Position numbers and translations under genes: made by a program. The notes under the pieces are model-generated. The model saw only the letters and a program-made list of their open reading frames with translations, was not told the origin of the DNA and did no database searches. Shown here in pieces: positions 1 to 64,000 of a stretch of DNA of 64,000 nucleotides. The DNA comes from Ferrimonas kyonanensis DSM 18153 (GTDB lineage Bacteria; Pseudomonadota; Gammaproteobacteria; Enterobacterales; Shewanellaceae), in the NCBI RefSeq assembly GCF_000425405.1, contig NZ_AUDJ01000015.1:1-64000 (forward strand). Direction: 5' to 3'. The stretch's first letter is position 1. Each line of letters starts with the position of its first letter.

Positions 1-117
1 GAATCAGACAAGTCTGCTCACTGCTACCTTCTGGGGCCAATCAGGAACCCCTCCACAAGTGCGGCGCTATAGTATCAGAGCATTGGCAGGTGTAAAGCCC
101 TTGGTTCAACTTTTTCC

Positions 118-144
118 TAAAGTTTTATGTTGTTAGGCCGATAA
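118..144 (+). promoter_or_regulatory. Sigma-28 (FliA) promoter
   Basis: TAAA at 118-121, exactly 15 bases, then GCCGATAA at 137-144. This is the full enteric/marine gamma consensus for the flagellar sigma factor FliA. Transcription would start near 151, giving a leader of about 18 nt that contains the AGGA ribosome-binding site at 158-161. Confidence 0.85.
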
Positions 145-168
145 AGAGACTGAACTCAGGATTTTTGG

Positions 169-660
169 ATGTTTTCTATGCAGGTTGAGACCATGTTGGT
201 CAATGAATGGCAATTGGGGGATTCCCTTAGCCAGGCCATTCAAACAGAAAGGCGCAGTGACTTTGGCTTAATGTTAGCCATGTTGTCGCAAGACGTCTGC
301 CTGCATGGTGAGTTTCAGCTGCCCAAGCCGGCCTTGCCGGAGCAACAGGATCTGCGTCAGCGTTTCCAGTTGCCAGAAGAAGCCGCCTTGAAACGGGAGT
401 ATCAGGAATCCGATGCAGGGGTGCGGATTGCATCGGCATTTCAACGCTCCGGCCTCAGTCAATCCAGATTGCAACATTGCTTGTCCCCCGACGCCTTGAC
501 TTACCAGGGAAAACGTGATCACGGTATGCAGGTGGCCATCGACAACTGTGCGCCATCTGTCACTAAGGCGGCGAAGGCCTACGCGGCTAACAAACCGGCT
601 AGATGGCCATTGGATCAACTATTGGCAGCTCAGCGACTTCAAGCCTCGGCAATTGCCTGA
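169..660 (+). CDS. VC2046/SO_2500-family-like protein, function unknown
   Basis: A 163-residue soluble protein with no signal peptide or membrane segment. The N-terminal part (NEWQLGDSLSQAI, then DFGLMLAMLSQDV) resembles what I recall of the VC2046/SO_2500 family of Vibrio and Shewanella, which has no known function. The ATG at 169 is preceded by AGGA with a 7-base gap; ATGs at 178 and 193 are alternatives. It sits directly behind a consensus sigma-28 promoter, so it is probably made with late flagellar and chemotaxis genes. The family name is from memory; the promoter is seen directly. Confidence 0.6.
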   Translation: MFSMQVETMLVNEWQLGDSLSQAIQTERRSDFGLMLAMLSQDVCLHGEFQLPKPALPEQQDLRQRFQLPEEAALKREYQESDAGVRIASAFQRSGLSQSRLQHCLSPDALTYQGKRDHGMQVAIDNCAPSVTKAAKAYAANKPARWPLDQLLAAQRLQASAIA

Positions 661-751
661 GGGCCGAAATGATTGTGATCTGGCTCACCCCTATTTAGGT
701 TCAGCTGCGGCTATAATTTCAGTCGAATCCCTATCATTCTTGAGGTAATAG

Positions 752-1036
752 ATGAGCGCAGAGAAACAAGACGTGGCGTGCGATGCATGTGGCGTGTATC
801 TGGACATCGGTTCCATGATCGCTGAAGACGACAATGTATTGGCTTTGCCTATTCAGGCAAAAGATGAAGCTGCGGCCCTGGCGTTTTTTGGTGATTATCT
901 GACCCGGGCTCAGGCACGTTTCGGTGACAGTGTCACCAGCGAAACAGAATGGGATGCAGAGAAGGGCGAGATGAAGGCTCGTCTTATCTTTAGTTGCGCC
1001 GCAGAACGAATCATTTTTGAGATGGAACAGGCATAA
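752..1036 (+). CDS. YfcZ/YiiS family protein (DUF406)
   Basis: A 94-residue protein with the DUF406 layout: a short N-terminus with CDACG, a GSMIAEDDN segment, and an alpha/beta body ending in ARLIFSCAAERIIFEM. Homologues are YfcZ and YiiS of E. coli, whose function is not established. AGG of TTGAGG precedes the ATG by about 6 bases. It lies 91 bp after the previous gene and is closed by an intrinsic terminator, so it is probably monocistronic or the end of a two-gene unit. Confidence 0.8.
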   Translation: MSAEKQDVACDACGVYLDIGSMIAEDDNVLALPIQAKDEAAALAFFGDYLTRAQARFGDSVTSETEWDAEKGEMKARLIFSCAAERIIFEMEQA

Positions 1037-1058
1037 CAGCCAGACTGAACTCAATAAA

Positions 1059-1085
1059 AAGGAGTGCCTCGGCACTCCTTTTTTT
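1059..1085 (+). terminator. Intrinsic terminator after DUF406 gene
   Basis: Stem AAGGAGTGCC (1059-1068) with GGCACTCCTT (1071-1080), followed by a T run. The A run on the left means it could also serve the converging ychJ transcript. Confidence 0.85.
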
Positions 1086-1109
1086 ATGGCAAGTGAGTAC
1101 TTCTGTTAC

Positions 1110-1568
1110 TCAGAGACAACATTTTTTGGCCTTCTTGCCACTGCCACAGGGGCAAGGATCGTTGCGACCCAGCTTTAGTAGGGGTTGAATGTCGCCATCG
1201 CAGTAATGCCAGCGATCCTCAAGCCTTTGAAAGCGAGAGCGTTCCCATAAAGCCAGGATTTCGCTGCCTTGGCGATACCAGGCTTTGAACTCTACCTCGC
1301 CCTGATCGCCGGAAACAGCAGGGACGTCGACGATCTGCAGACCGACAAAGTCACTGTCGCGGCAACTGTCGGCTAATTGTTCCACGGTGAGTGAGGCGCG
1401 ATATTGCGGGTGGTGAGTCGCTAGAAGATAGTCGGCTTTGCCCTCTACAAAGGCGCAGTAGCGAGATCGCATCAGTTGCTCGGGGGAGGAGGCATGGCTA
1501 TCGCCGCAATGAAGCGGTTGGCAGCAGAGGCGGTACGCCAGGCTGCTGCCACATTGACAGTGACTCAT
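1110..1568 (-). CDS. ychJ: YchJ family SEC-C motif protein
   Basis: A 152-residue protein with a cysteine cluster at each end. The N-terminus has [13 protein letters not shown] and the C-terminus the SEC-C zinc motif [16 protein letters not shown] (about residues 135-151). Between them is an NTF2-like fold region ([22 protein letters not shown]). This is the UPF0225/YchJ family; its biochemical role is unknown, though SEC-C motifs bind zinc. Its ATG overlaps the stop of the upstream gene in an ATGA arrangement (1565-1568), so the pair is translationally coupled. Confidence 0.9.
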
Positions 1569-2122
1569 TTGCTATTGGCCTGCTGAGGAAGGGCCGAAGG
1601 GGAGTACTCCTTGTAGTACAGCCCTTTTTGGCGTTGAGCATCGGTAAATCGATCGACTCGGGTACGATTAGCCGAATCACTGATGATGCGCCACTGTTTA
1701 TCCTGATCTTGTTGGAAGCTCATGATGAACTTGCCGACAAATTCGCTGGAAGGCTGTTCGGTGCTGTGATCCGGAGTGTATACCACCAGATAGTAGCCCG
1801 CGTCGGTAATGGTGTCGCCACTGATTTGGCGATTGACCACGCGATAGTGCACCTTCAGTTCGGCGCCCCGTTTTTCGATTTTCTTAAACCAGTGGGCCAG
1901 GCCATCGGCAATTTCCATACGGCCATTAAGCAGCCCCTCTTCTTTGGAGGCGCTGATCAGACAGGCATTGTCACTGTAGTAGCCAGTCAAGGTATCTGAA
2001 TCCAGGCTGTTGTACGCAGCGCTGATTTCGTCATAGATACGGTTGATGGCCCCATTGACGTCCTCTTGTGCGCTGACCGGGCCGGCCAGCAATAATGCCA
2101 ATAACAGGCTAAAAACTCGCAC
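1565..2122 (-). CDS. Periplasmic NTF2-like (SnoaL/DUF4440-type) protein
   Basis: A 185-residue protein with a signal peptide ([18 protein letters not shown], cleavage after VSA). The body looks like a cone-shaped NTF2/SnoaL fold: an N-terminal helix ([31 protein letters not shown]), then strands ending with [13 protein letters not shown]. Proteins of this type may be ketosteroid-isomerase-like enzymes or ligand-binding modules; no catalytic residues can be assigned. It is the first gene of a two-gene unit with ychJ (4-base overlap). Confidence 0.6.
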
Positions 2123-2321
2123 TCAGGTGCTCCACATTTGCTACACAATTTTACTATCGCTGTCAGACTGAATTTCGTAAAGGTTGAAACCATTACAAAG
2201 TTTGACATAGGCCAGGGGAAACGCCCTTCTGAGCAAATGCTAGGCGGTTAACCACCGGCGGCCTGAAGCGTTAAAACGGATTCGGTATACTACCAAAGTC
2301 ACGATAAAAGCGGAGGCTATT

Positions 2322-2903
2322 ATGCAATCAAACGAGATGGATGAGTTTCTGAATGCGATGGCCGATGTGAAACCCATTGGACAGCAGGATAAGTGCTGTG
2401 CGGTGGGCAGCAAAAGCAAGCCATCTGAGGCACAGATTGCCCGCCGCATGGCGGCTGAGGCCAGCATCGATGGTGAACAGGACGGGGTCAGTGATGCAGC
2501 GATGCCGTTAGTCGATCCTGACGATCCCATCGGCTTTGCTCGCGACGGTGTTCAACATGGGGTGTATAAGAATTTGCGCCTGGGAAAGTACCAGATCGAT
2601 GCCCGCCTGGATCTGCATGGCCACAATGTCGCCGATGCGAAACAGACTTTGTTACAGTTTATTAAAGATTGTCAGCGATGTGAGGTGCGTACGGCGCTGG
2701 TGTTGCATGGCAAAGGTCGTCAGTCGAGTCCGGTGAAAGGAATGCTGAAAAGTTGCGTTGCCCACTGGTTGCCTCAGATCAAAGAGGTGTTGGCATTCCA
2801 TTCGGCACTCAAGCCCCATGGAGGAACCGGTGCCGTGTATTTGCTATTGAAGAAAAGCGAACGCCAGAAAGCGGATAATCGCGAGCGTCATCAGAAGCGT
2901 TAG
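2322..2903 (+). CDS. smrA: Smr-domain DNA nuclease SmrA (YdaL-type)
   Basis: 193 residues with a C-terminal Smr domain. LDLHGHNVADAK (about residue 101) and LVLHGKGRQS carry the two signature motifs LDxHG and HGxG. The stand-alone Smr proteins of proteobacteria (SmrA, SmrB) have nicking endonuclease or ribosome-linked RNase activity. The N-terminal 90 residues are the charged linker typical of this group. The start ATG at 2322 follows GGAGG at 2312-2316. It is divergent from the NTF2-like/ychJ pair. Confidence 0.85.
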   Translation: MQSNEMDEFLNAMADVKPIGQQDKCCAVGSKSKPSEAQIARRMAAEASIDGEQDGVSDAAMPLVDPDDPIGFARDGVQHGVYKNLRLGKYQIDARLDLHGHNVADAKQTLLQFIKDCQRCEVRTALVLHGKGRQSSPVKGMLKSCVAHWLPQIKEVLAFHSALKPHGGTGAVYLLLKKSERQKADNRERHQKR

Positions 2904-2910
2904 AGAGCAT

Positions 2911-2932
2911 AAAGCCGGCGATTGCCGGCTTT
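2911..2932. terminator. Convergent terminator between smrA and minE
   Basis: Stem AAAGCCGGC (2911-2919) with GCCGGCTTT (2924-2932) and a GATT loop between two converging genes. The T tracts are short in both directions, so it is a modest bidirectional terminator. Confidence 0.6.
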
Positions 2933-2936
2933 ATGG

Positions 2937-3194
2937 TTACTGGTGGTCGGGTAGGGTGATGTTCAGTTCCAGTACCGCCCACTGGTTGTCGGTTTTGTCC
3001 AGCTGTACCTTAACGTTGTCCGCATCGACGCTGACGTATTTGGCCAGAACCTGCAGAATATCCCGCTCCAGATCCGGCAAGTAGTCCGGCCCCTGTCTCT
3101 GGGCCCGTTCATGGGCGACCACGATCTTGAGGCGGTCTTTAGCCAGGTTGGCGCTGGCCGGTTCCTGTTTGCGGAAGTAATCCAGAATCGACAT
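2937..3194 (-). CDS. minE: Cell division topological specificity factor MinE
   Basis: About 85 residues: SILDYFRKQE membrane-targeting N-terminus, then AKDRLKIVVAHER, the MinD-stimulating helix/strand, and the C-terminal dimerisation domain. MinE drives MinCD oscillation so that the Z-ring forms only at mid-cell. Two ATGs are possible. The one at 3197 overlaps the minD stop as ATGA, but GGAGGG at 3200-3205 gives normal spacing only to the second (3194), which also yields the usual start MSILDYF. It is the last gene of minCDE. Confidence 0.95.
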   Translation of the reverse strand: MSILDYFRKQEPASANLAKDRLKIVVAHERAQRQGPDYLPDLERDILQVLAKYVSVDADNVKVQLDKTDNQWAVLELNITLPDHQ

Positions 3195-4006
3195 CATTTC
3201 CCTCCAAACAACCTTTTCAGCAAGCCTTTCTTTTCCACCTCGGTAAAGCGCATTGGCCGGGTTTCACCCAGCAGACGGGCGACGGTATCTTGGTAGGCCT
3301 GTCCGGCATCGGACTGATCGTCCATGATGACCGGGTTACCAGCATTGGATGCTTTCAACACCGCTTGAGATTCGGGAATGATCCCCAGCAACGGAATGGC
3401 CAGAATCTCCTCGATATCCGTCACCGCCAGCATCTCTCCATTTTGCACTCGAGTAGGGTTGTAGCGAGTCAACAGCAAGTGTTCCACCACCGGTTCGAGG
3501 TTCTGCTCGGCACGCAGAGATTTACTTTGCAGCATGCCAATGATGCGGTCTGAATCCCGCACCGACGACACTTCCGGGTTGGTGGTGATGATCGCTTCAT
3601 CGGCAAAATACAGCGCCATCATGGCGCCGTTTTCAATCCCGGCCGGGCTGTCGCAGATGATAAACTCAAACTCCTGTTTAAGTTGCTCCAGCACTTTGCC
3701 AACGCCGTCTTGGGTCAGCACGTCCTTATTGCGGGTCTGTGAGGCCGGCAGAATGTGCAGCCGGTCGCATCGCTTGTCCTTGATCAGGGCTTGATTGAGG
3801 TTGGCGTCACCTTGAATCACGTTGACGAAGTCATACACCACCCTGCGTTCGCAGCCCATAACCAGATCCAGGTTTCTTAGCCCGATATCAAAATCAATGA
3901 TGACGGTTTTATGGCCCGCCTGAGCCAGTCCCATGCCAATGGCGGCACAGCTGGTGGTTTTACCAACGCCGCCTTTGCCGGAGGTGACAACAATGACCTT
4001 CGCCAT
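3194..4006 (-). CDS. minD: Septum site-determining ATPase MinD
   Basis: 270 residues, the family's usual length. It has the deviant Walker A motif SGKGGVGKTT (about residues 9-18) with the signature lysine, DFDIGLRNLD, and the C-terminal amphipathic membrane-targeting helix (EKKGLLKRLFGG). It is a ParA/MinD ATPase that recruits MinC to the polar membrane. The reading frame is open further upstream, but the ATG at 4006 is preceded by GAGGA and gives the canonical MAKVIVVTSGKGG start. It lies 23 bp after minC and overlaps minE. Confidence 0.97.
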   Translation of the reverse strand: MAKVIVVTSGKGGVGKTTSCAAIGMGLAQAGHKTVIIDFDIGLRNLDLVMGCERRVVYDFVNVIQGDANLNQALIKDKRCDRLHILPASQTRNKDVLTQDGVGKVLEQLKQEFEFIICDSPAGIENGAMMALYFADEAIITTNPEVSSVRDSDRIIGMLQSKSLRAEQNLEPVVEHLLLTRYNPTRVQNGEMLAVTDIEEILAIPLLGIIPESQAVLKASNAGNPVIMDDQSDAGQAYQDTVARLLGETRPMRFTEVEKKGLLKRLFGGK

Positions 4007-4029
4007 TTCACTACATCCTCGTAATTGGG

Positions 4030-4683
4030 TTAGAAATTGATGGGGTCCAGCGTTAGCTGACCTTGTTGTTGGGTGGCCATTACTCCTTGTTGCCAATGGG
4101 CTTGGTCTATCTGCTCGGTGAGCCAGAAGTAGCCGCCGATGGACAACAGTTCTGCCTGTTGGTTGGCACAAACAATGGAGGCATTGTGCTGACCGTTGGC
4201 ACCGGCAATGGCGCGCCCTCTTAGCGTTCCAAGGATTTGAATGCTGCCGTCGGCAATCACCTCGGCGCCGTTGCTGACCGAACCGATGATCACCAGATCG
4301 CCACCCTGGGCGTAGATCTGTTGACCCGAGCGTACTGAGCGGCGAACGACCTTGGTGGCAGTGGTGGTGCCACTGCTGCCGCGAGAGGGGTTCAAAAGTG
4401 CGATGCCGTGGCATTTTGCCTGTATTTTGTGGGCATCGTGTGCGTTGCGAATACCCAAGGGATTGAGGTGATGGTCTCGAATCAGCTGCATCAATTCGAG
4501 CAGATCAACGCCAGGATCGACCCGGCTCAGGTCCGCTACTAACGCCATATTTTCAAACAGAGACGGGGCGTGCTGAACGTGCTGTTTGAGTTGTTGTGCA
4601 ATGTCGGCCAGGGTGGTGCCGGACAGTTTTAATACAGGCAGGGTAAAACTTGAACTGGTGAAGTCGATGCCAGACTGCTGCAT
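4030..4683 (-). CDS. minC: Septum site-determining protein MinC
   Basis: 217 residues. The N-terminal FtsZ-inhibiting domain starts at FTLPVLKLSGT, and the C-terminal right-handed beta-helix that binds MinD includes the pattern QIYAQGGDLVIIGSVSNGAEVIADGSIQILGTLRGRA. The ATG at 4683 is preferred; a GTG nine codons upstream (4710) keeps the frame open but adds residues not typical of the family. First gene of minCDE, divergent from ycgL as in E. coli. Confidence 0.95.
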   Translation of the reverse strand: MQQSGIDFTSSSFTLPVLKLSGTTLADIAQQLKQHVQHAPSLFENMALVADLSRVDPGVDLLELMQLIRDHHLNPLGIRNAHDAHKIQAKCHGIALLNPSRGSSGTTTATKVVRRSVRSGQQIYAQGGDLVIIGSVSNGAEVIADGSIQILGTLRGRAIAGANGQHNASIVCANQQAELLSIGGYFWLTEQIDQAHWQQGVMATQQQGQLTLDPINF

Positions 4684-4806
4684 CTGTGGATTCCCCGTAA
4701 ACCCCGGCACAGTGGCCGGTTGAACGCTATTTTTTAGTGGCGGTCATGGTATAGTGGCAAACACCACGACGCAAGCAAGCCGCAGGCTTATTTTCTAAGT
4801 ATTCAA

Positions 4807-5094
4807 ATGATTTGTGCTATCTATAAAAGTAACCGAAAGGCAGAGACCTACCTCTACATCAACAAGCGTGATGACTTTTCCGACGTGCCACAGGCATTGC
4901 TGGATACCTTTGGTCAGCCGCAGTTTGTAATGGTGGTGCCGCTGTCGAAGATCAAACAACTGGCTCAGGCGGATCTGGACAAGGTTAAGCAGGCGCTCAA
5001 GGATCAGGGCTTCTATCTGCAACTGCCTCCTCCACAAGAGGATCTGCTCAAGACCCACAAAGCATGGCTTGAAGAGAAACAGAATAACTCTTAA
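4807..5094 (+). CDS. ycgL: YcgL domain protein (DUF709)
   Basis: 95 residues, beginning [17 protein letters not shown], the YcgL signature, and ending with [17 protein letters not shown] small alpha/beta protein of unknown function conserved beside minC in gammaproteobacteria. It lies 124 bp from the divergent minC start and 18 bp before the lytic transglycosylase gene, so the two are probably cotranscribed. Confidence 0.9.
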
Positions 5095-5112
5095 CGGACT
5101 CTGGGGGACAGG

Positions 5113-6081
5113 ATGACACTAAAGTGTTTAACCACAGCGGCGCTGTTGGTCGCGCTGCAGGTTCAGGCAACCGACAAGCCTGACTTCGAACAGTACGTAC
5201 AGCAGCTGAAGCAGGAAGCGGCACAAAAAGAGTTCAGCGCAGCCACCATCGAGGCGGCATTTGATGGCATCAAGCTGCACAAGCGTGCCATCAAAGCGGA
5301 TAAAAACCAGCCGGAGTTCAAAAAGACTCTGGACACCTATTTGCCCCAGGCCGTGCCGGACTGGAAAGTGGCCAAGGCCAAGAAGTTGCTAAATGAAAAT
5401 CGTGAGCTGTTGCAACAGGTAGGCGATGCTTATGGTGTGCAGCCCAGATTCATCGTGGCGTTGTGGGGGGTGGAAACCAACTTCGGTAACTACACCGGGA
5501 ATTTTTCGGTGATTGGTGCCACCGCATCGCTGGCGTACGACGGGCGCCGGGAAACTTTCTTTAAGGAACAGCTTTTTGCGGCTTTAACCATACTGGAACA
5601 AGGCCACATCAGTGCCAGTGAGATGAAAGGCTCCTGGGCCGGTGCCATGGGTCAGTGTCAGTTTATGCCAACCTCGTTTCTGGCCTATGCTCAGGATTTT
5701 GATGGCGATGGTAAAAAAGACATCTGGCACAACAAGGCCGACGTGTTTGCCTCCGCCGCCAATTACCTCAAGCAGGTCGGATGGAACGATGATCTGACCT
5801 GGGCCCGGCAAGTATCGTTGACCGAGCCGGTGGCTGAGACTGATAAAGGGCTGAAAGTGAAGAAAAGCCTGGCTCAGTGGCAGCAGATGGGGGTGCGTCG
5901 GTTTGATGGCAGCGATCTTCCCACTCGCGATATTCAAGCCTCTCTGGTTCAGCCTGACGACGCCCATGGCCGAAGCTATCTGGCGTACGCCAACTACGAT
6001 GCCCTGATGCGCTGGAATCGAAGCCACTACTTTGTCGCCGCTGTGGGACACCTGGCCGACAGAATTAAGTTCTCTGACTGA
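5113..6081 (+). CDS. Lytic murein transglycosylase, MltB family
   Basis: 322 residues with a cleavable signal peptide (MTLKCLTTAALLVALQVQA) and no lipobox, so soluble in the periplasm. MltB-type transglycosylase domain: the catalytic glutamate is in WGVETNFG, followed by SWAGAMGQCQFMPTSF and the EF-hand-like DFDGDGKKDIW. These enzymes cleave the MurNAc-GlcNAc bond of peptidoglycan with anhydro-sugar formation. ATG at 5113 follows GGGGGA. In Shewanella the same gene follows ycgL. Confidence 0.9.
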   Translation: MTLKCLTTAALLVALQVQATDKPDFEQYVQQLKQEAAQKEFSAATIEAAFDGIKLHKRAIKADKNQPEFKKTLDTYLPQAVPDWKVAKAKKLLNENRELLQQVGDAYGVQPRFIVALWGVETNFGNYTGNFSVIGATASLAYDGRRETFFKEQLFAALTILEQGHISASEMKGSWAGAMGQCQFMPTSFLAYAQDFDGDGKKDIWHNKADVFASAANYLKQVGWNDDLTWARQVSLTEPVAETDKGLKVKKSLAQWQQMGVRRFDGSDLPTRDIQASLVQPDDAHGRSYLAYANYDALMRWNRSHYFVAAVGHLADRIKFSD

Positions 6082-6233
6082 TCTATCTGATTCCGCCGCC
6101 GGTTCCGGCGGTGGATCACCTCCCGTGCTGCCTGCCACCGCTGTCATTGCCTGCCTGTGGATGAAATTCTACCCGGTTGCCGGTATAATCCCGCGCCTGA
6201 CGTTCCAGAAGCAGTAGAAACAGAGGTAGTTTG

Positions 6234-6692
6234 GTGAGTGAACAACAGCCGTTTTGGCATAAGCCTTTACAGGATATGACCGAAAAAGAGTGGGAATCGC
6301 TCTGCGATGGCTGCGGCAAGTGCTGCCTGAACAAGCTGATTGATGATGATACCGAAGAGGTGTATTTCACCAATGTGGCCTGCAAGCTGCTTAATGACAA
6401 GACTTGCGATTGCCAGAAGTATGAACGTCGATTTGAGTGGGTTCCCGACTGTTACAAGGTAACACCGGAAAACGTCGCCACCATCGAGTGGCTGCCTCCA
6501 AGCTGCAGCTATCGGCGCCTGCAGGAGGGCCGGGGGCTGCCGAGTTGGCATCCATTGTTGACCGGCAGTAAGTCCGAGATGCATAAACAGGGCATGTCGG
6601 TACGCCGAAAGGTACTCAGTGAGTTACATGTGGGTCCGGATCCGGACTTGATCGGTTACATCGTAGTGTGGCCGCTGGATGAAATTGATTAA
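6234..6692 (+). CDS. ycgN: YcgN family cysteine cluster protein
   Basis: About 152 residues of the UPF0260/YcgN family. The conserved cysteines are in [11 protein letters not shown] and CKLL...CDCQKYERR, followed by CSYR; they are likely metal or Fe-S ligands, and the role is unknown. There is no ATG: TTG (6231) and GTG (6234) are in frame. GAGG at 6222-6225 fits the GTG best, giving [10 protein letters not shown] strong terminator follows. Confidence 0.9.
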
Positions 6693-6710
6693 GCAGACAA
6701 AACCTAAAGA

Positions 6711-6741
6711 AACGGCGTGCTCAGGCACGCCGTTTTTTTTT
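6711..6741 (+). terminator. Intrinsic terminator after ycgN
   Basis: GC-rich stem CGGCGTGC/GCACGCCG (6713-6720 and 6725-6732) with a TCAG loop, followed by nine T's. Confidence 0.9.
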
Positions 6742-6801
6742 GGTTCTAAAATTAAGACCACAGGAATAAAACAGTTTTTTAAACAGGCCATAGAACAATA
6801 A

Positions 6802-6855
6802 ATTGATCAATTAAATAGATCTAAAATCAATTCCTGATCTATTTAATTGATCAAT
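6802..6855. repeat. 20 bp perfect inverted repeat built on ATTGATCAAT
   Basis: Arms at 6802-6821 and 6836-6855 are perfect reverse complements with a 14-base loop. Each arm begins or ends with the self-palindrome ATTGATCAAT (6802-6811 and 6846-6855), so the structure also reads as two identical operator-like dyads 44 bp apart (four helical turns). There is no T run, so it is not a normal terminator. Confidence 0.8.
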
Positions 6856-7260
6856 GTGTGTCATTATTATTTACCCTTGAATGTTGAGTGGGTTTTGCGG
6901 TAGGGAAAAATCTGTCGAATTAGATTGTTGTGTGGCTCTGAATATTTACCTTTTGCCGGGTGACTTTAATTATTGCTCTGTGCTATTAATGCACTCGCTG
7001 GTCTAACTCATAGAATTCTGTAGGTTGGTCGGCACCGACACTTATCGCTGCCGCTGTCGACTCTGTACTAACTAGAACTGGCTAAGATGCTGAAAATAAA
7101 GAGTTAGATGGTGGGGCTGGGAGTGAGTGGGACTAGGTCTAGCCGATGCCAGAGGGGCTGGAGTCGAACCAAATCAAGAATCAGGCGGGGAGCCTGTAGT
7201 GTGTGAATGATTTAATAATCCTTGGTGTTTCCAAGGTGTCAAAAAAATATCAAAGACAAA

Positions 7261-7287
7261 TTATCGGCGCCGTATAAATAGATGTTA
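7261..7287 (-). promoter_or_regulatory. Sigma-28-like promoter pointing left
   Basis: On the minus strand TAAC (7287-7284), 15 bases, then a perfect GCCGATAA (7268-7261). Only one position of the -35 differs from the FliA consensus. Nothing coding lies downstream before the end of ycgN, so any product would be noncoding or antisense. Confidence 0.4.
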
Positions 7288-7423
7288 GATTCCATGGTTT
7301 ATTTTTGAATCATGTTTTTGATGTTTGATTGATAAATGCGCTTTTACAATAAGAGAGCATAAAGTGCTCCTTTTACCAATGGTCAGGTTCGGGTTCTTCT
7401 TTTAAGTTGGATAGGTTTTTTGT

Positions 7424-9343
7424 ATGAAAGGAATGAGTTTTAAGGCCAGTTTGATGCTGCTGTCGTTGTCACTGCTGGTGATGGCGTTGCTGGCCACCAG
7501 TGTGATGTCGGCTCGCAATCTGCAGCAAGCGGTTAGCCACCAGGTGCGGACTGCAATGCAGGAATCGGTGAACAGTGAGTCGGAGTCCATCAGTCGCTTT
7601 ATCGAGCAAGGGGACCGAGCGGTACAGGGATTGGCGCAGATTTTTGATCAGGCGGGTCCGCAAAGCGATGATTATTACCTTCGCACCCTGAAAGATGCCG
7701 AAAAAATCAGCGGCATTGACGGGTTGATGGTGGGCATGGAGTCCGGTGCCGGCTATGCCAGTCAGGCGTTTCCGGGCTGGCCCGGCGGCATATTGGATCA
7801 GGCCGCCATCGACGTAACCGCCCGCAGTTGGTATCAGCTTGGCCGTCAGCGTACCGACAGTCAGGTGACCGATGTCTACTACACTGATGGAGCCTCCACC
7901 CCCTACCTGTCTATGGTGAAGCGCACTCGAAATGGCGTGGTGGCCGCCAGCCTGTCGATGTCGACCCTGGATGCCATCGTTGAAGCGGTGGACATCGTGG
8001 AGGGCACCATCGCCATTGTCACCGAGGCCAATGGCAACATCATCGGGACCACCTCGCAGTTTGCACCTCTGCAGAGTAATTTGTCGGCGGTTCCGGGTCT
8101 GGGAGAGCGGGCGCCTGCGGTGTTGGCCAGTGAACAACTGTTTTCGAATTACGTCTTAAATGGCATTAATAAGCTGGTCATTTCCAAGCGCATCCAGTTG
8201 CCGGGTGGTAAGCAGTGGTTTTTCCTCATCGCGGTCGAAGAGGAGGTGGCGTTTGCCGCAGTCGCCGAAGCCAACCGCACCGCCATTATCACCGCCATCA
8301 TCAGCATTCTGATTTCGGCTCTGGTATTGGTGGTGATGTTGCAGCGCCAGTATCGTCCCATCATCGCCTTGAAGGAGCGGGTGCTGGATCTGGCCGAAGG
8401 CGAGGGCGATCTGACTCAGCGAATGCAGGTTAACTCCCACGACGATCTTGGCCAAATCGCGCAGGGCATCAATACCATGGTCGGCTCGCTGCAAACCATG
8501 ATGCTGGAGGTCCGTCAGGCCAGTGGCCAGTTGGCACACGGTGTGGAGGTACTTAAAGCCCAGGCGGAAGAGAACGAATCGACCCTGGCCAGCCATATGT
8601 CGGAAACCGATCAGGTCGTGACGGCTATGGAGGAACTCAACACCACCGCGGAAACCGTGGCGTCCAGTGCCGCCGAGGCTGCCCAGTTTACCCAAGAAGC
8701 CAATCGAACCGGTGAAGAGTCCAAGTTGATCGTGACCCAGGCGCAAAACAATGTTTCGGCGTTGGTGGGCGAAGTAGGTTCCACCGCCGACAACATTCAG
8801 AACATGAGTGAGGAAACTCAGAACATCAACGCCATTCTGGCAGTAATTGGTGAGATTGCCGATCAGACTAACCTGCTGGCGCTCAATGCCGCCATTGAGG
8901 CTGCTCGGGCTGGTGAGCAGGGACGGGGTTTTGCGGTGGTGGCCGACGAGGTGCGGGCGCTGGCGGGGCGAACTCAGCAGAGTACCGCAGAGATTGAAAA
9001 TGCCCTGGCTGTACTGCTGCAAGGCTCCCAGACCGTGGTGTCGGCCATGGCCGGTACCCGTAAAACCTGTGAGGAGACCGCCAATGGCGCGAAAGAGGTG
9101 TCTCTTAGCCTGGAAACCATGAGTAATTTCGTTCGCGACATTAATGATCTCAGCTCTCAAATTGCCACCGCGGCGGAGGAGCAGAGCAGTGTCTCCCAGG
9201 AGATCAGTCGTAACATGGCTGCCATCAGGGAGATGGTGCTTAGGTTGTCAGAGAGTGGCAATAAGACGCTGGATGAAACCAATAGCCTGGCGGCAATAAA
9301 TACGCAACTGCTGGGAATTGTTGGTCGATTTAAATTGGATTAA
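7424..9343 (+). CDS. Methyl-accepting chemotaxis protein
   Basis: 639 residues. A first membrane segment at about residues 8-28 is followed by a periplasmic sensor of about 250 residues with a double-Cache-like pattern ([39 protein letters not shown]), a second membrane segment (about 286-307), a HAMP linker, and the cytoplasmic signalling domain. The hairpin tip [22 protein letters not shown] (about 476-497) and [15 protein letters not shown] are canonical for binding CheA/CheW. No C-terminal CheR-tethering pentapeptide. The ligand cannot be told from sequence. A second ATG at 7433 is a possible start. Single gene with its own terminator. Confidence 0.95.
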
Positions 9344-9360
9344 TCGTTCCAGAGATGAAT

Positions 9361-9393
9361 AAAAAAAGACCACGCTAAGCGTGGTCTTTTTTT
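9361..9393. terminator. Bidirectional terminator between chemoreceptor gene and dsbB
   Basis: Stem GACCACGC/GCGTGGTC (9368-9375 and 9379-9386) flanked by an A run on the left and a T run on the right, between converging genes. Confidence 0.9.
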
Positions 9394-9408
9394 ATTCTGA
9401 GTGTTGAA

Positions 9409-9960
9409 TTAATGGCAACCACCGCCGCAGCATTCGCTTCCGGAGTTGCTCTTTTTCAGGGTGGTCAGCCAGAACAGCAGGCACAACAGCAGGTGCACAC
9501 TGAAGACGGCAATCAGCCACTGGGCCATGGAGAAGCCGAGGAAAGACCAGGGGGAATCGCTGCAGTCTCCGGTGGGCATAAACAGCGACGGTAACCATTC
9601 ATGCAGTGGTGCCCATGCCGGGAAATTGGGAATGGCATCGCAGGTCGAGCCAAACAGAGTAGGGGGCGCGGTTTGCTTGGCGTGTAGGGTTAGGTTCAGA
9701 GACAAGGCCCAGGCGCTGGTGCCGGCCCAGCCGAGAAAACCGAAACGGCGTAACCAAAGGGAGTTTGGTGCGATGGCCGTGACCAGAGAGACCAGCATCA
9801 GTGCCAATACCGCAATGCGCACGTAGATGCAGTAGACACAGGGTTTAAGTTCGAGAATATGTTGGAAGAACAGGGCGATCAGCTCTAACAGTAATGCGGA
9901 TCCTGCCAGCAGCAACCAGCTGCGTCGTTGGGTGGTAAATTGTTGAGCCTGAGTCAGCAT
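9409..9960 (-). CDS. dsbB: Disulfide bond formation protein DsbB
   Basis: 183 residues, four membrane segments. The quinone-coupled pair is C41/C44 (CVYC) and the DsbA-facing pair C107/C133 (STCDAIPNF and TGDCSD). DsbB reoxidises periplasmic DsbA and passes electrons to quinone. The C-terminus carries the extra cysteine-rich tail ECCGGGCH, which is not part of the catalytic scheme. ATG at 9960 follows AAGGA. Downstream of nhaB as in E. coli, but separated from it by a terminator. Confidence 0.95.
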   Translation of the reverse strand: MLTQAQQFTTQRRSWLLLAGSALLLELIALFFQHILELKPCVYCIYVRIAVLALMLVSLVTAIAPNSLWLRRFGFLGWAGTSAWALSLNLTLHAKQTAPPTLFGSTCDAIPNFPAWAPLHEWLPSLFMPTGDCSDSPWSFLGFSMAQWLIAVFSVHLLLCLLFWLTTLKKSNSGSECCGGGCH

Positions 9961-9981
9961 CTATGGTCCTTACTACACTTC

Positions 9982-10010
9982 AAAAAAACGCCTCCGATTG
10001 TGGAGGCGTT
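9982..10010 (-). terminator. Terminator between nhaB and dsbB
   Basis: Stem AACGCCTCC/GGAGGCGTT (9987-9995 and 10002-10010) with, on the minus strand, a following run of T's (A's at 9982-9988). It lies between the nhaB stop and the dsbB ribosome-binding site, only 21 bp before the dsbB ATG. Confidence 0.8.
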
Positions 10011-10049
10011 TATTTGATATCGCAACAACTATCTGAAAATAGTTATCGT

Positions 10050-11642
10050 TTAATGTCCGGAAACACTCATGGCGTTGGCAGCGGCTTCGGCGACGGTATG
10101 GTGGCCGATCCAGCCAATGTCGTAGAAGTAAGCGGTGAAGTGCTCAAGCAGACCAAACTCAATGGCGCCCAGTCCCACCAGTGACATCACAATGGTGTAG
10201 GGCAGTGCCAGAATGACCATTCGACCATAAGACAGACGAATAAGTGGGGCCAGTGCCGAGGTCAGCAGGAACAGGAACGCCGCCTGACCGTTTGGTGTCG
10301 CCACCGATGGCAGGTTGGTACCGGTGTTGATGGCGACCGCCAGCATATCGAACTGGTCACGGGTGATCTTACCTTCCAGCAACGCCGACTTCACTTCGTT
10401 GATGTACACGGTTCCGACAAATACGTTGTCAGACACCATGGACAGCAATCCGTTGGCAATGAAGAACATCACCGCTTGAGTCTTGCCGCTGTAGGTCAGT
10501 ACCCACTCGATAACCGGACCAAACAATCCCTGCTCGATGATCACGCCGACAATGGAGAAGAATACCGCCAGCAGTGCGGTGAATGGCAAGGCTTCTTCAA
10601 ATGCCTTACCGATGGAATGCTCGTCGATGATGCCATTGAATGAGGTGGTCAGGATGATAACCGACAGACCGATGAGGCCAACGGCTGCCAGGTGCAGTGC
10701 CAGGCCGACAATCAACCAAACACCGACCAGAGCTTGAATGATCATCTGGGCGCGTTCTTTGTTGGTACGACGGCTGTCTTCGTATTCAGCGTAGTCTTCC
10801 AAAATTTTACGAACGGAATCTGGCAGTTGTTCGCCATATCCGACGATTTTGAATCGCTCAACAAAGTAACAGGTCAACAGGCCAGCAATCAGCACCGGCA
10901 GGGTAACCGGCATCATGCGAACCACAAACTCGGCAAACTGCCAGTTGGCCTGGGCGGCGATGATCAGGTTTTGAGGTTCACCCACCATGGTGCACACACC
11001 GCCAAGGGCAGTACCGACACCGGCGTGCATCATTAGATTACGCAGGAAGCCGCGGAACTGCTCCAGGTCGTCTTTGCACAGGTTTTCCTCTTCATCGTTG
11101 TTGTGGTCGTGGCTCTGATTGAAGTCTTTGCCAGAGGCAACCTTGTGGTAAATGGTGTAGAACCCCACCGCCACACTGATGATGACCGCAATCACCGTCA
11201 GCGCATCGAGGAAGGCTGACAGGAACGCAGAGAAGAAACAGAAAGCAAGTGACAACAAGGCCTTGGAACGAACCTTGGTCACCAACTTGGTAAAGATAAA
11301 CAGCAGCAACTGCTTCATGAAGAAGATGCCGGCGACCATGAAGATCAACAGCAGAATCACTTCAAGGTTGGCTTCCAGTTCATGCAGAACCGTTGCCGGC
11401 GATGCCATGCCAATGGCAACGGCTTCGATGGCCAGCAGGCCACCGGGTTGGAGCGGGTAGCACTTCAGTGCCATCGCCAGGGTAAAGATGAATTCAACGA
11501 CCAGCACCCAGCCGGCTACAAACGGATCGATTGCAAACAGTATGGGGTTGATGATCAAAAACGCGATGATTGCTAGCTTATACCACTTAGGCGCCTGGCC
11601 TAGGAAGTTATGAAAAAAGGCTTGGCGTAAACTTAGTGCCAT
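10050..11642 (-). CDS. nhaB: Na+/H+ antiporter NhaB
   Basis: 530 residues with about 12 hydrophobic segments. The N-terminus ([26 protein letters not shown]) and internal motifs such as [21 protein letters not shown] and [23 protein letters not shown] are characteristic of NhaB. It exports sodium in exchange for protons at the inner membrane. Gene order fadR / nhaB-dsbB matches E. coli. Confidence 0.97.
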
Positions 11643-11943
11643 AGCTTTCCTCTCTTATTTGTATATTTTTCGATTTTGTCGCACTCAGACGGACGATCAT
11701 ACTCGTTATTGGAGATAAGGTTAACTGACATTTAATATCAAAATTGTTTATCGATTTCTGAGATTGCTAAGGTTCGACCAGTTTTTTACAGTTTATTTGG
11801 CTGCAAATCCAGCAAACAGGTCGTTAGAGCTGTGGACGAGGTCAATTTGGGCAAATATTTGGGAAATGGATCTCATTTTTGAATTCAGGCTTTATTTGCT
11901 AAGATGGTTGAATTAAAAATCGTTCAAAAGTCGTAAGGCACCA
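11643..11943. other. nhaB/fadR divergent intergenic region with a possible FadR half-site
   Basis: 301 bp, AT-rich, holding the divergent promoters. At 11767-11783 the right half GACCAGTT matches the FadR operator consensus perfectly, but the left half matches at only 3 of 8 positions. FadR control of its own gene or of nhaB is therefore possible but unproven. Confidence 0.35.
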
Positions 11944-11949
11944 GTGACT

Positions 11950-12660
11950 ATGATAATAAAAGCGCAGAGTCCAGCAGGTTTTGCCGAAGAATATATCGTA
12001 AAATCCATCTGGAACAACAAGTTCGCGCCGGGGACCATCCTCCCTGCTGAGCGTGAATTGTCCGAGTTGATTGGGGTAACCCGGACCACGCTGCGAGAGG
12101 TGTTACAACGTCTGGCGCGTGACGGTTGGTTAACCATTCAGCATGGTAAGCCCACTCGGGTGAATAACTTCTGGGAAACCTCCGGGCTGAACATTCTGGA
12201 AACCATCGCCCGCCTGGATCAGGACGGGGTCCCGGATCTGATGGACCAACTGTTGTCGGCTCGCACCAACATCAGTGCCATCTACATTCGGGGTGCCATT
12301 CGTTACAACCCAGTAAGAGCCCAGGAAGTGTTGTCTCAACTGGTGGACGTTGAAGACGAAGCCGGCGCCTTTGCCGACTACGATTACAACCTCAACCATT
12401 CGTTGGCAATGTCATCGGACAATCCGATTTACGCCCTGATTCTAAATGGCTTCCGAAGCCTCTACAGCCGTGTCGGCCGCTACTACTTCAGCCATGAGCC
12501 AGCCAGGGTATTGGCTCGAGAGTTCTATCAGGAGTTGTTGACCTGTGCCGAGAACGGCGATGCCGATTCGGTGCCGGGACTGGTGCGCAAGTATGGCATC
12601 GAGTCCGGTAAGTTGTGGCTGCACATTCGTGCCGATATGCCCAAAGACATCGCCGAATAA
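11950..12660 (+). CDS. fadR: Fatty acid metabolism transcriptional regulator FadR
   Basis: 236 residues from the ATG, very close to E. coli FadR. N-terminal GntR-type winged helix ([46 protein letters not shown], about residues 31-76) and the all-helical acyl-CoA-binding FCD domain. It represses beta-oxidation genes and is released by long-chain acyl-CoA. A GTG at 11944 is also in frame and better spaced from AAGG (11935-11938), so two extra residues (MT) are possible; homology favours the ATG. A FadR operator is visible at fadE in this window. Confidence 0.97.
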
Positions 12661-12669
12661 GCGCGAGTC

Positions 12670-12697
12670 AAAAAAAGCCCGCGGAAGCGGGCTTTTT
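12670..12697. terminator. Bidirectional terminator between fadR and ycgB
   Basis: Stem AAAAGCCCGC/GCGGGCTTTT with a GGAA loop, flanked by A's and T's on either side, between converging genes. Confidence 0.9.
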
Positions 12698-12713
12698 TAT
12701 GGTCGAAGCAACC

Positions 12714-14219
12714 TCAGTCTGTCTTGGTCTGACAGCGGCCGATGACCTCGGTGCTGCCGTTATCCCGCTCCTCTTCCAGGTATACGTCAAAGCCCCAGAG
12801 TCGATGCAGGTGCTTCATCACTTCATCTTTGCTGTCCGCCAATGGCGCCCGGCTTTGGGGCAGATAACGCAGGGTCAACGAGCGGTCACCGCGAATCTTG
12901 ACGTCCCACACCTGAATGTTGGGTTCCAGGTTCGACAGGTTGTACTGGGCCGACAGGTTCTGTCGTAACTCCCGGTAGCCTTCATCATTGTGAATCGCCC
13001 CTACCTCCAGGTAGTTTTTTCGATCGTCATCCTGAACCGTAAACAACTTGAATTGGCGCATTACCTTAGGTGACAGGTATTGGGAGATGAAACTTTCATC
13101 TTTGAAGTTGTTCATGGCGAAGTGCAGGGTATCGAGCCAGTCGCTGCCGGCGATTTCCGGGAACCAACGTTGATCCTCTTCATCCGGGGATTCACAGATC
13201 CGGCGAATGTCCTGAAACATGGCAAACCCCAGGGCATAGGGATTGATGCCACTGTAGTAGGGGCTGTTGTACTCTGGCTGCATCACCACATTGGTATGGC
13301 TGTGCAGGAATTCCATAATGAAGCGCTCGGTAACCAGGCCTTCGTCGTACAGGTGATTCATAATGGTGTAGTGCCAGAAGGTGGCCCAGCCCTCATTCAT
13401 TACCTGGGTCTGTTTCTGCGGATAGAAGTATTGCGCAATTTTGCGGACGATTCGCACGATCTCCCGCTGCCATGGCTCCAGCAGCGGCGCATTTTTCTCA
13501 ATGAAATAGAGTAGGTTTTCCTGTGGCTCTGAGGGAAAACGGCACTCCTCGCGATCGGCTTGCTCTGCCGGCGAGGCGGGCAGGGTACGCCACAGGTCGT
13601 TGACCTGAGACTGCAGGTAAGCTTCGCGCTCTTTCTGGCGTTGCCGTTCTTCTCGCAGTGAGATTTCTGCCGGCCGTTTATAGCGGTCGACACCGAAGTT
13701 CATCAGGGCGTGGCAGGAATCAAGAATCTCCTCCACCGCGTCGATGCCATGGTGCTCTTCGCAGTCGCTGATGTAGTTTTTGGCAAACACCAGGTAGTCG
13801 ATGATGGAGTCGGCGTCGGTCCACGTTTGAAACAGGTAGTTGCCTTTAAAGAAGCTGTTGTGGCCGTAACTGGCATGGGCCATCACTAACGCCTGCATGG
13901 TGATGGTGTTCTCCTCCATCAGATAGGCGATACAGGGGTTGGAGTTGATGACGATTTCATAGGCCAGCCCCATCTGGCCCCGCTTATAATTGCGCTCGGT
14001 ATCGATGAACTTCTTACCGAAGGTCCAATGGGAGTAGCCGATGGGCATGCCGACGCTGGCGTAAGCATCCATCATTTGCTCGGCGGAGATCACCTCAATC
14101 TGATTGGGGTAGGTGTCGAGCCGGTACAGAGCGGCGATGCGCTCAATCTCATGGTGGTACTGGTCCAGAAGCTCAAAGGTCCAGTCTGGTCCGTCCGATA
14201 ACGCGGTCTTTTTGCTCAT
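12714..14219 (-). CDS. ycgB: SpoVR family protein (YcgB)
   Basis: 501 residues of the SpoVR/YcgB family, with conserved blocks MGLAYEIVINSNPCIAYLMEENT, EGWATFWHYTIMNHLYD and SPYYSGINPYALG. Function is unresolved; SpoVR is needed for the spore cortex in Bacillus, and the gammaproteobacterial protein belongs to the general stress/starvation set with YeaG and YeaH. Third gene of yeaG-yeaH-ycgB, 23 bp after yeaH. In E. coli ycgB is separate, beside fadR; here both arrangements coincide. Confidence 0.95.
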   Translation of the reverse strand: MSKKTALSDGPDWTFELLDQYHHEIERIAALYRLDTYPNQIEVISAEQMMDAYASVGMPIGYSHWTFGKKFIDTERNYKRGQMGLAYEIVINSNPCIAYLMEENTITMQALVMAHASYGHNSFFKGNYLFQTWTDADSIIDYLVFAKNYISDCEEHHGIDAVEEILDSCHALMNFGVDRYKRPAEISLREERQRQKEREAYLQSQVNDLWRTLPASPAEQADREECRFPSEPQENLLYFIEKNAPLLEPWQREIVRIVRKIAQYFYPQKQTQVMNEGWATFWHYTIMNHLYDEGLVTERFIMEFLHSHTNVVMQPEYNSPYYSGINPYALGFAMFQDIRRICESPDEEDQRWFPEIAGSDWLDTLHFAMNNFKDESFISQYLSPKVMRQFKLFTVQDDDRKNYLEVGAIHNDEGYRELRQNLSAQYNLSNLEPNIQVWDVKIRGDRSLTLRYLPQSRAPLADSKDEVMKHLHRLWGFDVYLEEERDNGSTEVIGRCQTKTD

Positions 14220-14242
14220 AGGCTATCCCCTTAATCCAGAAC

Positions 14243-15511
14243 TCAGGCCGTCTGCTTTTTGAATAGCTCTTTGAAGACTGGGAAGATGTCTTCTACCGAG
14301 CGAATATGTTGCAGGGCAAAGTGGGGGTGCGCACCGGCCAGGGATTCATATTCCCGCCACAGGGTCTGGTGCGCCCTGTTGGTGATCTCGATGTAAGTAA
14401 AATAGCGACTCAGAGGCAGCAGAGTGTCGTCGAGGATCTGCCGGCACAGCGGCGAGTCATCGGCCCAGTTGTCGCCATCGGAAGCCTGGGCGGCATAAAT
14501 GTTCCACTGGTCTGCCGGATAGCGCTCTTTTTGAATTTCAGCCATCAGTTTCAGTGCGCTGGAGACGATGGTGCCTCCGGTCTCCTGACTGTAGAAAAAT
14601 TCATGTTCATCCACCTCTTTGGCCTGGGTGTGGTGGCGAATAAACACCACGTCCAACTCCTTGTAGGTGCGGGTCAGGAACAGGTACAGCAGGATGTAGA
14701 AGCGTTTGGCGATGTCCTTGGTAGCCTGATCCATCGACCCCGAGACATCCATCAGGCAGAACATCACCGCCTTGGAGGTAGGCACGGCTCGTTTGGTGTA
14801 GTTGTTGTACTTGAGATCGAAAGTATCGATAAAGGGCACCCTGGCGATCTTCTGCTCCAGCAATTCGATCTCCTCCTCCAGAGCATGGATCTCTTCGGTG
14901 CTGGATCCCGGTGTATCGGTTAACTGCTGCAAACGGAGTTGCGCCTGCTTCAACGCCCGGCGTTTACCCGCGGTCATGGCAGTACGTCGGGCCAGGGATT
15001 CCCGAAGTGAGCGTACGATGTGAATGTTGGCCGGAATGCCTTCGGAGGTGATGCCGGCCCGAACGGTTTTAAACTCCACCATCTTGTCGAAGTTGTTCTT
15101 CTTCAGGTTGGGCAATGCCAGATCATCAAACAGGATGTCCAGATACTCATCCCGTGAGATCTCAAACACGAAATCGTCGGCCCCTTCGCCACTGTTGGAC
15201 GCCTGGCCTTGGCCACTGCCGCCTCCGCCGCCCTGGGGTGGACGTTCAATGCGATCGCCCCGCTGAAACTGATCGTTACCGGGATGGACCATGCGCCGAT
15301 CACCACCCTTGCCGATATGGAACACCGGCTCGGAGATGTTTTTGGTGGGGATGCTGATGCGTTCCCCACTGTCGACATCGGTGACACTGCGGTTGGTGAC
15401 GGCGTCGGATACGGCCTGCTTAATCTGTCGCTTATAGCGACGCAGGAAACGCTGCCGATTTACGGTGCTCTTTCCTTTATTGTTAAGGCGCTTATCGATG
15501 AAGTGCGTCAT
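14243..15511 (-). CDS. yeaH: YeaH/YhbH family VWA-like protein
   Basis: 422 residues of the DUF444 family. The N-terminal half is basic and glycine-rich ([18 protein letters not shown]), and the C-terminal half carries a von Willebrand A-like domain with an intact MIDAS start, [12 protein letters not shown]. It works with the YeaG kinase in nutrient-stress responses by an unknown mechanism. Middle gene of the operon, 18 bp after yeaG. Confidence 0.95.
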
Positions 15512-15529
15512 AGACTTCCTCCCGCCGCT

Positions 15530-17464
15530 CTAGGATGACTTCCGTACCCTCAGGTACCATTCGGACAGCAGCCGCACCTGTTTCCGGGTGTAACCTTTCT
15601 CCATCATCCGGTCGACGAAATCGTCGTGTTTTTGCTGCTCATCGGCTGAGGTTTTGGTGTTAAACGAGATCACCGGCAGCAGATCTTCGGTATTGGAGAA
15701 CATCTTCTTCTCGATCACGGTACGCAGCTTTTCGTAGCTCACCCAGGCTGGATTCTTGCCAGAGTTATTGGCTCGGGCACGCAACACGAAATTGACGATT
15801 TCGTTTCGGAAATCCTTCGGATTGCTGATGCCAGCAGGCTTTTCAATCTTCTCCAGCTCGGCATTGAGGGCGCCACGGTCAAACAGTTGACCGGTTTCAG
15901 GGTCGCGATACTCTTGGTCCTGAATCCAAAAGTCGGCGTAGGTGACATAACGGTCAAAGATGTTCTGGCCATACTCGGAGTAGGACTCCAGGTAGGCGGT
16001 TTGAATCTCTTTGCCGATGAATTCGACGTATTTGGGAATCAGGTAGCCTTTCAGGTGCTCAAGGTACTTCTCAGCCTGATCCTGCGGGAATTGCTCTCGC
16101 TCGATCTGCTTCTCCAGCACGTAGAACAGGTGTACCGGGTTGGCTGCCACCTCACTGTGGTCGAAGTTGAACACCCGTGACAGAATCTTAAAGGCGAATC
16201 GGGTCGACAGGCCGTTCATGCCTTCATCGACGCCGGCGTAGTCCTTGTACTCCTGATGAGACTTGGCCTTAGGGTCGGTGTCTTTCAGGGTTTCGCCGTC
16301 GTACACCCGCATCTTGGAGTAAATGGAGGAGTTTTCCGGATCTTTAAGGCGGGACAGCACACTGAATTGAGACAGGATATCCAGCACGCTCGGTGCGCAT
16401 TGTGCATCGCTCAGATCGGAGTTATCCAGCAGTTTTTCATAGATCTTCTTCTCTTCAGAAACGCGCAGGCAATAAGGCACTTTGACGATGTAGACCCGAT
16501 CCAGGAAGGCTTCGTTGTTCTTGTTGTTACGGAACGTCTGCCACTCCGATTCGTTGGAGTGGGCCAGGATGATGCCATTAAATGGCAGCGCCGACAGGCC
16601 TTCGGTACCGTTATAGTTGCCTTCCTGAGTGGCGGTCAGCAGAGGGTGCAGCACCTTGATGGGCGCTTTAAACATCTCTACAAACTCCATCATCCCCTGG
16701 TTTGCTTTACACAGGGCGCCTGAGTAGGCGTAGGCATCGGCGTCGTCCTGAGCAAAATGCTCCAGTTGGCGAATGTCGACCTTACCAACCAGGGACGAGA
16801 TGTCCTGGTTGTTTTCATCCCCGGGCTCAGTCTTGGCGATGGCCAGTTGATCCAGAATCGACGGGTAGACCTTGGCCACCTTGAACTTGCTGATGTCGCC
16901 ACCGAACTCGTGCAATCGTTTCGCGGCCCACGGCGACATGATGGTGCGCAAGTAACGCTTGTTAATGTTGTATTCGTTCTGCAGGATGCTGCCATCCTCT
17001 TCGAGATCGAACAGGCACAAGGGGGAATCGTTGACCGGGCTACGTTGTCCGTTGGCGCTGAGGACGTAGATCGGAATCTTGGACATCAACTTCTTCAGCT
17101 TTTCGGCCAGAGAGGACTTACCGCCCCCCACCGGCCCCAGCAGGTATAAAATCTGCTTGGACTCTTCCAGCCCTTGAGCGGCATGTTTAAGGTAGGCGAC
17201 GATCTGCTCGATGGCCTCCTCCATGCCGTAGAATTCGGAAAATGCCGGGTAGCGTGGAACGACCCGGTTGGAAAAGATCCTCGATAGCGTCGGATCCTGG
17301 GCAGTATCGATCATCTGTGGCTCGCCAATGGCCAGCAACAGTCGCTCCGAAGCGCTGCTGTAGACGCTGGGATCCTTCTTGCACAACTGCAGATAGTCCT
17401 GAATGCCCATCTCTTCGTCGCGCGTCTGTTCGTAACGCTGTTGATAGTGCTGAAAAATAGTCAT
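15530..17464 (-). CDS. yeaG: PrkA-type serine protein kinase YeaG
   Basis: 644 residues, typical PrkA length. The N-terminal AAA domain has Walker A GPVGGGKSSLAEKL (about residue 111), and the C-terminal PrkA domain is the kinase-like part. YeaG autophosphorylates and affects sigma-S-dependent adaptation to starvation in E. coli. First gene of yeaG-yeaH-ycgB. ATG at 17464 is preceded by GGGGGAG. Confidence 0.96.
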   Translation of the reverse strand: MTIFQHYQQRYEQTRDEEMGIQDYLQLCKKDPSVYSSASERLLLAIGEPQMIDTAQDPTLSRIFSNRVVPRYPAFSEFYGMEEAIEQIVAYLKHAAQGLEESKQILYLLGPVGGGKSSLAEKLKKLMSKIPIYVLSANGQRSPVNDSPLCLFDLEEDGSILQNEYNINKRYLRTIMSPWAAKRLHEFGGDISKFKVAKVYPSILDQLAIAKTEPGDENNQDISSLVGKVDIRQLEHFAQDDADAYAYSGALCKANQGMMEFVEMFKAPIKVLHPLLTATQEGNYNGTEGLSALPFNGIILAHSNESEWQTFRNNKNNEAFLDRVYIVKVPYCLRVSEEKKIYEKLLDNSDLSDAQCAPSVLDILSQFSVLSRLKDPENSSIYSKMRVYDGETLKDTDPKAKSHQEYKDYAGVDEGMNGLSTRFAFKILSRVFNFDHSEVAANPVHLFYVLEKQIEREQFPQDQAEKYLEHLKGYLIPKYVEFIGKEIQTAYLESYSEYGQNIFDRYVTYADFWIQDQEYRDPETGQLFDRGALNAELEKIEKPAGISNPKDFRNEIVNFVLRARANNSGKNPAWVSYEKLRTVIEKKMFSNTEDLLPVISFNTKTSADEQQKHDDFVDRMMEKGYTRKQVRLLSEWYLRVRKSS

Positions 17465-17875
17465 GGTTCTCCCCCTGAATCCAGTTTGGCAGTCCCTGCG
17501 GAGTTGGATTTCATCCCGTTTCCCAGATTTAAGCGTAGACCCTATATTTCGAGAGTGGACAGCAAACCTTAGATTTTTAAGATGAAATATTTAATCGGTT
17601 TTCCCGTTGAATGCCCGGAATCAACCAGCCTATATCTATAAGACCCTGGCTTTCGCACAGCGGTTTCAACTTAATACGTACGACAGCGTCGAGGGATTCG
17701 CTTTTTTTTCACAGGATTGCAGCGTGATAGCGGGGTGGGGATGATGAAAAAATACTTGAGTATTAGTAGGTTGTAGCAGGCATAAATCCGTCATATAAGT
17801 GTAACGATAAACACCTACATTTCAGAGGGTTGCTTTGGTAGAGTTGAATTGGTTGGTGACATAGGAAGTACCACG
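17465..17875. other. yeaG upstream region, AT-rich, no further gene
   Basis: 411 bp between divergent genes. It must hold the yeaG operon promoter and one for the small gene at 17876. I looked for a sigma-54 -24/-12 pair, as in enteric yeaG, and did not find a convincing one. Confidence 0.5.
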
Positions 17876-18088
17876 ATGACCCAAGCAACTGTCGAACACA
17901 TCTCGCTGGAGATGATCGCCACTTACGCCAAATGGTGTGGCATCCACTCTCGTGAGCAGTGGCAAAGCTACCATCAACATCATGTCCGTCCCAGTTGGGT
18001 ACCGGATGACCCTGAAGCCTTTTTCAATCAGTATGGAGAGTGGCCGGGGTGGGCGTCGTTGACGGCGGGAGGCGACGTGAATCATTGA
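17876..18088 (+). CDS. Small protein resembling one phage-integrase repeat unit
   Basis: 70 residues from ATG 17876 (AGGAAG about 9 bases upstream). The C-terminal 40 residues follow the pattern SREQW-x5-PSWVPDDPEAFF-x3-GEWPGWASLTAGG. This looks like the short repeat (SxxEW ... P..iP.nPd..Y...W.gW.dwLG) that occurs in arrays in some integrases and other large proteins. Here it is a single stand-alone unit after a helical N-terminus (VEHISLEMIATYAKWCG). No known function; family assignment from memory. It has its own terminator and is not part of a visible mobile element. Confidence 0.6.
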   Translation: MTQATVEHISLEMIATYAKWCGIHSREQWQSYHQHHVRPSWVPDDPEAFFNQYGEWPGWASLTAGGDVNH

Positions 18089-18102
18089 ACGTTCGCCAAC
18101 AA

Positions 18103-18131
18103 AAAAAGGGAGCCATCTGGCTCCCTTTTTT
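18103..18131. terminator. Bidirectional terminator between small gene and sodB
   Basis: Stem GGGAGCC/GGCTCCC (18108-18114 and 18119-18125) with A's on the left and T's on the right. Confidence 0.9.
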
Positions 18132-18148
18132 GATCAGAGGTCGACGGT

Positions 18149-18733
18149 TCAGGCACCGAAGTTCTGGTTCACAAAGTCCCAGTTTACCAGGGCCCAGAAA
18201 CCTTTCATGTAGTCTGGACGTACGTTGCGGTAGTCGATGTAGTAGGCGTGCTCCCACAGATCGACGGTCAGCAGCGGGGTAACGCCGTCGTCGGTCAGCG
18301 GAGTGGCCGCATTGCTGGTGTTGACGATGGCCAGGCTGCCGTCGGCATTTTTCACCAACCAGGTCCAGCTGGAACCGAAGTTGTTGATGGCGGAATCGGT
18401 AAACTTGGCCTGGAACTCTTCGAAAGAGCCAAAGTTGGCGTTAATGGCATCGGCGATGGCACCGGTAGCCGCACCGCCGGCGTTGGGGGCCAGACAGTGC
18501 CAGTAGAAGGTGTGGTTCCAGATCTGGGCGGCGTTGTTGAATACGCCACCAGAGGAAGATTTTACAATTTCTTCCAGAGACTTACCGGCAAACTCGGTAC
18601 CTTCAATCAGGCCGTTCAGCTTGACCACGTAGGTGTTGTGGTGCTTACCGTGGTGAAAATCCAGGGTTTCGGCAGAAATGTGAGGTTCTAGCGCGTCCTT
18701 AGCGTAAGGAAGGGCAGGTAGTTCGAATGCCAT
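18149..18733 (-). CDS. sodB: Iron superoxide dismutase SodB
   Basis: 194 residues, standard Fe-SOD length, no signal peptide, so cytoplasmic. Metal ligands are H27 ([12 protein letters not shown]), the histidine of NHTFYWHC, and D and H of [12 protein letters not shown]. The glutamine of AAQIWNH and FGSSWTWLV are iron-type features. It converts superoxide to oxygen and hydrogen peroxide. Start ATG has GGAGAA about 8 bases upstream. Confidence 0.97.
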
Positions 18734-18922
18734 TTGCGTTCTCCATTTAGCTGTTTAGCTGTTGGTTTTTGTTCCGTATGCCGGTCATTGTACTCGCTTA
18801 ACCTGTGATGTGCATCATGTTATCAATTGATTGAACTGACCGGGGCCATCGAAAAAATACATTGGGGTTTCGTTGCACTTTTAATAGAATGAGGATCAAG
18901 ATCACTACCAAACGTGGTAACC

Positions 18923-19261
18923 ATGGAAACCCTAGATAAGATTAAATCCCAAATCGCCGAAAACCCAATCATCCTGTATATGAAAGGGTCTCCCAAGCTG
19001 CCCAGCTGCGGTTTTTCCGCTCAGGCTTCTCAGGTTCTGGTTAACTGCGGAGAGGCGTTCGCCTACGTTGATATCCTGCAAAACCCTGATATTCGTACCG
19101 AACTTCCAAAATACGCCAACTGGCCGACCTTCCCGCAGCTGTGGGTCGAGGGCGAGTTGATCGGCGGTTGCGACATCATCATGGAGATGGCTCAGAAAGG
19201 TGAGCTGCAACCCTTAATCGCCGAAACTGCGGCGAAGTATAAGCAGGACGAGGCAGAGTAA
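18923..19261 (+). CDS. grxD: Monothiol glutaredoxin GrxD
   Basis: 112 residues with the monothiol motif KLPSCGFS (CGFS), the KGSP glutathione-binding lysine, WPTFPQLWV and GGCDI. CGFS glutaredoxins carry a [2Fe-2S] cluster with BolA proteins and glutathione and take part in Fe-S trafficking. A GTG three codons upstream (18914) is in frame, but METLDKIKSQIAENP matches homologue starts. Divergent from sodB with a 190 bp gap. Confidence 0.96.
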   Translation: METLDKIKSQIAENPIILYMKGSPKLPSCGFSAQASQVLVNCGEAFAYVDILQNPDIRTELPKYANWPTFPQLWVEGELIGGCDIIMEMAQKGELQPLIAETAAKYKQDEAE

Positions 19262-19280
19262 CGCCACGTTTCAGGGTATA

Positions 19281-19308
19281 AAAAAGGGCGCCTAAGGGCG
19301 CCCTTTTT
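19281..19308. terminator. Bidirectional terminator between grxD and antiporter gene
   Basis: GGGCGCC/GGCGCCC stem flanked by A and T runs, between converging genes. Confidence 0.9.
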
Positions 19309-19321
19309 GCTGTTTGAATGC

Positions 19322-20647
19322 TTACAGCACCATGGCTGCAACCCAACCGGATGCCAGCAGTGGCAGGTTGTAGTGCAGAAATGTCGGGACGACCGAGTCC
19401 CAGATGTGATCGTGCTGACCGTCGGCATTGAGACCGGCGGTGGGACCCAGGGTGGAGTCGGACGCCGGAGAGCCGGCGTCACCCAGGGCGGCGGCGGTCC
19501 CCACCAGAGCGATGGTGGCGGCCACTGAGAAGCCAAAGCCCATAGCCAATGGCACGTAGATGGCGGCGATGATCGGAATGGTGGAGAACGAGGAGCCGAT
19601 GCCCATGGTGATGAACAGCCCCACCAGCAGCATCAGGAAGGCCGCCATGGCTTTGTTATCGCCAATAAGATTGCGAACCGAGTCCACCAGTGCTGGCACT
19701 TCACCGGTGGCTTTGATCACTTCGGCAAACCCCGCAGCAGCGATCATAATAAAGCCCACGGTGGCCATCATGCGAACCCCTTGGGTGAACACGTCGTGGC
19801 TGCTGATCCCTTTGTCCATGCCGCCCAGATTCAATACCACGAAGCCCGCCAAGGCACCGAAGATCATCGAATCGGTGTACAGCTGAATGCCCAGCGTCGA
19901 GGCGATGGCCAGGACGACGATGGCGATGCGCTGACCGCTAACGGGCTGGTGCTCAACATGGGCACTGCCGTCCAGCTCCTGATCGGCGTATTCTCTTGGT
20001 TTGCGGTAGCTGAAAAAAATTGCGGTCAACAGGCCAAAGACCATACCCAGGGCTGGAATGCTCATGGCACCCATCAGGTCGCTGGCCTGCATCTTGAGGC
20101 CATTACTCACCAGGTTGGCCATCAGGATGTCTTTGAGGAAGATGCCGCCAAAGCCAACCGGCAGCACCATGTAGGTGGTGACCAGGCCAAAGGTGATGAC
20201 ACAGGCAATCAGGCGTCGGTCCAGCTTCAGTTTGTTAAAGACTCCCAGCAGCGGTGGGATCAGAATTGGAATAAAGGCGATGTGGATGGGAACCGCATTT
20301 TGCGATGCCACTGCCATCAGCAGAATGGCCACCAGCAGCGAGTATTTGACACCGGTGACGGCGCTGGAATCCGGGTTGCCGCCGAGGCGACCGACAATGG
20401 CGCGGGACAGGCTGTCAGGAATGCCGGTATGAGACAGGGCGACGGCAAAGGCGCCCAGCAGGGCATAGCCGAGGGCGATGGTGGCACCGCCGCCGAGGCC
20501 GGCGTTAAAGGCATCGATGGTCGAGGCCAGATCCATGTTGCCCATGAGTCCGGCAACGAGAGCACTGACGGTCAGTGCGATGATCACGTTGACCCTGGCA
20601 AGGCTTAATACCAGCACCAGGAGCACCGCGATGACAACGGCATTCAT
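19322..20647 (-). CDS. Na+/H+ antiporter family protein (NhaC/YuiF-like)
   Basis: 441 residues with about 11 membrane segments; motifs [36 protein letters not shown] and [29 protein letters not shown] place it in the NhaC-type antiporter superfamily, close to Bacillus YuiF. Some relatives are amino-acid carriers rather than sodium antiporters, so the substrate is uncertain. Single gene; an operator-like dyad lies 100 bp upstream. Confidence 0.85.
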
Positions 20648-20748
20648 TTTTATAATTACCTATTTTGTTGATTGCTAAATTTTGGGCGAGTGAACCATTT
20701 TCAGTGACTGCGAACAAGAGTCCAGACAAATGTGCTGGCCAACTGTGA

Positions 20749-20763
20749 ATATGTGATACATAT
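20749..20763. promoter_or_regulatory. Operator-like dyad ATATGT-N3-ACATAT
   Basis: A perfect 6+3+6 inverted repeat between the antiporter gene (start 20647) and the peroxiredoxin gene (start 20909). The regulator is unknown. Confidence 0.3.
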
Positions 20764-20908
20764 CCGGATTAACTTAGGCTTTATCTGATTGATGTCACTA
20801 CCAGGGTGACTTGGCAAGCTGAGAGATGACCGGGCATAATAATCGCAGCATTCCTCTAAATCGCCCCCAGGGTGGTTTAGCATACCTCACCCACATGGAG
20901 AGTCACGC

Positions 20909-21514
20909 ATGAGTGTATTAGTAGGTCGTCCGGCCCCGGACTTTACCGCGGCTGCCGTGCTAGGCAATGGCGAGATTGTCGAGGACTTTACGTTAAGTCA
21001 GGCCATCGCGGGTCAAGCGGCGGTGGTGTTCTTCTACCCCCTGGATTTCACCTTTGTGTGCCCGTCGGAGTTGATCGCTTTTGATCACCGTTTTGAGGAG
21101 TTTAAAAAGCGGGGCGTGGCAGTGATAGGCGTTTCCATCGATTCCCAGTTCAGCCATAACGCCTGGCGTAACACCGCCATCGAAGACGGCGGCATCGGTC
21201 CGGTGAAATACCCGTTAGTGGCGGATGTAAAGCACGACATATGCCGTGCCTATGACGTTGAGCACCCAGAGGCTGGGGTGGCATTTAGAGGTTCATTCCT
21301 GATTGACAGCCAAGGGCTGGTGCGCCATCAGGTGGTCAATGATCTGCCCCTGGGGCGAAACATCGATGAGATGCTCAGAATGGTGGATGCACTGCAGTTC
21401 CATGAAACCCATGGTGAGGTGTGCCCGGCTCAGTGGGAACAAGGCAAGCAGGGGATGGACGCCTCTCCGGATGGCGTCGCCCGCTTCCTGGCGGACAATG
21501 CCGACCAGCTGTAG
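20909..21514 (+). CDS. Typical 2-Cys peroxiredoxin (AhpC/Prx1 type)
   Basis: 201 residues. Peroxidatic cysteine C51 in DFTFVCPSE and resolving cysteine in GEVCPAQW near residue 172, as in dimeric 2-Cys enzymes. The GGIG loop is a feature of overoxidation-sensitive peroxiredoxins. It reduces hydrogen and organic peroxides, probably with thioredoxin, since no ahpF is adjacent. ATG 20909 follows GGAGAG. Near sodB and grxD, but in separate transcription units. Confidence 0.93.
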   Translation: MSVLVGRPAPDFTAAAVLGNGEIVEDFTLSQAIAGQAAVVFFYPLDFTFVCPSELIAFDHRFEEFKKRGVAVIGVSIDSQFSHNAWRNTAIEDGGIGPVKYPLVADVKHDICRAYDVEHPEAGVAFRGSFLIDSQGLVRHQVVNDLPLGRNIDEMLRMVDALQFHETHGEVCPAQWEQGKQGMDASPDGVARFLADNADQL

Positions 21515-21533
21515 GGCATTGAGTGAATCCATG

Positions 21534-21553
21534 ACGGGCGCGTTGGCGCCCGT
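21534..21553. terminator. Hairpin between converging peroxiredoxin and cyclase genes
   Basis: Stem ACGGGCGC/GCGCCCGT (21534-21541 and 21546-21553) with a GTTG loop; the T-rich tail is weak. Confidence 0.55.
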
Positions 21554-21555
21554 TG

Positions 21556-22557
21556 CTATTTGAAGTTGAGCTTATTGCGATACATGGCCTGATCGGCATC
21601 GGCGATCAATTGCTCCGCCGGCAGTGGGTTGTCACTGAACCACAGCGCCCGGCCAATGCTGGCCACCACATCGACCTGCTCAATCTGCAGGTTTTGCTGC
21701 AAGGCAAACAGCAGGCGGGTGTGAATGGTGTCGGCGTCGGTTTTGTGTTTCAGAGGGCACATTAGTACAAACTCGTCGCCGCCTAAGCGGCCTACCACGT
21801 CCATGTCACGGCAGAGCGATTTCAGTGCCGTAGCCACTTTAATCAGCACCTTATCCCCAAAGCTGTGGCCGAAGTTATCGTTCAGTTTTTTGAAGTTATT
21901 GATGTCGATGTAATACAGCGCCAACGGGGTCTGGTGCCGCTTAGCCGCAGCCAGCAGGTTATCCAGTTGACAGCAGAACTGGTGCCGATTGGCGACGCCG
22001 GTAAGGGCATCGTGAGTGGCGGCGTAATAGAGTTCGCGTTCGATTTCATCTTTTTCGATGGCCACCGATGCTACCGAGGACATCAGGGTCATAAACTCAA
22101 TGTCGCATTCGGAAGCGGATTTGGGTTGATCGTGATAAAACGCAAAGGTTCCAAGCAGGTTGCCCCGGCTGGAGAGGATGGGGACTGACCAACAGGCCTG
22201 TACTCGGGCCATCCTGGCCAGGGGTAAAAAGGGCTGCCAGTTCGGGTCTTGATGGACGTCGTCGCTGTACACCGGCTCTTTATAGAAGGCGGCTTTGCCA
22301 CAACTGCCAACCTGTGGGCCAATGCGGATGCCGTCGATGGCCTGGTTGTACTCTTCCGGAAGGTTGGGGGCGGCGAGCGTGATCAGTGTCTGTTCGCCAG
22401 GATCGTAGCTGAGGATAGAGACCCGAATCTGAGGCATGATGGCTTCTGCCAAGTCAATCAGATTATATAAGGTCTTTTTCACTCCACAGCCTAAGGCGAG
22501 CTGACGGAGTGCTTCATTCAGGCCTCTGTGGGCTTCTAATAATAGTGTGGCACTCAT
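21556..22557 (-). CDS. GAF-GGDEF diguanylate cyclase
   Basis: 333 residues. The N-terminal GAF sensor (about residues 15-165, containing GSCGKAAFYKEPVYSDDVHQDPNW) is followed by a GGDEF domain with intact active site GRLGGDEFV (about residue 258). An inhibitory I-site RDMD lies five residues before it, so product feedback is expected. It makes cyclic di-GMP from GTP in response to an unknown cytoplasmic signal. No membrane segment. A CRP-like site lies upstream. Confidence 0.93.
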   Translation of the reverse strand: MSATLLLEAHRGLNEALRQLALGCGVKKTLYNLIDLAEAIMPQIRVSILSYDPGEQTLITLAAPNLPEEYNQAIDGIRIGPQVGSCGKAAFYKEPVYSDDVHQDPNWQPFLPLARMARVQACWSVPILSSRGNLLGTFAFYHDQPKSASECDIEFMTLMSSVASVAIEKDEIERELYYAATHDALTGVANRHQFCCQLDNLLAAAKRHQTPLALYYIDINNFKKLNDNFGHSFGDKVLIKVATALKSLCRDMDVVGRLGGDEFVLMCPLKHKTDADTIHTRLLFALQQNLQIEQVDVVASIGRALWFSDNPLPAEQLIADADQAMYRNKLNFK

Positions 22558-22663
22558 GGGGTAACTGCTGCTTTGACTTCCCTTACACGGCTATATTGTA
22601 ACCGTTTTTTGCTCAAAAGGTTACAAGTCTCACTAATTTGAAGTCATAAGTGGCGCCGCAAAG

Positions 22664-22679
22664 TGTGATCATGATCACG
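22664..22679. promoter_or_regulatory. CRP-like binding site upstream of the cyclase gene
   Basis: TGTGATCATGATCACG matches the CRP consensus TGTGA-N6-TCACA at 9 of 10 positions. It is centred about 84 bases upstream of a plausible start site set by TACAAT (minus strand, 22600-22595), a class I activation distance. There is no good -35 box, as expected for a CRP-dependent promoter. Confidence 0.5.
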
Positions 22680-22719
22680 AATGGGGTATCGGACGCCATT
22701 GCTGACGCCCTTATATTAG

Positions 22720-23397
22720 TTATTCTTGATTTGAATCAGTGCGTTCGGTTTGTTTTACGTTTTCCTCGGGCACCTGCCAGCCGCCCAGGGACTTCCATTT
22801 GTTAACGATGTGGCAAAACAGTTCAGCGGTACGTTCGGTGTCGTACAGGGCGGAATGGGCCTGTTTGTTGTCGAATTCGACTCCGGCAGTGCGGCAGGCT
22901 TTTGCCAGTACGGTTTGCCCCAAAGCCAGGCCCGACAGGGAGGCGGTGTCGAAGGTGGCAAAGGGGTGGAAGGGCACACGCTTGATGCCGCAGCGATTAA
23001 TGGCGGCGTTCAGAAAGCCGTTGTCGAAGGCGGCGTTATGCGCCACAACGATAGAGCGGTGGCAACCGGCATTTTTCTGGGCCTTGCGGACCGCTTTGAA
23101 GATCTCGTGCAGGGCCTCTCTCTCGGAAACGGCACCGCGCAGTGGATTGTGGGGGTCGATGCCATTAAACTCCAGCGCCGCGGGTTCGAGATTTGCGCCC
23201 TCAAAGGGTTCGATGTTGAACTGCAGGCTCTGAGCCGGCTTTAACCAGCCATCGGCATCCATTTCCAGCATCACAGCCGCAATTTCGAGTACCGCATCGG
23301 TCTGAGCATTGAAACCGGCGGTTTCAATATCGATGACCACCGGGAAATAGCCTCGGAAACGGTTTACAAGTAAGTTTTCTGGATTGGTTGTGGTCAT
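22720..23397 (-). CDS. rnt: Ribonuclease T
   Basis: 225 residues with the DEDDh exonuclease pattern: VIDIETAGF (first D and E), [11 protein letters not shown], and [13 protein letters not shown] with the catalytic H and final D. RNase T trims the 3' ends of tRNAs and other stable RNAs as a dimer. Divergent from motY as in Vibrio and Shewanella. Confidence 0.97.
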
Positions 23398-23482
23398 GCC
23401 GCTAGCTTTGAATCATTTTGGGGGCGCAATTATCGCAAAGCTCAGCGATAATGCAAAAGCTTTAAGTGGTTGCAGAATAGCC

Positions 23483-23509
23483 TAAAGCTTATTTAGGGTC
23501 GGCCGATAC
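23483..23509 (+). promoter_or_regulatory. Sigma-28 promoter of motY
   Basis: TAAA (23483-23486), exactly 15 bases, then GCCGATAC (23502-23509), one base off the FliA -10 consensus. The start codon is about 33 bases further on. Confidence 0.8.
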
Positions 23510-23541
23510 AGGGTGTAGACGAGACAGTTCAGGACATGTGG

Positions 23542-24408
23542 ATGCAGTTAAAAAGAGGCGTTGCCATCATTTCAGCTTTGCTTTCTTGCTCCGCTTACGC
23601 GGGAGTGAGGAACTACGTGGCGTCCATTGAGCAATCTCACTGGAGTCTGGCGACCTCTAACCCATTGCAGTGCACCCTGAAGCACACCATCCCCAATTTT
23701 GGTACCGCCGTCTTTAACAGCAAGGCCGGTCGTTCTACCGATCTGGGATTTGTGTTGCAGATGAAGCGTAAGCCGGAGCGGGCAACCCGAGCCAGCTTGC
23801 GTTCGGTGGCGCCCTCCTGGCGCCCCGGTGTGCCGGCTAGGGACATCGTCTCGGTAACCTACCAGGCCCAGTATGACGCCGAGGTGCCTAAGCAGGCCGC
23901 CTGGGTGATGCTGACTGAGCTGGAGCAGGGGATGCAACCGACGTTTTTCTACCAGGATTGGTATAACCCGTTTGATCAGGTGGCGGTGTCGCTGAACTCG
24001 GCCAATTTCCAGAACAGTTATTTTGAGTTTGTCTCCTGCATCGACAGTCTGCTGCCGTATAGCTTTGAGGACATCGCCTACACGGTACTGAACTTCCGTG
24101 ATAAAAATGGCAACCTGACTTCAGATTCCCGCCGCAAGCTGAGTCGAATCCGCGAATTTTTGGCCTACGATCCAACCCTGGAGTTGGTGCTGATCGACGC
24201 CTATACCGACAGCTTCGGCTCCGAAGACACCAATATGGCCATCAGTAACGAGCAGGCGGATAAGTTGCGCCAGTTTTTTGTTGATGCCGGCATCGACGAC
24301 GATCGCATCGTCAGCCAGGGCCATGGTGAAAAGCGCCATATTGCCACCAACGTCAGCAGCCGCGGCCGAGCTCAAAACCGGCGGGTGGTGATTCGCATGG
24401 AACGTTGA
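23542..24408 (+). CDS. motY: Sodium-type flagellar protein MotY
   Basis: About 288 residues: signal peptide (cleavage near SAYA), a MotY-specific N-terminal domain (GVRNYVASIEQSHWSLATSNPLQC), and a C-terminal OmpA-like peptidoglycan-binding domain (about 170-285) with DAYTDSFGSEDTNMAISNEQADKLR and GHGEKRH. MotY forms the T ring that holds sodium-driven stators at polar flagella. ATG 23536 is too close to AGGA (1 base), so the second ATG at 23542 (7 bases) is preferred. Driven by a sigma-28 promoter. Confidence 0.92.
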   Translation: MQLKRGVAIISALLSCSAYAGVRNYVASIEQSHWSLATSNPLQCTLKHTIPNFGTAVFNSKAGRSTDLGFVLQMKRKPERATRASLRSVAPSWRPGVPARDIVSVTYQAQYDAEVPKQAAWVMLTELEQGMQPTFFYQDWYNPFDQVAVSLNSANFQNSYFEFVSCIDSLLPYSFEDIAYTVLNFRDKNGNLTSDSRRKLSRIREFLAYDPTLELVLIDAYTDSFGSEDTNMAISNEQADKLRQFFVDAGIDDDRIVSQGHGEKRHIATNVSSRGRAQNRRVVIRMER

Positions 24409-24430
24409 TCTGGGCCCGAAAGAGAAATCT

Positions 24431-24454
24431 GGCGACCATGGGGTCGCCTTTTTT
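24431..24454 (+). terminator. Intrinsic terminator after motY
   Basis: Stem GGCGACC/GGTCGCC (24431-24437 and 24442-24448) followed by T's. Confidence 0.85.
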
Positions 24455-24580
24455 GTGCCTGGTGCTTTCCGTTGACGGCATCGAGAGCCTGAGCCCGCCA
24501 CTGCCGAAGTTTATGGCGAAGGCGAGTCATACAGGAAAGCGCCAAGCCACACCGGCCCAGGTTCGGCCCGAACAGAGATA

Positions 24581-24607
24581 AAAAACCCCGGCACCAGGCC
24601 GGGGTTT
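24581..24607 (-). terminator. Intrinsic terminator after fadE
   Basis: On the minus strand AAACCCCGGC/GCCGGGGTTT (24598-24607 and 24583-24592) followed by a T run (A's at 24581-24585). Confidence 0.85.
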
Positions 24608-24629
24608 GGGGTCAGGCAACCGAGGGGAT

Positions 24630-27080
24630 TTAGGCTGCCTGGACTGGACTGGCCGGTTGATGATCGACCTTCTGAGCTTTCAGCTCTTCAGGGTCGAAAT
24701 CAGACACGTTGATGGTTTCCAGTCGACCGGTTTCGGCATCACGCAGCAGTTGCGCTTCCTCTTCGGTCAATACATTCAGCTCAAGGCCTTTGTCAGCCAC
24801 TTCATGCAGCTTCCAGAACGGCAGACGGGTACCGGCGGCTTTGCACACCTTGTCGAACAGCGGTTCGGCGGCCAGGATGTTGCGCAGAGTCTGCTCCTGA
24901 CGACCAATCGGGTTGTTCGGGTGCGCTTCCAACCATTGACCGGCAATCAGGCGGTCGCGAGCGGCACACGGGGTTTGCAGGATCTTGGCGATCTTATGAT
25001 CCAGCTTGTCAGACGGACGCTTCAGCGGCTTGCCAAACGGGAACATGATGAACTTCAGCAGGCCGCCAAAGGCGGGGAAGTTGTCCAACAGTTCATCCAG
25101 AGACAGTTGCAACTTGTGCAGGCTGTCTTCGACCGCCCACTGCATCAGCGGGATGTCGTCGGTCTGGCGACCGTCGTCTTCGAAGCGCTTAAGAGTGGCC
25201 GAGGCCAGGTACAGCTGGCTAAGCAGATCCCCCAGGCGGGCAGAGACACGCTCTTTCCGCTTCAGGTTGCCGCCCAGCAGGGCCATGGCCAGATCCGACA
25301 ACAGAGCCAGGTTAGCACTGAAGCGGTTCATGTGCTGGTAGTAGCGCTTGGTGGTATCGGAGTAAGGCGCACTGGAGAAGCGACTGCCGGTCAGGCCCAG
25401 CCAGAAGCTGCGGACGAAGTTGGTGAAAACAAAGCCGACGTGACCCCAAACGGCACCGTCAAACTCGTTGAGGCTGCGCTCCTGATCTTTATCGAAGGCG
25501 GCTTCCATCTCTTTCAGTACATACGGGTGGCAGCGAATGGCACCCTGACCGTAAATCACCAGAGAACGGGTCAGAATGTTGGCCCCCTCCACGGTAATGG
25601 CGATGGGCGCACCTTGATAGCCTCGTCCCAGGTAGTTATCCGGACCCAGACACACCCCTTTACCGCCGTGGATGTCCATGGCGTCGATGATGCACTTCTG
25701 CATGCGATCGGTGAGGTGCATCTTAACGATGGCGGAGATCACCGATGGTTTCTCGCCCAGGCCCAACGCGGTGGTGGTCATGGCGTTGACCGCCTCCATC
25801 AGGTAGGCGTTACCGCCGATGCGGGCCATTGGCTCTTCAATGCCTTCCATCTTACCGATGGGGGTCTTGAACTGGCGACGAATGCGGGAGTAGGAACCGG
25901 TTGCCGCGGCAACGGTCTTGATGCCACCGGCGGAGTTGGAGGGCAGGGTGATGCCGCGTCCGACCGACAGACATTCCACCAGCATACGCCAGCCTTTACC
26001 GGCCATCTCGGTGCCACCGATGATGAAGTCCAGCGGCATAAACACGTCGGTGCCCTGAGTTGGACCATTCTGGAACATGGTGTTCAGTGGGAAGTGGCGA
26101 CGACCAATGATGACGCCTTCCATATCGGTAGGCACCAGGGCACAGGTAATGCCGATCTCTTCCTCGTCACCAAGCAGGTGGTCAGGATCGCGCAGTTTAA
26201 ACGCCAGACCCAATACGGTGGCCACAGGCGCCAGGGTGATGTAGCGCTTGTTCCAGGTCACCTTCATGCCCAGAACCTCTTTGCCTTCCCACTGGCCTTT
26301 ACAGACCACACCGTAGTCTGGAATCGAGCCGGCATCGGAACCCGCTTCCGGGCTGGTCAGGGCAAAACAGGGCACTTCCTGGCCAACGGCCAGGCGGGGC
26401 AGGTAGTGGTCTTTCTGTGCTTCGGTACCATAGTGCTGCAACAGCTCACCAGGACCCAGAGAGTTAGGTACCCCCACGGTGGAGGCCAGCACGGAATCGA
26501 CACCGGCCAGTTTCTGCAGAACCTGAGACTGGGCGTAGGGGCTGAATTCCAGACCACCGTACTTCTTCTTAATGATCATGGCGAAGAACTTGTTGTCCTT
26601 CAGGTACTGCCATACCTCTTCCGGCAGATCCGCATCCTGGTGGGACACCTGGAAGGCGTTCACCATGCGTGAGACCTCTTCCACCGGACCGTCGAGGAAC
26701 GCCTGCTCTTCAGCGGTCAGACGGGCCACCGGGATTCTGTGCATCTTTTTCCAGTCTGGAGCGCCTGAGAACAGGTCTGCATCCCACCAAATGGTACCGG
26801 CTTCAATGGCATCCTTCTCCGTTTGCGACATCTCCGGCATCACTGAGCGGAACGCTTTCAGGGCCGGCTGGGTCAGCAGGGAGCGACGCAGCGAGGTGAC
26901 GTTGAATGGGATAAACAGGATGGCAAAGATAAGCCAGGTCAGGGTACCAACGATACCGAGCCCGGTACCGATACCGAGGGCAGCTGCGGCTGCCAGGGTG
27001 AATAGGGTCAGCGAGGCACGTTTATAGATGAGCCCCCCTAAAACCACAATAGAGGCAATGCTCCAAACTAGGGTAGTCAC
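24630..27080 (-). CDS. fadE: Acyl-CoA dehydrogenase FadE
   Basis: 816 residues, close to E. coli FadE (814). Two N-terminal membrane segments (about residues 4-60), then the acyl-CoA dehydrogenase core with [16 protein letters not shown] and [19 protein letters not shown], and the long FadE-specific C-terminal domain. It carries out the first step of fatty acid beta-oxidation (FAD-dependent trans-2-enoyl-CoA formation). Its promoter contains a FadR operator in the -35/-10 spacer. Confidence 0.97.
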
Positions 27081-27139
27081 GTTAATTCTCCTTGTGTCAC
27101 CCGCCTGAGAAACCCTCAGACAGGTTTGCTCTCTGTCAC

Positions 27140-27168
27140 AGTATACGGTCTGGTCTGACCTCTGTCAC
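27140..27168 (-). promoter_or_regulatory. fadE promoter with embedded FadR operator
   Basis: On the minus strand -35 GTGACA (27168-27163), a 17-base spacer, then -10 TATACT (27145-27140). The spacer holds a FadR-type operator (27148-27164) whose core CTGGTCTGACC matches CTGGTCNGACC in full. A bound repressor would cover both promoter elements. CTCTGTCACA occurs on each side (27131-27140 and 27160-27169) as a direct repeat. Confidence 0.8.
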
Positions 27169-27371
27169 ATAAAAGTAAACGCTCGTTTAAATATCTTCAA
27201 GGTTTATTTATCCATAAATATTCACTTTGCTGTAAAACCGTGTTGGGGAATCTGTGCTAAGGGCCGTGGATTCTGGGGTGGCGACAGTTTGAGCGTTTGT
27301 AGCCGCTTTGGGTGCAGTGGCGTGAATTTGTGGTTATTCTTCTTCTATTAGAGAGTGATACGGACGAATCC

Positions 27372-28157
27372 ATGTGTGAGTTGCTGGCCATGAGTGCCAA
27401 CGTACCGACAGACATTGTGTTCAGCTTTACCGGGTTGGTGGAGCGGGGCGGGGTCACCGGTCCCCATACCGATGGCTGGGGCATTACGTTTTATGATGGC
27501 CCGGGCAACCGTACGTTTCGGGATTGCCAGCCCAGCTGCCGGTCTGAGGTGGCCAGCCTGATCAAGGAATACCCCATCAAGAGTAAGGCGGTGATCAGTC
27601 ACATTCGCCAGGCCAACCGCGGCCGGGTGTCGTTGGAGAATACCCACCCTTTCTGTCGTGAGCTGTGGGGGCGCTACTGGACCTTTGCCCATAATGGCCA
27701 GCTCAGTAATTACACCGACAAGCTGAAGCCCAAACGGTTTCATCCGGTGGGTAAGACCGACAGTGAACTGGCGTTTTGCTATTTGATGGACCGGCTGGCC
27801 CAACGCTTTCCGGAGAAACCTAAGGACATGCGGCAGGCGTTTCGCTTTATGGCCAACGAGGCCACAGCGCTGGGCAAACTGGGTGTCTTCAACATGTTGC
27901 TCACCGATGGTCGCTACCTGCTGGCGGTGTGCAGCAATAATTTATGCTGGATTACCCGTAAGGCTCCGTTTGGCGAGGCCAAGCTGATCGATACCGACAT
28001 GGTGATCGATTTCACCAGTGAAACCAACGAAACTGACATCGTGTCGGTGATTGCCACTCGTCCCCTGACCCACAATGAGCAGTGGCACACCATGGTGCCC
28101 GGTGAATGGCAGCTGTTTAAGGACGGACTGCCGGTGGCGGCGTCCCGGCCTCGCTGA
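27372..28157 (+). CDS. yafJ: Class II glutamine amidotransferase-like protein YafJ
   Basis: 261 residues from ATG 27372, which places the catalytic cysteine at position 2 (MCELLAMSAN). The frame is open 20 codons further upstream, but those residues do not fit the family. Motifs: HTDGWGITFYDG, SHIRQANRG, ENTHPFCRELWGRYWTFAHNGQL and KTDSELAFCYLMD, the Ntn-hydrolase glutaminase pattern. No synthetase partner is fused, and the acceptor substrate is unknown. Near fadE, as in E. coli. Confidence 0.92.
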   Translation: MCELLAMSANVPTDIVFSFTGLVERGGVTGPHTDGWGITFYDGPGNRTFRDCQPSCRSEVASLIKEYPIKSKAVISHIRQANRGRVSLENTHPFCRELWGRYWTFAHNGQLSNYTDKLKPKRFHPVGKTDSELAFCYLMDRLAQRFPEKPKDMRQAFRFMANEATALGKLGVFNMLLTDGRYLLAVCSNNLCWITRKAPFGEAKLIDTDMVIDFTSETNETDIVSVIATRPLTHNEQWHTMVPGEWQLFKDGLPVAASRPR

Positions 28158-28842
28158 AGGTCAGCCGTTCCAGCCTCAGTTCCGCCTGAACATCGCCATC
28201 TTTGTACTGGATTAGCCTGGCCAGTACATGGTGGTATTCCAGCGCCAGCCACAGATAGGTCTGACGGCTGCTGCCTTCGCCACGATCCCTGGCCACTTTG
28301 ATGGTGTCCAGGGTGCCGAACGGCAGCGTCAGTGTCTCCTTACCCACCACTTTATAGCGGTAGTCCCGTTCTTTGTTCTTGTAGACGATGGGGTACAGCA
28401 TGTCGGTGTCCCCTCGGGCAACGTCCAGCCGCAGCTGCAACTGATAGCTAAGGGGATCGAACCTGGGTTGGCTCCAGGGCAGCTGTTTGCGTTCATCCCG
28501 GTATTGGGCCTCGATGCGTTGTTGCTGCCAATCAAAACTGATGCTGGCACTGAAATCCGGACCGGTTCCTGAGCGTGTCATGTGGTATTGCCAGGGCATC
28601 AGGGTGGTGTCATTGACCCTGAACTCGCTGGTCTCGGTACGGGTATCCGATAAAAATAGCCAACCCACTTTGCTTTGGTAGCCCAGAGAGTAGATCCCGT
28701 CCTGCTGCTGTTGCAATTGGTAATAGCCGCTGCCTAACTGGGAGTCGCCCCGCCAGACTTGGTAATCCGCCCGGTAGGGCAACAGCGGGTTGGCGGCGGC
28801 GCCGGCGGAAAGGACCAGCGCCATTAATGGCCAGATTCGCAT
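28117..28842 (-). CDS. DUF3108 periplasmic protein
   Basis: 241 residues with a signal peptide (MRIWPLMALVLSAGAAA) followed by LPYRADYQVWRGDSQLGSGYYQL, the start of the DUF3108 beta-rich domain. The function is unknown; the family may bind lipids or polymers in the envelope. Its 3' end overlaps the 3' end of yafJ by 41 bp in a convergent arrangement. Confidence 0.8.
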   Translation of the reverse strand: MRIWPLMALVLSAGAAANPLLPYRADYQVWRGDSQLGSGYYQLQQQQDGIYSLGYQSKVGWLFLSDTRTETSEFRVNDTTLMPWQYHMTRSGTGPDFSASISFDWQQQRIEAQYRDERKQLPWSQPRFDPLSYQLQLRLDVARGDTDMLYPIVYKNKERDYRYKVVGKETLTLPFGTLDTIKVARDRGEGSSRQTYLWLALEYHHVLARLIQYKDGDVQAELRLERLTFSEAGTPPPAVRP

Positions 28843-28927
28843 CGGCTCTCCTTGGTGAAACGGAACAGACAGTGTTGAGTGTAGAGCAGTTCTCTGTTCT
28901 CAATGAGTCGACCCTGCCACTTGGTGA

Positions 28928-29281
28928 TTAAAACGGCAGTTGCCACAACAGCTCGGCCAGATCCGGTTGCCACTGGTATTCCGACATTTTTACCCGGCCG
29001 TTGCGGACCATCACGCCCTCTTCACGGAGTCGATATTGCTGCTCCTGAAAGCCGGGGCTGCCTGGCGGCAGGGAGATTTTACCGGCGGCATTAACGACCC
29101 GGTGCCAGGGCAGTGTCAGGGTATCCGGTGTCAGTCGCAGGGCTTTGCCCGCCAACCTTGCCCGCCCGGGCAGTCCGGCCAGATCCGCCAACTGCCCATA
29201 GCTGACCACCTTACCCGCCGGCACCAACTGGCAGACCTGCCAGATACGCTGCTCCTTACTCAGGGCTGGGGTGTCGCTCAT
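28928..29281 (-). CDS. atl: Alkyltransferase-like protein (ATL, YbaZ-type)
   Basis: 117 residues of the MGMT fold. The methyl-acceptor PCHRV motif is PWHRV (W59), the mark of alkyltransferase-like proteins, which bind O6-alkylguanine without removing it and hand the lesion to nucleotide excision repair. VPAGKVVSYGQLADLAGLPGRARLAGKAL carries the helix-turn-helix and arginine finger. Divergent from the SOS mutagenesis operon, with a LexA box between them. Confidence 0.92.
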   Translation of the reverse strand: MSDTPALSKEQRIWQVCQLVPAGKVVSYGQLADLAGLPGRARLAGKALRLTPDTLTLPWHRVVNAAGKISLPPGSPGFQEQQYRLREEGVMVRNGRVKMSEYQWQPDLAELLWQLPF

Positions 29282-29425
29282 GGTCCGTGTCTCGTACTGA
29301 TTGCTGGAGGTGAAGCTGCAGTGTACTGAATTTCTGATGGCTTTTCAGTGTGCCTGTTCAGGCAAGGAAAGAGGTGGGGCGCCATCGAGTCACGGTGGTT
29401 GGATCTTAGTGCAAAATCGTTAATA

Positions 29426-29441
29426 CTGTATATGTGTACAG
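29426..29441. promoter_or_regulatory. LexA (SOS) box
   Basis: CTGTATATGTGTACAG fits the gammaproteobacterial SOS box CTGT-N8-ACAG with an alternating AT-rich centre. It ends 14 bases before the imuA ATG and lies 145 bases from the divergent atl start. Confidence 0.9.
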
Positions 29442-29455
29442 TTGTGGCGAAAATC

Positions 29456-30124
29456 ATGCTAAAACCCGTTGATTCATTATTGCAGCGAGACGATCTGTGG
29501 CTGGCCAGTCAGTGGCAGCAACAGCAGGGGGGGATTGCCACCGGTTTTGAGGCGCTGGATCGGTGCTTGTGTCATGGGGGCTGGCCCGACAAGGGCGTGC
29601 TTGAGGTATTGATGGCAACGCCGGGGGCCGGCGAATCACTGTTGTTGCAGCGTTTGTTGTGTCCGGGAGAGGGCCAATGGTTGTTGTTGGTGTGTCCGCC
29701 TTATCTGCCCTATGCCCCGGCTTGGATGCAGCAGGGGATCGACCTGGCCAATGTGGTGTGTCTGACGGATCTGGATCGCAAAGAGCAGTTGTGGGCTGCG
29801 GAACAGGGGTTGGCCAGTGGCAGTTGTCGGCGGGTTTTGTTGTGGCTCGATGCATTGTCAGTCAGTGAATCCCGGCGTTTGCAACTGGCGGCCGAACGAA
29901 GTGGCAGCGTGGCGGTGGTATTTCTCCCTCAGGAGGCCGAGCGTGACAGTCATCCGGTCAGCCTGCGGGTTCGCTGGGCGTTAGAAACCGGCGGAGCGAC
30001 GCTGCAGATCCTCAAGCAGCGTGGCGGTTGGCGTCAGCCCCAGCAGTGGCTCAGTGTGCAGCCGCAAGGGTGGCACCTGCCGAAGCGGCCGCCGGCGGCA
30101 ACACTGTTTCAGGGGCCCTGGTGA
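29456..30124 (+). CDS. imuA: SOS mutasome protein ImuA (RecA/SulA-like)
   Basis: 222 residues from ATG 29456; the frame is open upstream, but those codons overlap the LexA box. RecA-like fold beginning TGFEALDRCLCHGGWPDKGVLEVLM. The P-loop position reads TPGAGES instead of GxGK(S/T), so ATP binding by a normal Walker A is doubtful, as in other ImuA proteins. It helps assemble the ImuB/DnaE2 translesion complex. Its TGA overlaps the imuB ATG by one base (TGATG). Confidence 0.9.
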   Translation: MLKPVDSLLQRDDLWLASQWQQQQGGIATGFEALDRCLCHGGWPDKGVLEVLMATPGAGESLLLQRLLCPGEGQWLLLVCPPYLPYAPAWMQQGIDLANVVCLTDLDRKEQLWAAEQGLASGSCRRVLLWLDALSVSESRRLQLAAERSGSVAVVFLPQEAERDSHPVSLRVRWALETGGATLQILKQRGGWRQPQQWLSVQPQGWHLPKRPPAATLFQGPW

Positions 30125-31524
30125 TGCTGTGGCTGGGACTGCATTTTGTCGATCTGGCGTTGCACTACCAATTGCAGTCGCACCCGGAACCGGCGGCCGC
30201 CGCCCTGATCAGCGGCCAGCCGCGGCGGGTACGTCAGTGCAACGATGTGGCGCAGACACAGGGCGTTAGCGTTGATCAGAGTGTGGCTACAGCCACCGCC
30301 CTGTGCCCGTCATTGTGGCTGCTGGAGCCGCTGGCGGACTCGCAAGAGGTGTTGCTGGAGCTGGCTCAGTGGGCCTATGGCTTCAGTGGCCGGGTGGTGC
30401 TGGTGGCGCCGGATTTGCTGCTGCTCGAAGGCAGCAGCATGCTGCGCCTGTTTCAGGGCCTGGATGGCTGGCGTCAAGCGATCAACCGGGGGCTGGAAGT
30501 GCTGGGGCTACCCTATCAGCAGGGGCTGGGGCTGACGCCGCTGGCGGCGACGGTGCTGGCTCGCCAGGGGCAGGATGGCAACAGCGACGACCCTTGTCGG
30601 CTCGCTGCCTTGTTGCGGTCACTGCCGGTGACGGCGTTGCAGTTGCCAAATGATTGCGGTGAGCGATTGATGCAGATGGGCATTCAGCAGGCCGGGCAAC
30701 TGCTGGCTTTGCCCCGGGCGGAGCTGGGTTCCCGTTTTGGTGCCGAGTTGTTGCTGCACTTGGCACGATTGCAGGGAGAGTTACCGGATCCCCGCCCTGA
30801 GTACCAACCGTCGCCCCAGTTTCAGCAGAAGCGGTTGCTGCTGGAAGAGGCGGAGCAGGCGTCGATGCTGTTGTTTCCCCTGCAAAGCATGGTGGCGGCA
30901 CTGGCGGAATTTCTACGTCAGCGGCAGTTGGCATGCGGTCAATTCAGCCTGAGCCTGAGTCACCGTCAGGGGCCACCCACCCGGGTGGTGCTGCGCCCGG
31001 CATTTGCCGAAAGTCAGCGCCAGGCCTTGTTTAAGCTGCTGCAGCTGAGGTTTGAGCGCCTGACTCTGTACCAGCCGGTTACGGAGTTGCTGTTGCAGAG
31101 TGAACAGTTGAGTCCGGTGAACCTGACGAGTGAAGGGTTAAGCGAAAACGGTCAGCCATTGATGGCCAGTCAGCAGCCGCAGCGGCAGTTGATCTCGCAA
31201 CTGAGCGCCCGCTTGGGGGCAGAGCGGGTTCGGGGCATTGCCACCGTGGATGAGATTCGACCTGAGCGGGCCTGGCGCTGGGCCGGCTTGGGGGAGGGCA
31301 GTGAGTCGGTGGCGTCGCGGCCTCGGCCGCCGTGGTTATTGCTCGAGCCCCAGGCGGTGACCCGACAGCAACTTCAGTTGCACCAGGGGCCGGAGCGGTT
31401 GGAGTCAGGCTGGTGGGATGGGGAGCCGGTGTGCCGGGATTACTACCTGGCTCAGACCGGGGATCATCGTTGGTGCTGGGCGTTTCGTCAGCACGACGGC
31501 TGGTTTATCCATGGGTGGTTCTAG
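30124..31524 (+). CDS. imuB: SOS mutasome protein ImuB (inactive Y-family polymerase)
   Basis: 466 residues from ATG 30124. The fold follows Y-family polymerases (PCRLAALLRSLPVTALQLP..., MGIQQAGQLLALPRAELGSRFG). The N-terminal catalytic aspartates (HVDMD in DinB) are replaced (GLHFVD with no DxD), as in other ImuB proteins that act as a hub rather than an enzyme. I do not see an obvious QLxLF-type clamp motif in its C-terminal part. Coupled to imuA (TGATG) and to dnaE2 (TAGTG). Confidence 0.9.
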   Translation: MLWLGLHFVDLALHYQLQSHPEPAAAALISGQPRRVRQCNDVAQTQGVSVDQSVATATALCPSLWLLEPLADSQEVLLELAQWAYGFSGRVVLVAPDLLLLEGSSMLRLFQGLDGWRQAINRGLEVLGLPYQQGLGLTPLAATVLARQGQDGNSDDPCRLAALLRSLPVTALQLPNDCGERLMQMGIQQAGQLLALPRAELGSRFGAELLLHLARLQGELPDPRPEYQPSPQFQQKRLLLEEAEQASMLLFPLQSMVAALAEFLRQRQLACGQFSLSLSHRQGPPTRVVLRPAFAESQRQALFKLLQLRFERLTLYQPVTELLLQSEQLSPVNLTSEGLSENGQPLMASQQPQRQLISQLSARLGAERVRGIATVDEIRPERAWRWAGLGEGSESVASRPRPPWLLLEPQAVTRQQLQLHQGPERLESGWWDGEPVCRDYYLAQTGDHRWCWAFRQHDGWFIHGWF

Positions 31525-34500
31525 TGGTGGACTACGCTGAGCTGCACTGCCTGAGTAACTTCAGCTTTCTACGCGGCGCCTCTCATCCTCAGGAGCTGGT
31601 GGCGGAGGCGGCCCGTCAGGGGTACCGAGCCATCGCCTTGACTGATGAGTGCTCTTTGGCGGGGATCGTCAAGGCCTGGGAGGAAGCAAAAACCCATGAG
31701 ATTCGGCTGCTGGTGGGCAGTGAGTTTCGGTTGCCGGAGGCCACGGTGGTGGTGCTGGCCCAGAGCCGCCGAGGCTATGGCCAGCTGTCGGCATTGATCA
31801 CCCGCAGCCGCCGCCGCAGTCCGAAAGGACACTACCAGATTCATTGGGCCGATTTCGACGAGCGTCTGAGTGAATGCCTGCTGTTGTTGCTGGTGAATGC
31901 TGAGGCGCCGGAGTCGGCTCTGGATCCCATCTGCCAGCAGCTGCAATCGGAGTTTGTCGATCGCTGCTGGCTGTTGCTGGAGCGCCATTTTTGTCCGCAG
32001 GATCAGCGCCGGTTGCACCTGGTGGAGTCGTTGTCACGGCGTTGGTCATTGCCGCTGGTCTGTGCCGGAGGGGTACGTATGCACCGTGCGGAGCGGCAGC
32101 AATTGCTGGATGTTCTCAGTTGTGTGCACCACGGCTGCACCTTGTCGCAGGCCGGGTGGCGATTAAGTGGTAATGCCGAAGCACACATCAAATCGTTGCC
32201 AGCCCTGGCCCGGCGTTTTCGCCCCCAATGGCTGGCAGCCACGATGGCGATCGCCGAACGGTGTCAATTTGAGCTGGAGGAGCTGCGCTACCAGTACCCG
32301 GCGGAGGTGGTACCACAAGGGATGACGGCGTCGGCGTACCTGCGTCAGCAGGTGGCCGTCGGGGCTCAGCGGCGCTACCCGCAGGGGGTTCCGCCTCAAG
32401 TACAGCGGCAGATTGAGACTGAGCTGGCGCTGATTGATGAGCTGCGTTACCACTATTTTTTTCTGACCATCTACGACATCGTCCGCTTTGCCAAGGCGCA
32501 GCGGATTCTGCATCAGGGGCGGGGATCGGCCGCCAACTCGGTGGTGTGTTACTGCCTGGGGATCACCGAGGTGGATCCGGTGCAGGTGAACCTGTTGTTT
32601 GAACGCTTTATCTCCCGAGAGCGCAATGAGCCGCCGGACATCGATGTGGATTTCGAGCATCAGCGCCGCGAGGAGGTGATTCAGTACATCTATAGAAAAT
32701 ACGGTCGGGAGCGGGCGGCGTTGGCGGCCACGGTGATCAGTTATCGCTTCAAGAGCGCTCTGCGGGATGTGGCCAAGGCGCTGGGACTGGATGAAGGGTA
32801 TCAGGACTACCTGATTAAGCACGTGGATCGCCGCGATGGCAGCAGCAGTTGGCAACAGCAAACCCAGGCGCTGATGCAGGGCCGGGACACTCCCGCCGGT
32901 GCCGCGGCTTTTCTGGTTCCCTTGGTGGAGACGCTGTTGGGGTTTCCCCGCCACCTGTCCCAGCATGTGGGTGGTTTTATCATCTCCTCGGGCCCGCTGT
33001 CTGAACTGGTGCCGGTGGAGAACGCCGCCATGGCCGAACGCACCGTTATCCAGTGGGATAAGGATGATCTGGAAGCGTTGGGGCTGCTGAAGGTGGATGT
33101 GCTGGCCCTGGGGATGCTCAGTGCCATTCGCCGCTGCTTTGATCTCATCAGCCAGTGGCAGGGGCAGCCCTATGGCATGGACGATGTGGTGCGCGAACAG
33201 CCCCAGGTGTATGACATGCTGTGTCGTGCCGACAGCATCGGCGTGTTTCAGATTGAATCGCGGGCACAGACCAACATGCTGCCTAGGCTGCGCCCCCGTT
33301 GTTACTACGATTTGGTGGTGCAGATCGCCATTGTCCGTCCGGGGCCGATTCAGGGGGACATGGTTCACCCCTACCTGAGGCGGCGTCATGGCCAGGAGCC
33401 GGTGTCTTACCCCAGCGAGGCGGTTCAGCAGGTGCTGGAACGTACTTTGGGGGTGCCGATTTTTCAGGAGCAGGTGATCAAACTGGCGATGGTGGCCGCC
33501 GGGTTTTCTGGCGGGGAAGCGGATCAGTTGCGGCGGGCCATGGCCAGTTGGAAGCGTCATGGTGAGTTGGACCAGTTTGAGAAAAAACTGGTGGAGGGGA
33601 TGGCCAGCCGGGGCTATAGCAGTGAGTTTGCTCAGCAGGTGTTCAACCAGATCCGCGGCTTTGGTGAATACGGCTTTCCTGAGTCCCATTCCGCCAGTTT
33701 TGCGCTGCTGGCGTACGTGTCGGCGTACCTGAAGTATCACTATCCGGTGGCGTTTTGCTGCGCCTTGCTCAACAGTCAGCCCATGGGCTTCTATACCCCG
33801 TCGCAACTGGTTCAGGATCTGCAGCGTCATGGTGCAGAGGTGCTGCCGGTATCGGTGAATCACAGTGATTGGGACCATCGGTTAGAATCCGTTGCCGGTA
33901 AACCGGCGTTACGCCTGGGGTTGCGATTGGTGAAAGGCCTGGGGGAGGACGCCGGGCAGGCGGTCGTGGCCCAGCGGCCAGGGCTGGGGTATCAGGACAG
34001 TCAGCAACTGGTGGCTCTCAGCCAGCTGGATCGAGGCAGCCTGGAGCGCCTGGCCAGTGCCGATGCCCTGAAATGCATGAGCGGTCACCGCTATCAGGCC
34101 CGTTGGCAACTGGCGGCAGTGACCGAGCAACTGCCGCTGTTCGGAGAGCAGCCGTTGTCTACCGAGGTGGCGTTATCGTCGCCAGGAGCGGCCGAGGAGA
34201 TGCTGGCAGATTTCCAGCAGCTGGGGCTGACCCTGGGACAGCACCCGATGGCGATGTTGCGCCAGCGTGGGCAGTTGAGTGGACAGCGCACGGCAGAGCA
34301 GTTGCTGGAGTGCCGGCATGGGCAACTGGTGACCCTGACCGGTGTGGTGGTGGGGCGGCAACGACCGGGTACCGCCAGTGGCGTGACCTTTATCACCCTT
34401 GAAGATGAGACCGGCAACGCCAACGTGGTGGTCTGGGCCGGTACTGCCCGGGCTCAGAGGCAACCCTATCTGACAGCTCGATTGTTGCAGGTCCGAGGAG

Positions 34501-34604
34501 TGGTGGAAAAAGCGGGTAGGGTGGTGCACCTGATGGCAGGCAAATTGACTGACAAAAGTGAGCTGATTGACAATTTCAAGGTGAAATCACGAAATTTTCG
34601 TTAA
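31524..34604 (+). CDS. dnaE2: Error-prone DNA polymerase DnaE2 (ImuC)
   Basis: 1026 residues from GTG 31524, whose first base is the last base of the imuB stop. N-terminal PHP domain (YAELHCLSNFSFLRGASHPQELV), C-family polymerase core with LHQGRGSAANSVVCY and the metal-binding PPDIDVDFEHQRREE (about residue 370), then a helix-hairpin region and a C-terminal OB fold. QLPLFG at about residue 869 looks like a beta-clamp-binding motif. Shorter than replicative DnaE, as typical. It copies past lesions with ImuA/ImuB under SOS control. Confidence 0.95.
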   Translation: MVDYAELHCLSNFSFLRGASHPQELVAEAARQGYRAIALTDECSLAGIVKAWEEAKTHEIRLLVGSEFRLPEATVVVLAQSRRGYGQLSALITRSRRRSPKGHYQIHWADFDERLSECLLLLLVNAEAPESALDPICQQLQSEFVDRCWLLLERHFCPQDQRRLHLVESLSRRWSLPLVCAGGVRMHRAERQQLLDVLSCVHHGCTLSQAGWRLSGNAEAHIKSLPALARRFRPQWLAATMAIAERCQFELEELRYQYPAEVVPQGMTASAYLRQQVAVGAQRRYPQGVPPQVQRQIETELALIDELRYHYFFLTIYDIVRFAKAQRILHQGRGSAANSVVCYCLGITEVDPVQVNLLFERFISRERNEPPDIDVDFEHQRREEVIQYIYRKYGRERAALAATVISYRFKSALRDVAKALGLDEGYQDYLIKHVDRRDGSSSWQQQTQALMQGRDTPAGAAAFLVPLVETLLGFPRHLSQHVGGFIISSGPLSELVPVENAAMAERTVIQWDKDDLEALGLLKVDVLALGMLSAIRRCFDLISQWQGQPYGMDDVVREQPQVYDMLCRADSIGVFQIESRAQTNMLPRLRPRCYYDLVVQIAIVRPGPIQGDMVHPYLRRRHGQEPVSYPSEAVQQVLERTLGVPIFQEQVIKLAMVAAGFSGGEADQLRRAMASWKRHGELDQFEKKLVEGMASRGYSSEFAQQVFNQIRGFGEYGFPESHSASFALLAYVSAYLKYHYPVAFCCALLNSQPMGFYTPSQLVQDLQRHGAEVLPVSVNHSDWDHRLESVAGKPALRLGLRLVKGLGEDAGQAVVAQRPGLGYQDSQQLVALSQLDRGSLERLASADALKCMSGHRYQARWQLAAVTEQLPLFGEQPLSTEVALSSPGAAEEMLADFQQLGLTLGQHPMAMLRQRGQLSGQRTAEQLLECRHGQLVTLTGVVVGRQRPGTASGVTFITLEDETGNANVVVWAGTARAQRQPYLTARLLQVRGVVEKAGRVVHLMAGKLTDKSELIDNFKVKSRNFR

Positions 34605-34662
34605 GAAATGGTGTTCACTATTCGATCATTGACTGCAATTGATAAAAAAATCGCCAGATGGT

Positions 34663-34690
34663 TTGTAAACCCAAACATCCTGAGTATAAT
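34663..34690 (+). promoter_or_regulatory. Probable sigma-70 promoter of the cold-shock gene
   Basis: TTGTAA (34663-34668), 16 bases, then a perfect TATAAT (34685-34690), giving a leader of about 52 nt before the ATG. Confidence 0.6.
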
Positions 34691-34748
34691 TGATATCGAT
34701 AGCAGGTAATACGGATTGCCTGTGCGTTTGATTTAGAAAGAGTTAGAT

Positions 34749-34958
34749 ATGTCTGAACAAGTTACTGGTACAGTTAAGTGGTTTAACGACGAAAAAGGAT
34801 TTGGCTTCATCTCTCGTGAAGATGGCAAGGATGTGTTCGTGCACTTCTCTGCTATCCAGGGTAATGGACGCCGTACTTTGGTTGAAGGTCAACAGGTTAC
34901 TATGACCGTGACTCAGGGTCAGAAAGGCCCTCAAGCAGAGAACGTAAGCGTTATCTAA
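34749..34958 (+). CDS. CspA-family cold-shock protein
   Basis: 69 residues, one cold-shock domain with both RNA-binding motifs: KGFGFI (RNP1) and VFVHF (RNP2), after GTVKWFNDE. Binds single-stranded RNA and DNA and melts secondary structure. The short leader suggests a constitutive CspE/CspC-type member rather than a cold-induced one with a long leader. Strong terminator follows. Confidence 0.96.
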
Positions 34959-34977
34959 CACTTACAAAAGATTCGAG

Positions 34978-35008
34978 GCCCTTGCCGTATGGCGAGGGCT
35001 TTTTTTTG
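34978..35008 (+). terminator. Intrinsic terminator after cold-shock gene
   Basis: Stem GCCCTTGCC/GGCGAGGGC (34978-34986 and 34991-34999) followed by eight T's. Confidence 0.9.
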
Positions 35009-35161
35009 TCCGTTTTTTGGTCTCGTAAACACACTCGGATCCCCCGACCAGATGGAGACTGGTGCCGATCTGGCAGATACTTACTGCCATGGCGTGTTGG
35101 TCATCGGCTTCGAGGCCGAGAGCCGTCATGTCGAAGTTGGTGGCAGCATGAGGAGGCGGAC

Positions 35162-37345
35162 ATGGCGAAGTGGTTGCTCTGGATTGCGGCACTGCTGCTG
35201 TCAGGTTTACTGGTCACCATGGGGTATTACCAGTATCGGGACTGGCACCATCCTTACCGTGCCATTCAGGTCAGGCAATTGCCGCCGCCGGACCTCAAGC
35301 CAATGCTAAGCATCGACACCCACCTGGCACTGACTCCACGACCCCAGGAAACCTACGCGTTTCCTATTCCTCTAGGGAAAGTCGGCCCCGCTGAGCCCCT
35401 GTATGCGGGGGCCCGTCAATACCCGTTTTTCTGCATGACGCTGGCTTCCGGGCTGGGTCAGCCCCAGATTGACAACCATCGGGGGCAGGGAGTCGCGGTG
35501 TTTAATGATCGCGGCGGGCAACTGGGTGACACCATTCTGGGTTACAGCCGCGATTGTGGGCTGCCTTCGGTTCTGAATTACTTTTACCTCGACCTAAATG
35601 GGGTCCTGCGGCCCTACTTGCCAGGAAGCCCGGTGCCGCCGGAGCAGGTGGCACAAACGGAGATTAACGGTCGCTCGGTGGCGCAGATCTACCGGGTCGA
35701 GAGCGGTACCATCAACCGCTATATCTACCACATCGCCATGTTGGCGACGCCGGACATCGCCAGACAACAGGCCCCCTGGTGGAACCGGAAACTGATTTAT
35801 CAATTTCATGGTGGCAGTGGCATCGGCTTTCGTCAGGGGCGGTTAAAACCGTCGAAAATTGTCCGTAAGCGCCTGGAGCAGTTGCAACAAGGCTATGCGG
35901 TGATCAGTTCCACCGGCAATAAGACCAGTTACACCTACAACATGGTTCGGGCCGAGGACACCGCCCGCAGGGTTAAGCGCCAATTTGTCTCCCTGTACGG
36001 CCAGCCCAGCTACACCATTGGCATTGGCGGTTCCGGCGGCGGACTGAGTCAATATCTGATGGCGCAAAATCGCAGCCAGGTGTTCGACGGGGCACTGGCC
36101 TTGTACGCCTACCCCGACATGGTGACCCAGGCGTTGTATGGTTTGGACTGCGACCTGTTCAACACCTATTACGCCTTTCGCAGCCCCACTCGGCATCGTT
36201 GGCAGGACTTTGATAACCGCACCGAACTCGAGGGGCTCAATGCGGCCGCCGGTTTCAGTCAGCGAGCCCCGTTTCTGGAGCCGTTGAACCAGCTGCTCCA
36301 TGGGCGCTGGCCCAGTTGGCCTCAGGGATCCAGCGAGTGCATCAATGGCTGGTTTGGCCTGTCGGCACTGATTCATAACCCCAGGCAGGGCTATATTCGG
36401 CCGATGTTCAGTGACGCGATTGATCGGCAGCAGCATTGGAGTTACTGGGAAGATCTGGTGCAGATTTTTGGTCGTGATCAACACGGTTTTGCCCGCACGG
36501 CCTGGGGCAATCAGGGGGTGCAATATGGCCTACGTTCATTGCGGCAGGGGCGGATTTCGGTGGCGGAGTTTTTGCATCTGAATCGACACATCGGCAGTTG
36601 GCAGGAAACCGGGGTCATGAGCCGTGAGACCATCTGGACGCCGCTGGGGATGAGGCTGCCGTTGTGGTTGTCGCTGTGGGGTAATCACAACGTCACCGAA
36701 GGAGCGCCGGCCCCACGTCGGCAGCCGGATCCCTATGCGGTGGAGCGCGCCTACCGCACCGGTCAGGTGTTTATGGGCGCCAACCCCATTCCAGTGATCG
36801 ATCTGCGCCATTACCTGGAGGAGCGGCTGGATATGCATCACCTGTCTGCTTCCTTTGAAGCTCGGGCCCGCATCCTGGATTGGCACGGCCATACCGACAA
36901 CCAGGTTATCTGGGTGTCAGACTATCGCTACACGCCATTGAAAGAAGCGTTTGACGCCATGGAGTTGTGGTTGCAGGCCAGGCTGATGGGGCAGCCACGA
37001 CCCGCTCATATCGAGGACCAGTGCTTCGACGCCGACGGGCAGGTGCTGCAGCGGGGGGACGGAGTCTGGGATGGGCAATGGAATGGCCGCCAGCCGGGGG
37101 CGTGCAGTCAACGCTATCCCCACTTCAGCAATGCCCGGGTTCAGGCTGGTGGTCCCTGGCAAGGCAGCGTGTTTCAGTGTCGGCTGTTGTCCGTCGACGA
37201 GGCCGTGGCTCAGGGCCAGTATGGAGAGGTCGCCATGACCCCCTACCAGGCCCAGCTCAGGCAGGTGTTTCCCGACGGGGTCTGCGATCTGGCCGCTGGC
37301 GATGCCTTGCGGCCACCGGACTTGACCCCGGCGGCAGGGTTCTAA
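35162..37345 (+). CDS. DUF6351 family protein, tannase/esterase-like, membrane-anchored
   Basis: 727 residues from ATG 35162, which is preceded by GAGGAGG; the frame runs 60 codons further upstream but lacks coding character there. One N-terminal membrane segment (WLLWIAALLLSGLLVTMGYYQY) followed by a large extracytoplasmic domain. Blocks such as YPFFCMTLASGLGQPQIDN, GYSRDCGLPS and ESGTINRYIYHIAML, together with GIGGSGGGLSQYL (possible nucleophile near S291) and LDWHGHTDNQV (possible histidine near 574), fit DUF6351, an alpha/beta-hydrolase-like family of unknown substrate. Its stop overlaps the converging yqfA homologue by 4 bp. Confidence 0.75.
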   Translation: MAKWLLWIAALLLSGLLVTMGYYQYRDWHHPYRAIQVRQLPPPDLKPMLSIDTHLALTPRPQETYAFPIPLGKVGPAEPLYAGARQYPFFCMTLASGLGQPQIDNHRGQGVAVFNDRGGQLGDTILGYSRDCGLPSVLNYFYLDLNGVLRPYLPGSPVPPEQVAQTEINGRSVAQIYRVESGTINRYIYHIAMLATPDIARQQAPWWNRKLIYQFHGGSGIGFRQGRLKPSKIVRKRLEQLQQGYAVISSTGNKTSYTYNMVRAEDTARRVKRQFVSLYGQPSYTIGIGGSGGGLSQYLMAQNRSQVFDGALALYAYPDMVTQALYGLDCDLFNTYYAFRSPTRHRWQDFDNRTELEGLNAAAGFSQRAPFLEPLNQLLHGRWPSWPQGSSECINGWFGLSALIHNPRQGYIRPMFSDAIDRQQHWSYWEDLVQIFGRDQHGFARTAWGNQGVQYGLRSLRQGRISVAEFLHLNRHIGSWQETGVMSRETIWTPLGMRLPLWLSLWGNHNVTEGAPAPRRQPDPYAVERAYRTGQVFMGANPIPVIDLRHYLEERLDMHHLSASFEARARILDWHGHTDNQVIWVSDYRYTPLKEAFDAMELWLQARLMGQPRPAHIEDQCFDADGQVLQRGDGVWDGQWNGRQPGACSQRYPHFSNARVQAGGPWQGSVFQCRLLSVDEAVAQGQYGEVAMTPYQAQLRQVFPDGVCDLAAGDALRPPDLTPAAGF

Positions 37346-37992
37346 CTGGAGGGGATGACGTAGGCGGCGATGGCCACGCAGTGGCACACGGCGCCAGCCA
37401 ACACACACAGGTGCCAGATGGCGTGAGTATAGGGGGTCTTCTTGGCCACATAGAATACCACCCCGCCGCTGTAGCACAGGCCACCAATCCACAGCAGGTG
37501 GAAACCGGCACTGGGCAGAACCTGATACAGCGGGTAGATCACCAGCAGGCATAGCCAGCCCATCACCAGATAAGTGGTCAGGGCCAGTTTCTTGAAGCGA
37601 TTGATAAAAAAGGCCTTAAACACCACTCCGGCGATGGCCATGGACCAGATGATGGCCAGAATCATATCGGCTTTCCAGCCCTCGAGGCTGATGGACATCA
37701 TCGGCGTGTAGGTGCCGGCAATCAGCAAATAGATGGCACAGTGATCCAGCCGTTTGAATACCTTCTTGGCGCGGGGGTTGGAGATGGAGTGGTACAACGT
37801 CGAAAACAGGAACAGCAAAATCATGCTGGCGCCGTAGATACTGACGGCGGCAATGTCCCAGGCAGACAATACCGGAATTCCCTTGGTGAGCATCAGGGTG
37901 AGGCCGACGATGGCGGCGGCAACCCCCAAACCATGGGTAATGGCGTTGGCGATCTCTTCTCCTTGGGAGTAGGGCATAGCGGCTGAAGCCAT
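37342..37992 (-). CDS. yqfA: Hemolysin III / PAQR-type membrane protein (YqfA, TrhA)
   Basis: 216 residues from ATG 37992 (AAGGA five bases upstream); an ATG eight codons earlier is less well placed. Seven membrane segments, with the metal-site residues of the HlyIII/PAQR family: GEEIANAITHG, STLYHS and AIWHLCVLAGAVCH. E. coli YqfA/TrhA is linked to membrane lipid and energy homeostasis. A FabR-type operator lies 60 bases upstream, as reported for E. coli yqfA. Confidence 0.9.
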   Translation of the reverse strand: MASAAMPYSQGEEIANAITHGLGVAAAIVGLTLMLTKGIPVLSAWDIAAVSIYGASMILLFLFSTLYHSISNPRAKKVFKRLDHCAIYLLIAGTYTPMMSISLEGWKADMILAIIWSMAIAGVVFKAFFINRFKKLALTTYLVMGWLCLLVIYPLYQVLPSAGFHLLWIGGLCYSGGVVFYVAKKTPYTHAIWHLCVLAGAVCHCVAIAAYVIPSS

Positions 37993-38050
37993 AGGGTTCC
38001 TTTGCGGTTGCTGCATAAAAAGTCCGACCAGTGTAGCAGGAGATTATTTA

Positions 38051-38068
38051 AGCGTACACATGTACGCC
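38051..38068. promoter_or_regulatory. FabR-type operator upstream of yqfA
   Basis: GCGTACA-CA-TGTACGC is a perfect 7+2+7 inverted repeat (38052-38067), extendable to 12-base arms with one mismatch (38047-38072). It has the form I recall for FabR (YijC) sites at fabA, fabB and yqfA in enterics. Confidence 0.7.
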
Positions 38069-38197
38069 TAAAAATTTTATGGCGATGGTCAGCCTGTGTA
38101 TCAACAACCGAATAGGTTCTCACAGACTGCGGCCTTAGAGGGGCCATGATGAAGTGAAAGGGCGGGATTTTCCAGTCTGCGGCAGGGAAGTTGGTGC

Positions 38198-38219
38198 GGT
38201 GGCAGCTAAAGCTGCCACC
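38198..38219. other. Hairpin after the phosphatase gene
   Basis: Nine-base perfect stem GGTGGCAGC/GCTGCCACC with a TAAA loop, just 3' of the phosphatase stop. No T run on the minus strand, so it may stabilise the message end rather than terminate. Confidence 0.5.
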
Positions 38220-38227
38220 CAGGGACA

Positions 38228-38671
38228 TTACTGAACCACTTTGGCCATCTGCAGCAGTGACAGTAACTGGTCTTCTTCCAGTTCAATTCGAGGCTGGCCT
38301 TTGCTGGCCATTTTAAGCGCCTGTTCAAAGTCGTGCTCTTTGCGGATCAAATAGGCGGCGATGGCACTGACGGTGCGTTTTCGACCGTCGTTGCAGTGGA
38401 TGGCCACCGCACCGTCAAAGCGGTCGATGAACTGCTCCAGCTGTTGCAGTTGCTGAGGGCTGACGGTCTGACCGTCTTCGGTCGGCAGCCACAAATAAGG
38501 AAGTTGCCAGTTGTGGTACAGCTGGTGATTGTCTTCGCTGTCCAGCAGCGAGACCACGGCCTGGAATCGTGATTTTGCCAGGGTGCCCAGCTCGTGAGTC
38601 TGTGGCTTGCGCATGCCGGCAAGGCGACCCGGGATAACCCACCAGGGAGTCAGGGTGTCAGTATGTGTCAT
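38228..38671 (-). CDS. Dual-specificity/tyrosine phosphatase-like protein
   Basis: 147 residues, cytoplasmic. P-loop IHCNDGRKRT contains the CX5R signature (C93, R99), with a candidate general acid in LPTEDGQTV. This is the cysteine-phosphatase fold (DSP/PTP group); the substrate is unknown. Preceded by its own gap of 289 bp, in which I see only the hairpin at 38913-38944. Confidence 0.8.
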   Translation of the reverse strand: MTHTDTLTPWWVIPGRLAGMRKPQTHELGTLAKSRFQAVVSLLDSEDNHQLYHNWQLPYLWLPTEDGQTVSPQQLQQLEQFIDRFDGAVAIHCNDGRKRTVSAIAAYLIRKEHDFEQALKMASKGQPRIELEEDQLLSLLQMAKVVQ

Positions 38672-38912
38672 GGTGCTCTCCTGTAGTCGTCAGTGAGAGT
38701 AGTGTAGGAAGTTTACCGGGCACAGGTGAAAGGAAACCGATGGATTTCGGCGTTTCGTTCAGACTCAATTAAGCTGGATGAATATCGCTTTATTTTGGGT
38801 TAAGTGCGCCTAAGTTTAGCGATAATGCTTCGATCTCCGATAACGCAATGGACACGACTGGCAACCTGAACGTAACCATCGCCGCTTAAACTGTACACAA
38901 TTGCACCGTTTT

Positions 38913-38944
38913 GGCCCACTGCCTTCGAGCGAAGGTAATGGGCC
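38913..38944. other. Long hairpin downstream of aqpZ
   Basis: A nearly perfect stem of about 15 bases (GGCCCACTGCCTTCG against CGAAGGTAATGGGCC, two mismatched pairs) just after the aqpZ stop. No T run follows on the minus strand. The 38672-38960 gap holds nothing else I can support. Confidence 0.5.
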
Positions 38945-38960
38945 AGAAATGAGCAGGAAT

Positions 38961-39650
38961 TCAGGATTGATCGGAGCCCAGATAACGGTACAGGAACGCG
39001 CCTAATATTGCCCCAACAATGGGGGCCAGCCAGAACAGCCACAGTTGAGACAGGGCCCAGTCACCCACATACAGGGCCACACCGGTGCTGCGAGCGGGGT
39101 TTACTGAGGTGTTGGTGACCGGGATGCTGATTAAATGGATCAGGGTCAGGCACAGGCCAATGGCGACGGGCGCAAGTCCTGCCGGTGCCCGGGGATCGGT
39201 GGCGCCCAGTATGACCACCAGAAAGACCATGGTCATCACCACTTCGGTGAGCAGCGCCGCGCCCAAGCTGTATCCCCCTGGGGAGTGGCTGTCATAACCA
39301 TTGGCGGCAAAGCCGGCGCTGACATCAAACCCTGGCGCGCCGCTGGCGATCAAAAACAGCACTCCCCCTGCCACCAGGCCGCCGGCGACCTGGGCCAGAA
39401 TGTAGGGCAACAGGGCGCTGGCTTCAAAGCGGCCGCCGGCCCACAGTCCAATGGATACCGCCGGATTCAGGTGGCATCCCGAGATGTGGCCCAGGGCAAA
39501 GGCCATGGTCAGTACGGTTAAGCCAAATGCCAGCGACACACCCAGCAGGCCAATGCCCACGTCGGGAAAGCCCGCAGCTAATACGGCACTGCCGCATCCG
39601 CCAAGAACCAGCCAGAAGGTACCGATGAATTCTGCACAATAGCGTTGCAT
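38961..39650 (-). CDS. aqpZ: Aquaporin Z
   Basis: 229 residues, six membrane segments and two half-helices with NPA boxes ([11 protein letters not shown] and [10 protein letters not shown]). The selectivity positions include the arginine after the second NPA, and the length fits orthodox water channels. It lets water cross the inner membrane. Single gene. Confidence 0.95.
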
Positions 39651-39831
39651 GCTTTACTCCATGTCTGTCTTAGGGGGCGCCATGCCAATTCGTTAGTAAC
39701 TGTCGGGTACACAGGCAGTTACCTATGAATAGCGGGCGTTCACAGTGTAGACCAGAGCGGACAGGGCTGCTTTTTAGGGGGGCTGGATTGGGGCAGGGGG
39801 TTGGGCCGAAGTCAGGCTTCGGCCCCAGTGT

Positions 39832-40728
39832 TTAATGACGGAGTTTGCCGACCAGGTGAGCAATGGCCACCAATATAAAACCGGCAATCATGCCGATGAG
39901 GCCGTTCAGCAGGGCGGGTACCAGCGCGGAGGCGATATGGCCAACGGCGGGGATCAACGCGGTTTCGGCGGCGGCCTCGGAGATCCATTCGCTGAACAGG
40001 TGTACGCCGTGACTCAAGATGCCGCCGCCGACCAGGAACATGGCAATGGTGCCGATCAGCGACAGGGATTTCATCAGTTTCGGGGCGGCGGCCAGCAGCA
40101 GACGGCCAAAAGACTGGGCCACAGAGGTGGAACGTTGGCTCAGGTACAGGCCGGCATCGTCGATTTTCACAATGACCGCCACCAGCCCGTAAACGCCGAT
40201 GGTCATCAGAACGGCGATGGTGGACATGGTGGCCACCTGGGTCATAAACGGCGCGGCGGCCACGACCCCCAGCGTCAACACGATGATTTCTGCAGACAGA
40301 ATAAAGTCGGTACGGATGGCCCCTTTGATCTTGGTTTGTTCATATTGTTGCTGATCGTCACCACTGAGATCCGGTGCCTGGCGATGGCTCTGCTTGGAGA
40401 CCATCTCCAGCACTTTTTCCGCGCCTTCGAAGCAGAGGAACAGGCCGCCAAGCATCAACAGTGGGGTTATCAGCCAGGGAATAAAGGCACTAATGGCCAG
40501 GGCGGCGGGCACCAGAAAGCACTTGTTCACTAGCGAGCCCTTGGCCACGGCCCAGATCACCGGCAGTTCGCGGTCGGCTTTGACTCCGGAAACCTGTTCG
40601 GCATTCACGGCCAGGTCGTCGCCGAGCACGCCAGCGGTCTTACGGGCGGCCACTTTGCTCATAACGGCAACATCGTCCAGCAGGGACGCGATGTCATCCA
40701 GAAGGGTTAATAAACTGGCTCCGGCCAT
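39832..40728 (-). CDS. yedI: DUF808 inner membrane protein YedI
   Basis: 298 residues beginning MAGASLLTLLDDIASLLDDVAVMSKVAARKTAGVLGDDLAVNA, nearly identical in pattern to E. coli YedI. Several membrane segments; function unknown. The ATG at 40728 matches homologues; five more codons are open upstream. A hairpin (39803-39811 with 39817-39825) follows the gene but lacks a T run. Confidence 0.92.
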   Translation of the reverse strand: MAGASLLTLLDDIASLLDDVAVMSKVAARKTAGVLGDDLAVNAEQVSGVKADRELPVIWAVAKGSLVNKCFLVPAALAISAFIPWLITPLLMLGGLFLCFEGAEKVLEMVSKQSHRQAPDLSGDDQQQYEQTKIKGAIRTDFILSAEIIVLTLGVVAAAPFMTQVATMSTIAVLMTIGVYGLVAVIVKIDDAGLYLSQRSTSVAQSFGRLLLAAAPKLMKSLSLIGTIAMFLVGGGILSHGVHLFSEWISEAAAETALIPAVGHIASALVPALLNGLIGMIAGFILVAIAHLVGKLRH

Positions 40729-40801
40729 TTCGGTATCATCCAATACAAAATCAGTAAGTTAGCCAAACAGGATAGGCCCGACTCCGGCGGACTGCAACTG
40801 C

Positions 40802-42418
40802 CTAATCGCTGGGTTGGGTGTCAATGGTCACATAACATACTGCTGCCTGAATGCCTTGGTTGCCAAAGAAGGTCAGCCAACGGGTCTGGTTGTCTCTCAG
40901 GGTGTCGCCGGGACCTTTGACCTCCAGCCACAGGTGCTGATCATCCCGGGTCAGAAACAGGTCTGGATGGCCGCTGCGATTGGCGTTGAGATCAAACAGC
41001 AGTCGCCGAAAACAAGCGGTCAGCTGTGGTCGGCTCAGGCGAGTTAGGGCCGACTGGATCAGCGGTCGGTTGATTCTGTCCCAGTTGACCCAGTAGTTGG
41101 CAATTCCCCGTTTTTGATCGTAAGTCTCCAGTAGCTGTGCGGGTTGCCAGTGGCACAGGAGGTGATCGATGAGGTCGCCACGGGCCTGATGGAAGCCGGG
41201 ACTGAACATGTCTTTGGGGCCCAGCTGATAAGGATTGAGAAAGGCGCCTCGGACTGGCGCGAAGATTGCTGGCCAGAAAGCCAGGCCAAACAGCGCGTTG
41301 AGCAGGGCGTTCTCACTGTAATCTGCCTGCCAGCCCAGACTCCGGTAGTGCTCCGCAACCAGTTGTTCAACTGGCAGGTCTTTGTCCCTCAGGCTCAGGG
41401 TGTGCTGCTGAATTTGCGGAGCAACCGGCTGCGGAAACGCGAACGGCGCAAGTCGGTTCAGTTTTTTCCCCAACCGCCGGGCGACGGTCAGTTCCTGTTC
41501 GTTTTGTGGGCTGTCGAGCATGGCCTGCACCAGTGGGCGGGCCAGGTGTGGCGCGTCGGCGCTCAGGTGCAGCCTGGCCTGACGCTCGCGGCTGGGGGCG
41601 AGCGGACTGTGCTGATACAACGCCAATGCACGCTGCGGTTGCTTGGCGCGTTCAAATTCGCGGGCAATCTCCAGCAGCAGTCGCTGTCGTCGTCGCTCCC
41701 ACTTGTCCCAGGGCAGGGGCAAAGGCAGATCGTCGATCAGGGCCAGAATCGCCGCTCGGTCTTTTTGCTCGACGGCCTGGTGGTAACGCTTGTTCAGTCG
41801 ACTCAGGTGTCGGGCTGCCTCCAATTGCGGCCGCTGTTCAAAGGCGTTCAGGCTGGGATCCAGCGAGTAGTCTTCAAATACCTGAATGCCCAGATCGCTG
41901 ACGACGAACTGGGCCAGATCCTGATGCGCATTGCCAAAATAGAGCAACAACAGGGTCTCCAGTAGCTCCGGTTGGCTCAGGGCGATCAACGGCATTGGGG
42001 GTAAGGGAAGGGCTTGTTGGTCAAGCAGCACCACTAACTGGGGTTTTCGCAGTTTCTCCTGCCCGCAAGGGGCATGATGGAGTAACTCAGCTTTGGTTAC
42101 CCAGGGCGCCAGCTGTGACCAGTCGTGGGGCTGAAAGCTGTGGATCATACCGGCATCTCGCAGGAGGCTGATGGCACCGGCGAGGTCGTCGATCTCTGGG
42201 TAGCGGAGCTTATCGGTACGAAATACCGGGCCTTTTCTTGATAGCAGTCGAACACACAGGCAGCGCGCCGGGTGGGGCAGGGCATCGAAGTCTCGAATCC
42301 AGCCCAGTTCGTCGTCGCTCAGCAGCGCTTGGTAGCGACCCCGCACGTGGTTCACCATGCGAGTGAAATTACCGAGGTAGTAGTCTTGAGGTAGATCCGG
42401 TTGTGGGGCTGAACTCAC
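40802..42418 (-). CDS. VRR-NUC domain nuclease (FAN1-type)
   Basis: About 538 residues; no ATG fits, and GTG 42418 or TTG 42424 are the possible starts. The C-terminal VRR-NUC domain has the PD-(D/E)XK pattern PDLFLTRDDQHLWLEVKGPGD (D, then ExK). The N-terminal and middle parts are helical repeats as in bacterial FAN1 (Fanconi-associated nuclease 1) homologues, which unhook interstrand crosslinks and cut 5' flaps. Follows the amidohydrolase gene on the same strand after a 100 bp gap. Confidence 0.88.
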   Translation of the reverse strand: MSSAPQPDLPQDYYLGNFTRMVNHVRGRYQALLSDDELGWIRDFDALPHPARCLCVRLLSRKGPVFRTDKLRYPEIDDLAGAISLLRDAGMIHSFQPHDWSQLAPWVTKAELLHHAPCGQEKLRKPQLVVLLDQQALPLPPMPLIALSQPELLETLLLLYFGNAHQDLAQFVVSDLGIQVFEDYSLDPSLNAFEQRPQLEAARHLSRLNKRYHQAVEQKDRAAILALIDDLPLPLPWDKWERRRQRLLLEIAREFERAKQPQRALALYQHSPLAPSRERQARLHLSADAPHLARPLVQAMLDSPQNEQELTVARRLGKKLNRLAPFAFPQPVAPQIQQHTLSLRDKDLPVEQLVAEHYRSLGWQADYSENALLNALFGLAFWPAIFAPVRGAFLNPYQLGPKDMFSPGFHQARGDLIDHLLCHWQPAQLLETYDQKRGIANYWVNWDRINRPLIQSALTRLSRPQLTACFRRLLFDLNANRSGHPDLFLTRDDQHLWLEVKGPGDTLRDNQTRWLTFFGNQGIQAAVCYVTIDTQPSD

Positions 42419-42518
42419 GCGCAATGCTCATGCTGATCGGCAGAGCCTTAACCATACCGAAGCGGTGGCCCGGCGCAACTGTTCAATGTTGGTGACGGGC
42501 CACGGGGTCGTTGCTCCT

Positions 42519-44141
42519 TTATAGGTCGGATTGCTGGTAGACCGGCTGACCGTCGATGTAGGTGGCCAATACCTGGGTCTGCCAGATCTGCTCCACCGGC
42601 ACGGTGAAGTAGTCGCGATCGATGAGGATAAAATCGGCGCGCTTGCCCGGATCCAGTGATCCCAGCTCATTTTCCTGAAAGCTGGCATAGGCGGCGCCGA
42701 GGGTAAAGCCATGCAAGGCTTGTTCACGGCTCAGGCTTTGTCTCGGGTACCAACCTCCCTCAGGGTGGCCTTGATGATCCTGGCGAGACACCGCCGAGTA
42801 CAGTCCCCAGAAGGGGTTTGGCGACTCGATGGGGAAGTCGGAACCGGCGGCAAAGGGGATGCCTTTGTTGATCACGGTCTTCCAGGCATAGGCGCCGTGA
42901 ATCCGCAGTGATCCCAGTCGGTCTTCGGCCATGTTCATGTCGGAGGTGGCGTGGGTGGGCTGCATCGAGGCAACGATGCCGGCGGCTTTGATGCGGTCAA
43001 AGTCGCTGGGTTCGACCACCTGCAGGTGTTCGATGCGGTTGCGCTGCTCTGGTTTCCCGTAGGCGATCATCGCCTCCAGCACCTCGCGGTTGCCACGGTC
43101 GCCGATGGCATGGACATTGGCCTGGAAGCCGCGGTTGATCACCCCTTTAATTCGCCGTTTGAGCTCTTTAATCGGGTGAATCAACAGCCCCCTGTGGCCT
43201 TTCATGTCACTGTAGTCGTCCAGCAGGGCGGCGCCGCGACTGCCCAGGGCGCCATCGGCATAGAGCTTCACCGAGCGGGCGATGAGTCGATCGCCGAAGT
43301 AGGGGCCTGGCATGCGGCTGAGGGTGTCCAGATCCGACACCATGGCGTAGATTCGAATGGGCAATTGCTGTTGCTGATCCCACATCTGGTACATCTGCAG
43401 GGTCTGATGGTTGACGCCGGCATCGTGGACACCGGTGAGTCCAAGTGACGCCAGTTTACGGGTGGCAGAACGAAATGCCGCCTCGGTTTCGTGGGGTTCT
43501 CGCGGCGGCAGGCGTCCTTCCACCAGCCCCATGGCGTTGTCGATCAGGATGCCGGTTGGCGAGCCGTCGGCATTTCGCAACAGTTGCCCCCCTTCAGGGT
43601 CGGGGGTGGTGGGCGTGATGCGGGCCAGCGTTAATGCCTGGCTGTTTCCCCAGCCGGCATGGCCGTCCACCCGCCTAAGCCAAACCGGCCTTTCCGGTAC
43701 TACGGTGTCCAGATCGCTGGCGGTGGGAAAGGCGGTATCGGGCCACAACTCTTGGTTCCAGCCTCGGCCTCGAATCCAGGTCAGGTGAGGGTGAGCATCG
43801 GCGAACTGGCGCACACGCTCCAGAGCGGCTTGTTTGCTGGTGATGCCACTGAGGTCTAGGTCGGACTGCAGGTAGCCCAGCCCCATAATATGACCATGGG
43901 CGTCGGTCAACCCTGGCAGTAGGGTGTGGCCTTTGCCATCGATAATCCGATCCGGCGAAAGTCCGTTGAAGCCGTCTCGTGCAGCGGTGACGACCACCTT
44001 GCCGTCGTCGATGTGCAGGGCACCAAAGCGGTGAACTCCCTGCTCGGTAAGGGTGTAGCCATTGACGTTGTTGATTACCAACGAGTCAGCAAGCGATGCG
44101 GAAGACAGAGCCAGACACAGGGCTCCCAGCAGAACGCGCAT
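42519..44141 (-). CDS. Secreted amidohydrolase (YtcJ-like)
   Basis: 540 residues from ATG 44141 (AAGGA spaced by 6); the frame is open 48 codons upstream without coding character. Signal peptide MRVLLGALCLALSSASLADS, then an amidohydrolase family 3 fold: LLPGLTDAHGHIMGLG (HxH metal ligands), FQANVHAIGDRGNREVL, IRIEHLQV-type and FAAGSDFPIESPNP. Acts outside the cytoplasm on an unknown amide or imide. Confidence 0.88.
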   Translation of the reverse strand: MRVLLGALCLALSSASLADSLVINNVNGYTLTEQGVHRFGALHIDDGKVVVTAARDGFNGLSPDRIIDGKGHTLLPGLTDAHGHIMGLGYLQSDLDLSGITSKQAALERVRQFADAHPHLTWIRGRGWNQELWPDTAFPTASDLDTVVPERPVWLRRVDGHAGWGNSQALTLARITPTTPDPEGGQLLRNADGSPTGILIDNAMGLVEGRLPPREPHETEAAFRSATRKLASLGLTGVHDAGVNHQTLQMYQMWDQQQQLPIRIYAMVSDLDTLSRMPGPYFGDRLIARSVKLYADGALGSRGAALLDDYSDMKGHRGLLIHPIKELKRRIKGVINRGFQANVHAIGDRGNREVLEAMIAYGKPEQRNRIEHLQVVEPSDFDRIKAAGIVASMQPTHATSDMNMAEDRLGSLRIHGAYAWKTVINKGIPFAAGSDFPIESPNPFWGLYSAVSRQDHQGHPEGGWYPRQSLSREQALHGFTLGAAYASFQENELGSLDPGKRADFILIDRDYFTVPVEQIWQTQVLATYIDGQPVYQQSDL

Positions 44142-44444
44142 TTCAATTCCTTTTGAATAGAGTGAGTTAGATTTATCTCCTTGGCCGAAGACTACCGTAT
44201 CAGTAGGGTGCTTGGCCAGGCAATGACCGATATCATGGCTTTGGATTGTGGCTGCGTCGGCGGTCTTGTCAGTTGCGCCGGGCACTGTGGCCTTCGGTTG
44301 GGGTTGGTGGAATTTTAATCGCAGGATGGTTGGCTAAAGTCACTGACAAATCAAGGTATTTCCCTTCATTTTGTTGCTTTAATGTTGCATTAACCCATGT
44401 TACTGTGTGGGTATCTACCTTTTGGGGAGAGGGTAATTTTGGCC
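44142..44444. other. Divergent intergenic region
   Basis: 303 bp between the amidohydrolase and PAS-GGDEF-EAL genes. It must hold both promoters; I find no clear operator, terminator or small gene. Confidence 0.4.
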
Positions 44445-46196
44445 ATGATCAGCGATCGGTCGGCCCCTGAATCCGCGGATACGTCGCCATTGACGGAACA
44501 GGGATTGCTGGCTTATCTGGACGTGATTCGGCAGCTGTTTGCAGCCACCTCTGACATGATGTGGGTGGTGCATCAGGGACGATTTATCTGGTGTAATTCG
44601 GTGGCCGTCCGTCAACTGGGGTTCGATGACGCCTCGGAATTGCTGGGGCTAAGCCCGGCGGAGATCTCCCCAGCCTTTCAGCCCAATCACACCTCGTCTG
44701 AAGACCTGGCTCAGTCGATGATCGACTCGGCAATCAAGTACGGTTACCACCGTTTCGAGTGGGTTCACCAGACCCGCAGCGGTGAGCCGTTGATGTGCGA
44801 GATCACCCTCAACGCGGTACCGGTAGGCAGCGGCATTGCCCTGTTGGCCATCGGCCGTGACATCAGCCTGATCAAAGAGGTGGAAAACAAACTCCGAGCT
44901 TCAGAGTTTACCGACACGCTGACCGGCTTGCCCAACCGCGCCGCCCTGGTGCAGCACATCGGTCAGCAATTGGCGATTCATACGCCGCAACTCAGCCTGG
45001 TGTGCATCGGGGTCAATAACTTCAAGCGGGTAAACGAAGAGTTTGGATTTCGCATTGGCGATAAGGTGCTTAAGGCCTTGGCGTCAACCCTGACCAGGGC
45101 TGTTGGCGACAACGGCTATCTGGGGCGATTCGATGGGGACACCTTTCTGGTGGTCCTGACCGAGGATGAGCCGCGGCGGTGTCGAGCCTGGGCCGAGCAG
45201 GTGCTCGGTCAGCTTGACACCGTCGTCGAGGTCGATGGGGTCGAAGTGCGCACCCAGTCCAGTATTGGCATCAGCCACCTGTGTTCTGAGGTGTGCACCA
45301 CCAAGGGCATACTGCATCGGGCCGAGATGGCGATGTTCCAGTCCAAACGGTTGGGAACGCAACAGGTGCACAGTTACAGTGAATCTCTGGCCGATGAGAT
45401 GGCACAGGAGAAACAATTACTCAAAGAGATGCGCCGGGCCATCGACAAGCAGGAGTTTTTTTTACTGTTTCAACCGGTGTTTCATCTTGGCAGTGGCATG
45501 GTGACCGGTGCCGAGGCGCTGATCCGTTGGCGCCACCCCGATCGTGGTGTACTCACTCCCGATGCCTTTATTTTACAGGCTGAAACCAGTGGCCTGATCG
45601 TTGAGATTGGCCAGCAAGTGATCGAGATGGCTTGCCAGCAGATGGCGCTCTGGCTCGAGCACGGCTTGCCATTGCAGCAGGTGAGCATCAACATTTCGGT
45701 GAAACAGATTGAAACCGGCGAACTGGTGGAAAGTTTGCTGGCGGCGTTGAACCGAAATGGGATTCCGCCTGAATGTCTGGAGATCGAGGTCACCGAAACC
45801 ATGTTGCTGCAGCAGGGCAAGACCATCGCTTCGCAGCTATGGCGGCTGCGTCAGGCGGGGGTAGCCATCGCCATCGACGATTTTGGTACCGGATACTCCT
45901 CCTTTGGCCGCTTAAAGACCCTGCCGGTGGACAGGGTTAAGATTGATCGCAGCTTTATTTGCGAACTGGAAACCGATCAACGTAATGGCGCCATTGTCCA
46001 GTCGATCATCGCCCTGGCTCATAACCTGGAGATGGTGGTAACCGCAGAAGGGATAGAAACCGATTTTCAGTACGAGTTTTTGCGTAGCCATCAATGTGAG
46101 TCCGGTCAGGGGTATCTGGTGAGCCCGCCGGTGGCGGCGGTGCGGTTTGAGCACTTGGTGCGACAGCGCTGGCAGGCATTGCAGAGCCGCAATTAA
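44445..46196 (+). CDS. PAS-GGDEF-EAL cyclic di-GMP phosphodiesterase
   Basis: About 583 residues. PAS sensor (about 20-140), then a GGDEF domain whose signature is DGDTF (about residue 230), so cyclase activity is probably lost. The EAL domain is canonical: EALIRWRHP (about 354), ETMLLQQG, IDDFGTGYSSFGRLKTLPVDRVKIDRSFI. Expected to hydrolyse cyclic di-GMP under PAS control. TTG 44439 is better spaced from GAGGG and is a possible start; ATG 44445 is given. Confidence 0.92.
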   Translation: MISDRSAPESADTSPLTEQGLLAYLDVIRQLFAATSDMMWVVHQGRFIWCNSVAVRQLGFDDASELLGLSPAEISPAFQPNHTSSEDLAQSMIDSAIKYGYHRFEWVHQTRSGEPLMCEITLNAVPVGSGIALLAIGRDISLIKEVENKLRASEFTDTLTGLPNRAALVQHIGQQLAIHTPQLSLVCIGVNNFKRVNEEFGFRIGDKVLKALASTLTRAVGDNGYLGRFDGDTFLVVLTEDEPRRCRAWAEQVLGQLDTVVEVDGVEVRTQSSIGISHLCSEVCTTKGILHRAEMAMFQSKRLGTQQVHSYSESLADEMAQEKQLLKEMRRAIDKQEFFLLFQPVFHLGSGMVTGAEALIRWRHPDRGVLTPDAFILQAETSGLIVEIGQQVIEMACQQMALWLEHGLPLQQVSINISVKQIETGELVESLLAALNRNGIPPECLEIEVTETMLLQQGKTIASQLWRLRQAGVAIAIDDFGTGYSSFGRLKTLPVDRVKIDRSFICELETDQRNGAIVQSIIALAHNLEMVVTAEGIETDFQYEFLRSHQCESGQGYLVSPPVAAVRFEHLVRQRWQALQSRN

Positions 46197-46223
46197 AAAA
46201 AGAGACCCGAGGGTCTCTTTTTT
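46194..46223. terminator. Bidirectional terminator
   Basis: Stem AGAGACCC/GGGTCTCT (46201-46208 and 46211-46218) flanked by A's and T's, between converging genes. Confidence 0.85.
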
Positions 46224-46227
46224 GGGT

Positions 46228-47136
46228 TTAGTGGGAGGGCTGAGCCACACCCGACGGTCGCGACTGCTGCCAGGAACGGTACATCGATGCCGAGGTATAG
46301 AGCACCACAAAGGCCACCAGCCATTTGAGCATCTCTACATCCATCGATTTCACCAGCGTGGCTGCCAACACCACGGCCATCGGGCCGGTGACGGCGACGG
46401 CCATCACCGCCTTGGCATCGAAGGCGCCGTTACGAATGAAGGTGCCAGCGGAGAAAAAGCTCAGCACGGCACAGGATCCCATCATGATGGGAAAGGCAGC
46501 GATGGGGTTCATTCCCAGCAGATACACCAGCGTCATGCATGGAGCATAGAGGCCGACGCCAACGCTCATCAGGGCGCCAAAGACAAAGTTGCCCACTAAG
46601 GCAACGGCCAGCTTGGCACCGCTTAGACCCATGGCCTCGCCTCCTACCGGAAACCACCCCAGCAGGCCGGCAAAGATCAGGGCGGCCACGATCAGCAGGG
46701 CGATGCACATGATCAGCCGCACCAGTTGCCGATCCAGTCCCGAGACCCACTTGGCACCGATGCCGGCCCCCAGGGCTGCGGCGGTCATCATGCCGATCAG
46801 CGTGGTGGGGTCAACGTCCACGGCACCGATGAACAGCAGTGCCTGGGCTACTGTGGGCAATACGCACTGGCCGTTGAGTGTGCCGGGCAGTAGCCGGTCA
46901 TCCACCATTTGAAACTGTTTATAGAAGGCGGTCTTAATGGCAAAGCTGCCTACCCCCAGGGTGTCCAGAAAGTTTGCCAGTGCGCCGACGGCACCGACTT
47001 TCGCCACCGACGTCGACGGTTTGAGCTGTCCGCCGCGACGCTGTTTATTAAAGGCGTGAAACAGCATCCAGCAGTAGATGAGGCCGCCTGCCACGAAGAC
47101 GACCTGAAGCGATAGGGCCAGCATAAGGGTATCCAC
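46228..47136 (-). CDS. TSUP family permease (TauE/SafE, YfcA-like)
   Basis: 302 residues, about 8-9 membrane segments. Motifs VGAVGALANFLDTLGVGSFA near the N-terminus and FGALMSVGVGLYAPCMTLVYLLGMNP in the second half match the two repeats of TauE/SafE permeases. Members export sulfite, sulfoacetate or related organic anions; the substrate here is unknown. Confidence 0.88.
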   Translation of the reverse strand: MDTLMLALSLQVVFVAGGLIYCWMLFHAFNKQRRGGQLKPSTSVAKVGAVGALANFLDTLGVGSFAIKTAFYKQFQMVDDRLLPGTLNGQCVLPTVAQALLFIGAVDVDPTTLIGMMTAAALGAGIGAKWVSGLDRQLVRLIMCIALLIVAALIFAGLLGWFPVGGEAMGLSGAKLAVALVGNFVFGALMSVGVGLYAPCMTLVYLLGMNPIAAFPIMMGSCAVLSFFSAGTFIRNGAFDAKAVMAVAVTGPMAVVLAATLVKSMDVEMLKWLVAFVVLYTSASMYRSWQQSRPSGVAQPSH

Positions 47137-47223
47137 AGAACAATCAGGGCGGGGATGCTAACAGGTGAGCAAGGCCCCGGCCAGACTGGGATAGCGGCTT
47201 TTACTCTATTTTATGAGTTTGGT

Positions 47224-48099
47224 TCACGCGCGTAACATTGGCGTAATGGCTTCGATCAAAAATCGAATACGAGTTGGTAACGGTTGGTGCCGTCGTTGCA
47301 CCAGATAGATGGACTCCGACACCGGACTGGGCAGGGCGTGGACCGCGATCTCTTCGGGGCGGGCAAAGGCGGCGACGGCGTAACGGGGCAGAACGGTAAA
47401 GCCCAGGCCGCGGCTGACGGGTTCGAGAATCATGCTGATGTGGTTGCAAAAGCCGCGTTTGGGCAGTTGTGACAACTGTTGGTATTGCTCAAAGTTACTG
47501 CCCAGCAGCATGCCAGCGTGGTGGCTGCCGTCGGGATGATCGATGTAGCCCAGGGTTAACAGGGTGCCCCAGTCTGGCGCCTCTATGTCGGCCGGGGTTA
47601 CCAGGAACAGGGGTTCTTCGGCAAAGGGGCGATAGGCCAGATCCGGCTTGTCGCCGGGACGGGTGATCAGGCCGATATCGAGCTTTCGCGCCACCAGGTC
47701 CCGTTCTACTCCCTCGTTAGGGGCAAAAGTGTAATCAATGCTCAGCGACGGGTGCTGCTGTTGCAATGACAGCAGTTCCGGGTAGAGCTTCAACCCCAGG
47801 CTGCCCGGTGAGGCGAAGCGCACCGGGCCATTGAAGGGATCGTCCGTCGACAGTTGTTGCTCGAGGCCAGACAGCTCTGCCAGGGTGCGTTGGGCTTGCT
47901 GGTACACCTCGCGGCCAGCCTGGGTCAGGCCAAAACGTTTGCCTTCGCGAATCAGCAGCGACTGGCCAAAATGCTGTTCCAGTTTTCTGATGTGTTGGCT
48001 GACACCGGGTTGGGTCATGGCCAACTTGTCGGCGGTGTGGGTGAAATGACCGGTTTCCACCAGGGTAACGTAAGTTTGTAGCCAGTTGAGGTTGAGCAT
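47224..48099 (-). CDS. LysR-family transcriptional regulator
   Basis: 291 residues: N-terminal winged helix (LNLNWLQTYVTLVETGHFTHTADKLAMTQPGVSQHIRKLEQHFGQSLLIREGKRFGLTQAG) and a substrate-binding-type effector domain. It lies between gltS (upstream) and the TSUP gene (downstream) on the same strand, not in the usual divergent arrangement, so its target cannot be read from position. Confidence 0.92.
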   Translation of the reverse strand: MLNLNWLQTYVTLVETGHFTHTADKLAMTQPGVSQHIRKLEQHFGQSLLIREGKRFGLTQAGREVYQQAQRTLAELSGLEQQLSTDDPFNGPVRFASPGSLGLKLYPELLSLQQQHPSLSIDYTFAPNEGVERDLVARKLDIGLITRPGDKPDLAYRPFAEEPLFLVTPADIEAPDWGTLLTLGYIDHPDGSHHAGMLLGSNFEQYQQLSQLPKRGFCNHISMILEPVSRGLGFTVLPRYAVAAFARPEEIAVHALPSPVSESIYLVQRRHQPLPTRIRFLIEAITPMLRA

Positions 48100-48253
48100 A
48101 GGGCGCCGGAATCAGGAATTCGTCATTCCATTATATTATCAATTAGTGATTTTTTCATAAGTTAGCTTCGATGTCGCCTCCACCGCCCCTGGCGTTGACG
48201 CATTGCCGTAGCAGTGTGCAAGCGGGCGAGAGCGGGACACCGACACTGGCTCA

Positions 48254-49477
48254 CTAACCGTAGACGAAGTAATTGATGACTAGGGCATTGATGATGTCGA
48301 TAAAAAAGCCGCAGACCAAAGGGACAATAATAAAGGCCCGGTGAGCGGCGCCGTATTGTTGAGTGACCGCAGTCATATTGACGATGGCGGTGGCGGTCGA
48401 GCCAAGGGTGACGCCACCGAAACCAGAGCAGATGACTGCGGCCTCGTAATTTCGGCCCATCAGTCGGAACACGATAAATACCGTAAAGGCCACCGACAGG
48501 CACACTTGCAGGCCGATCACCGCACTCAGATAAGCCAGGTTGCCCTGAAGCTCCCAGATTTTCAGGCTCATCAGCGCCATGGTCAGAAACATACCCAAGC
48601 AGATATCCTGGATCAGAGACAATCCCTTGGTGGCGTCTTCGACGTAGCCTTTTCGGACCAGGTTGTTGCTCCTGGAGAGCAGCGCGCGTCCCAGGTTACC
48701 CAGTACAATCCCCGCCATCAGGCAGGAGACAAACAGAGGCAGGCGTACCCCGACACTCTCGAGGGTGGCATTCAGCAGGTAGCCGACGATCAGCGAAATA
48801 TTCAGCCACAGCCAGGCGCGCAGCACGCCGAAATAGTCGACGGTTACCCGGTTGTCGCTGCCATGGGCGGTACCGATGTCCAACTCCTCCTGGCTGCCGG
48901 TAGTCAGTTTATGACGGCCGATGAGGTAGCTGGCGATCGGACCGCCAATGACGCAGGCTGAGATCAGCCCCAGGGTATTGGAGGCGACCCCCAGCTCCAG
49001 GGCGTTGGCGATGCCAAATTCTTCCACAAAGGTGGGGGCCCAGGCCATGGTGGTGCCAACACCGCCGGTCAGGGATACCGAGCCAGAGAGTAAGCCCGCC
49101 AGTGGGTCTAAGCCAAAGGCGCTGGCGACGCTGACGCCGACCAGGTTTTGCAGCACAATAAACCCTGCCGCCAGACCAATGAGAATCGCCAACGGCCGGC
49201 CTCCCTGTAGCAGCGTCTTAAAGTCTGCCTTAAGGCCGATGCCGGCAAAGAAATACAGCAGCAGGGCGTCGCGCACCTCCATTTCAAAGCTCACTTCGAC
49301 TTGAAAAATCGCGAATAATAGCCCGGTAATGGCGGCACAGATAAAGCCGCCAACCACGGGTTCAGGGATGCTGTAACGCTGTAGGGTGGGGGAAGAGGCG
49401 ATCACCGATTTGCCGATAAACAGCGCCACAATGGCCAGAGTAAAGGTGATAAATTGCGGGATTAGAACGGGTTGCAT
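48254..49477 (-). CDS. gltS: Sodium/glutamate symporter GltS
   Basis: 407 residues from ATG 49477 (start MQPVLIPQFITFTLAIVALF); the frame is open 54 codons further without coding character. Two inverted halves, each with a re-entrant loop: SLTGGVGTTMAWAP and SGFGGVTLGSTATAIVNM. Takes up glutamate with sodium at the inner membrane. Confidence 0.93.
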   Translation of the reverse strand: MQPVLIPQFITFTLAIVALFIGKSVIASSPTLQRYSIPEPVVGGFICAAITGLLFAIFQVEVSFEMEVRDALLLYFFAGIGLKADFKTLLQGGRPLAILIGLAAGFIVLQNLVGVSVASAFGLDPLAGLLSGSVSLTGGVGTTMAWAPTFVEEFGIANALELGVASNTLGLISACVIGGPIASYLIGRHKLTTGSQEELDIGTAHGSDNRVTVDYFGVLRAWLWLNISLIVGYLLNATLESVGVRLPLFVSCLMAGIVLGNLGRALLSRSNNLVRKGYVEDATKGLSLIQDICLGMFLTMALMSLKIWELQGNLAYLSAVIGLQVCLSVAFTVFIVFRLMGRNYEAAVICSGFGGVTLGSTATAIVNMTAVTQQYGAAHRAFIIVPLVCGFFIDIINALVINYFVYG

Positions 49478-49569
49478 TGGCCGGGCTCCGAAATGGCAGA
49501 CCATATCACTATAGTCTGCGGTGACCGGCTTGGTGGCTGAAGTGAATTTTGGCGGGCTCAGAGCCTGAA

Positions 49570-51033
49570 TTACAGCAGTGGCGCGAAGGTATAGAAGAAC
49601 TGCTCCACCAACTTTTTCCACATCGGACGCAACTGCCATTGATGGGCATCGATGCGGTTGGACTGCTGCAGATAGCGATCCAGTAACTGGCCCAGCTCCT
49701 GGCAGAAGTCCGGATCGTCGATGGCCAGCGACACCTCGGAGTTGAGCAGCAGGCTGCGAATGTCCAGGTTAACGGTCCCGATGATGCAATGGTCATCATC
49801 GATGAGCATCGATTTGGTATGCAGCAGGCCGCCATTGAAACGGTAGATCGCCACTCCGGCATTCAGCAGTTCGGTGAAAAACGCCCGGCTGGCCCACTCC
49901 ACCATAAAAGAGTCGTTCTTATCGGGAATGATCAGGTTAACCTCGACGCCACTCTGGGCGGCGGTGCGCAGGGCATCGAGCAGTTGCTCGCTGGGCACGA
50001 AGTAGGGCGAGGTCAGGGTGATGCTGTGTTTGGCGTGATAGATGCTCAGCAACAGCACTTGTTGGATGATGGACTCTGGCAAGCCCTGGCCGGAGGGGAT
50101 GACCTGGACCGAGTCTTCGGCATGGCGATGTGACAGCGGGCTTTCGACCTGGGGGAGGGCGATTTCATCCAGCAGTCGTTCGTCGGTTTCAAACTCCCAA
50201 TCCCAGCTTTGCAGGGCGGCCAGGGAGCAGACTGATGGCCCGGTGAGCCGAACCATAATGTCGATCCATTCGCCGACGCCGGCACTCTGCTTAAAGTAGC
50301 GGCTGTCCACCAGGTTCATGGAACCGGTGTAGGCGATGCGCTGATCGATGACCACAATCTTGCGGTGTTGCCGCAGATCCATGCGCCTTAAGAACATCCG
50401 CAGTGGGTTGACGCCCAGGGCTTTGACGATGCTGACACCGTTTTGCATCAGGGTGTCCGGCCAGCGACTGTTGAAAAATTCGCGGCTGCCGGCTCCGTCC
50501 AGCAGCAGGCGTACCGTGACCCCACGCTGACGGGCTTGAATCAGGGCATCGGCCACCTCATCGGCCAGACCGCCGGGATGCCAGATGTAGAACTCCATGT
50601 GAATGGTGTCGCTGGCCTGGTGAATGTCGTCGATGATGCGGCGCAGAATCGTTTGGCTGTTTTCAATCAATTCCAGATCGTTGCCCAGCAGAGCCGGAAT
50701 CCCCAAGCGGCGCAGACTCAATTCATGCAGAGGGCGGGCGTGCTGCCCCAGGCGCCGATCCGATTGCGCCTGGCGGTGCAATCGCTCGTTCCAGTATTTG
50801 AACGGTGCGGTCATCTCCTTGACCCGCTGTTTGCGCTTGCGACCAATGTTGAGTTCCCCGAACAGCAGGTACACCACCACGCCGAACAAGGGAATGATGT
50901 AGATCAGCAGCAGCCAGGCCAGCGAGACGCCAAATGGGCGCCGCTTGAGCACAATGCGCAGCGACACACCGGCAATCACGATCCAGTAGGCGGCCACCAG
51001 AGTCAGGGTCAACAGTTGGTAAAATTGGCTCAC
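49570..51033 (-). CDS. cls: Cardiolipin synthase (ClsA type)
   Basis: 487 residues. Two N-terminal membrane segments, then two phospholipase D motifs: HRKIVVIDQRIAYTGSMN (about residue 222) and HTKSMLIDDDHCIIGTVN (about 402). Condenses two phosphatidylglycerols to cardiolipin. 84 bp upstream of its start lies the truncated end of an EEP-family gene, suggesting cls once followed the intact copy. Confidence 0.94.
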   Translation of the reverse strand: MSQFYQLLTLTLVAAYWIVIAGVSLRIVLKRRPFGVSLAWLLLIYIIPLFGVVVYLLFGELNIGRKRKQRVKEMTAPFKYWNERLHRQAQSDRRLGQHARPLHELSLRRLGIPALLGNDLELIENSQTILRRIIDDIHQASDTIHMEFYIWHPGGLADEVADALIQARQRGVTVRLLLDGAGSREFFNSRWPDTLMQNGVSIVKALGVNPLRMFLRRMDLRQHRKIVVIDQRIAYTGSMNLVDSRYFKQSAGVGEWIDIMVRLTGPSVCSLAALQSWDWEFETDERLLDEIALPQVESPLSHRHAEDSVQVIPSGQGLPESIIQQVLLLSIYHAKHSITLTSPYFVPSEQLLDALRTAAQSGVEVNLIIPDKNDSFMVEWASRAFFTELLNAGVAIYRFNGGLLHTKSMLIDDDHCIIGTVNLDIRSLLLNSEVSLAIDDPDFCQELGQLLDRYLQQSNRIDAHQWQLRPMWKKLVEQFFYTFAPLL

Positions 51034-51117
51034 ATTGGTTCTAAAGTGGGGGTAAGTGCTTCAAATATACACCCAAATTGCTCGGCTGACAGCGGTTTCA
51101 GGTCAACTGAACAGCGA

Positions 51118-51181
51118 TCAGCCGCAACTGGGCTGATAATCAAACTGCACGTACAGTGGGGTGTGATCTGAGCTGGTGTAC
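51118..51181 (-). pseudogene. 3'-terminal remnant of an EEP-family gene
   Basis: On the minus strand this encodes YTSSDHTPLYVQFDYQPSCG and a stop, the same as the last 20 residues of the gene at 63486 (YTSSDHTPLYVQFDYSPTCS) except for three changes. In this frame, homology ends abruptly upstream of the tyrosine codon and a stop appears. A gene end left behind by recombination. Confidence 0.85.
51137..51181. repeat. Left direct repeat of the putative island (attL-like)
   Basis: 45 bp identical to 63505-63549 except at 51157 (T here, C there). Weaker similarity continues leftward to about 51110. Confidence 0.85.
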
Positions 51182-51471
51182 CGGGGGCATCATCGCTGAT
51201 GTTGAGCTTATCGAAGGCGTTGATTGGATTCCTCTTGTTAATAAACATCGGTTTGCCCATGCCGGGCCCCCAAAAGGCCGGTGTGGACACCTTAGAGTTG
51301 GGCAGCGCCAACTGGCGCGTCAGGGCAAATGGTTGACTTCAGGGAATCTCACTCTGGCTATCTGCCAGGATTGCCAATTCGAGTCTGGGTGGCCTGGGCC
51401 ATGGCTACTGCCTTGAAGAGTGAACCGGCAATGTGATGCAGTGATTGATTCGTTGGTGATGAGAAAGAGTG
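51182..51471. other. Left-end noncoding stretch of the island
   Basis: 290 bp with no supported gene. A minus-strand frame (MGKPMFINKRNPINAFDKLN..., start codon near 51257) runs into the repeat out of frame with the EEP remnant and may be a scrap of another gene. Confidence 0.4.
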
Positions 51472-52098
51472 TTAACGAAACAGTTTAATCTCTTTAGCCT
51501 TTACCTGAAATCGGTGTTCCCAATAGGTAATCTGCTCACGCATAAGGATAGAAAAACCACGGTAAAATTCTGTATTGGCATTAAGCTCCACACTCATCAT
51601 AAAACGTTCTACCCAGGGTAAAAGATGGTCGCCCAGCAACTCTTTGACTGCGTCTTCAACTTGAGAGGTACCCTCCTGCGCAAAAAGACGAGATAGCGTG
51701 GCCATAATAATGCCGATGTGGTCTAAAGGCTGCCGGTAGGGCAATTTAAACTCAATTCTATGGTCGTGGCAGAATGCCTCAAACGCTTGGGTGGTATCTC
51801 CATACATCAACCCTTCCGGATCGGTGTACACCGAGCCCCAAGGGTAAGCCAGTTTTTTGTGTGCTCCGACAAACAGTCGAAAATGATCCGCTTTGATGGT
51901 TTTCAATGATTCGGATTTCAGACTTTGCTTTAGGGTATTTAGTGCGTTGGACTCTATGTCGTTGTGCGCGGGCCAAGACTCGATGACGCCCTGATTAAGG
52001 CTATTGAGAAATGCCTGATCAGGAGTCGCGAACCAGATGTTGTGCAAAATGCCAAAGATGGCCGCTGCTTCCTGGAACTGTGGGTTATCTGACATCAT
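51472..52098 (-). CDS. dmsG: TorD/DmsD-family redox enzyme maturation chaperone
   Basis: About 208 residues, all helical. Motifs FRLFVGAHKKLAYPWGSVYTDPEGLMYGDTT and LDHIGIIMATLSRLF match the TorD/DmsD family (E-P-E-D-x-h region degenerate). These chaperones bind the Tat signal of a molybdoenzyme and hold export until cofactor insertion. ATG 52098 follows AGAGAGA; 52095 is equally possible. Last gene of the dms operon, after a hairpin. Confidence 0.85.
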   Translation of the reverse strand: MMSDNPQFQEAAAIFGILHNIWFATPDQAFLNSLNQGVIESWPAHNDIESNALNTLKQSLKSESLKTIKADHFRLFVGAHKKLAYPWGSVYTDPEGLMYGDTTQAFEAFCHDHRIEFKLPYRQPLDHIGIIMATLSRLFAQEGTSQVEDAVKELLGDHLLPWVERFMMSVELNANTEFYRGFSILMREQITYWEHRFQVKAKEIKLFR

Positions 52099-52122
52099 TC
52101 TCTCTCTATTGGGGGTAAGTGA

Positions 52123-52148
52123 AGGAGGCCTTATCAATAAGGCCTCCT
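52123..52148. other. Hairpin between dmsB and dmsG
   Basis: 11-base perfect stem AGGAGGCCTTA/TAAGGCCTCCT with a TCAA loop and no T run. May protect the upstream message or set a processing point. Confidence 0.6.
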
Positions 52149-52158
52149 GATGGTCAGT

Positions 52159-52794
52159 TTATACTTCCTGCCAATTCTCTACTTTGCCCTCGGAACTGCC
52201 GGAGGGGCGAGAGATCCTGGACTTGGTGATAAACAGGTTCGGGGTCGTGGTGCTTGGCGCGGGCAGCGGTGCTACGTTGGCGCGCTCAGCACCTGGGTAC
52301 TTCGCCTGTATCTCTTCTACCGTACCAAAGTCCAGAGCGCGCTGGGTGCAACCTGCTACGCAATGGGGCAGTTTGCCCTTGGCGGTTTGCTCTGGGCAAC
52401 CAGTACACTTGGTCATCACCTTACGGGTTCGGTCAATCTGGGGAGCGTCATACGGGCAGGCACGGGCGCAGCTTTCGCAGCCGATGCAGACACTGGCGTC
52501 AACGTGCACCAGACCGTCCGATTTGCGTTTGTGCATTGCACCTGTAGGGCAGGCTTTGACACAGACGGGTTCAGAGCAGTGGTTACAGCCTACAGAGGTG
52601 TAGTAGGCAAACACGTTGTTTTTCATTACGCCGTTGGCGTCCTGACTGCAGCTGCCACCAACATATTCATAGACACGACGGGGAATGCGGCCATTCTCTG
52701 CGTCGAATTTAGATTTACAGATCACGTGGCAGGCTTTGCAGCCGTTGCACTTGCTTTGGTCGAAGTGAAATGCGTACTGAACGTTATTACTCAT
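52159..52794 (-). CDS. dmsB: DmsB-type iron-sulfur electron transfer subunit
   Basis: 211 residues with four cysteine clusters for [4Fe-4S] centres: CNGCKACHVIC, CNHCSEPVCVKACP, CIGCESCARACP and CTGCPEQ...CVAGC. No signal peptide, so it is exported with the Tat-targeted DmsA. Passes electrons from the decaheme subunit to the molybdopterin subunit. ATG follows AAGGA; 12 bp after dmsA. Confidence 0.93.
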   Translation of the reverse strand: MSNNVQYAFHFDQSKCNGCKACHVICKSKFDAENGRIPRRVYEYVGGSCSQDANGVMKNNVFAYYTSVGCNHCSEPVCVKACPTGAMHKRKSDGLVHVDASVCIGCESCARACPYDAPQIDRTRKVMTKCTGCPEQTAKGKLPHCVAGCTQRALDFGTVEEIQAKYPGAERANVAPLPAPSTTTPNLFITKSRISRPSGSSEGKVENWQEV

Positions 52795-52806
52795 GATAGA
52801 TATCCT

Positions 52807-55356
52807 TTAAGCCTTGGCGACTTTGCAGCGACAGTTGGCGACTCCAGACGCTTTCTCGATGGGGGAGTTGTACTCATGGCTGGTCAATGCGTTGGCGCTG
52901 CCACCTTGATCGACACCGGCCACGGACTTGAAGTGTCGGCCCTGACCCAGAGCCACCACCCCGGGGGCGATGCGATTGGTTACTCTGGCTTCCACCTTGG
53001 TTTTTCCGCGAATGGATTCGATGACGATCATGTCATCATCTTTAATGCCCAACTCTTGAGCGGTTTGCTCGTTGATCCAGGCGCCAGAACGCAGGGCTTC
53101 CTTCATCCAGGGGCCCTGGTACTGAACGTGGACGTGAGACTTGGTGTGGTAGGTAACAAACTGCAGTGGGTAGTCTTTCAGGTGTTCGCTCTCATCCTGA
53201 ACTGATTCCGGTGTCACCATGTACTTTGGAATGGTATTTATATAGCCGCCGGCGTTACTCAGCCAGTACTCTGGTACACCGTCGGTATCTTCGTACACTT
53301 TGGCGGTTTTCTCTGCCAGATCGCGCAGGTAGTGCGAGTAGATGTCGATCTTGCCGCTTGGCGTGTGCAGGTGAATGTCATCTTTCTGTACATAATCCCA
53401 GTAGCCAACGTGGAAGCGGGCAGACTCTTCGGTCTCGTTGCAGGGGCGAGCCCACTTAACGATCCCTTTCTCCTGCATCTCCTTGAAGGTTTCTGGCATG
53501 TATTGCTGCAGGTCCGGGCGCATCACGTTACGGGTGAAGTTGTAGACCGAGTTGAGGGCATCCTCATCATTATTCAGAGCCAGGCCCATGGTATAGCCAG
53601 CTTCAATGCCCATGTGTTTGGCGATGCCTAGGCAAATTTCGAAGGTGGATTTCACATTACCCATAGGCGTAAGGGCTGTGGAGGTACCCACAATAAAGCC
53701 CATGGTGCCGGACTGCATATTGGTAGGGGCCAGGTCTTCACGTTCATACTGAGTAAAATCTGGCAGAACGTAATCGTTAACATACATGGATGGAATGAGG
53801 TGGGTGTCGATGCTGACAATCAACTCGACATCGTTTTCATCCTTAAGCAGTTCCAGAATTTTGTGGTTGTCTGCTTGTTGGTTGAATGGATTACCACCGC
53901 GGTTGAAGATTGCCTTCATATTGACACCCAAAACACCGTCGCCGGTAACCGGGTCGATCTCATCGGCAGGCAGGTGGATGTTGTCCTTAAGGACAGACAT
54001 GGTGGTGCCGTTCTTGATGGCTCGTGGCCAGCTGTGGATTTGCACCGCCCAGCGAGCGCTGGCCGCAAAATCCATCAGGGGCATGGGGTAGATGTAGCCT
54101 TTGGCATCGGCGTGTTCGCCGGTGCTGTTGCCTCGGTTACCGATGGCACCCACCATGGCTGCCAGAACGGTTACTGAGCGCACGTTGTCTTCGCCGCACA
54201 ATTGACGCTGCAAGCCCCAGCCCGCAACCACATAGGGAGCTTTGGCTTCGTACAGTTTCTTGGCAGTAGAGCGGATCACTTCGGCAGGGACGCCACAGAT
54301 CTTCTCAGCCCATTCAGGGGTTTTGGGGATACCATCTTTCAGGCCTAGGATGTGGCCTTGGTAACACTCCTCAGCAGGAACCTCAGGCAGTCTCACTGGG
54401 TTGCCATCGGCGTCCTTCTGAGTTGGGCTGTCCATCTCGGGCTCGGCGTAGAAGCCGTAGCATTTCTTCTTGACCCACTCCTTTTTTACCCAACCTTTGG
54501 TGATCAGTTCGTGGGCCATACCCTGGATCAGCGCGGCATCGGTACCTGGGCGGATAAAGTGGAACTCTTGCTCACGCCCTAGGTTAGTGTCGTTATAACG
54601 GAGATCAAAGTTAACAAAGGGTTTGCCTTTTAGAAGGTGGTTAAACTCGAAGCCATTACCGCTGCCTGAAGCCAGAGTCTCCAGCGGGTTGTTACCAAAG
54701 CCGAGAATGAAGTCACTGTTTTGGATCTCGACTGTGGAGGACCAGTCACGGGCATGGCCATGAACGCCGTAACTGATCTCCATGGCGCGATACACCTGGC
54801 TGAAGCTCATGGCATTGTGGGCTGCCAGGAATCCTCCTGAAGCATTGAGCAGGTTATCGACCCACCAGGCGGAATGGCTGCCACCATAGTTAGAGCCAGC
54901 GGCTCGGTAGATGGATTTTGGGCCGTGGGCAGCCTGGAGTTGTTGCAGCTTGTCACCGATTTCTCGGTAGGCCTGCTCCCAACTGATCTCCTCATACTGG
55001 CCGCTGCCTCGAGGACCAGTACGTTTCAGAGGAGTCAGCACACGGTCGGGGCTGTAGATCTTCTGTTTGGCGGAGTTGCCCTTGGCACATGGACGCATCT
55101 GACGGATGTCCATGTTTTCTTTCTCGGCGGTGGTCACATCTTCTGGCTCGATTCTGACGATGCGGCCATCAACACTGATCACCTTAAATGCGCAGCTGGT
55201 AGAACAATTGGTTTCACACAGGGTGATGGATTCCACCTCCTTCACTTCTGGGGCGGTGGGAGGGGTCACGGACTCACCGGACTTACCGCCACAGGCGGTG
55301 ACGCAGGACACCGCACCGGCGGTGGCGCTGAGTTTCAAAAAATCACGTCTTTGCAT
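52807..55356 (-). CDS. dmsA: DmsA-type molybdopterin oxidoreductase, Tat lipoprotein
   Basis: 849 residues. Twin-arginine motif RRDFLKL (3-9) followed by a lipobox VTAC (C22), so the protein is Tat-exported and lipidated. N-terminal [4Fe-4S] cysteines in CETNCSTSC and RPCAKGN, then the molybdopterin dinucleotide domains. NAMSFSQV aligns with DYSSAQI of E. coli DmsA, suggesting a serine molybdenum ligand. Expected at the cell surface, reducing DMSO or another oxyanion; the substrate is inferred from the family. Confidence 0.92.
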   Translation of the reverse strand: MQRRDFLKLSATAGAVSCVTACGGKSGESVTPPTAPEVKEVESITLCETNCSTSCAFKVISVDGRIVRIEPEDVTTAEKENMDIRQMRPCAKGNSAKQKIYSPDRVLTPLKRTGPRGSGQYEEISWEQAYREIGDKLQQLQAAHGPKSIYRAAGSNYGGSHSAWWVDNLLNASGGFLAAHNAMSFSQVYRAMEISYGVHGHARDWSSTVEIQNSDFILGFGNNPLETLASGSGNGFEFNHLLKGKPFVNFDLRYNDTNLGREQEFHFIRPGTDAALIQGMAHELITKGWVKKEWVKKKCYGFYAEPEMDSPTQKDADGNPVRLPEVPAEECYQGHILGLKDGIPKTPEWAEKICGVPAEVIRSTAKKLYEAKAPYVVAGWGLQRQLCGEDNVRSVTVLAAMVGAIGNRGNSTGEHADAKGYIYPMPLMDFAASARWAVQIHSWPRAIKNGTTMSVLKDNIHLPADEIDPVTGDGVLGVNMKAIFNRGGNPFNQQADNHKILELLKDENDVELIVSIDTHLIPSMYVNDYVLPDFTQYEREDLAPTNMQSGTMGFIVGTSTALTPMGNVKSTFEICLGIAKHMGIEAGYTMGLALNNDEDALNSVYNFTRNVMRPDLQQYMPETFKEMQEKGIVKWARPCNETEESARFHVGYWDYVQKDDIHLHTPSGKIDIYSHYLRDLAEKTAKVYEDTDGVPEYWLSNAGGYINTIPKYMVTPESVQDESEHLKDYPLQFVTYHTKSHVHVQYQGPWMKEALRSGAWINEQTAQELGIKDDDMIVIESIRGKTKVEARVTNRIAPGVVALGQGRHFKSVAGVDQGGSANALTSHEYNSPIEKASGVANCRCKVAKA

Positions 55357-55374
55357 GAGATTTTCCTTTGTTGG

Positions 55375-57363
55375 TTATAGGGCGTAGCTCAGGGTCAGCA
55401 TCAGCTGATGAGCCTGGTAGTTGCTGTGTGTCTGACCCAGGGTGACAAGGCCTGGAATGGCTTGGGGCGCGACCTGGGTGTAATCGCTGTCGTAGCCACG
55501 CAGGTAGCGGTATTGGGCGCGCAGGGTGGCATTGCTGCTGATGGCGTAATCGGCAAACAGCTGAGCGCGGTGGCCCCAGGCGGTGTAATCACCGAAGGGC
55601 GCTTTACCGGTGACGCTTGTATCGGAGTCCGACTCGCTGTAGTCGTAATCCAGACCCAAGGTCAGTTGGTCTTGCATCAGGCCGGTGTAATGACCGCCCA
55701 GGCCGATGTGGCTGAAGCTGTCCTCCACGTCTGCCTGCCAGTCGGCGGTGGCGAAGCTCTGACTGCCCAGCTGGCTGCTGTCAATCCACTGCTGGCCGCC
55801 ATAGAGGCTGAGGCTTAGCTGGGGATTGAAGCGGTAGCTGAGGGCCAGGTCGTAGCCGTGGTCGGTGGACTCGGTCAGACCCAACTCACTCTGGTCGTAG
55901 TCGTCCTTGGCGTAGCGGTAGCTGAGGTCCAGCGCCAGGCTGTCCATGGGCTGGTGGCTGATTTTGAGCTCGGCGCGGGTGCGGTCGCGGTCGGCCAGGT
56001 GGTACTTACGCAGCAGCGGGTTGTCCTCGGAGGAGGTCGTCTCACTGGCCTGGTAGGTGGAGCCGTCGCGGCTGCTGAGCTCGCCTTTGAGGGCAATGCG
56101 CAGGGTATCGATGCCCTTGAAGGTCAGCTTGGCGAACAGGCTATCCTCGTCGGTCTCCTCGCGGACCGAGTGATTGCGCTCGACGCTCTCGTGCTCATAG
56201 CCGCCCAGCAGGTGCCAGTCGGCAGACAGGCGGTAACGGGCGTCCACCAAGTAGCTGGTCTTCTCCAAGTCCAGCGCCACACTCTGATGGGTACGGCCAC
56301 GCAGCACGTCGTAATCGACGCTGGAGAACAGACGCTCTGGAGTGCGGTTATCGCGGTCACGGTAGGTCACCTTGGCGCGCAGCTTCAGACCCTTGGCGGG
56401 TTTGGTGCTGACGTTGAGGCGAGCGTCGGTGGTCTGCACCTTGCCGTTCAGGTGAGTGATGCCGTTGGGCACCCCACCTAAGGTGACGTAGTCCTGGTCC
56501 TGATACAGCCAGCCTTTGGCTAACTGACCGGTGACATTGATGCCGCTAAAGCGGTATTGACCCCGGGCGATGAGCTGGTGGGCTTCGTTGTCCGGAGACA
56601 GGGCCTGCAGGCTGCCGCGCTCGCTCTGGTCGATGCTGCTGTTGCTGTTATCAAACAGGCTGCCCTGGTAGTGCAGGGAGGCCAGCCAGGCATCACCGTT
56701 CATCTCGGTACCGGCATTGAGGCGCTGAGTCTGGCTGTCGATGGGGCGGGCGAAGTTCACCGGAGAGCGGTTGAGCTGAGTGCTGCTCGCCTGCTGGCCG
56801 GTTTTTTCTTCCAGGCGGTAATCCACATAGGCGCCCCAACCCTGGCCTTTGAGCTCAGAGCCCAGTTGCCACTGCTCGCGCTTGGCTTGCAAAGTGGTGG
56901 ACTGGGCGGAAGGCAGCATGACTAAATCACTACCTTCAAGACCATACAGGCTCTGGGCGTTGTCAGCCTTCACATTCAGTTGGCTCTGATAACCGACAGT
57001 GGCACCGAAACGCTCATTGCTGACGCTCACCTGAGCGGAGCCGGTGTCCATCCCCAGGTTATGGGCCTGAACCTTAACCCGGGTGGCGCCGGTGTAGACC
57101 GCGTCTGCTTGCAGGGCCGCGGCCAATTCACTGTCGTCGCCCAAATCGTTGGCGGCGCGGGCGTCATCCAGCTCGTTCCAGACGGCGGACACCCCCATGG
57201 CGCCGGCGGCACCGGGCGCTTCGCAGCGCTTGCACTGCCACTTGGCGGTGTTGACCTTGTCGGTATTGGCGCCCTTTAAGTTAAAGCCAGAATTAAACCC
57301 AGCAGACTGGGCCACGCCGGCCTGCATCAGGGCCAGAGCCAAAATACTCAGTTGGAATTTCAT
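55375..57363 (-). CDS. dmsF: MtrB/PioB-type outer membrane porin (DmsF)
   Basis: 662 residues with signal peptide (cleavage after AQSA), then the MtrB-type motif WQCKRC (C44, C47) followed by a long series of alternating beta strands ending in aromatic/aliphatic LTLSYAL. MtrB-type barrels sheath the decaheme cytochrome so electrons cross the outer membrane. 18 bp before dmsA and 10 bp after dmsE. Confidence 0.92.
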   Translation of the reverse strand: MKFQLSILALALMQAGVAQSAGFNSGFNLKGANTDKVNTAKWQCKRCEAPGAAGAMGVSAVWNELDDARAANDLGDDSELAAALQADAVYTGATRVKVQAHNLGMDTGSAQVSVSNERFGATVGYQSQLNVKADNAQSLYGLEGSDLVMLPSAQSTTLQAKREQWQLGSELKGQGWGAYVDYRLEEKTGQQASSTQLNRSPVNFARPIDSQTQRLNAGTEMNGDAWLASLHYQGSLFDNSNSSIDQSERGSLQALSPDNEAHQLIARGQYRFSGINVTGQLAKGWLYQDQDYVTLGGVPNGITHLNGKVQTTDARLNVSTKPAKGLKLRAKVTYRDRDNRTPERLFSSVDYDVLRGRTHQSVALDLEKTSYLVDARYRLSADWHLLGGYEHESVERNHSVREETDEDSLFAKLTFKGIDTLRIALKGELSSRDGSTYQASETTSSEDNPLLRKYHLADRDRTRAELKISHQPMDSLALDLSYRYAKDDYDQSELGLTESTDHGYDLALSYRFNPQLSLSLYGGQQWIDSSQLGSQSFATADWQADVEDSFSHIGLGGHYTGLMQDQLTLGLDYDYSESDSDTSVTGKAPFGDYTAWGHRAQLFADYAISSNATLRAQYRYLRGYDSDYTQVAPQAIPGLVTLGQTHSNYQAHQLMLTLSYAL

Positions 57364-57373
57364 CTAAGACTCC

Positions 57374-58351
57374 TTAGCGCTGCAGGGCGCTGCCGGCGGG
57401 GTGATTGGAGCCATGAATCTGGCTGTGGCAGTTCAGGCAGCTCTGACCGGAAGTGAACGCGTTCTCTCCTAAACCAAGAGCGTTATCGCCGTAGGCGCGA
57501 CTGGCGTGACCGTCACTGGCGTGGCAGCTCTGACACAACATCGGTGCCCGCTGGGTGAGCATGGCGTCATTAACACTGCCGTGGGGGTTGTGACAGGTAG
57601 AACACGACTCAGTCACCGGCTCGTGCTCCCACAGCACCGGGCCGCGCTTGTCGGCGTGGCACTGGTAGCAGGTGTCGGTTTCGGTGAGCTGAGTCAGACT
57701 GGCGTCGGTCAGAGAGCCATGGGGGGTGTGACAGTCACTGCACACCATCTCACCGGCACCCAGTCCATCAGATAGCGGGTGAGCGCTGCGCTTGTTCATC
57801 GCCAGCTTCTGTTCGGTGTGGCAACTGGTACAGACCGCCACCTCGTTGGAACGATTGACCACAGGGTCGGAGGCCACATGCACCTGGTGACAGCTGACGC
57901 AGGCCACTTCCTCGTCGGTGTGCACCGAATCACTCCAGTGAGCGCGACCATCGTCCTGGTGGCAGGAGAGACAGACGCTGTCCTGCAGCTCGGCAGAGAC
58001 GTTGCCGGAGGTGCCAAAGGTAATCATTGGCTCGTTCTTGCCGCGGTGCTTGCCCTGGGGGCCGTGGCAGGCTTCGCACTGCAGCCCCGCCATCGGGCTG
58101 TCGCTGCGCTCGGTGTTGCCGTGCACCCCGGCAAACACCGCCATGACGCTGTCACTTTTCTTGTGACACATCAGGCAGCTGTCGGCGCCTTTTTTGGAGT
58201 AGTTGCCCGACTGGAATTTTTCGAGGAGCATGCTTTCAGATGAATTGGCTGCCGTGCAGGCAGACCAGGGTATGGAAAGTACTAGAGCTAAGCCGGCAAG
58301 AGATCTGCGACCTAGGTTCACAGCTTTGCCCTTGGGGTGATGATATTTCAT
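57374..58351 (-). CDS. dmsE: MtrA-type decaheme cytochrome c (DmsE)
   Basis: 325 residues with ten CxxCH motifs evenly spaced (CLMCH, CEACH, CLSCH, CVSCH, CTSCH, CSDCH, CYQCH, CSTCH, CQSCH, CLNCH), matching MtrA/DmsE. Signal peptide near [20 protein letters not shown]. The ATG at 58351 has only a distant AAGG; a GTG at 58321 has AAGGG at good spacing and gives a more usual signal peptide. Carries electrons from the periplasmic side into the DmsF barrel. First gene of the operon. Confidence 0.95.
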
Positions 58352-58593
58352 TTTTGAATGTCGCCTTATCCAGAGACTTTTGATCTTTGTCCAGGCAACT
58401 GTGCAGCATGGCGAATTCGGAGATCTTCATCTTGTTTAAAATCCCCGATTGGTGACACCACGTTTTTTCAAATCATCTACTTTTTTTGTGAACTTATGTG
58501 ATGAGAGTGGATTGGATAGAGATCATTGCTGTAGCTTGAGTGATCGGCGGTGTAATATCGGTCATGTATTTGTTGACTTTGGTGAGGCATAGT

Positions 58594-59355
58594 ATGGATG
58601 ATATATCTGCTTTCAAAGGGGTGGAACTGATTGAGTATGCATCAAAAAATTATGTATACATGTCCTTTGATGCTCACCTTAGGCTTGGAGGAGTGAAAGA
58701 GGAAACAATTAACAAACTTTTGTGCTGCAGTTATGAAATTCATCTGGGAAAAGGCTCCACCTTTGCGCCGGAGTTTGACTCATCGGCAGTCTGCCACTTA
58801 AAACAAGGCCTTCTGAGGACAGATGTCGAGTTGGTGGGGGATAGGATTAGCAATAGCAGTTTCATTTTAAAAGAGGGGCTCTTTGTCAGTCCTGGTCCGG
58901 ATGCACTTTCAAATGTAATGTATCAGTGCCTTGAAGAGTCTGTCATTACCTGTATCCCCGCAGACGTGATATATCGCGAATCCATGAAAGATGAAACGCT
59001 ATTTCGATATTTAGTGAGGATTTTCTCTGAAATAAGCATGAAGCAGCGAGATTGGGCGCTGTTTAGTAATGTGGTGGGGAAAAGGGAACACATTATATTT
59101 TCGCTAATTTTGATGTGTGTTCACTCCAGTTTATATGGGAAAGACAATTTCACGGCTAGGTATCAGGACTTGTCTGATATGTCTGGTACCACGGTACAGT
59201 ATGTGCTTAAGGTAATCCATGAAGCATTTGGTGTCGGTGCGATTAGAAAGGTGTACGGGGGATTTGAAGTGTTGGACTTAAAACTTTTGTGCAGCATGGT
59301 GGATTACAGAATACTAAATGAGCTGATATCAAAGTTGGTTTTGGATCATGAGTGA
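58594..59355 (+). CDS. Divergent Crp-fold transcriptional regulator, no known family
   Basis: 253 residues from ATG 58594 (GAGG spaced by 6); earlier ATG/GTG codons (58564, 58540) are less well placed. The N-terminal half looks like a cyclic-nucleotide-binding-type beta roll (YEIHLGKGSTFAPEF..., HLKQGLLRTDVEL). The C-terminal part is a winged helix, RYQDLSDMSGTTVQYVLKVIHEAFGVGAIRKVYGGFEVLD, resembling the Crp/Fnr HTH. No Fnr-type N-terminal cysteine cluster; C62 and C63 lie adjacent. Base composition is much more AT-rich than its neighbours. Position suggests control of dmsEFABG. Confidence 0.65.
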   Translation: MDDISAFKGVELIEYASKNYVYMSFDAHLRLGGVKEETINKLLCCSYEIHLGKGSTFAPEFDSSAVCHLKQGLLRTDVELVGDRISNSSFILKEGLFVSPGPDALSNVMYQCLEESVITCIPADVIYRESMKDETLFRYLVRIFSEISMKQRDWALFSNVVGKREHIIFSLILMCVHSSLYGKDNFTARYQDLSDMSGTTVQYVLKVIHEAFGVGAIRKVYGGFEVLDLKLLCSMVDYRILNELISKLVLDHE

Positions 59356-59432
59356 TTCGCACCGAAACGATAGTGGGAATAGCACTTTTTTTGGTATAAA
59401 ATCAAGCTTGTTTGTAGCTTTTCATGATTATA

Positions 59433-59453
59433 AAGGGAGCTGGGTACTCCCTT
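59433..59453 (+). terminator. Possible weak terminator after the regulator
   Basis: Stem AAGGGAG/CTCCCTT (59433-59439 and 59447-59453) with a seven-base loop; only a loose T-rich tail. Confidence 0.4.
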
Positions 59454-59526
59454 GTCATTCTTGTGGGCCCAACTGGATTTTTTATGCGCTGACACCTGTG
59501 TGGTGTCCGAACAACCCCCACAATTC

Positions 59527-60018
59527 CTAATGCCAACCAGGCTTGTTCGCTAGCGTCAGTTCAAGTGTACTGTTCTGAGCGCGAGGCTCAGTTGCGCCAG
59601 CCAGCAGAAAGCTGGCTCCGAGTTGTTTCAGCTTTTCTGTATAGGCCAGATCGATGACTGGCAAGACCTCCTCCAAATCCTGAGGGAGTCGGGCCCTAAT
59701 ATCCACTGTGGTTTTGTCCAGTCGTATCTGCCCAGTCGGGTCTCGGCCGAATGAACTGTGCCAAGAAGGTTCTGAGTAGCTGTAACGTCTACAGAATACG
59801 CGCTCATTAACCGTAACGAACAACAGGGGGATGAATCTATGGGTATAGCCAGCTCGAATCTCATGAGACAAGGCTTTTTCGATCATCTGGGCCATCTCTT
59901 GTTGGCTTTTAGGGGGCTCCTGAGATTTGCGCAAAGCCAGACGTAAGGGCTTTATGGCCTGCAGCAGTATCAGTCTGGGAAAGCCAAAGGTCAGTTTGAG
60001 AAAGTTGGTGTGAGCCAT
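59527..60018 (-). CDS. DUF2255-like protein
   Basis: 163 residues, no membrane segment. RFIPLLFVTVNERVFCRRYSYSEPSWHSSFGRDPTGQIRLD followed by YTEKLKQLGASFLLAGATEPRAQNSTLEL recalls DUF2255, a flavin-reductase-like split barrel group of unknown function. The N-terminal 50 residues are basic and may be an extra helix. Lies between the dms regulator and the SDR; the role is not evident. Confidence 0.6.
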   Translation of the reverse strand: MAHTNFLKLTFGFPRLILLQAIKPLRLALRKSQEPPKSQQEMAQMIEKALSHEIRAGYTHRFIPLLFVTVNERVFCRRYSYSEPSWHSSFGRDPTGQIRLDKTTVDIRARLPQDLEEVLPVIDLAYTEKLKQLGASFLLAGATEPRAQNSTLELTLANKPGWH

Positions 60019-60104
60019 TTATGAGAACTCATTTAGTTATGTTAAAGGAGCACCTTGAGATCAAGCTGCTCCGTAAGAGTGAGACAGGGTTCAGAGATAC
60101 GAAC

Positions 60105-61052
60105 TTATGGAGACCAGCTTATTCCGGTCTTCTGCTCTGATACTGCCCACAACCTATTTGCCATTTCTCGGTCCAGGGCATGAGGCATCAATATGCATTT
60201 GCCCACCGGGCCGACCATTTGCGCCCGTTTGGTGGGCCCGTAAAACGCATAAGGCTCCAGATGGTCTTCGGTGGCGCACAGCACCTCTGGCCAGGATCCG
60301 CGCTCGGCAGACTGCGCCAGCGGCGACAACAGCTTGAAAAGGATCCTGGTGGGCAGATTGGCCTCCTCCTGAGACAGGGTGGTTCTTGCTGCGCCGGGAT
60401 GACACACATGAACCTGCATCTTTAACCCGGCTTCTCGAACCCTGTGTTGCAACTCATAGGCAAACACCATTTGCGCCAGCTTGCTGTGGCTGTAGCTGTT
60501 CATCGGATTGTAGTTGTGGTCAAAGTTCAGGTCATCAAACTGGATGGTTTTAAGGCCCATGTTGTAGCCCATACTGCCGACGACCACGATGCGACCAGCC
60601 GATTCATTGACCCTGTCAAACAGCAAACCGCACAGCAGAAAGTGGCCATAGTGGTTGACGCCCAGTTGGCTTTCGAAGCCATCGATGGTCATCTCCTGCT
60701 TGGCCACCTGGGCGATGGCGGCGTTACAGATAAGGGCATCGATTTTCGGGATGTCACGCTTAATGGCATCTGCGGCGCTTCGCACCGACTCCAGAGATGC
60801 CAGGTCCAGTTGGATAAAGGAGAGCTCCGCGACCGGGTACTGCTGCTTGATCGCCTCGATGGCAGAGGCTGCCTTGCCGGGGTTGCGGCAGAGCATCACC
60901 ACCTTGGCCTCTTTACTGACCAGTACCTTGGTGGCCTCAAAGCCGGCGCCCACATTGGCTCCGGTGACTAGGTAGGTCTTTCCTTTCAGTGATGAGAGGC
61001 GCTCCGGGGTCCAACCTTTTGGACCATAAGGGTTTGGGAGTAGTTTGCTCAT
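60105..61052 (-). CDS. Short-chain dehydrogenase/reductase
   Basis: 315 residues from ATG 61052; the frame is open 21 codons further. Rossmann motif TGANVGAGFE (about 30-39), CNAA in place of NNAG, catalytic serine region VVVGSM and YSHSK (Y about 187, K about 191). C-terminal features resemble protochlorophyllide-reductase/retinol-dehydrogenase-like SDRs. NAD(P)-dependent; substrate unknown. 69 bp after the hydrolase gene on the same strand, probably one operon. Confidence 0.9.
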   Translation of the reverse strand: MSKLLPNPYGPKGWTPERLSSLKGKTYLVTGANVGAGFEATKVLVSKEAKVVMLCRNPGKAASAIEAIKQQYPVAELSFIQLDLASLESVRSAADAIKRDIPKIDALICNAAIAQVAKQEMTIDGFESQLGVNHYGHFLLCGLLFDRVNESAGRIVVVGSMGYNMGLKTIQFDDLNFDHNYNPMNSYSHSKLAQMVFAYELQHRVREAGLKMQVHVCHPGAARTTLSQEEANLPTRILFKLLSPLAQSAERGSWPEVLCATEDHLEPYAFYGPTKRAQMVGPVGKCILMPHALDREMANRLWAVSEQKTGISWSP

Positions 61053-61121
61053 AATATTCCAATTCAGTCGCTTTCCTGGCCAGGTGAGAATGCCTGTCCT
61101 GCAGCGAAGTGCCAATAAGAG

Positions 61122-62069
61122 TTAACTGCCGTGCTTTTGAAAAAACTCATTTATTTTGGTAACGGCTCTGTCCACATCCTTGTCGATGTCGTAAAGGCTG
61201 ACGTGACTGGCGCCTTCGATCTCATACAGTTCTTTGGGTTCGCTGGCCGCTTCGACAAAGCCCTGAGTGAGCGGGGCGGTATCTGCATCTTTACCGACGA
61301 TGCCTAGGAAGGGGGTGTAGAGGAAGGGCGCCATGGCTGTGGCGTTGTAGCGTGGGTAATCTTCATTGACGAAGAGCGGCGCCATGTGGGTGTAGTTGGG
61401 GTTGGTTTCCCTTCCGGCACGGGCGGTCATGTAGTAGTCGTAACCTTCGTGCATGGTGCTGGGAGCGTCTTCAGCGGGAGGCTCGCTCATACCCAATATA
61501 TCCACGTTCTCCTGGATGCCGGTTTCATAGTATTTCTGATGGGCGTCGTTGGCGGCAGTCAGTGCGGCAACAGCGGTCTCTCTGTCCATCACCCCGAACA
61601 GACTTGCGGCGTTGTTCAGCATGCCACTGACGGTGGCTATGGCCTTCAGGCGTTTGTCAGTCAATGCAGTGGTGACAATATGGCTGGCCCCGGCGCACAC
61701 GCCCAGTCCGAAGAAGCGTGCTCTGTCGACAAAATCGTGCATGCGCAGGAAGCTGATGGCATCGGACAGGCCTTCGAGTTTTGCCGGGGTGTATTCGTAA
61801 GAGCGCAGCTTACCTTCGCTGTCGCCAAACCCTCTGTGGTCAAACACCATGGCCGCGTAACCCAGGGCTGCCAACCTCTTCCCGTACACTGAGCCGGTCT
61901 GTTCTTTGACCTGATTGAAGGCCATGGTCATGACTATGGTGGGGTATTTTTGGCTGGCATCGAACCCTTCGGGCAGAAATAGCAGGCCAGCGAGCTGATG
62001 GCCTTCGCTGGGAAAACTCACCTTGTTGGTGCCTGGTGTCAGCAGCTCTGAATTCAGTTTCAGTGACAT
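61122..62069 (-). CDS. Alpha/beta hydrolase with cysteine nucleophile elbow (YcjY-like)
   Basis: 315 residues. HRGFGDSEG precedes the nucleophile elbow GLGVCAGAS, where C125 replaces the usual serine, as in dienelactone-hydrolase-like and YcjY-type proteins; the probable histidine is in EGASHVSLYD. Cytoplasmic. First gene of a likely two-gene unit with the SDR, divergent from the AraC regulator. Confidence 0.85.
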   Translation of the reverse strand: MSLKLNSELLTPGTNKVSFPSEGHQLAGLLFLPEGFDASQKYPTIVMTMAFNQVKEQTGSVYGKRLAALGYAAMVFDHRGFGDSEGKLRSYEYTPAKLEGLSDAISFLRMHDFVDRARFFGLGVCAGASHIVTTALTDKRLKAIATVSGMLNNAASLFGVMDRETAVAALTAANDAHQKYYETGIQENVDILGMSEPPAEDAPSTMHEGYDYYMTARAGRETNPNYTHMAPLFVNEDYPRYNATAMAPFLYTPFLGIVGKDADTAPLTQGFVEAASEPKELYEIEGASHVSLYDIDKDVDRAVTKINEFFQKHGS

Positions 62070-62282
62070 TTGTTATTCCTCATTCATGGTAGTGGCGCTG
62101 CTGCTGGCCAGATGTGCGAGACCCGTTGTGGAGTCCGGAGGTTGATACCAGCAGCGTTTTTGTTGGCGTAATATGACTATATGTCTTGGCGGTGGGGCGT
62201 CTCTAGGTGGATTTCTCTTCAATTTTTGCCTATTTGTCTCAGAACGTTGATTTGTACGTTATCGGGATCTAACCTCGTGAAT

Positions 62283-63185
62283 ATGGAAAACAGTAAGATA
62301 AAAGCGTTGATAGAGACGCTGACGCCCTCTGAAGGCCTGACCGAAACCGGCATTGACGGGGTACAGCTGTTCAGGATCTCCAACACCTTTACTCGCTCGC
62401 CGGCGGTTTATTCTCCTGGCATATGTTTGCTGGTCAGTGGCAGCAAGGTGGCCTACCTGGGAAGCGAGGCGCACTCCTATGATCAGAGTAACTATTTCTG
62501 CTGCACTATGGCGATGCCCATAGAGGCAGAGATCCCCTTTGCCAGCGAACAGGAACCGGTGCTGGGGGTTCTGATCTCTCTGGACTGTGGGGTGCTGACC
62601 GAGTTAGCCATAGAGTTCGAAGCGGCGAACCTGCCGACTCAGGTTGCAATGGCCAGCGAATTCGTGCCCGGGTTAGCGGTGGTGAAAAAGGATGCTCGAT
62701 TCGATGAGGCAGCCTATCGTCTTTTGCAGCTAGTCGGGGACAGATCTGCGACAGGACTATTGGGGCGGGGACGGCTGCGAGAGCTGTTCTATTTGGTGCT
62801 CACTGGAGGAGCAGGGCAGATGGTGCGTCAAGCCTATGGAGTGGGTAATCAGATTGCCAAGTCGATTCGTTATGTGCGTGAGCATTTGAGCAACACCATC
62901 ACCATTGATGATATGGCCAGTCAGGCCGGCATGAGCCGAGCCGTATTTCATCGTAAGTTTAAAGGGGCAACCACTCTTTCTCCATTGCAGTTTGTCAAAA
63001 GCCTTAGGCTCAATGATGCGGCCATGCGTGTTGCCTCTGGGGTGACCATTAGCGAAGCGGCAACGTTGAGCGGGTACAGCAGCTCTTCGCAGTTCAGTCG
63101 AGAGTTTAAGCGTCAATATGGCGCGTCGCCTCGGGAATGGATTCAAATCAGTGTCCAACAACTAGGGGATACCCAGTCTATCTAG
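62283..63185 (+). CDS. AraC-family transcriptional regulator (YqhC-like)
   Basis: 300 residues from ATG 62283; GTG 62277 also possible. The N-terminal cupin-like domain (LFRISNTFTRSPAVYSPGICLLVSGSKVAYLG) is the type found in YqhC. The C-terminal double HTH (about 195-295) has IDDMASQAGMSRAVFHRKFKGATTLSPLQFVKSLRL and ISEAATLSGYSSSSQFSREFKRQYGASPREW. YqhC activates aldehyde reductase genes; here it likely controls the divergent hydrolase-SDR pair. Confidence 0.88.
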   Translation: MENSKIKALIETLTPSEGLTETGIDGVQLFRISNTFTRSPAVYSPGICLLVSGSKVAYLGSEAHSYDQSNYFCCTMAMPIEAEIPFASEQEPVLGVLISLDCGVLTELAIEFEAANLPTQVAMASEFVPGLAVVKKDARFDEAAYRLLQLVGDRSATGLLGRGRLRELFYLVLTGGAGQMVRQAYGVGNQIAKSIRYVREHLSNTITIDDMASQAGMSRAVFHRKFKGATTLSPLQFVKSLRLNDAAMRVASGVTISEAATLSGYSSSSQFSREFKRQYGASPREWIQISVQQLGDTQSI

Positions 63186-63485
63186 AGCCCTAATTCATAA
63201 TAAGCTCCCCTTTGAAGGCCTATTGATAACAAGCAATCAGAGTTTATTTTGAACTTGAGCCGCTTTAGTGGACACCAAAATCGTTAGAATGGACTGCCCG
63301 CGGTTGATTAGACATCTCCAGGCTATTCGCTGTGATATTGAGTTGCAATCAAATTTGTAAGGGTTAAAAAGTCTGATTGCCACTAATTTTTAGGCATCCA
63401 ATAGGTAAGAGTGATCTGCCGAGAGTCTCATTGCGATCAGAATAGGATCTCTATATGAAGCCAGTTATCTATAGATAAACAGAGT
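63186..63485. other. Right-end noncoding stretch of the island
   Basis: 300 bp, AT-rich, no supported gene. Contains a perfect 14-base palindrome TTATCTATAGATAA (63465-63478) immediately beside the EEP gene end. Confidence 0.5.
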
Positions 63486-64000
63486 TCAACTGCAGGTTGG
63501 ACTGTAATCAAACTGCACGTACAGCGGGGTGTGATCTGAGCTGGTGTACTGGCTGAGTACGTCGGCACTGTCAGCCACTGGTGTCAATTGACAGCTGTAG
63601 AGGATGTGGTCGAGTTCATGGCCAAAAAACTGCTTAATGCCGCTGCTGTCGGCGAACTGCACCGAAGCCAGCCCTTGTCGTTGGGCCAGGGCGTCCAGCA
63701 GAGCCTTGCGGCCATCGGACCAGGTATTGAAATCACCGGCGAAGATTACCGGGCCTCGATGAGCATCGATGGCGCCCTCCAGGGTGTCCAGCTGTCGCCG
63801 GTAATCGGAGTTGGTGACGAAGTTGATGCCGTGAATGTTGATCATCAACAGTGACTGGCCGTCGGCCATGGTCACTTCCGATATTAACGAGGCCTTGGGG
63901 GTGTTGGTGACCGGCTCGGTCGGGGCCGACAGTTGCAGATAAGTAGACTGAATCGGACTGGCGGCCAGGCTCATGACGCCAGACTGATGGCCATCAAACT
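63486..64000 (-). CDS. Endonuclease/exonuclease/phosphatase family protein, partial
   Basis: C-terminal 170 residues; the frame is still open at the window's right edge (GVMSLAASP preceded by FDGHQS), so the start lies outside. EEP motifs: NIHGINF, IFAGDFNTWS (metal-binding D and N), HELDHILYS and the catalytic SSDHTPLYVQF. The last residues duplicate the remnant at 51118. Substrate unknown (DNA, phospholipid or inositol phosphate are all used by the superfamily). Confidence 0.88.
   Translation of the reverse strand, partial: FDGHQSGVMSLAASPIQSTYLQLSAPTEPVTNTPKASLISEVTMADGQSLLMINIHGINFVTNSDYRRQLDTLEGAIDAHRGPVIFAGDFNTWSDGRKALLDALAQRQGLASVQFADSSGIKQFFGHELDHILYSCQLTPVADSADVLSQYTSSDHTPLYVQFDYSPTCS
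63505..63549. repeat. Right direct repeat of the putative island (attR-like)
   Basis: 45 bp matching 51137-51181 with one mismatch (63525), inside the coding end of the EEP-family gene about 17-61 bases from its stop. Confidence 0.85.

Follow-up and report, generated by a model that had tools for sequence, protein, structure and literature searches.

A probable old insertion site beside cls that appears to have exchanged its respiratory cargo

In Ferrimonas kyonanensis, a dms-type respiratory operon and an SDR/hydrolase/AraC unit lie between two 45 bp direct repeats, at the junction of a cls-type phospholipase D gene and an EEP-family gene. This spot looks like an old insertion site with replaced contents, and not like one mobile element that arrived recently. 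In the reading that we favour and consider on balance probable, the 3′ end of the EEP gene received a single ancestral insertion before the split from the closest sampled relative, and the cargo was later replaced, probably with the assistance of ISs.

The window, the whole stretch of DNA that was analysed, comprises 64 kb (C9:1-64000) of a 4.93 Mb draft genome. Its direct repeats (51137-51181 and 63505-63549) have the same orientation and match at 44 of 45 bases, with one mismatch. All 18-mers that are repeated in the window come from this pair, which excludes a chance origin of the repeat. An assembly artefact was ruled out as the source, as the window contains 0 Ns and the same arrangement occurs independently in the closest relative (G009). 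The right copy is part of the 3′ end of an intact EEP gene on the minus strand (63486..64000, on to contig position 64355), which encodes 289 amino acids and matches Pfam Exo_endo_phos (E=1.5e-15) and, above its cut-off, NCBIfam NF003842. The left copy belongs to a cut-off EEP 3′ end (51118..51181, minus strand), which reads ...QFDYQPSCG before an EEP-like stop codon at 51118-51120, 84 bp from the cls start codon at 51033. The cls gene itself (49570..51033, minus strand), an ORF that beside EEP recurs across the genus, is the left chromosomal neighbour; its name comes from an earlier sequence-only reading of this DNA. Left of the core the two copies diverge (19 of 26 bases match over 27 nt), giving YQPSCG on the left and YSPTCS on the right. 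The sequence-only reading had described the repeats, the intact and the cut-off gene end and the divergence beside the core, and each of these features was recovered. It had also reported no integrase, in agreement with our finding of no integrase or tRNA among the ORFs and features of the island. An exact pattern scan with the 45 bp core over the genome contig collection returned no match.

Related genomes show the site in its unoccupied state. The cls gene was found in all 13 other genomes of the genus that were compared, and EEP directly adjoins cls in 12 of the 14 genus genomes, as expected if the 3′ end of EEP is the point of insertion. The prediction that relatives should carry an intact EEP gene ending about 84 bp from cls was borne out: the gap from cls start to EEP stop is 85 bp in G005, 85 bp in G012 and 86 bp in G008, and 84 bp here and in G009. 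In G005, G012 and G008, the closest to our species among the 12 unoccupied genomes, DNA similarity is continuous from cls into EEP with no island between, and the left remnant aligns with their cls-adjacent EEP ends. The EEP proteins of relatives end in YSPVCG or YSPSCG, as read from the sequences, and a full EEP frame that ends in YQPSCG is regained when our two flanks are placed end to end. The left copy is thus the native gene end and YSPTCS on the right a replacement C-terminus, as had been proposed from the sequence alone.

The same EEP–cls junction is occupied in G009, the closest sampled relative (88.0% DNA identity in cls and 90.5% in the spacer), by a different cargo. The G009 insert measures 10,163 bp, compared with 12,323 bp here, and encodes a response regulator, a histidine kinase, a DsbI-type protein, a molybdopterin oxidoreductase, an FeS protein, a TorD-type chaperone, a formate-dehydrogenase-gamma-type cytochrome b, a porin and a LysR-type HTH fragment. 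The last of these (L035:16708-17109) contains only the HTH part, and its reading frame enters the right arm shared with our genome. In both genomes the similarity of the left EEP remnant to EEP breaks off at the identical point and gives way to a short common arm (51182..51206; 21 of 25 aligned bases match). A second common arm on the right (63390..63504; 85 of 115 bases identical) holds the replacement EEP stop and the C-terminus YSPTCS. At E<=1 (blastn), the two inserts resemble each other solely in these last 115 bp on the right. The sequence-only reading had supposed that one dms island inserted once and thereby made its repeats; because G009 has both copies and the same junctions around a different respiratory operon, the dms island as the maker of the repeats is not supported. 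G009 indeed comes close to the arrangement that the earlier reading had set against its own proposal (this gene order, or both repeats, without the dms genes), having both copies with no dms genes between them.

Shared junctions and arms around unrelated contents could also arise if one larger ancestral island had contained both operons and a different part had been deleted in each lineage. We regard this as very unlikely: except for the right arm, neither insert retains a remnant of the cargo of the other (blastn, E<=1), and the best matches of either cargo in the genome of the other species (about 67–69%) lie at other places. Somewhat unlikely, in our judgement, is that related integrase-driven islands inserted twice, independently, at the same EEP 3′-end attachment site, each with its own respiratory cargo and with the integrase lost or supplied in trans. 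Such a history would fit the break point common to both genomes and the replacement of the gene end, which is also seen at known gene-end attachment sites, and a recent entry would fit the nearly identical 45 bp repeat here. However, no recombinase gene was found among the ORFs or the Pfam/NCBIfam matches of either island, the two G009 copies match at only 37 of 44 bases, and the right arm was found in 152 family genomes only at this locus, in our genome and in G009. This confinement of the arms to one locus speaks for a single ancestral event more than for an active family of elements. The parts shared by the two islands are 74–92% identical, roughly as are the flanks (88–90%). Against a single ancestral insertion, the left arm is short (about 25 nt), which makes the case for its homology less strong than for the right arm, and the right arm, with 74% identity, has diverged somewhat further than the flanks.

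We hypothesize that foreign DNA became linked to the chromosome within the EEP 3′ end in the common ancestor of our species and G009. This insertion would have left the native EEP end as a stub beside cls and supplied the gene with another C-terminus, followed downstream by a new arm of 115 bp. From then on, the joins would have stayed fixed and shared while the contents changed between lineages. The cargo found here was probably swapped in later, through recombination at IS copies, at the 45 bp repeats or at both, and the repeats would have been homogenised in our lineage.

The repeat copies bear on the order of these events. The G009 copies match at far fewer positions than ours, and our left core matches the G009 left core at only 34 of 44 bases despite the 90.5% identity of the adjoining spacer, so the near-identity of the copies here is a later event. 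Had our copies diverged since the shared event at the rate of those in G009, one mismatch or none in 45 would have a probability of about 0.004, by a hand binomial estimate that ignores selection on the coding copy. At least one base, the T in GATCTGAG, is common to both of our copies and present in no other copy compared. These comparisons indicate that, in our lineage, the left core took on the sequence of the right core by homogenisation or was re-used in a new exchange. Against the favoured reading, homogenisation of the repeats would also be expected from a fresh site-specific re-integration.

The first join may also not have been site-specific. Donor DNA with an EEP gene end could have entered by homologous recombination within EEP on one side and end-joining on the other, in which case the repeat would be the stub of the old end. 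Such a history concerns the first step alone and leaves room for replacement of the cargo afterwards. It needs no integrase, and the right copy does have a divergent gene end beside a nearly identical core. We nevertheless consider it unlikely, because the near-identical core here would then need a separate homogenisation and no donor locus with such an arrangement was found in the 152 family genomes.

Turning to the cargo itself, the left part of the island is a dms operon on the minus strand. It encodes a dmsE decaheme cytochrome (57374..58351; TIGR03508 above cut-off, 10 CXXCH motifs), a dmsF/mtrB-like outer-membrane barrel (55375..57363; TIGR03509 above cut-off, MtrB_PioB E=6e-174), a dmsA-like molybdopterin reductase (52807..55356), a dmsB-like FeS subunit (52159..52794; TIGR02951 at 213.2 bits, one bit short of the cut-off of 214.1) and a dmsG-like chaperone of the DmsD/TorD family (51472..52137; Nitrate_red_del E=1.1e-24, and PRK11621 E=2e-32, below cut-off). 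By homology, we predict that this operon belongs to the type used for extracellular DMSO/iodate respiration (PMC11302344, PMC9732548). To its right follow a putative Crp-like regulator (58540..59355, plus strand; only HTH_Crp_2, E=0.016), a DUF2255-like ORF (59527..60018, minus strand; PF10012 E=1.1e-7), a short-chain dehydrogenase (SDR; 60105..61115, minus strand; PF00106 E=3.6e-26), an alpha/beta hydrolase (61122..62069, minus strand; family-profile matches) and an AraC-family regulator (62181..63185, plus strand; AraC_N plus HTH_AraC). The gene content given by the sequence-only reading therefore stands for the dms operon and the SDR/hydrolase/AraC unit; the regulator that it assigned to the operon has only a weak Crp-type HTH signal, and the DUF2255-like ORF was absent from its description. 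The G+C content is 56.6% in the dms operon, 50.9% in the right half and 41.9% in the Crp-like regulator, with flanks of about 58%, and this unevenness marks the island as a mosaic.

The dmsEFABGH operon of Shewanella oneidensis serves extracellular DMSO/iodate respiration (PMC11302344, PMC9048795), and dmsEFAB clusters, some of them duplicated, are known in Ferrimonas and Shewanella (PMC9732548). Our operon resembles that of S. oneidensis in the order dmsE, F, A, B plus chaperone and in the presence of a decaheme cytochrome, an MtrB-type barrel and a DmsA-like reductase, but no dmsH was seen adjoining it. Its DmsA-like protein may also stand apart from that system: the best NCBIfam match, TIGR02166, scores 610 bits, below the cut-off of 777.7, and the closest relative among the 152 family genomes (in G006) has 61% amino acid identity. 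None closer was found in 395 order and 369 class genomes, at a strict threshold with few candidates scored per genome. A scan of the genome contig collection yielded no DmsA relative, and the plasmid collection no close DmsA.

Remnants of ISs lie near both inner edges of the island. On the left, similarity to G009 ends at 51203, and a few bases on, at 51207-51216, begins an IS110-type end that runs to 51291. This terminal fragment of an IS110/IS1111-type IS (51207..51291) is 77–80% identical to the ends of a multicopy element in G012, G008 and G009 and has the GGCGTTGAT motif that precedes intact copies. The intact copies in G012 have the same end, each preceded by different sequences with attC-like motifs, and a G012 copy encodes a Transposase_20/DEDD_Tnp_IS110 protein. 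Copies of this IS110-family element were seen in G012 (L022, L028, L032 and L034), G008 (L023) and G009 (L027 and L031), the two in G009 lying at contig ends. The attC-like motifs suggest that the element may be of the integron-associated IS1111-attC type (cf. PMC11187229). A group II intron was rejected as the identity of this left repeat family because Rfam gave no match at the gathering threshold within the IS copies and no credible one across the region; by its transposase, the element is of the IS110 family.

On the right, a terminal fragment of an IS3-family IS (63249..63291) matches, at 88–93%, the ends of an element in our own contig C29 and in G012, G008 and G005, the transposase of which has an rve domain. 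About 100 nt without explanation (63292-63389) separate this remnant from the right arm, so the right edge of the cargo does not coincide with an IS end. An imperfect inverted repeat with 34 nt arms (71%), 122 nt apart, covers the IS3 remnant and extends as far as the right arm (window positions 63212-63401); it could represent a small non-autonomous element or be a product of chance. With IS remnants close to each inner edge, replacement of the cargo with the help of ISs is likely, though not proven.

The site resembles gene-end genomic islands, such as those associated with dusA (PMC4482086), in its insertion at a conserved gene end, its direct repeats at both ends and its variable cargo. 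In contrast to the dusA-associated islands, which lie at a 5′ end, ours lies at the 3′ end of EEP; no integrase was found in either island here, the gene end was also replaced, and the cargo seems to have been exchanged inside fixed junctions. Mobile mtrCAB loci flanked by transposases have been described (PMC8805035). As in those loci, respiratory conduit genes here break a syntenic region with IS traces nearby, whereas the operon here is dms and its site is shared with an unrelated respiratory operon in a sister species.

Bacteria of this group presumably expand their respiratory versatility by acquiring modules. In the present case, an exact chromosomal join is found empty in some related species and filled with one cargo or another in others, which makes the swapping of whole respiratory operons testable. 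Direct repeats around an island need not date the arrival of the genes that now lie between them. It is conceivable, although quite unlikely, that the EEP–cls junction is a dedicated exchange slot, in which selection would keep a respiratory module while recombination at the fixed arms and repeats swaps electron-acceptor pathways.

Further dms/mtr-like clusters occur in the same genome (G000) apart from the island, at C15:803-6577, C8:110536-112844 and C9:165908-168233. To the right of the EEP gene (L003:10050-14914), ORF translations suggest SCO1-like, beta-propeller and copper-chaperone-like proteins and a cytochrome-c-like protein with DUF1566-like repeats.
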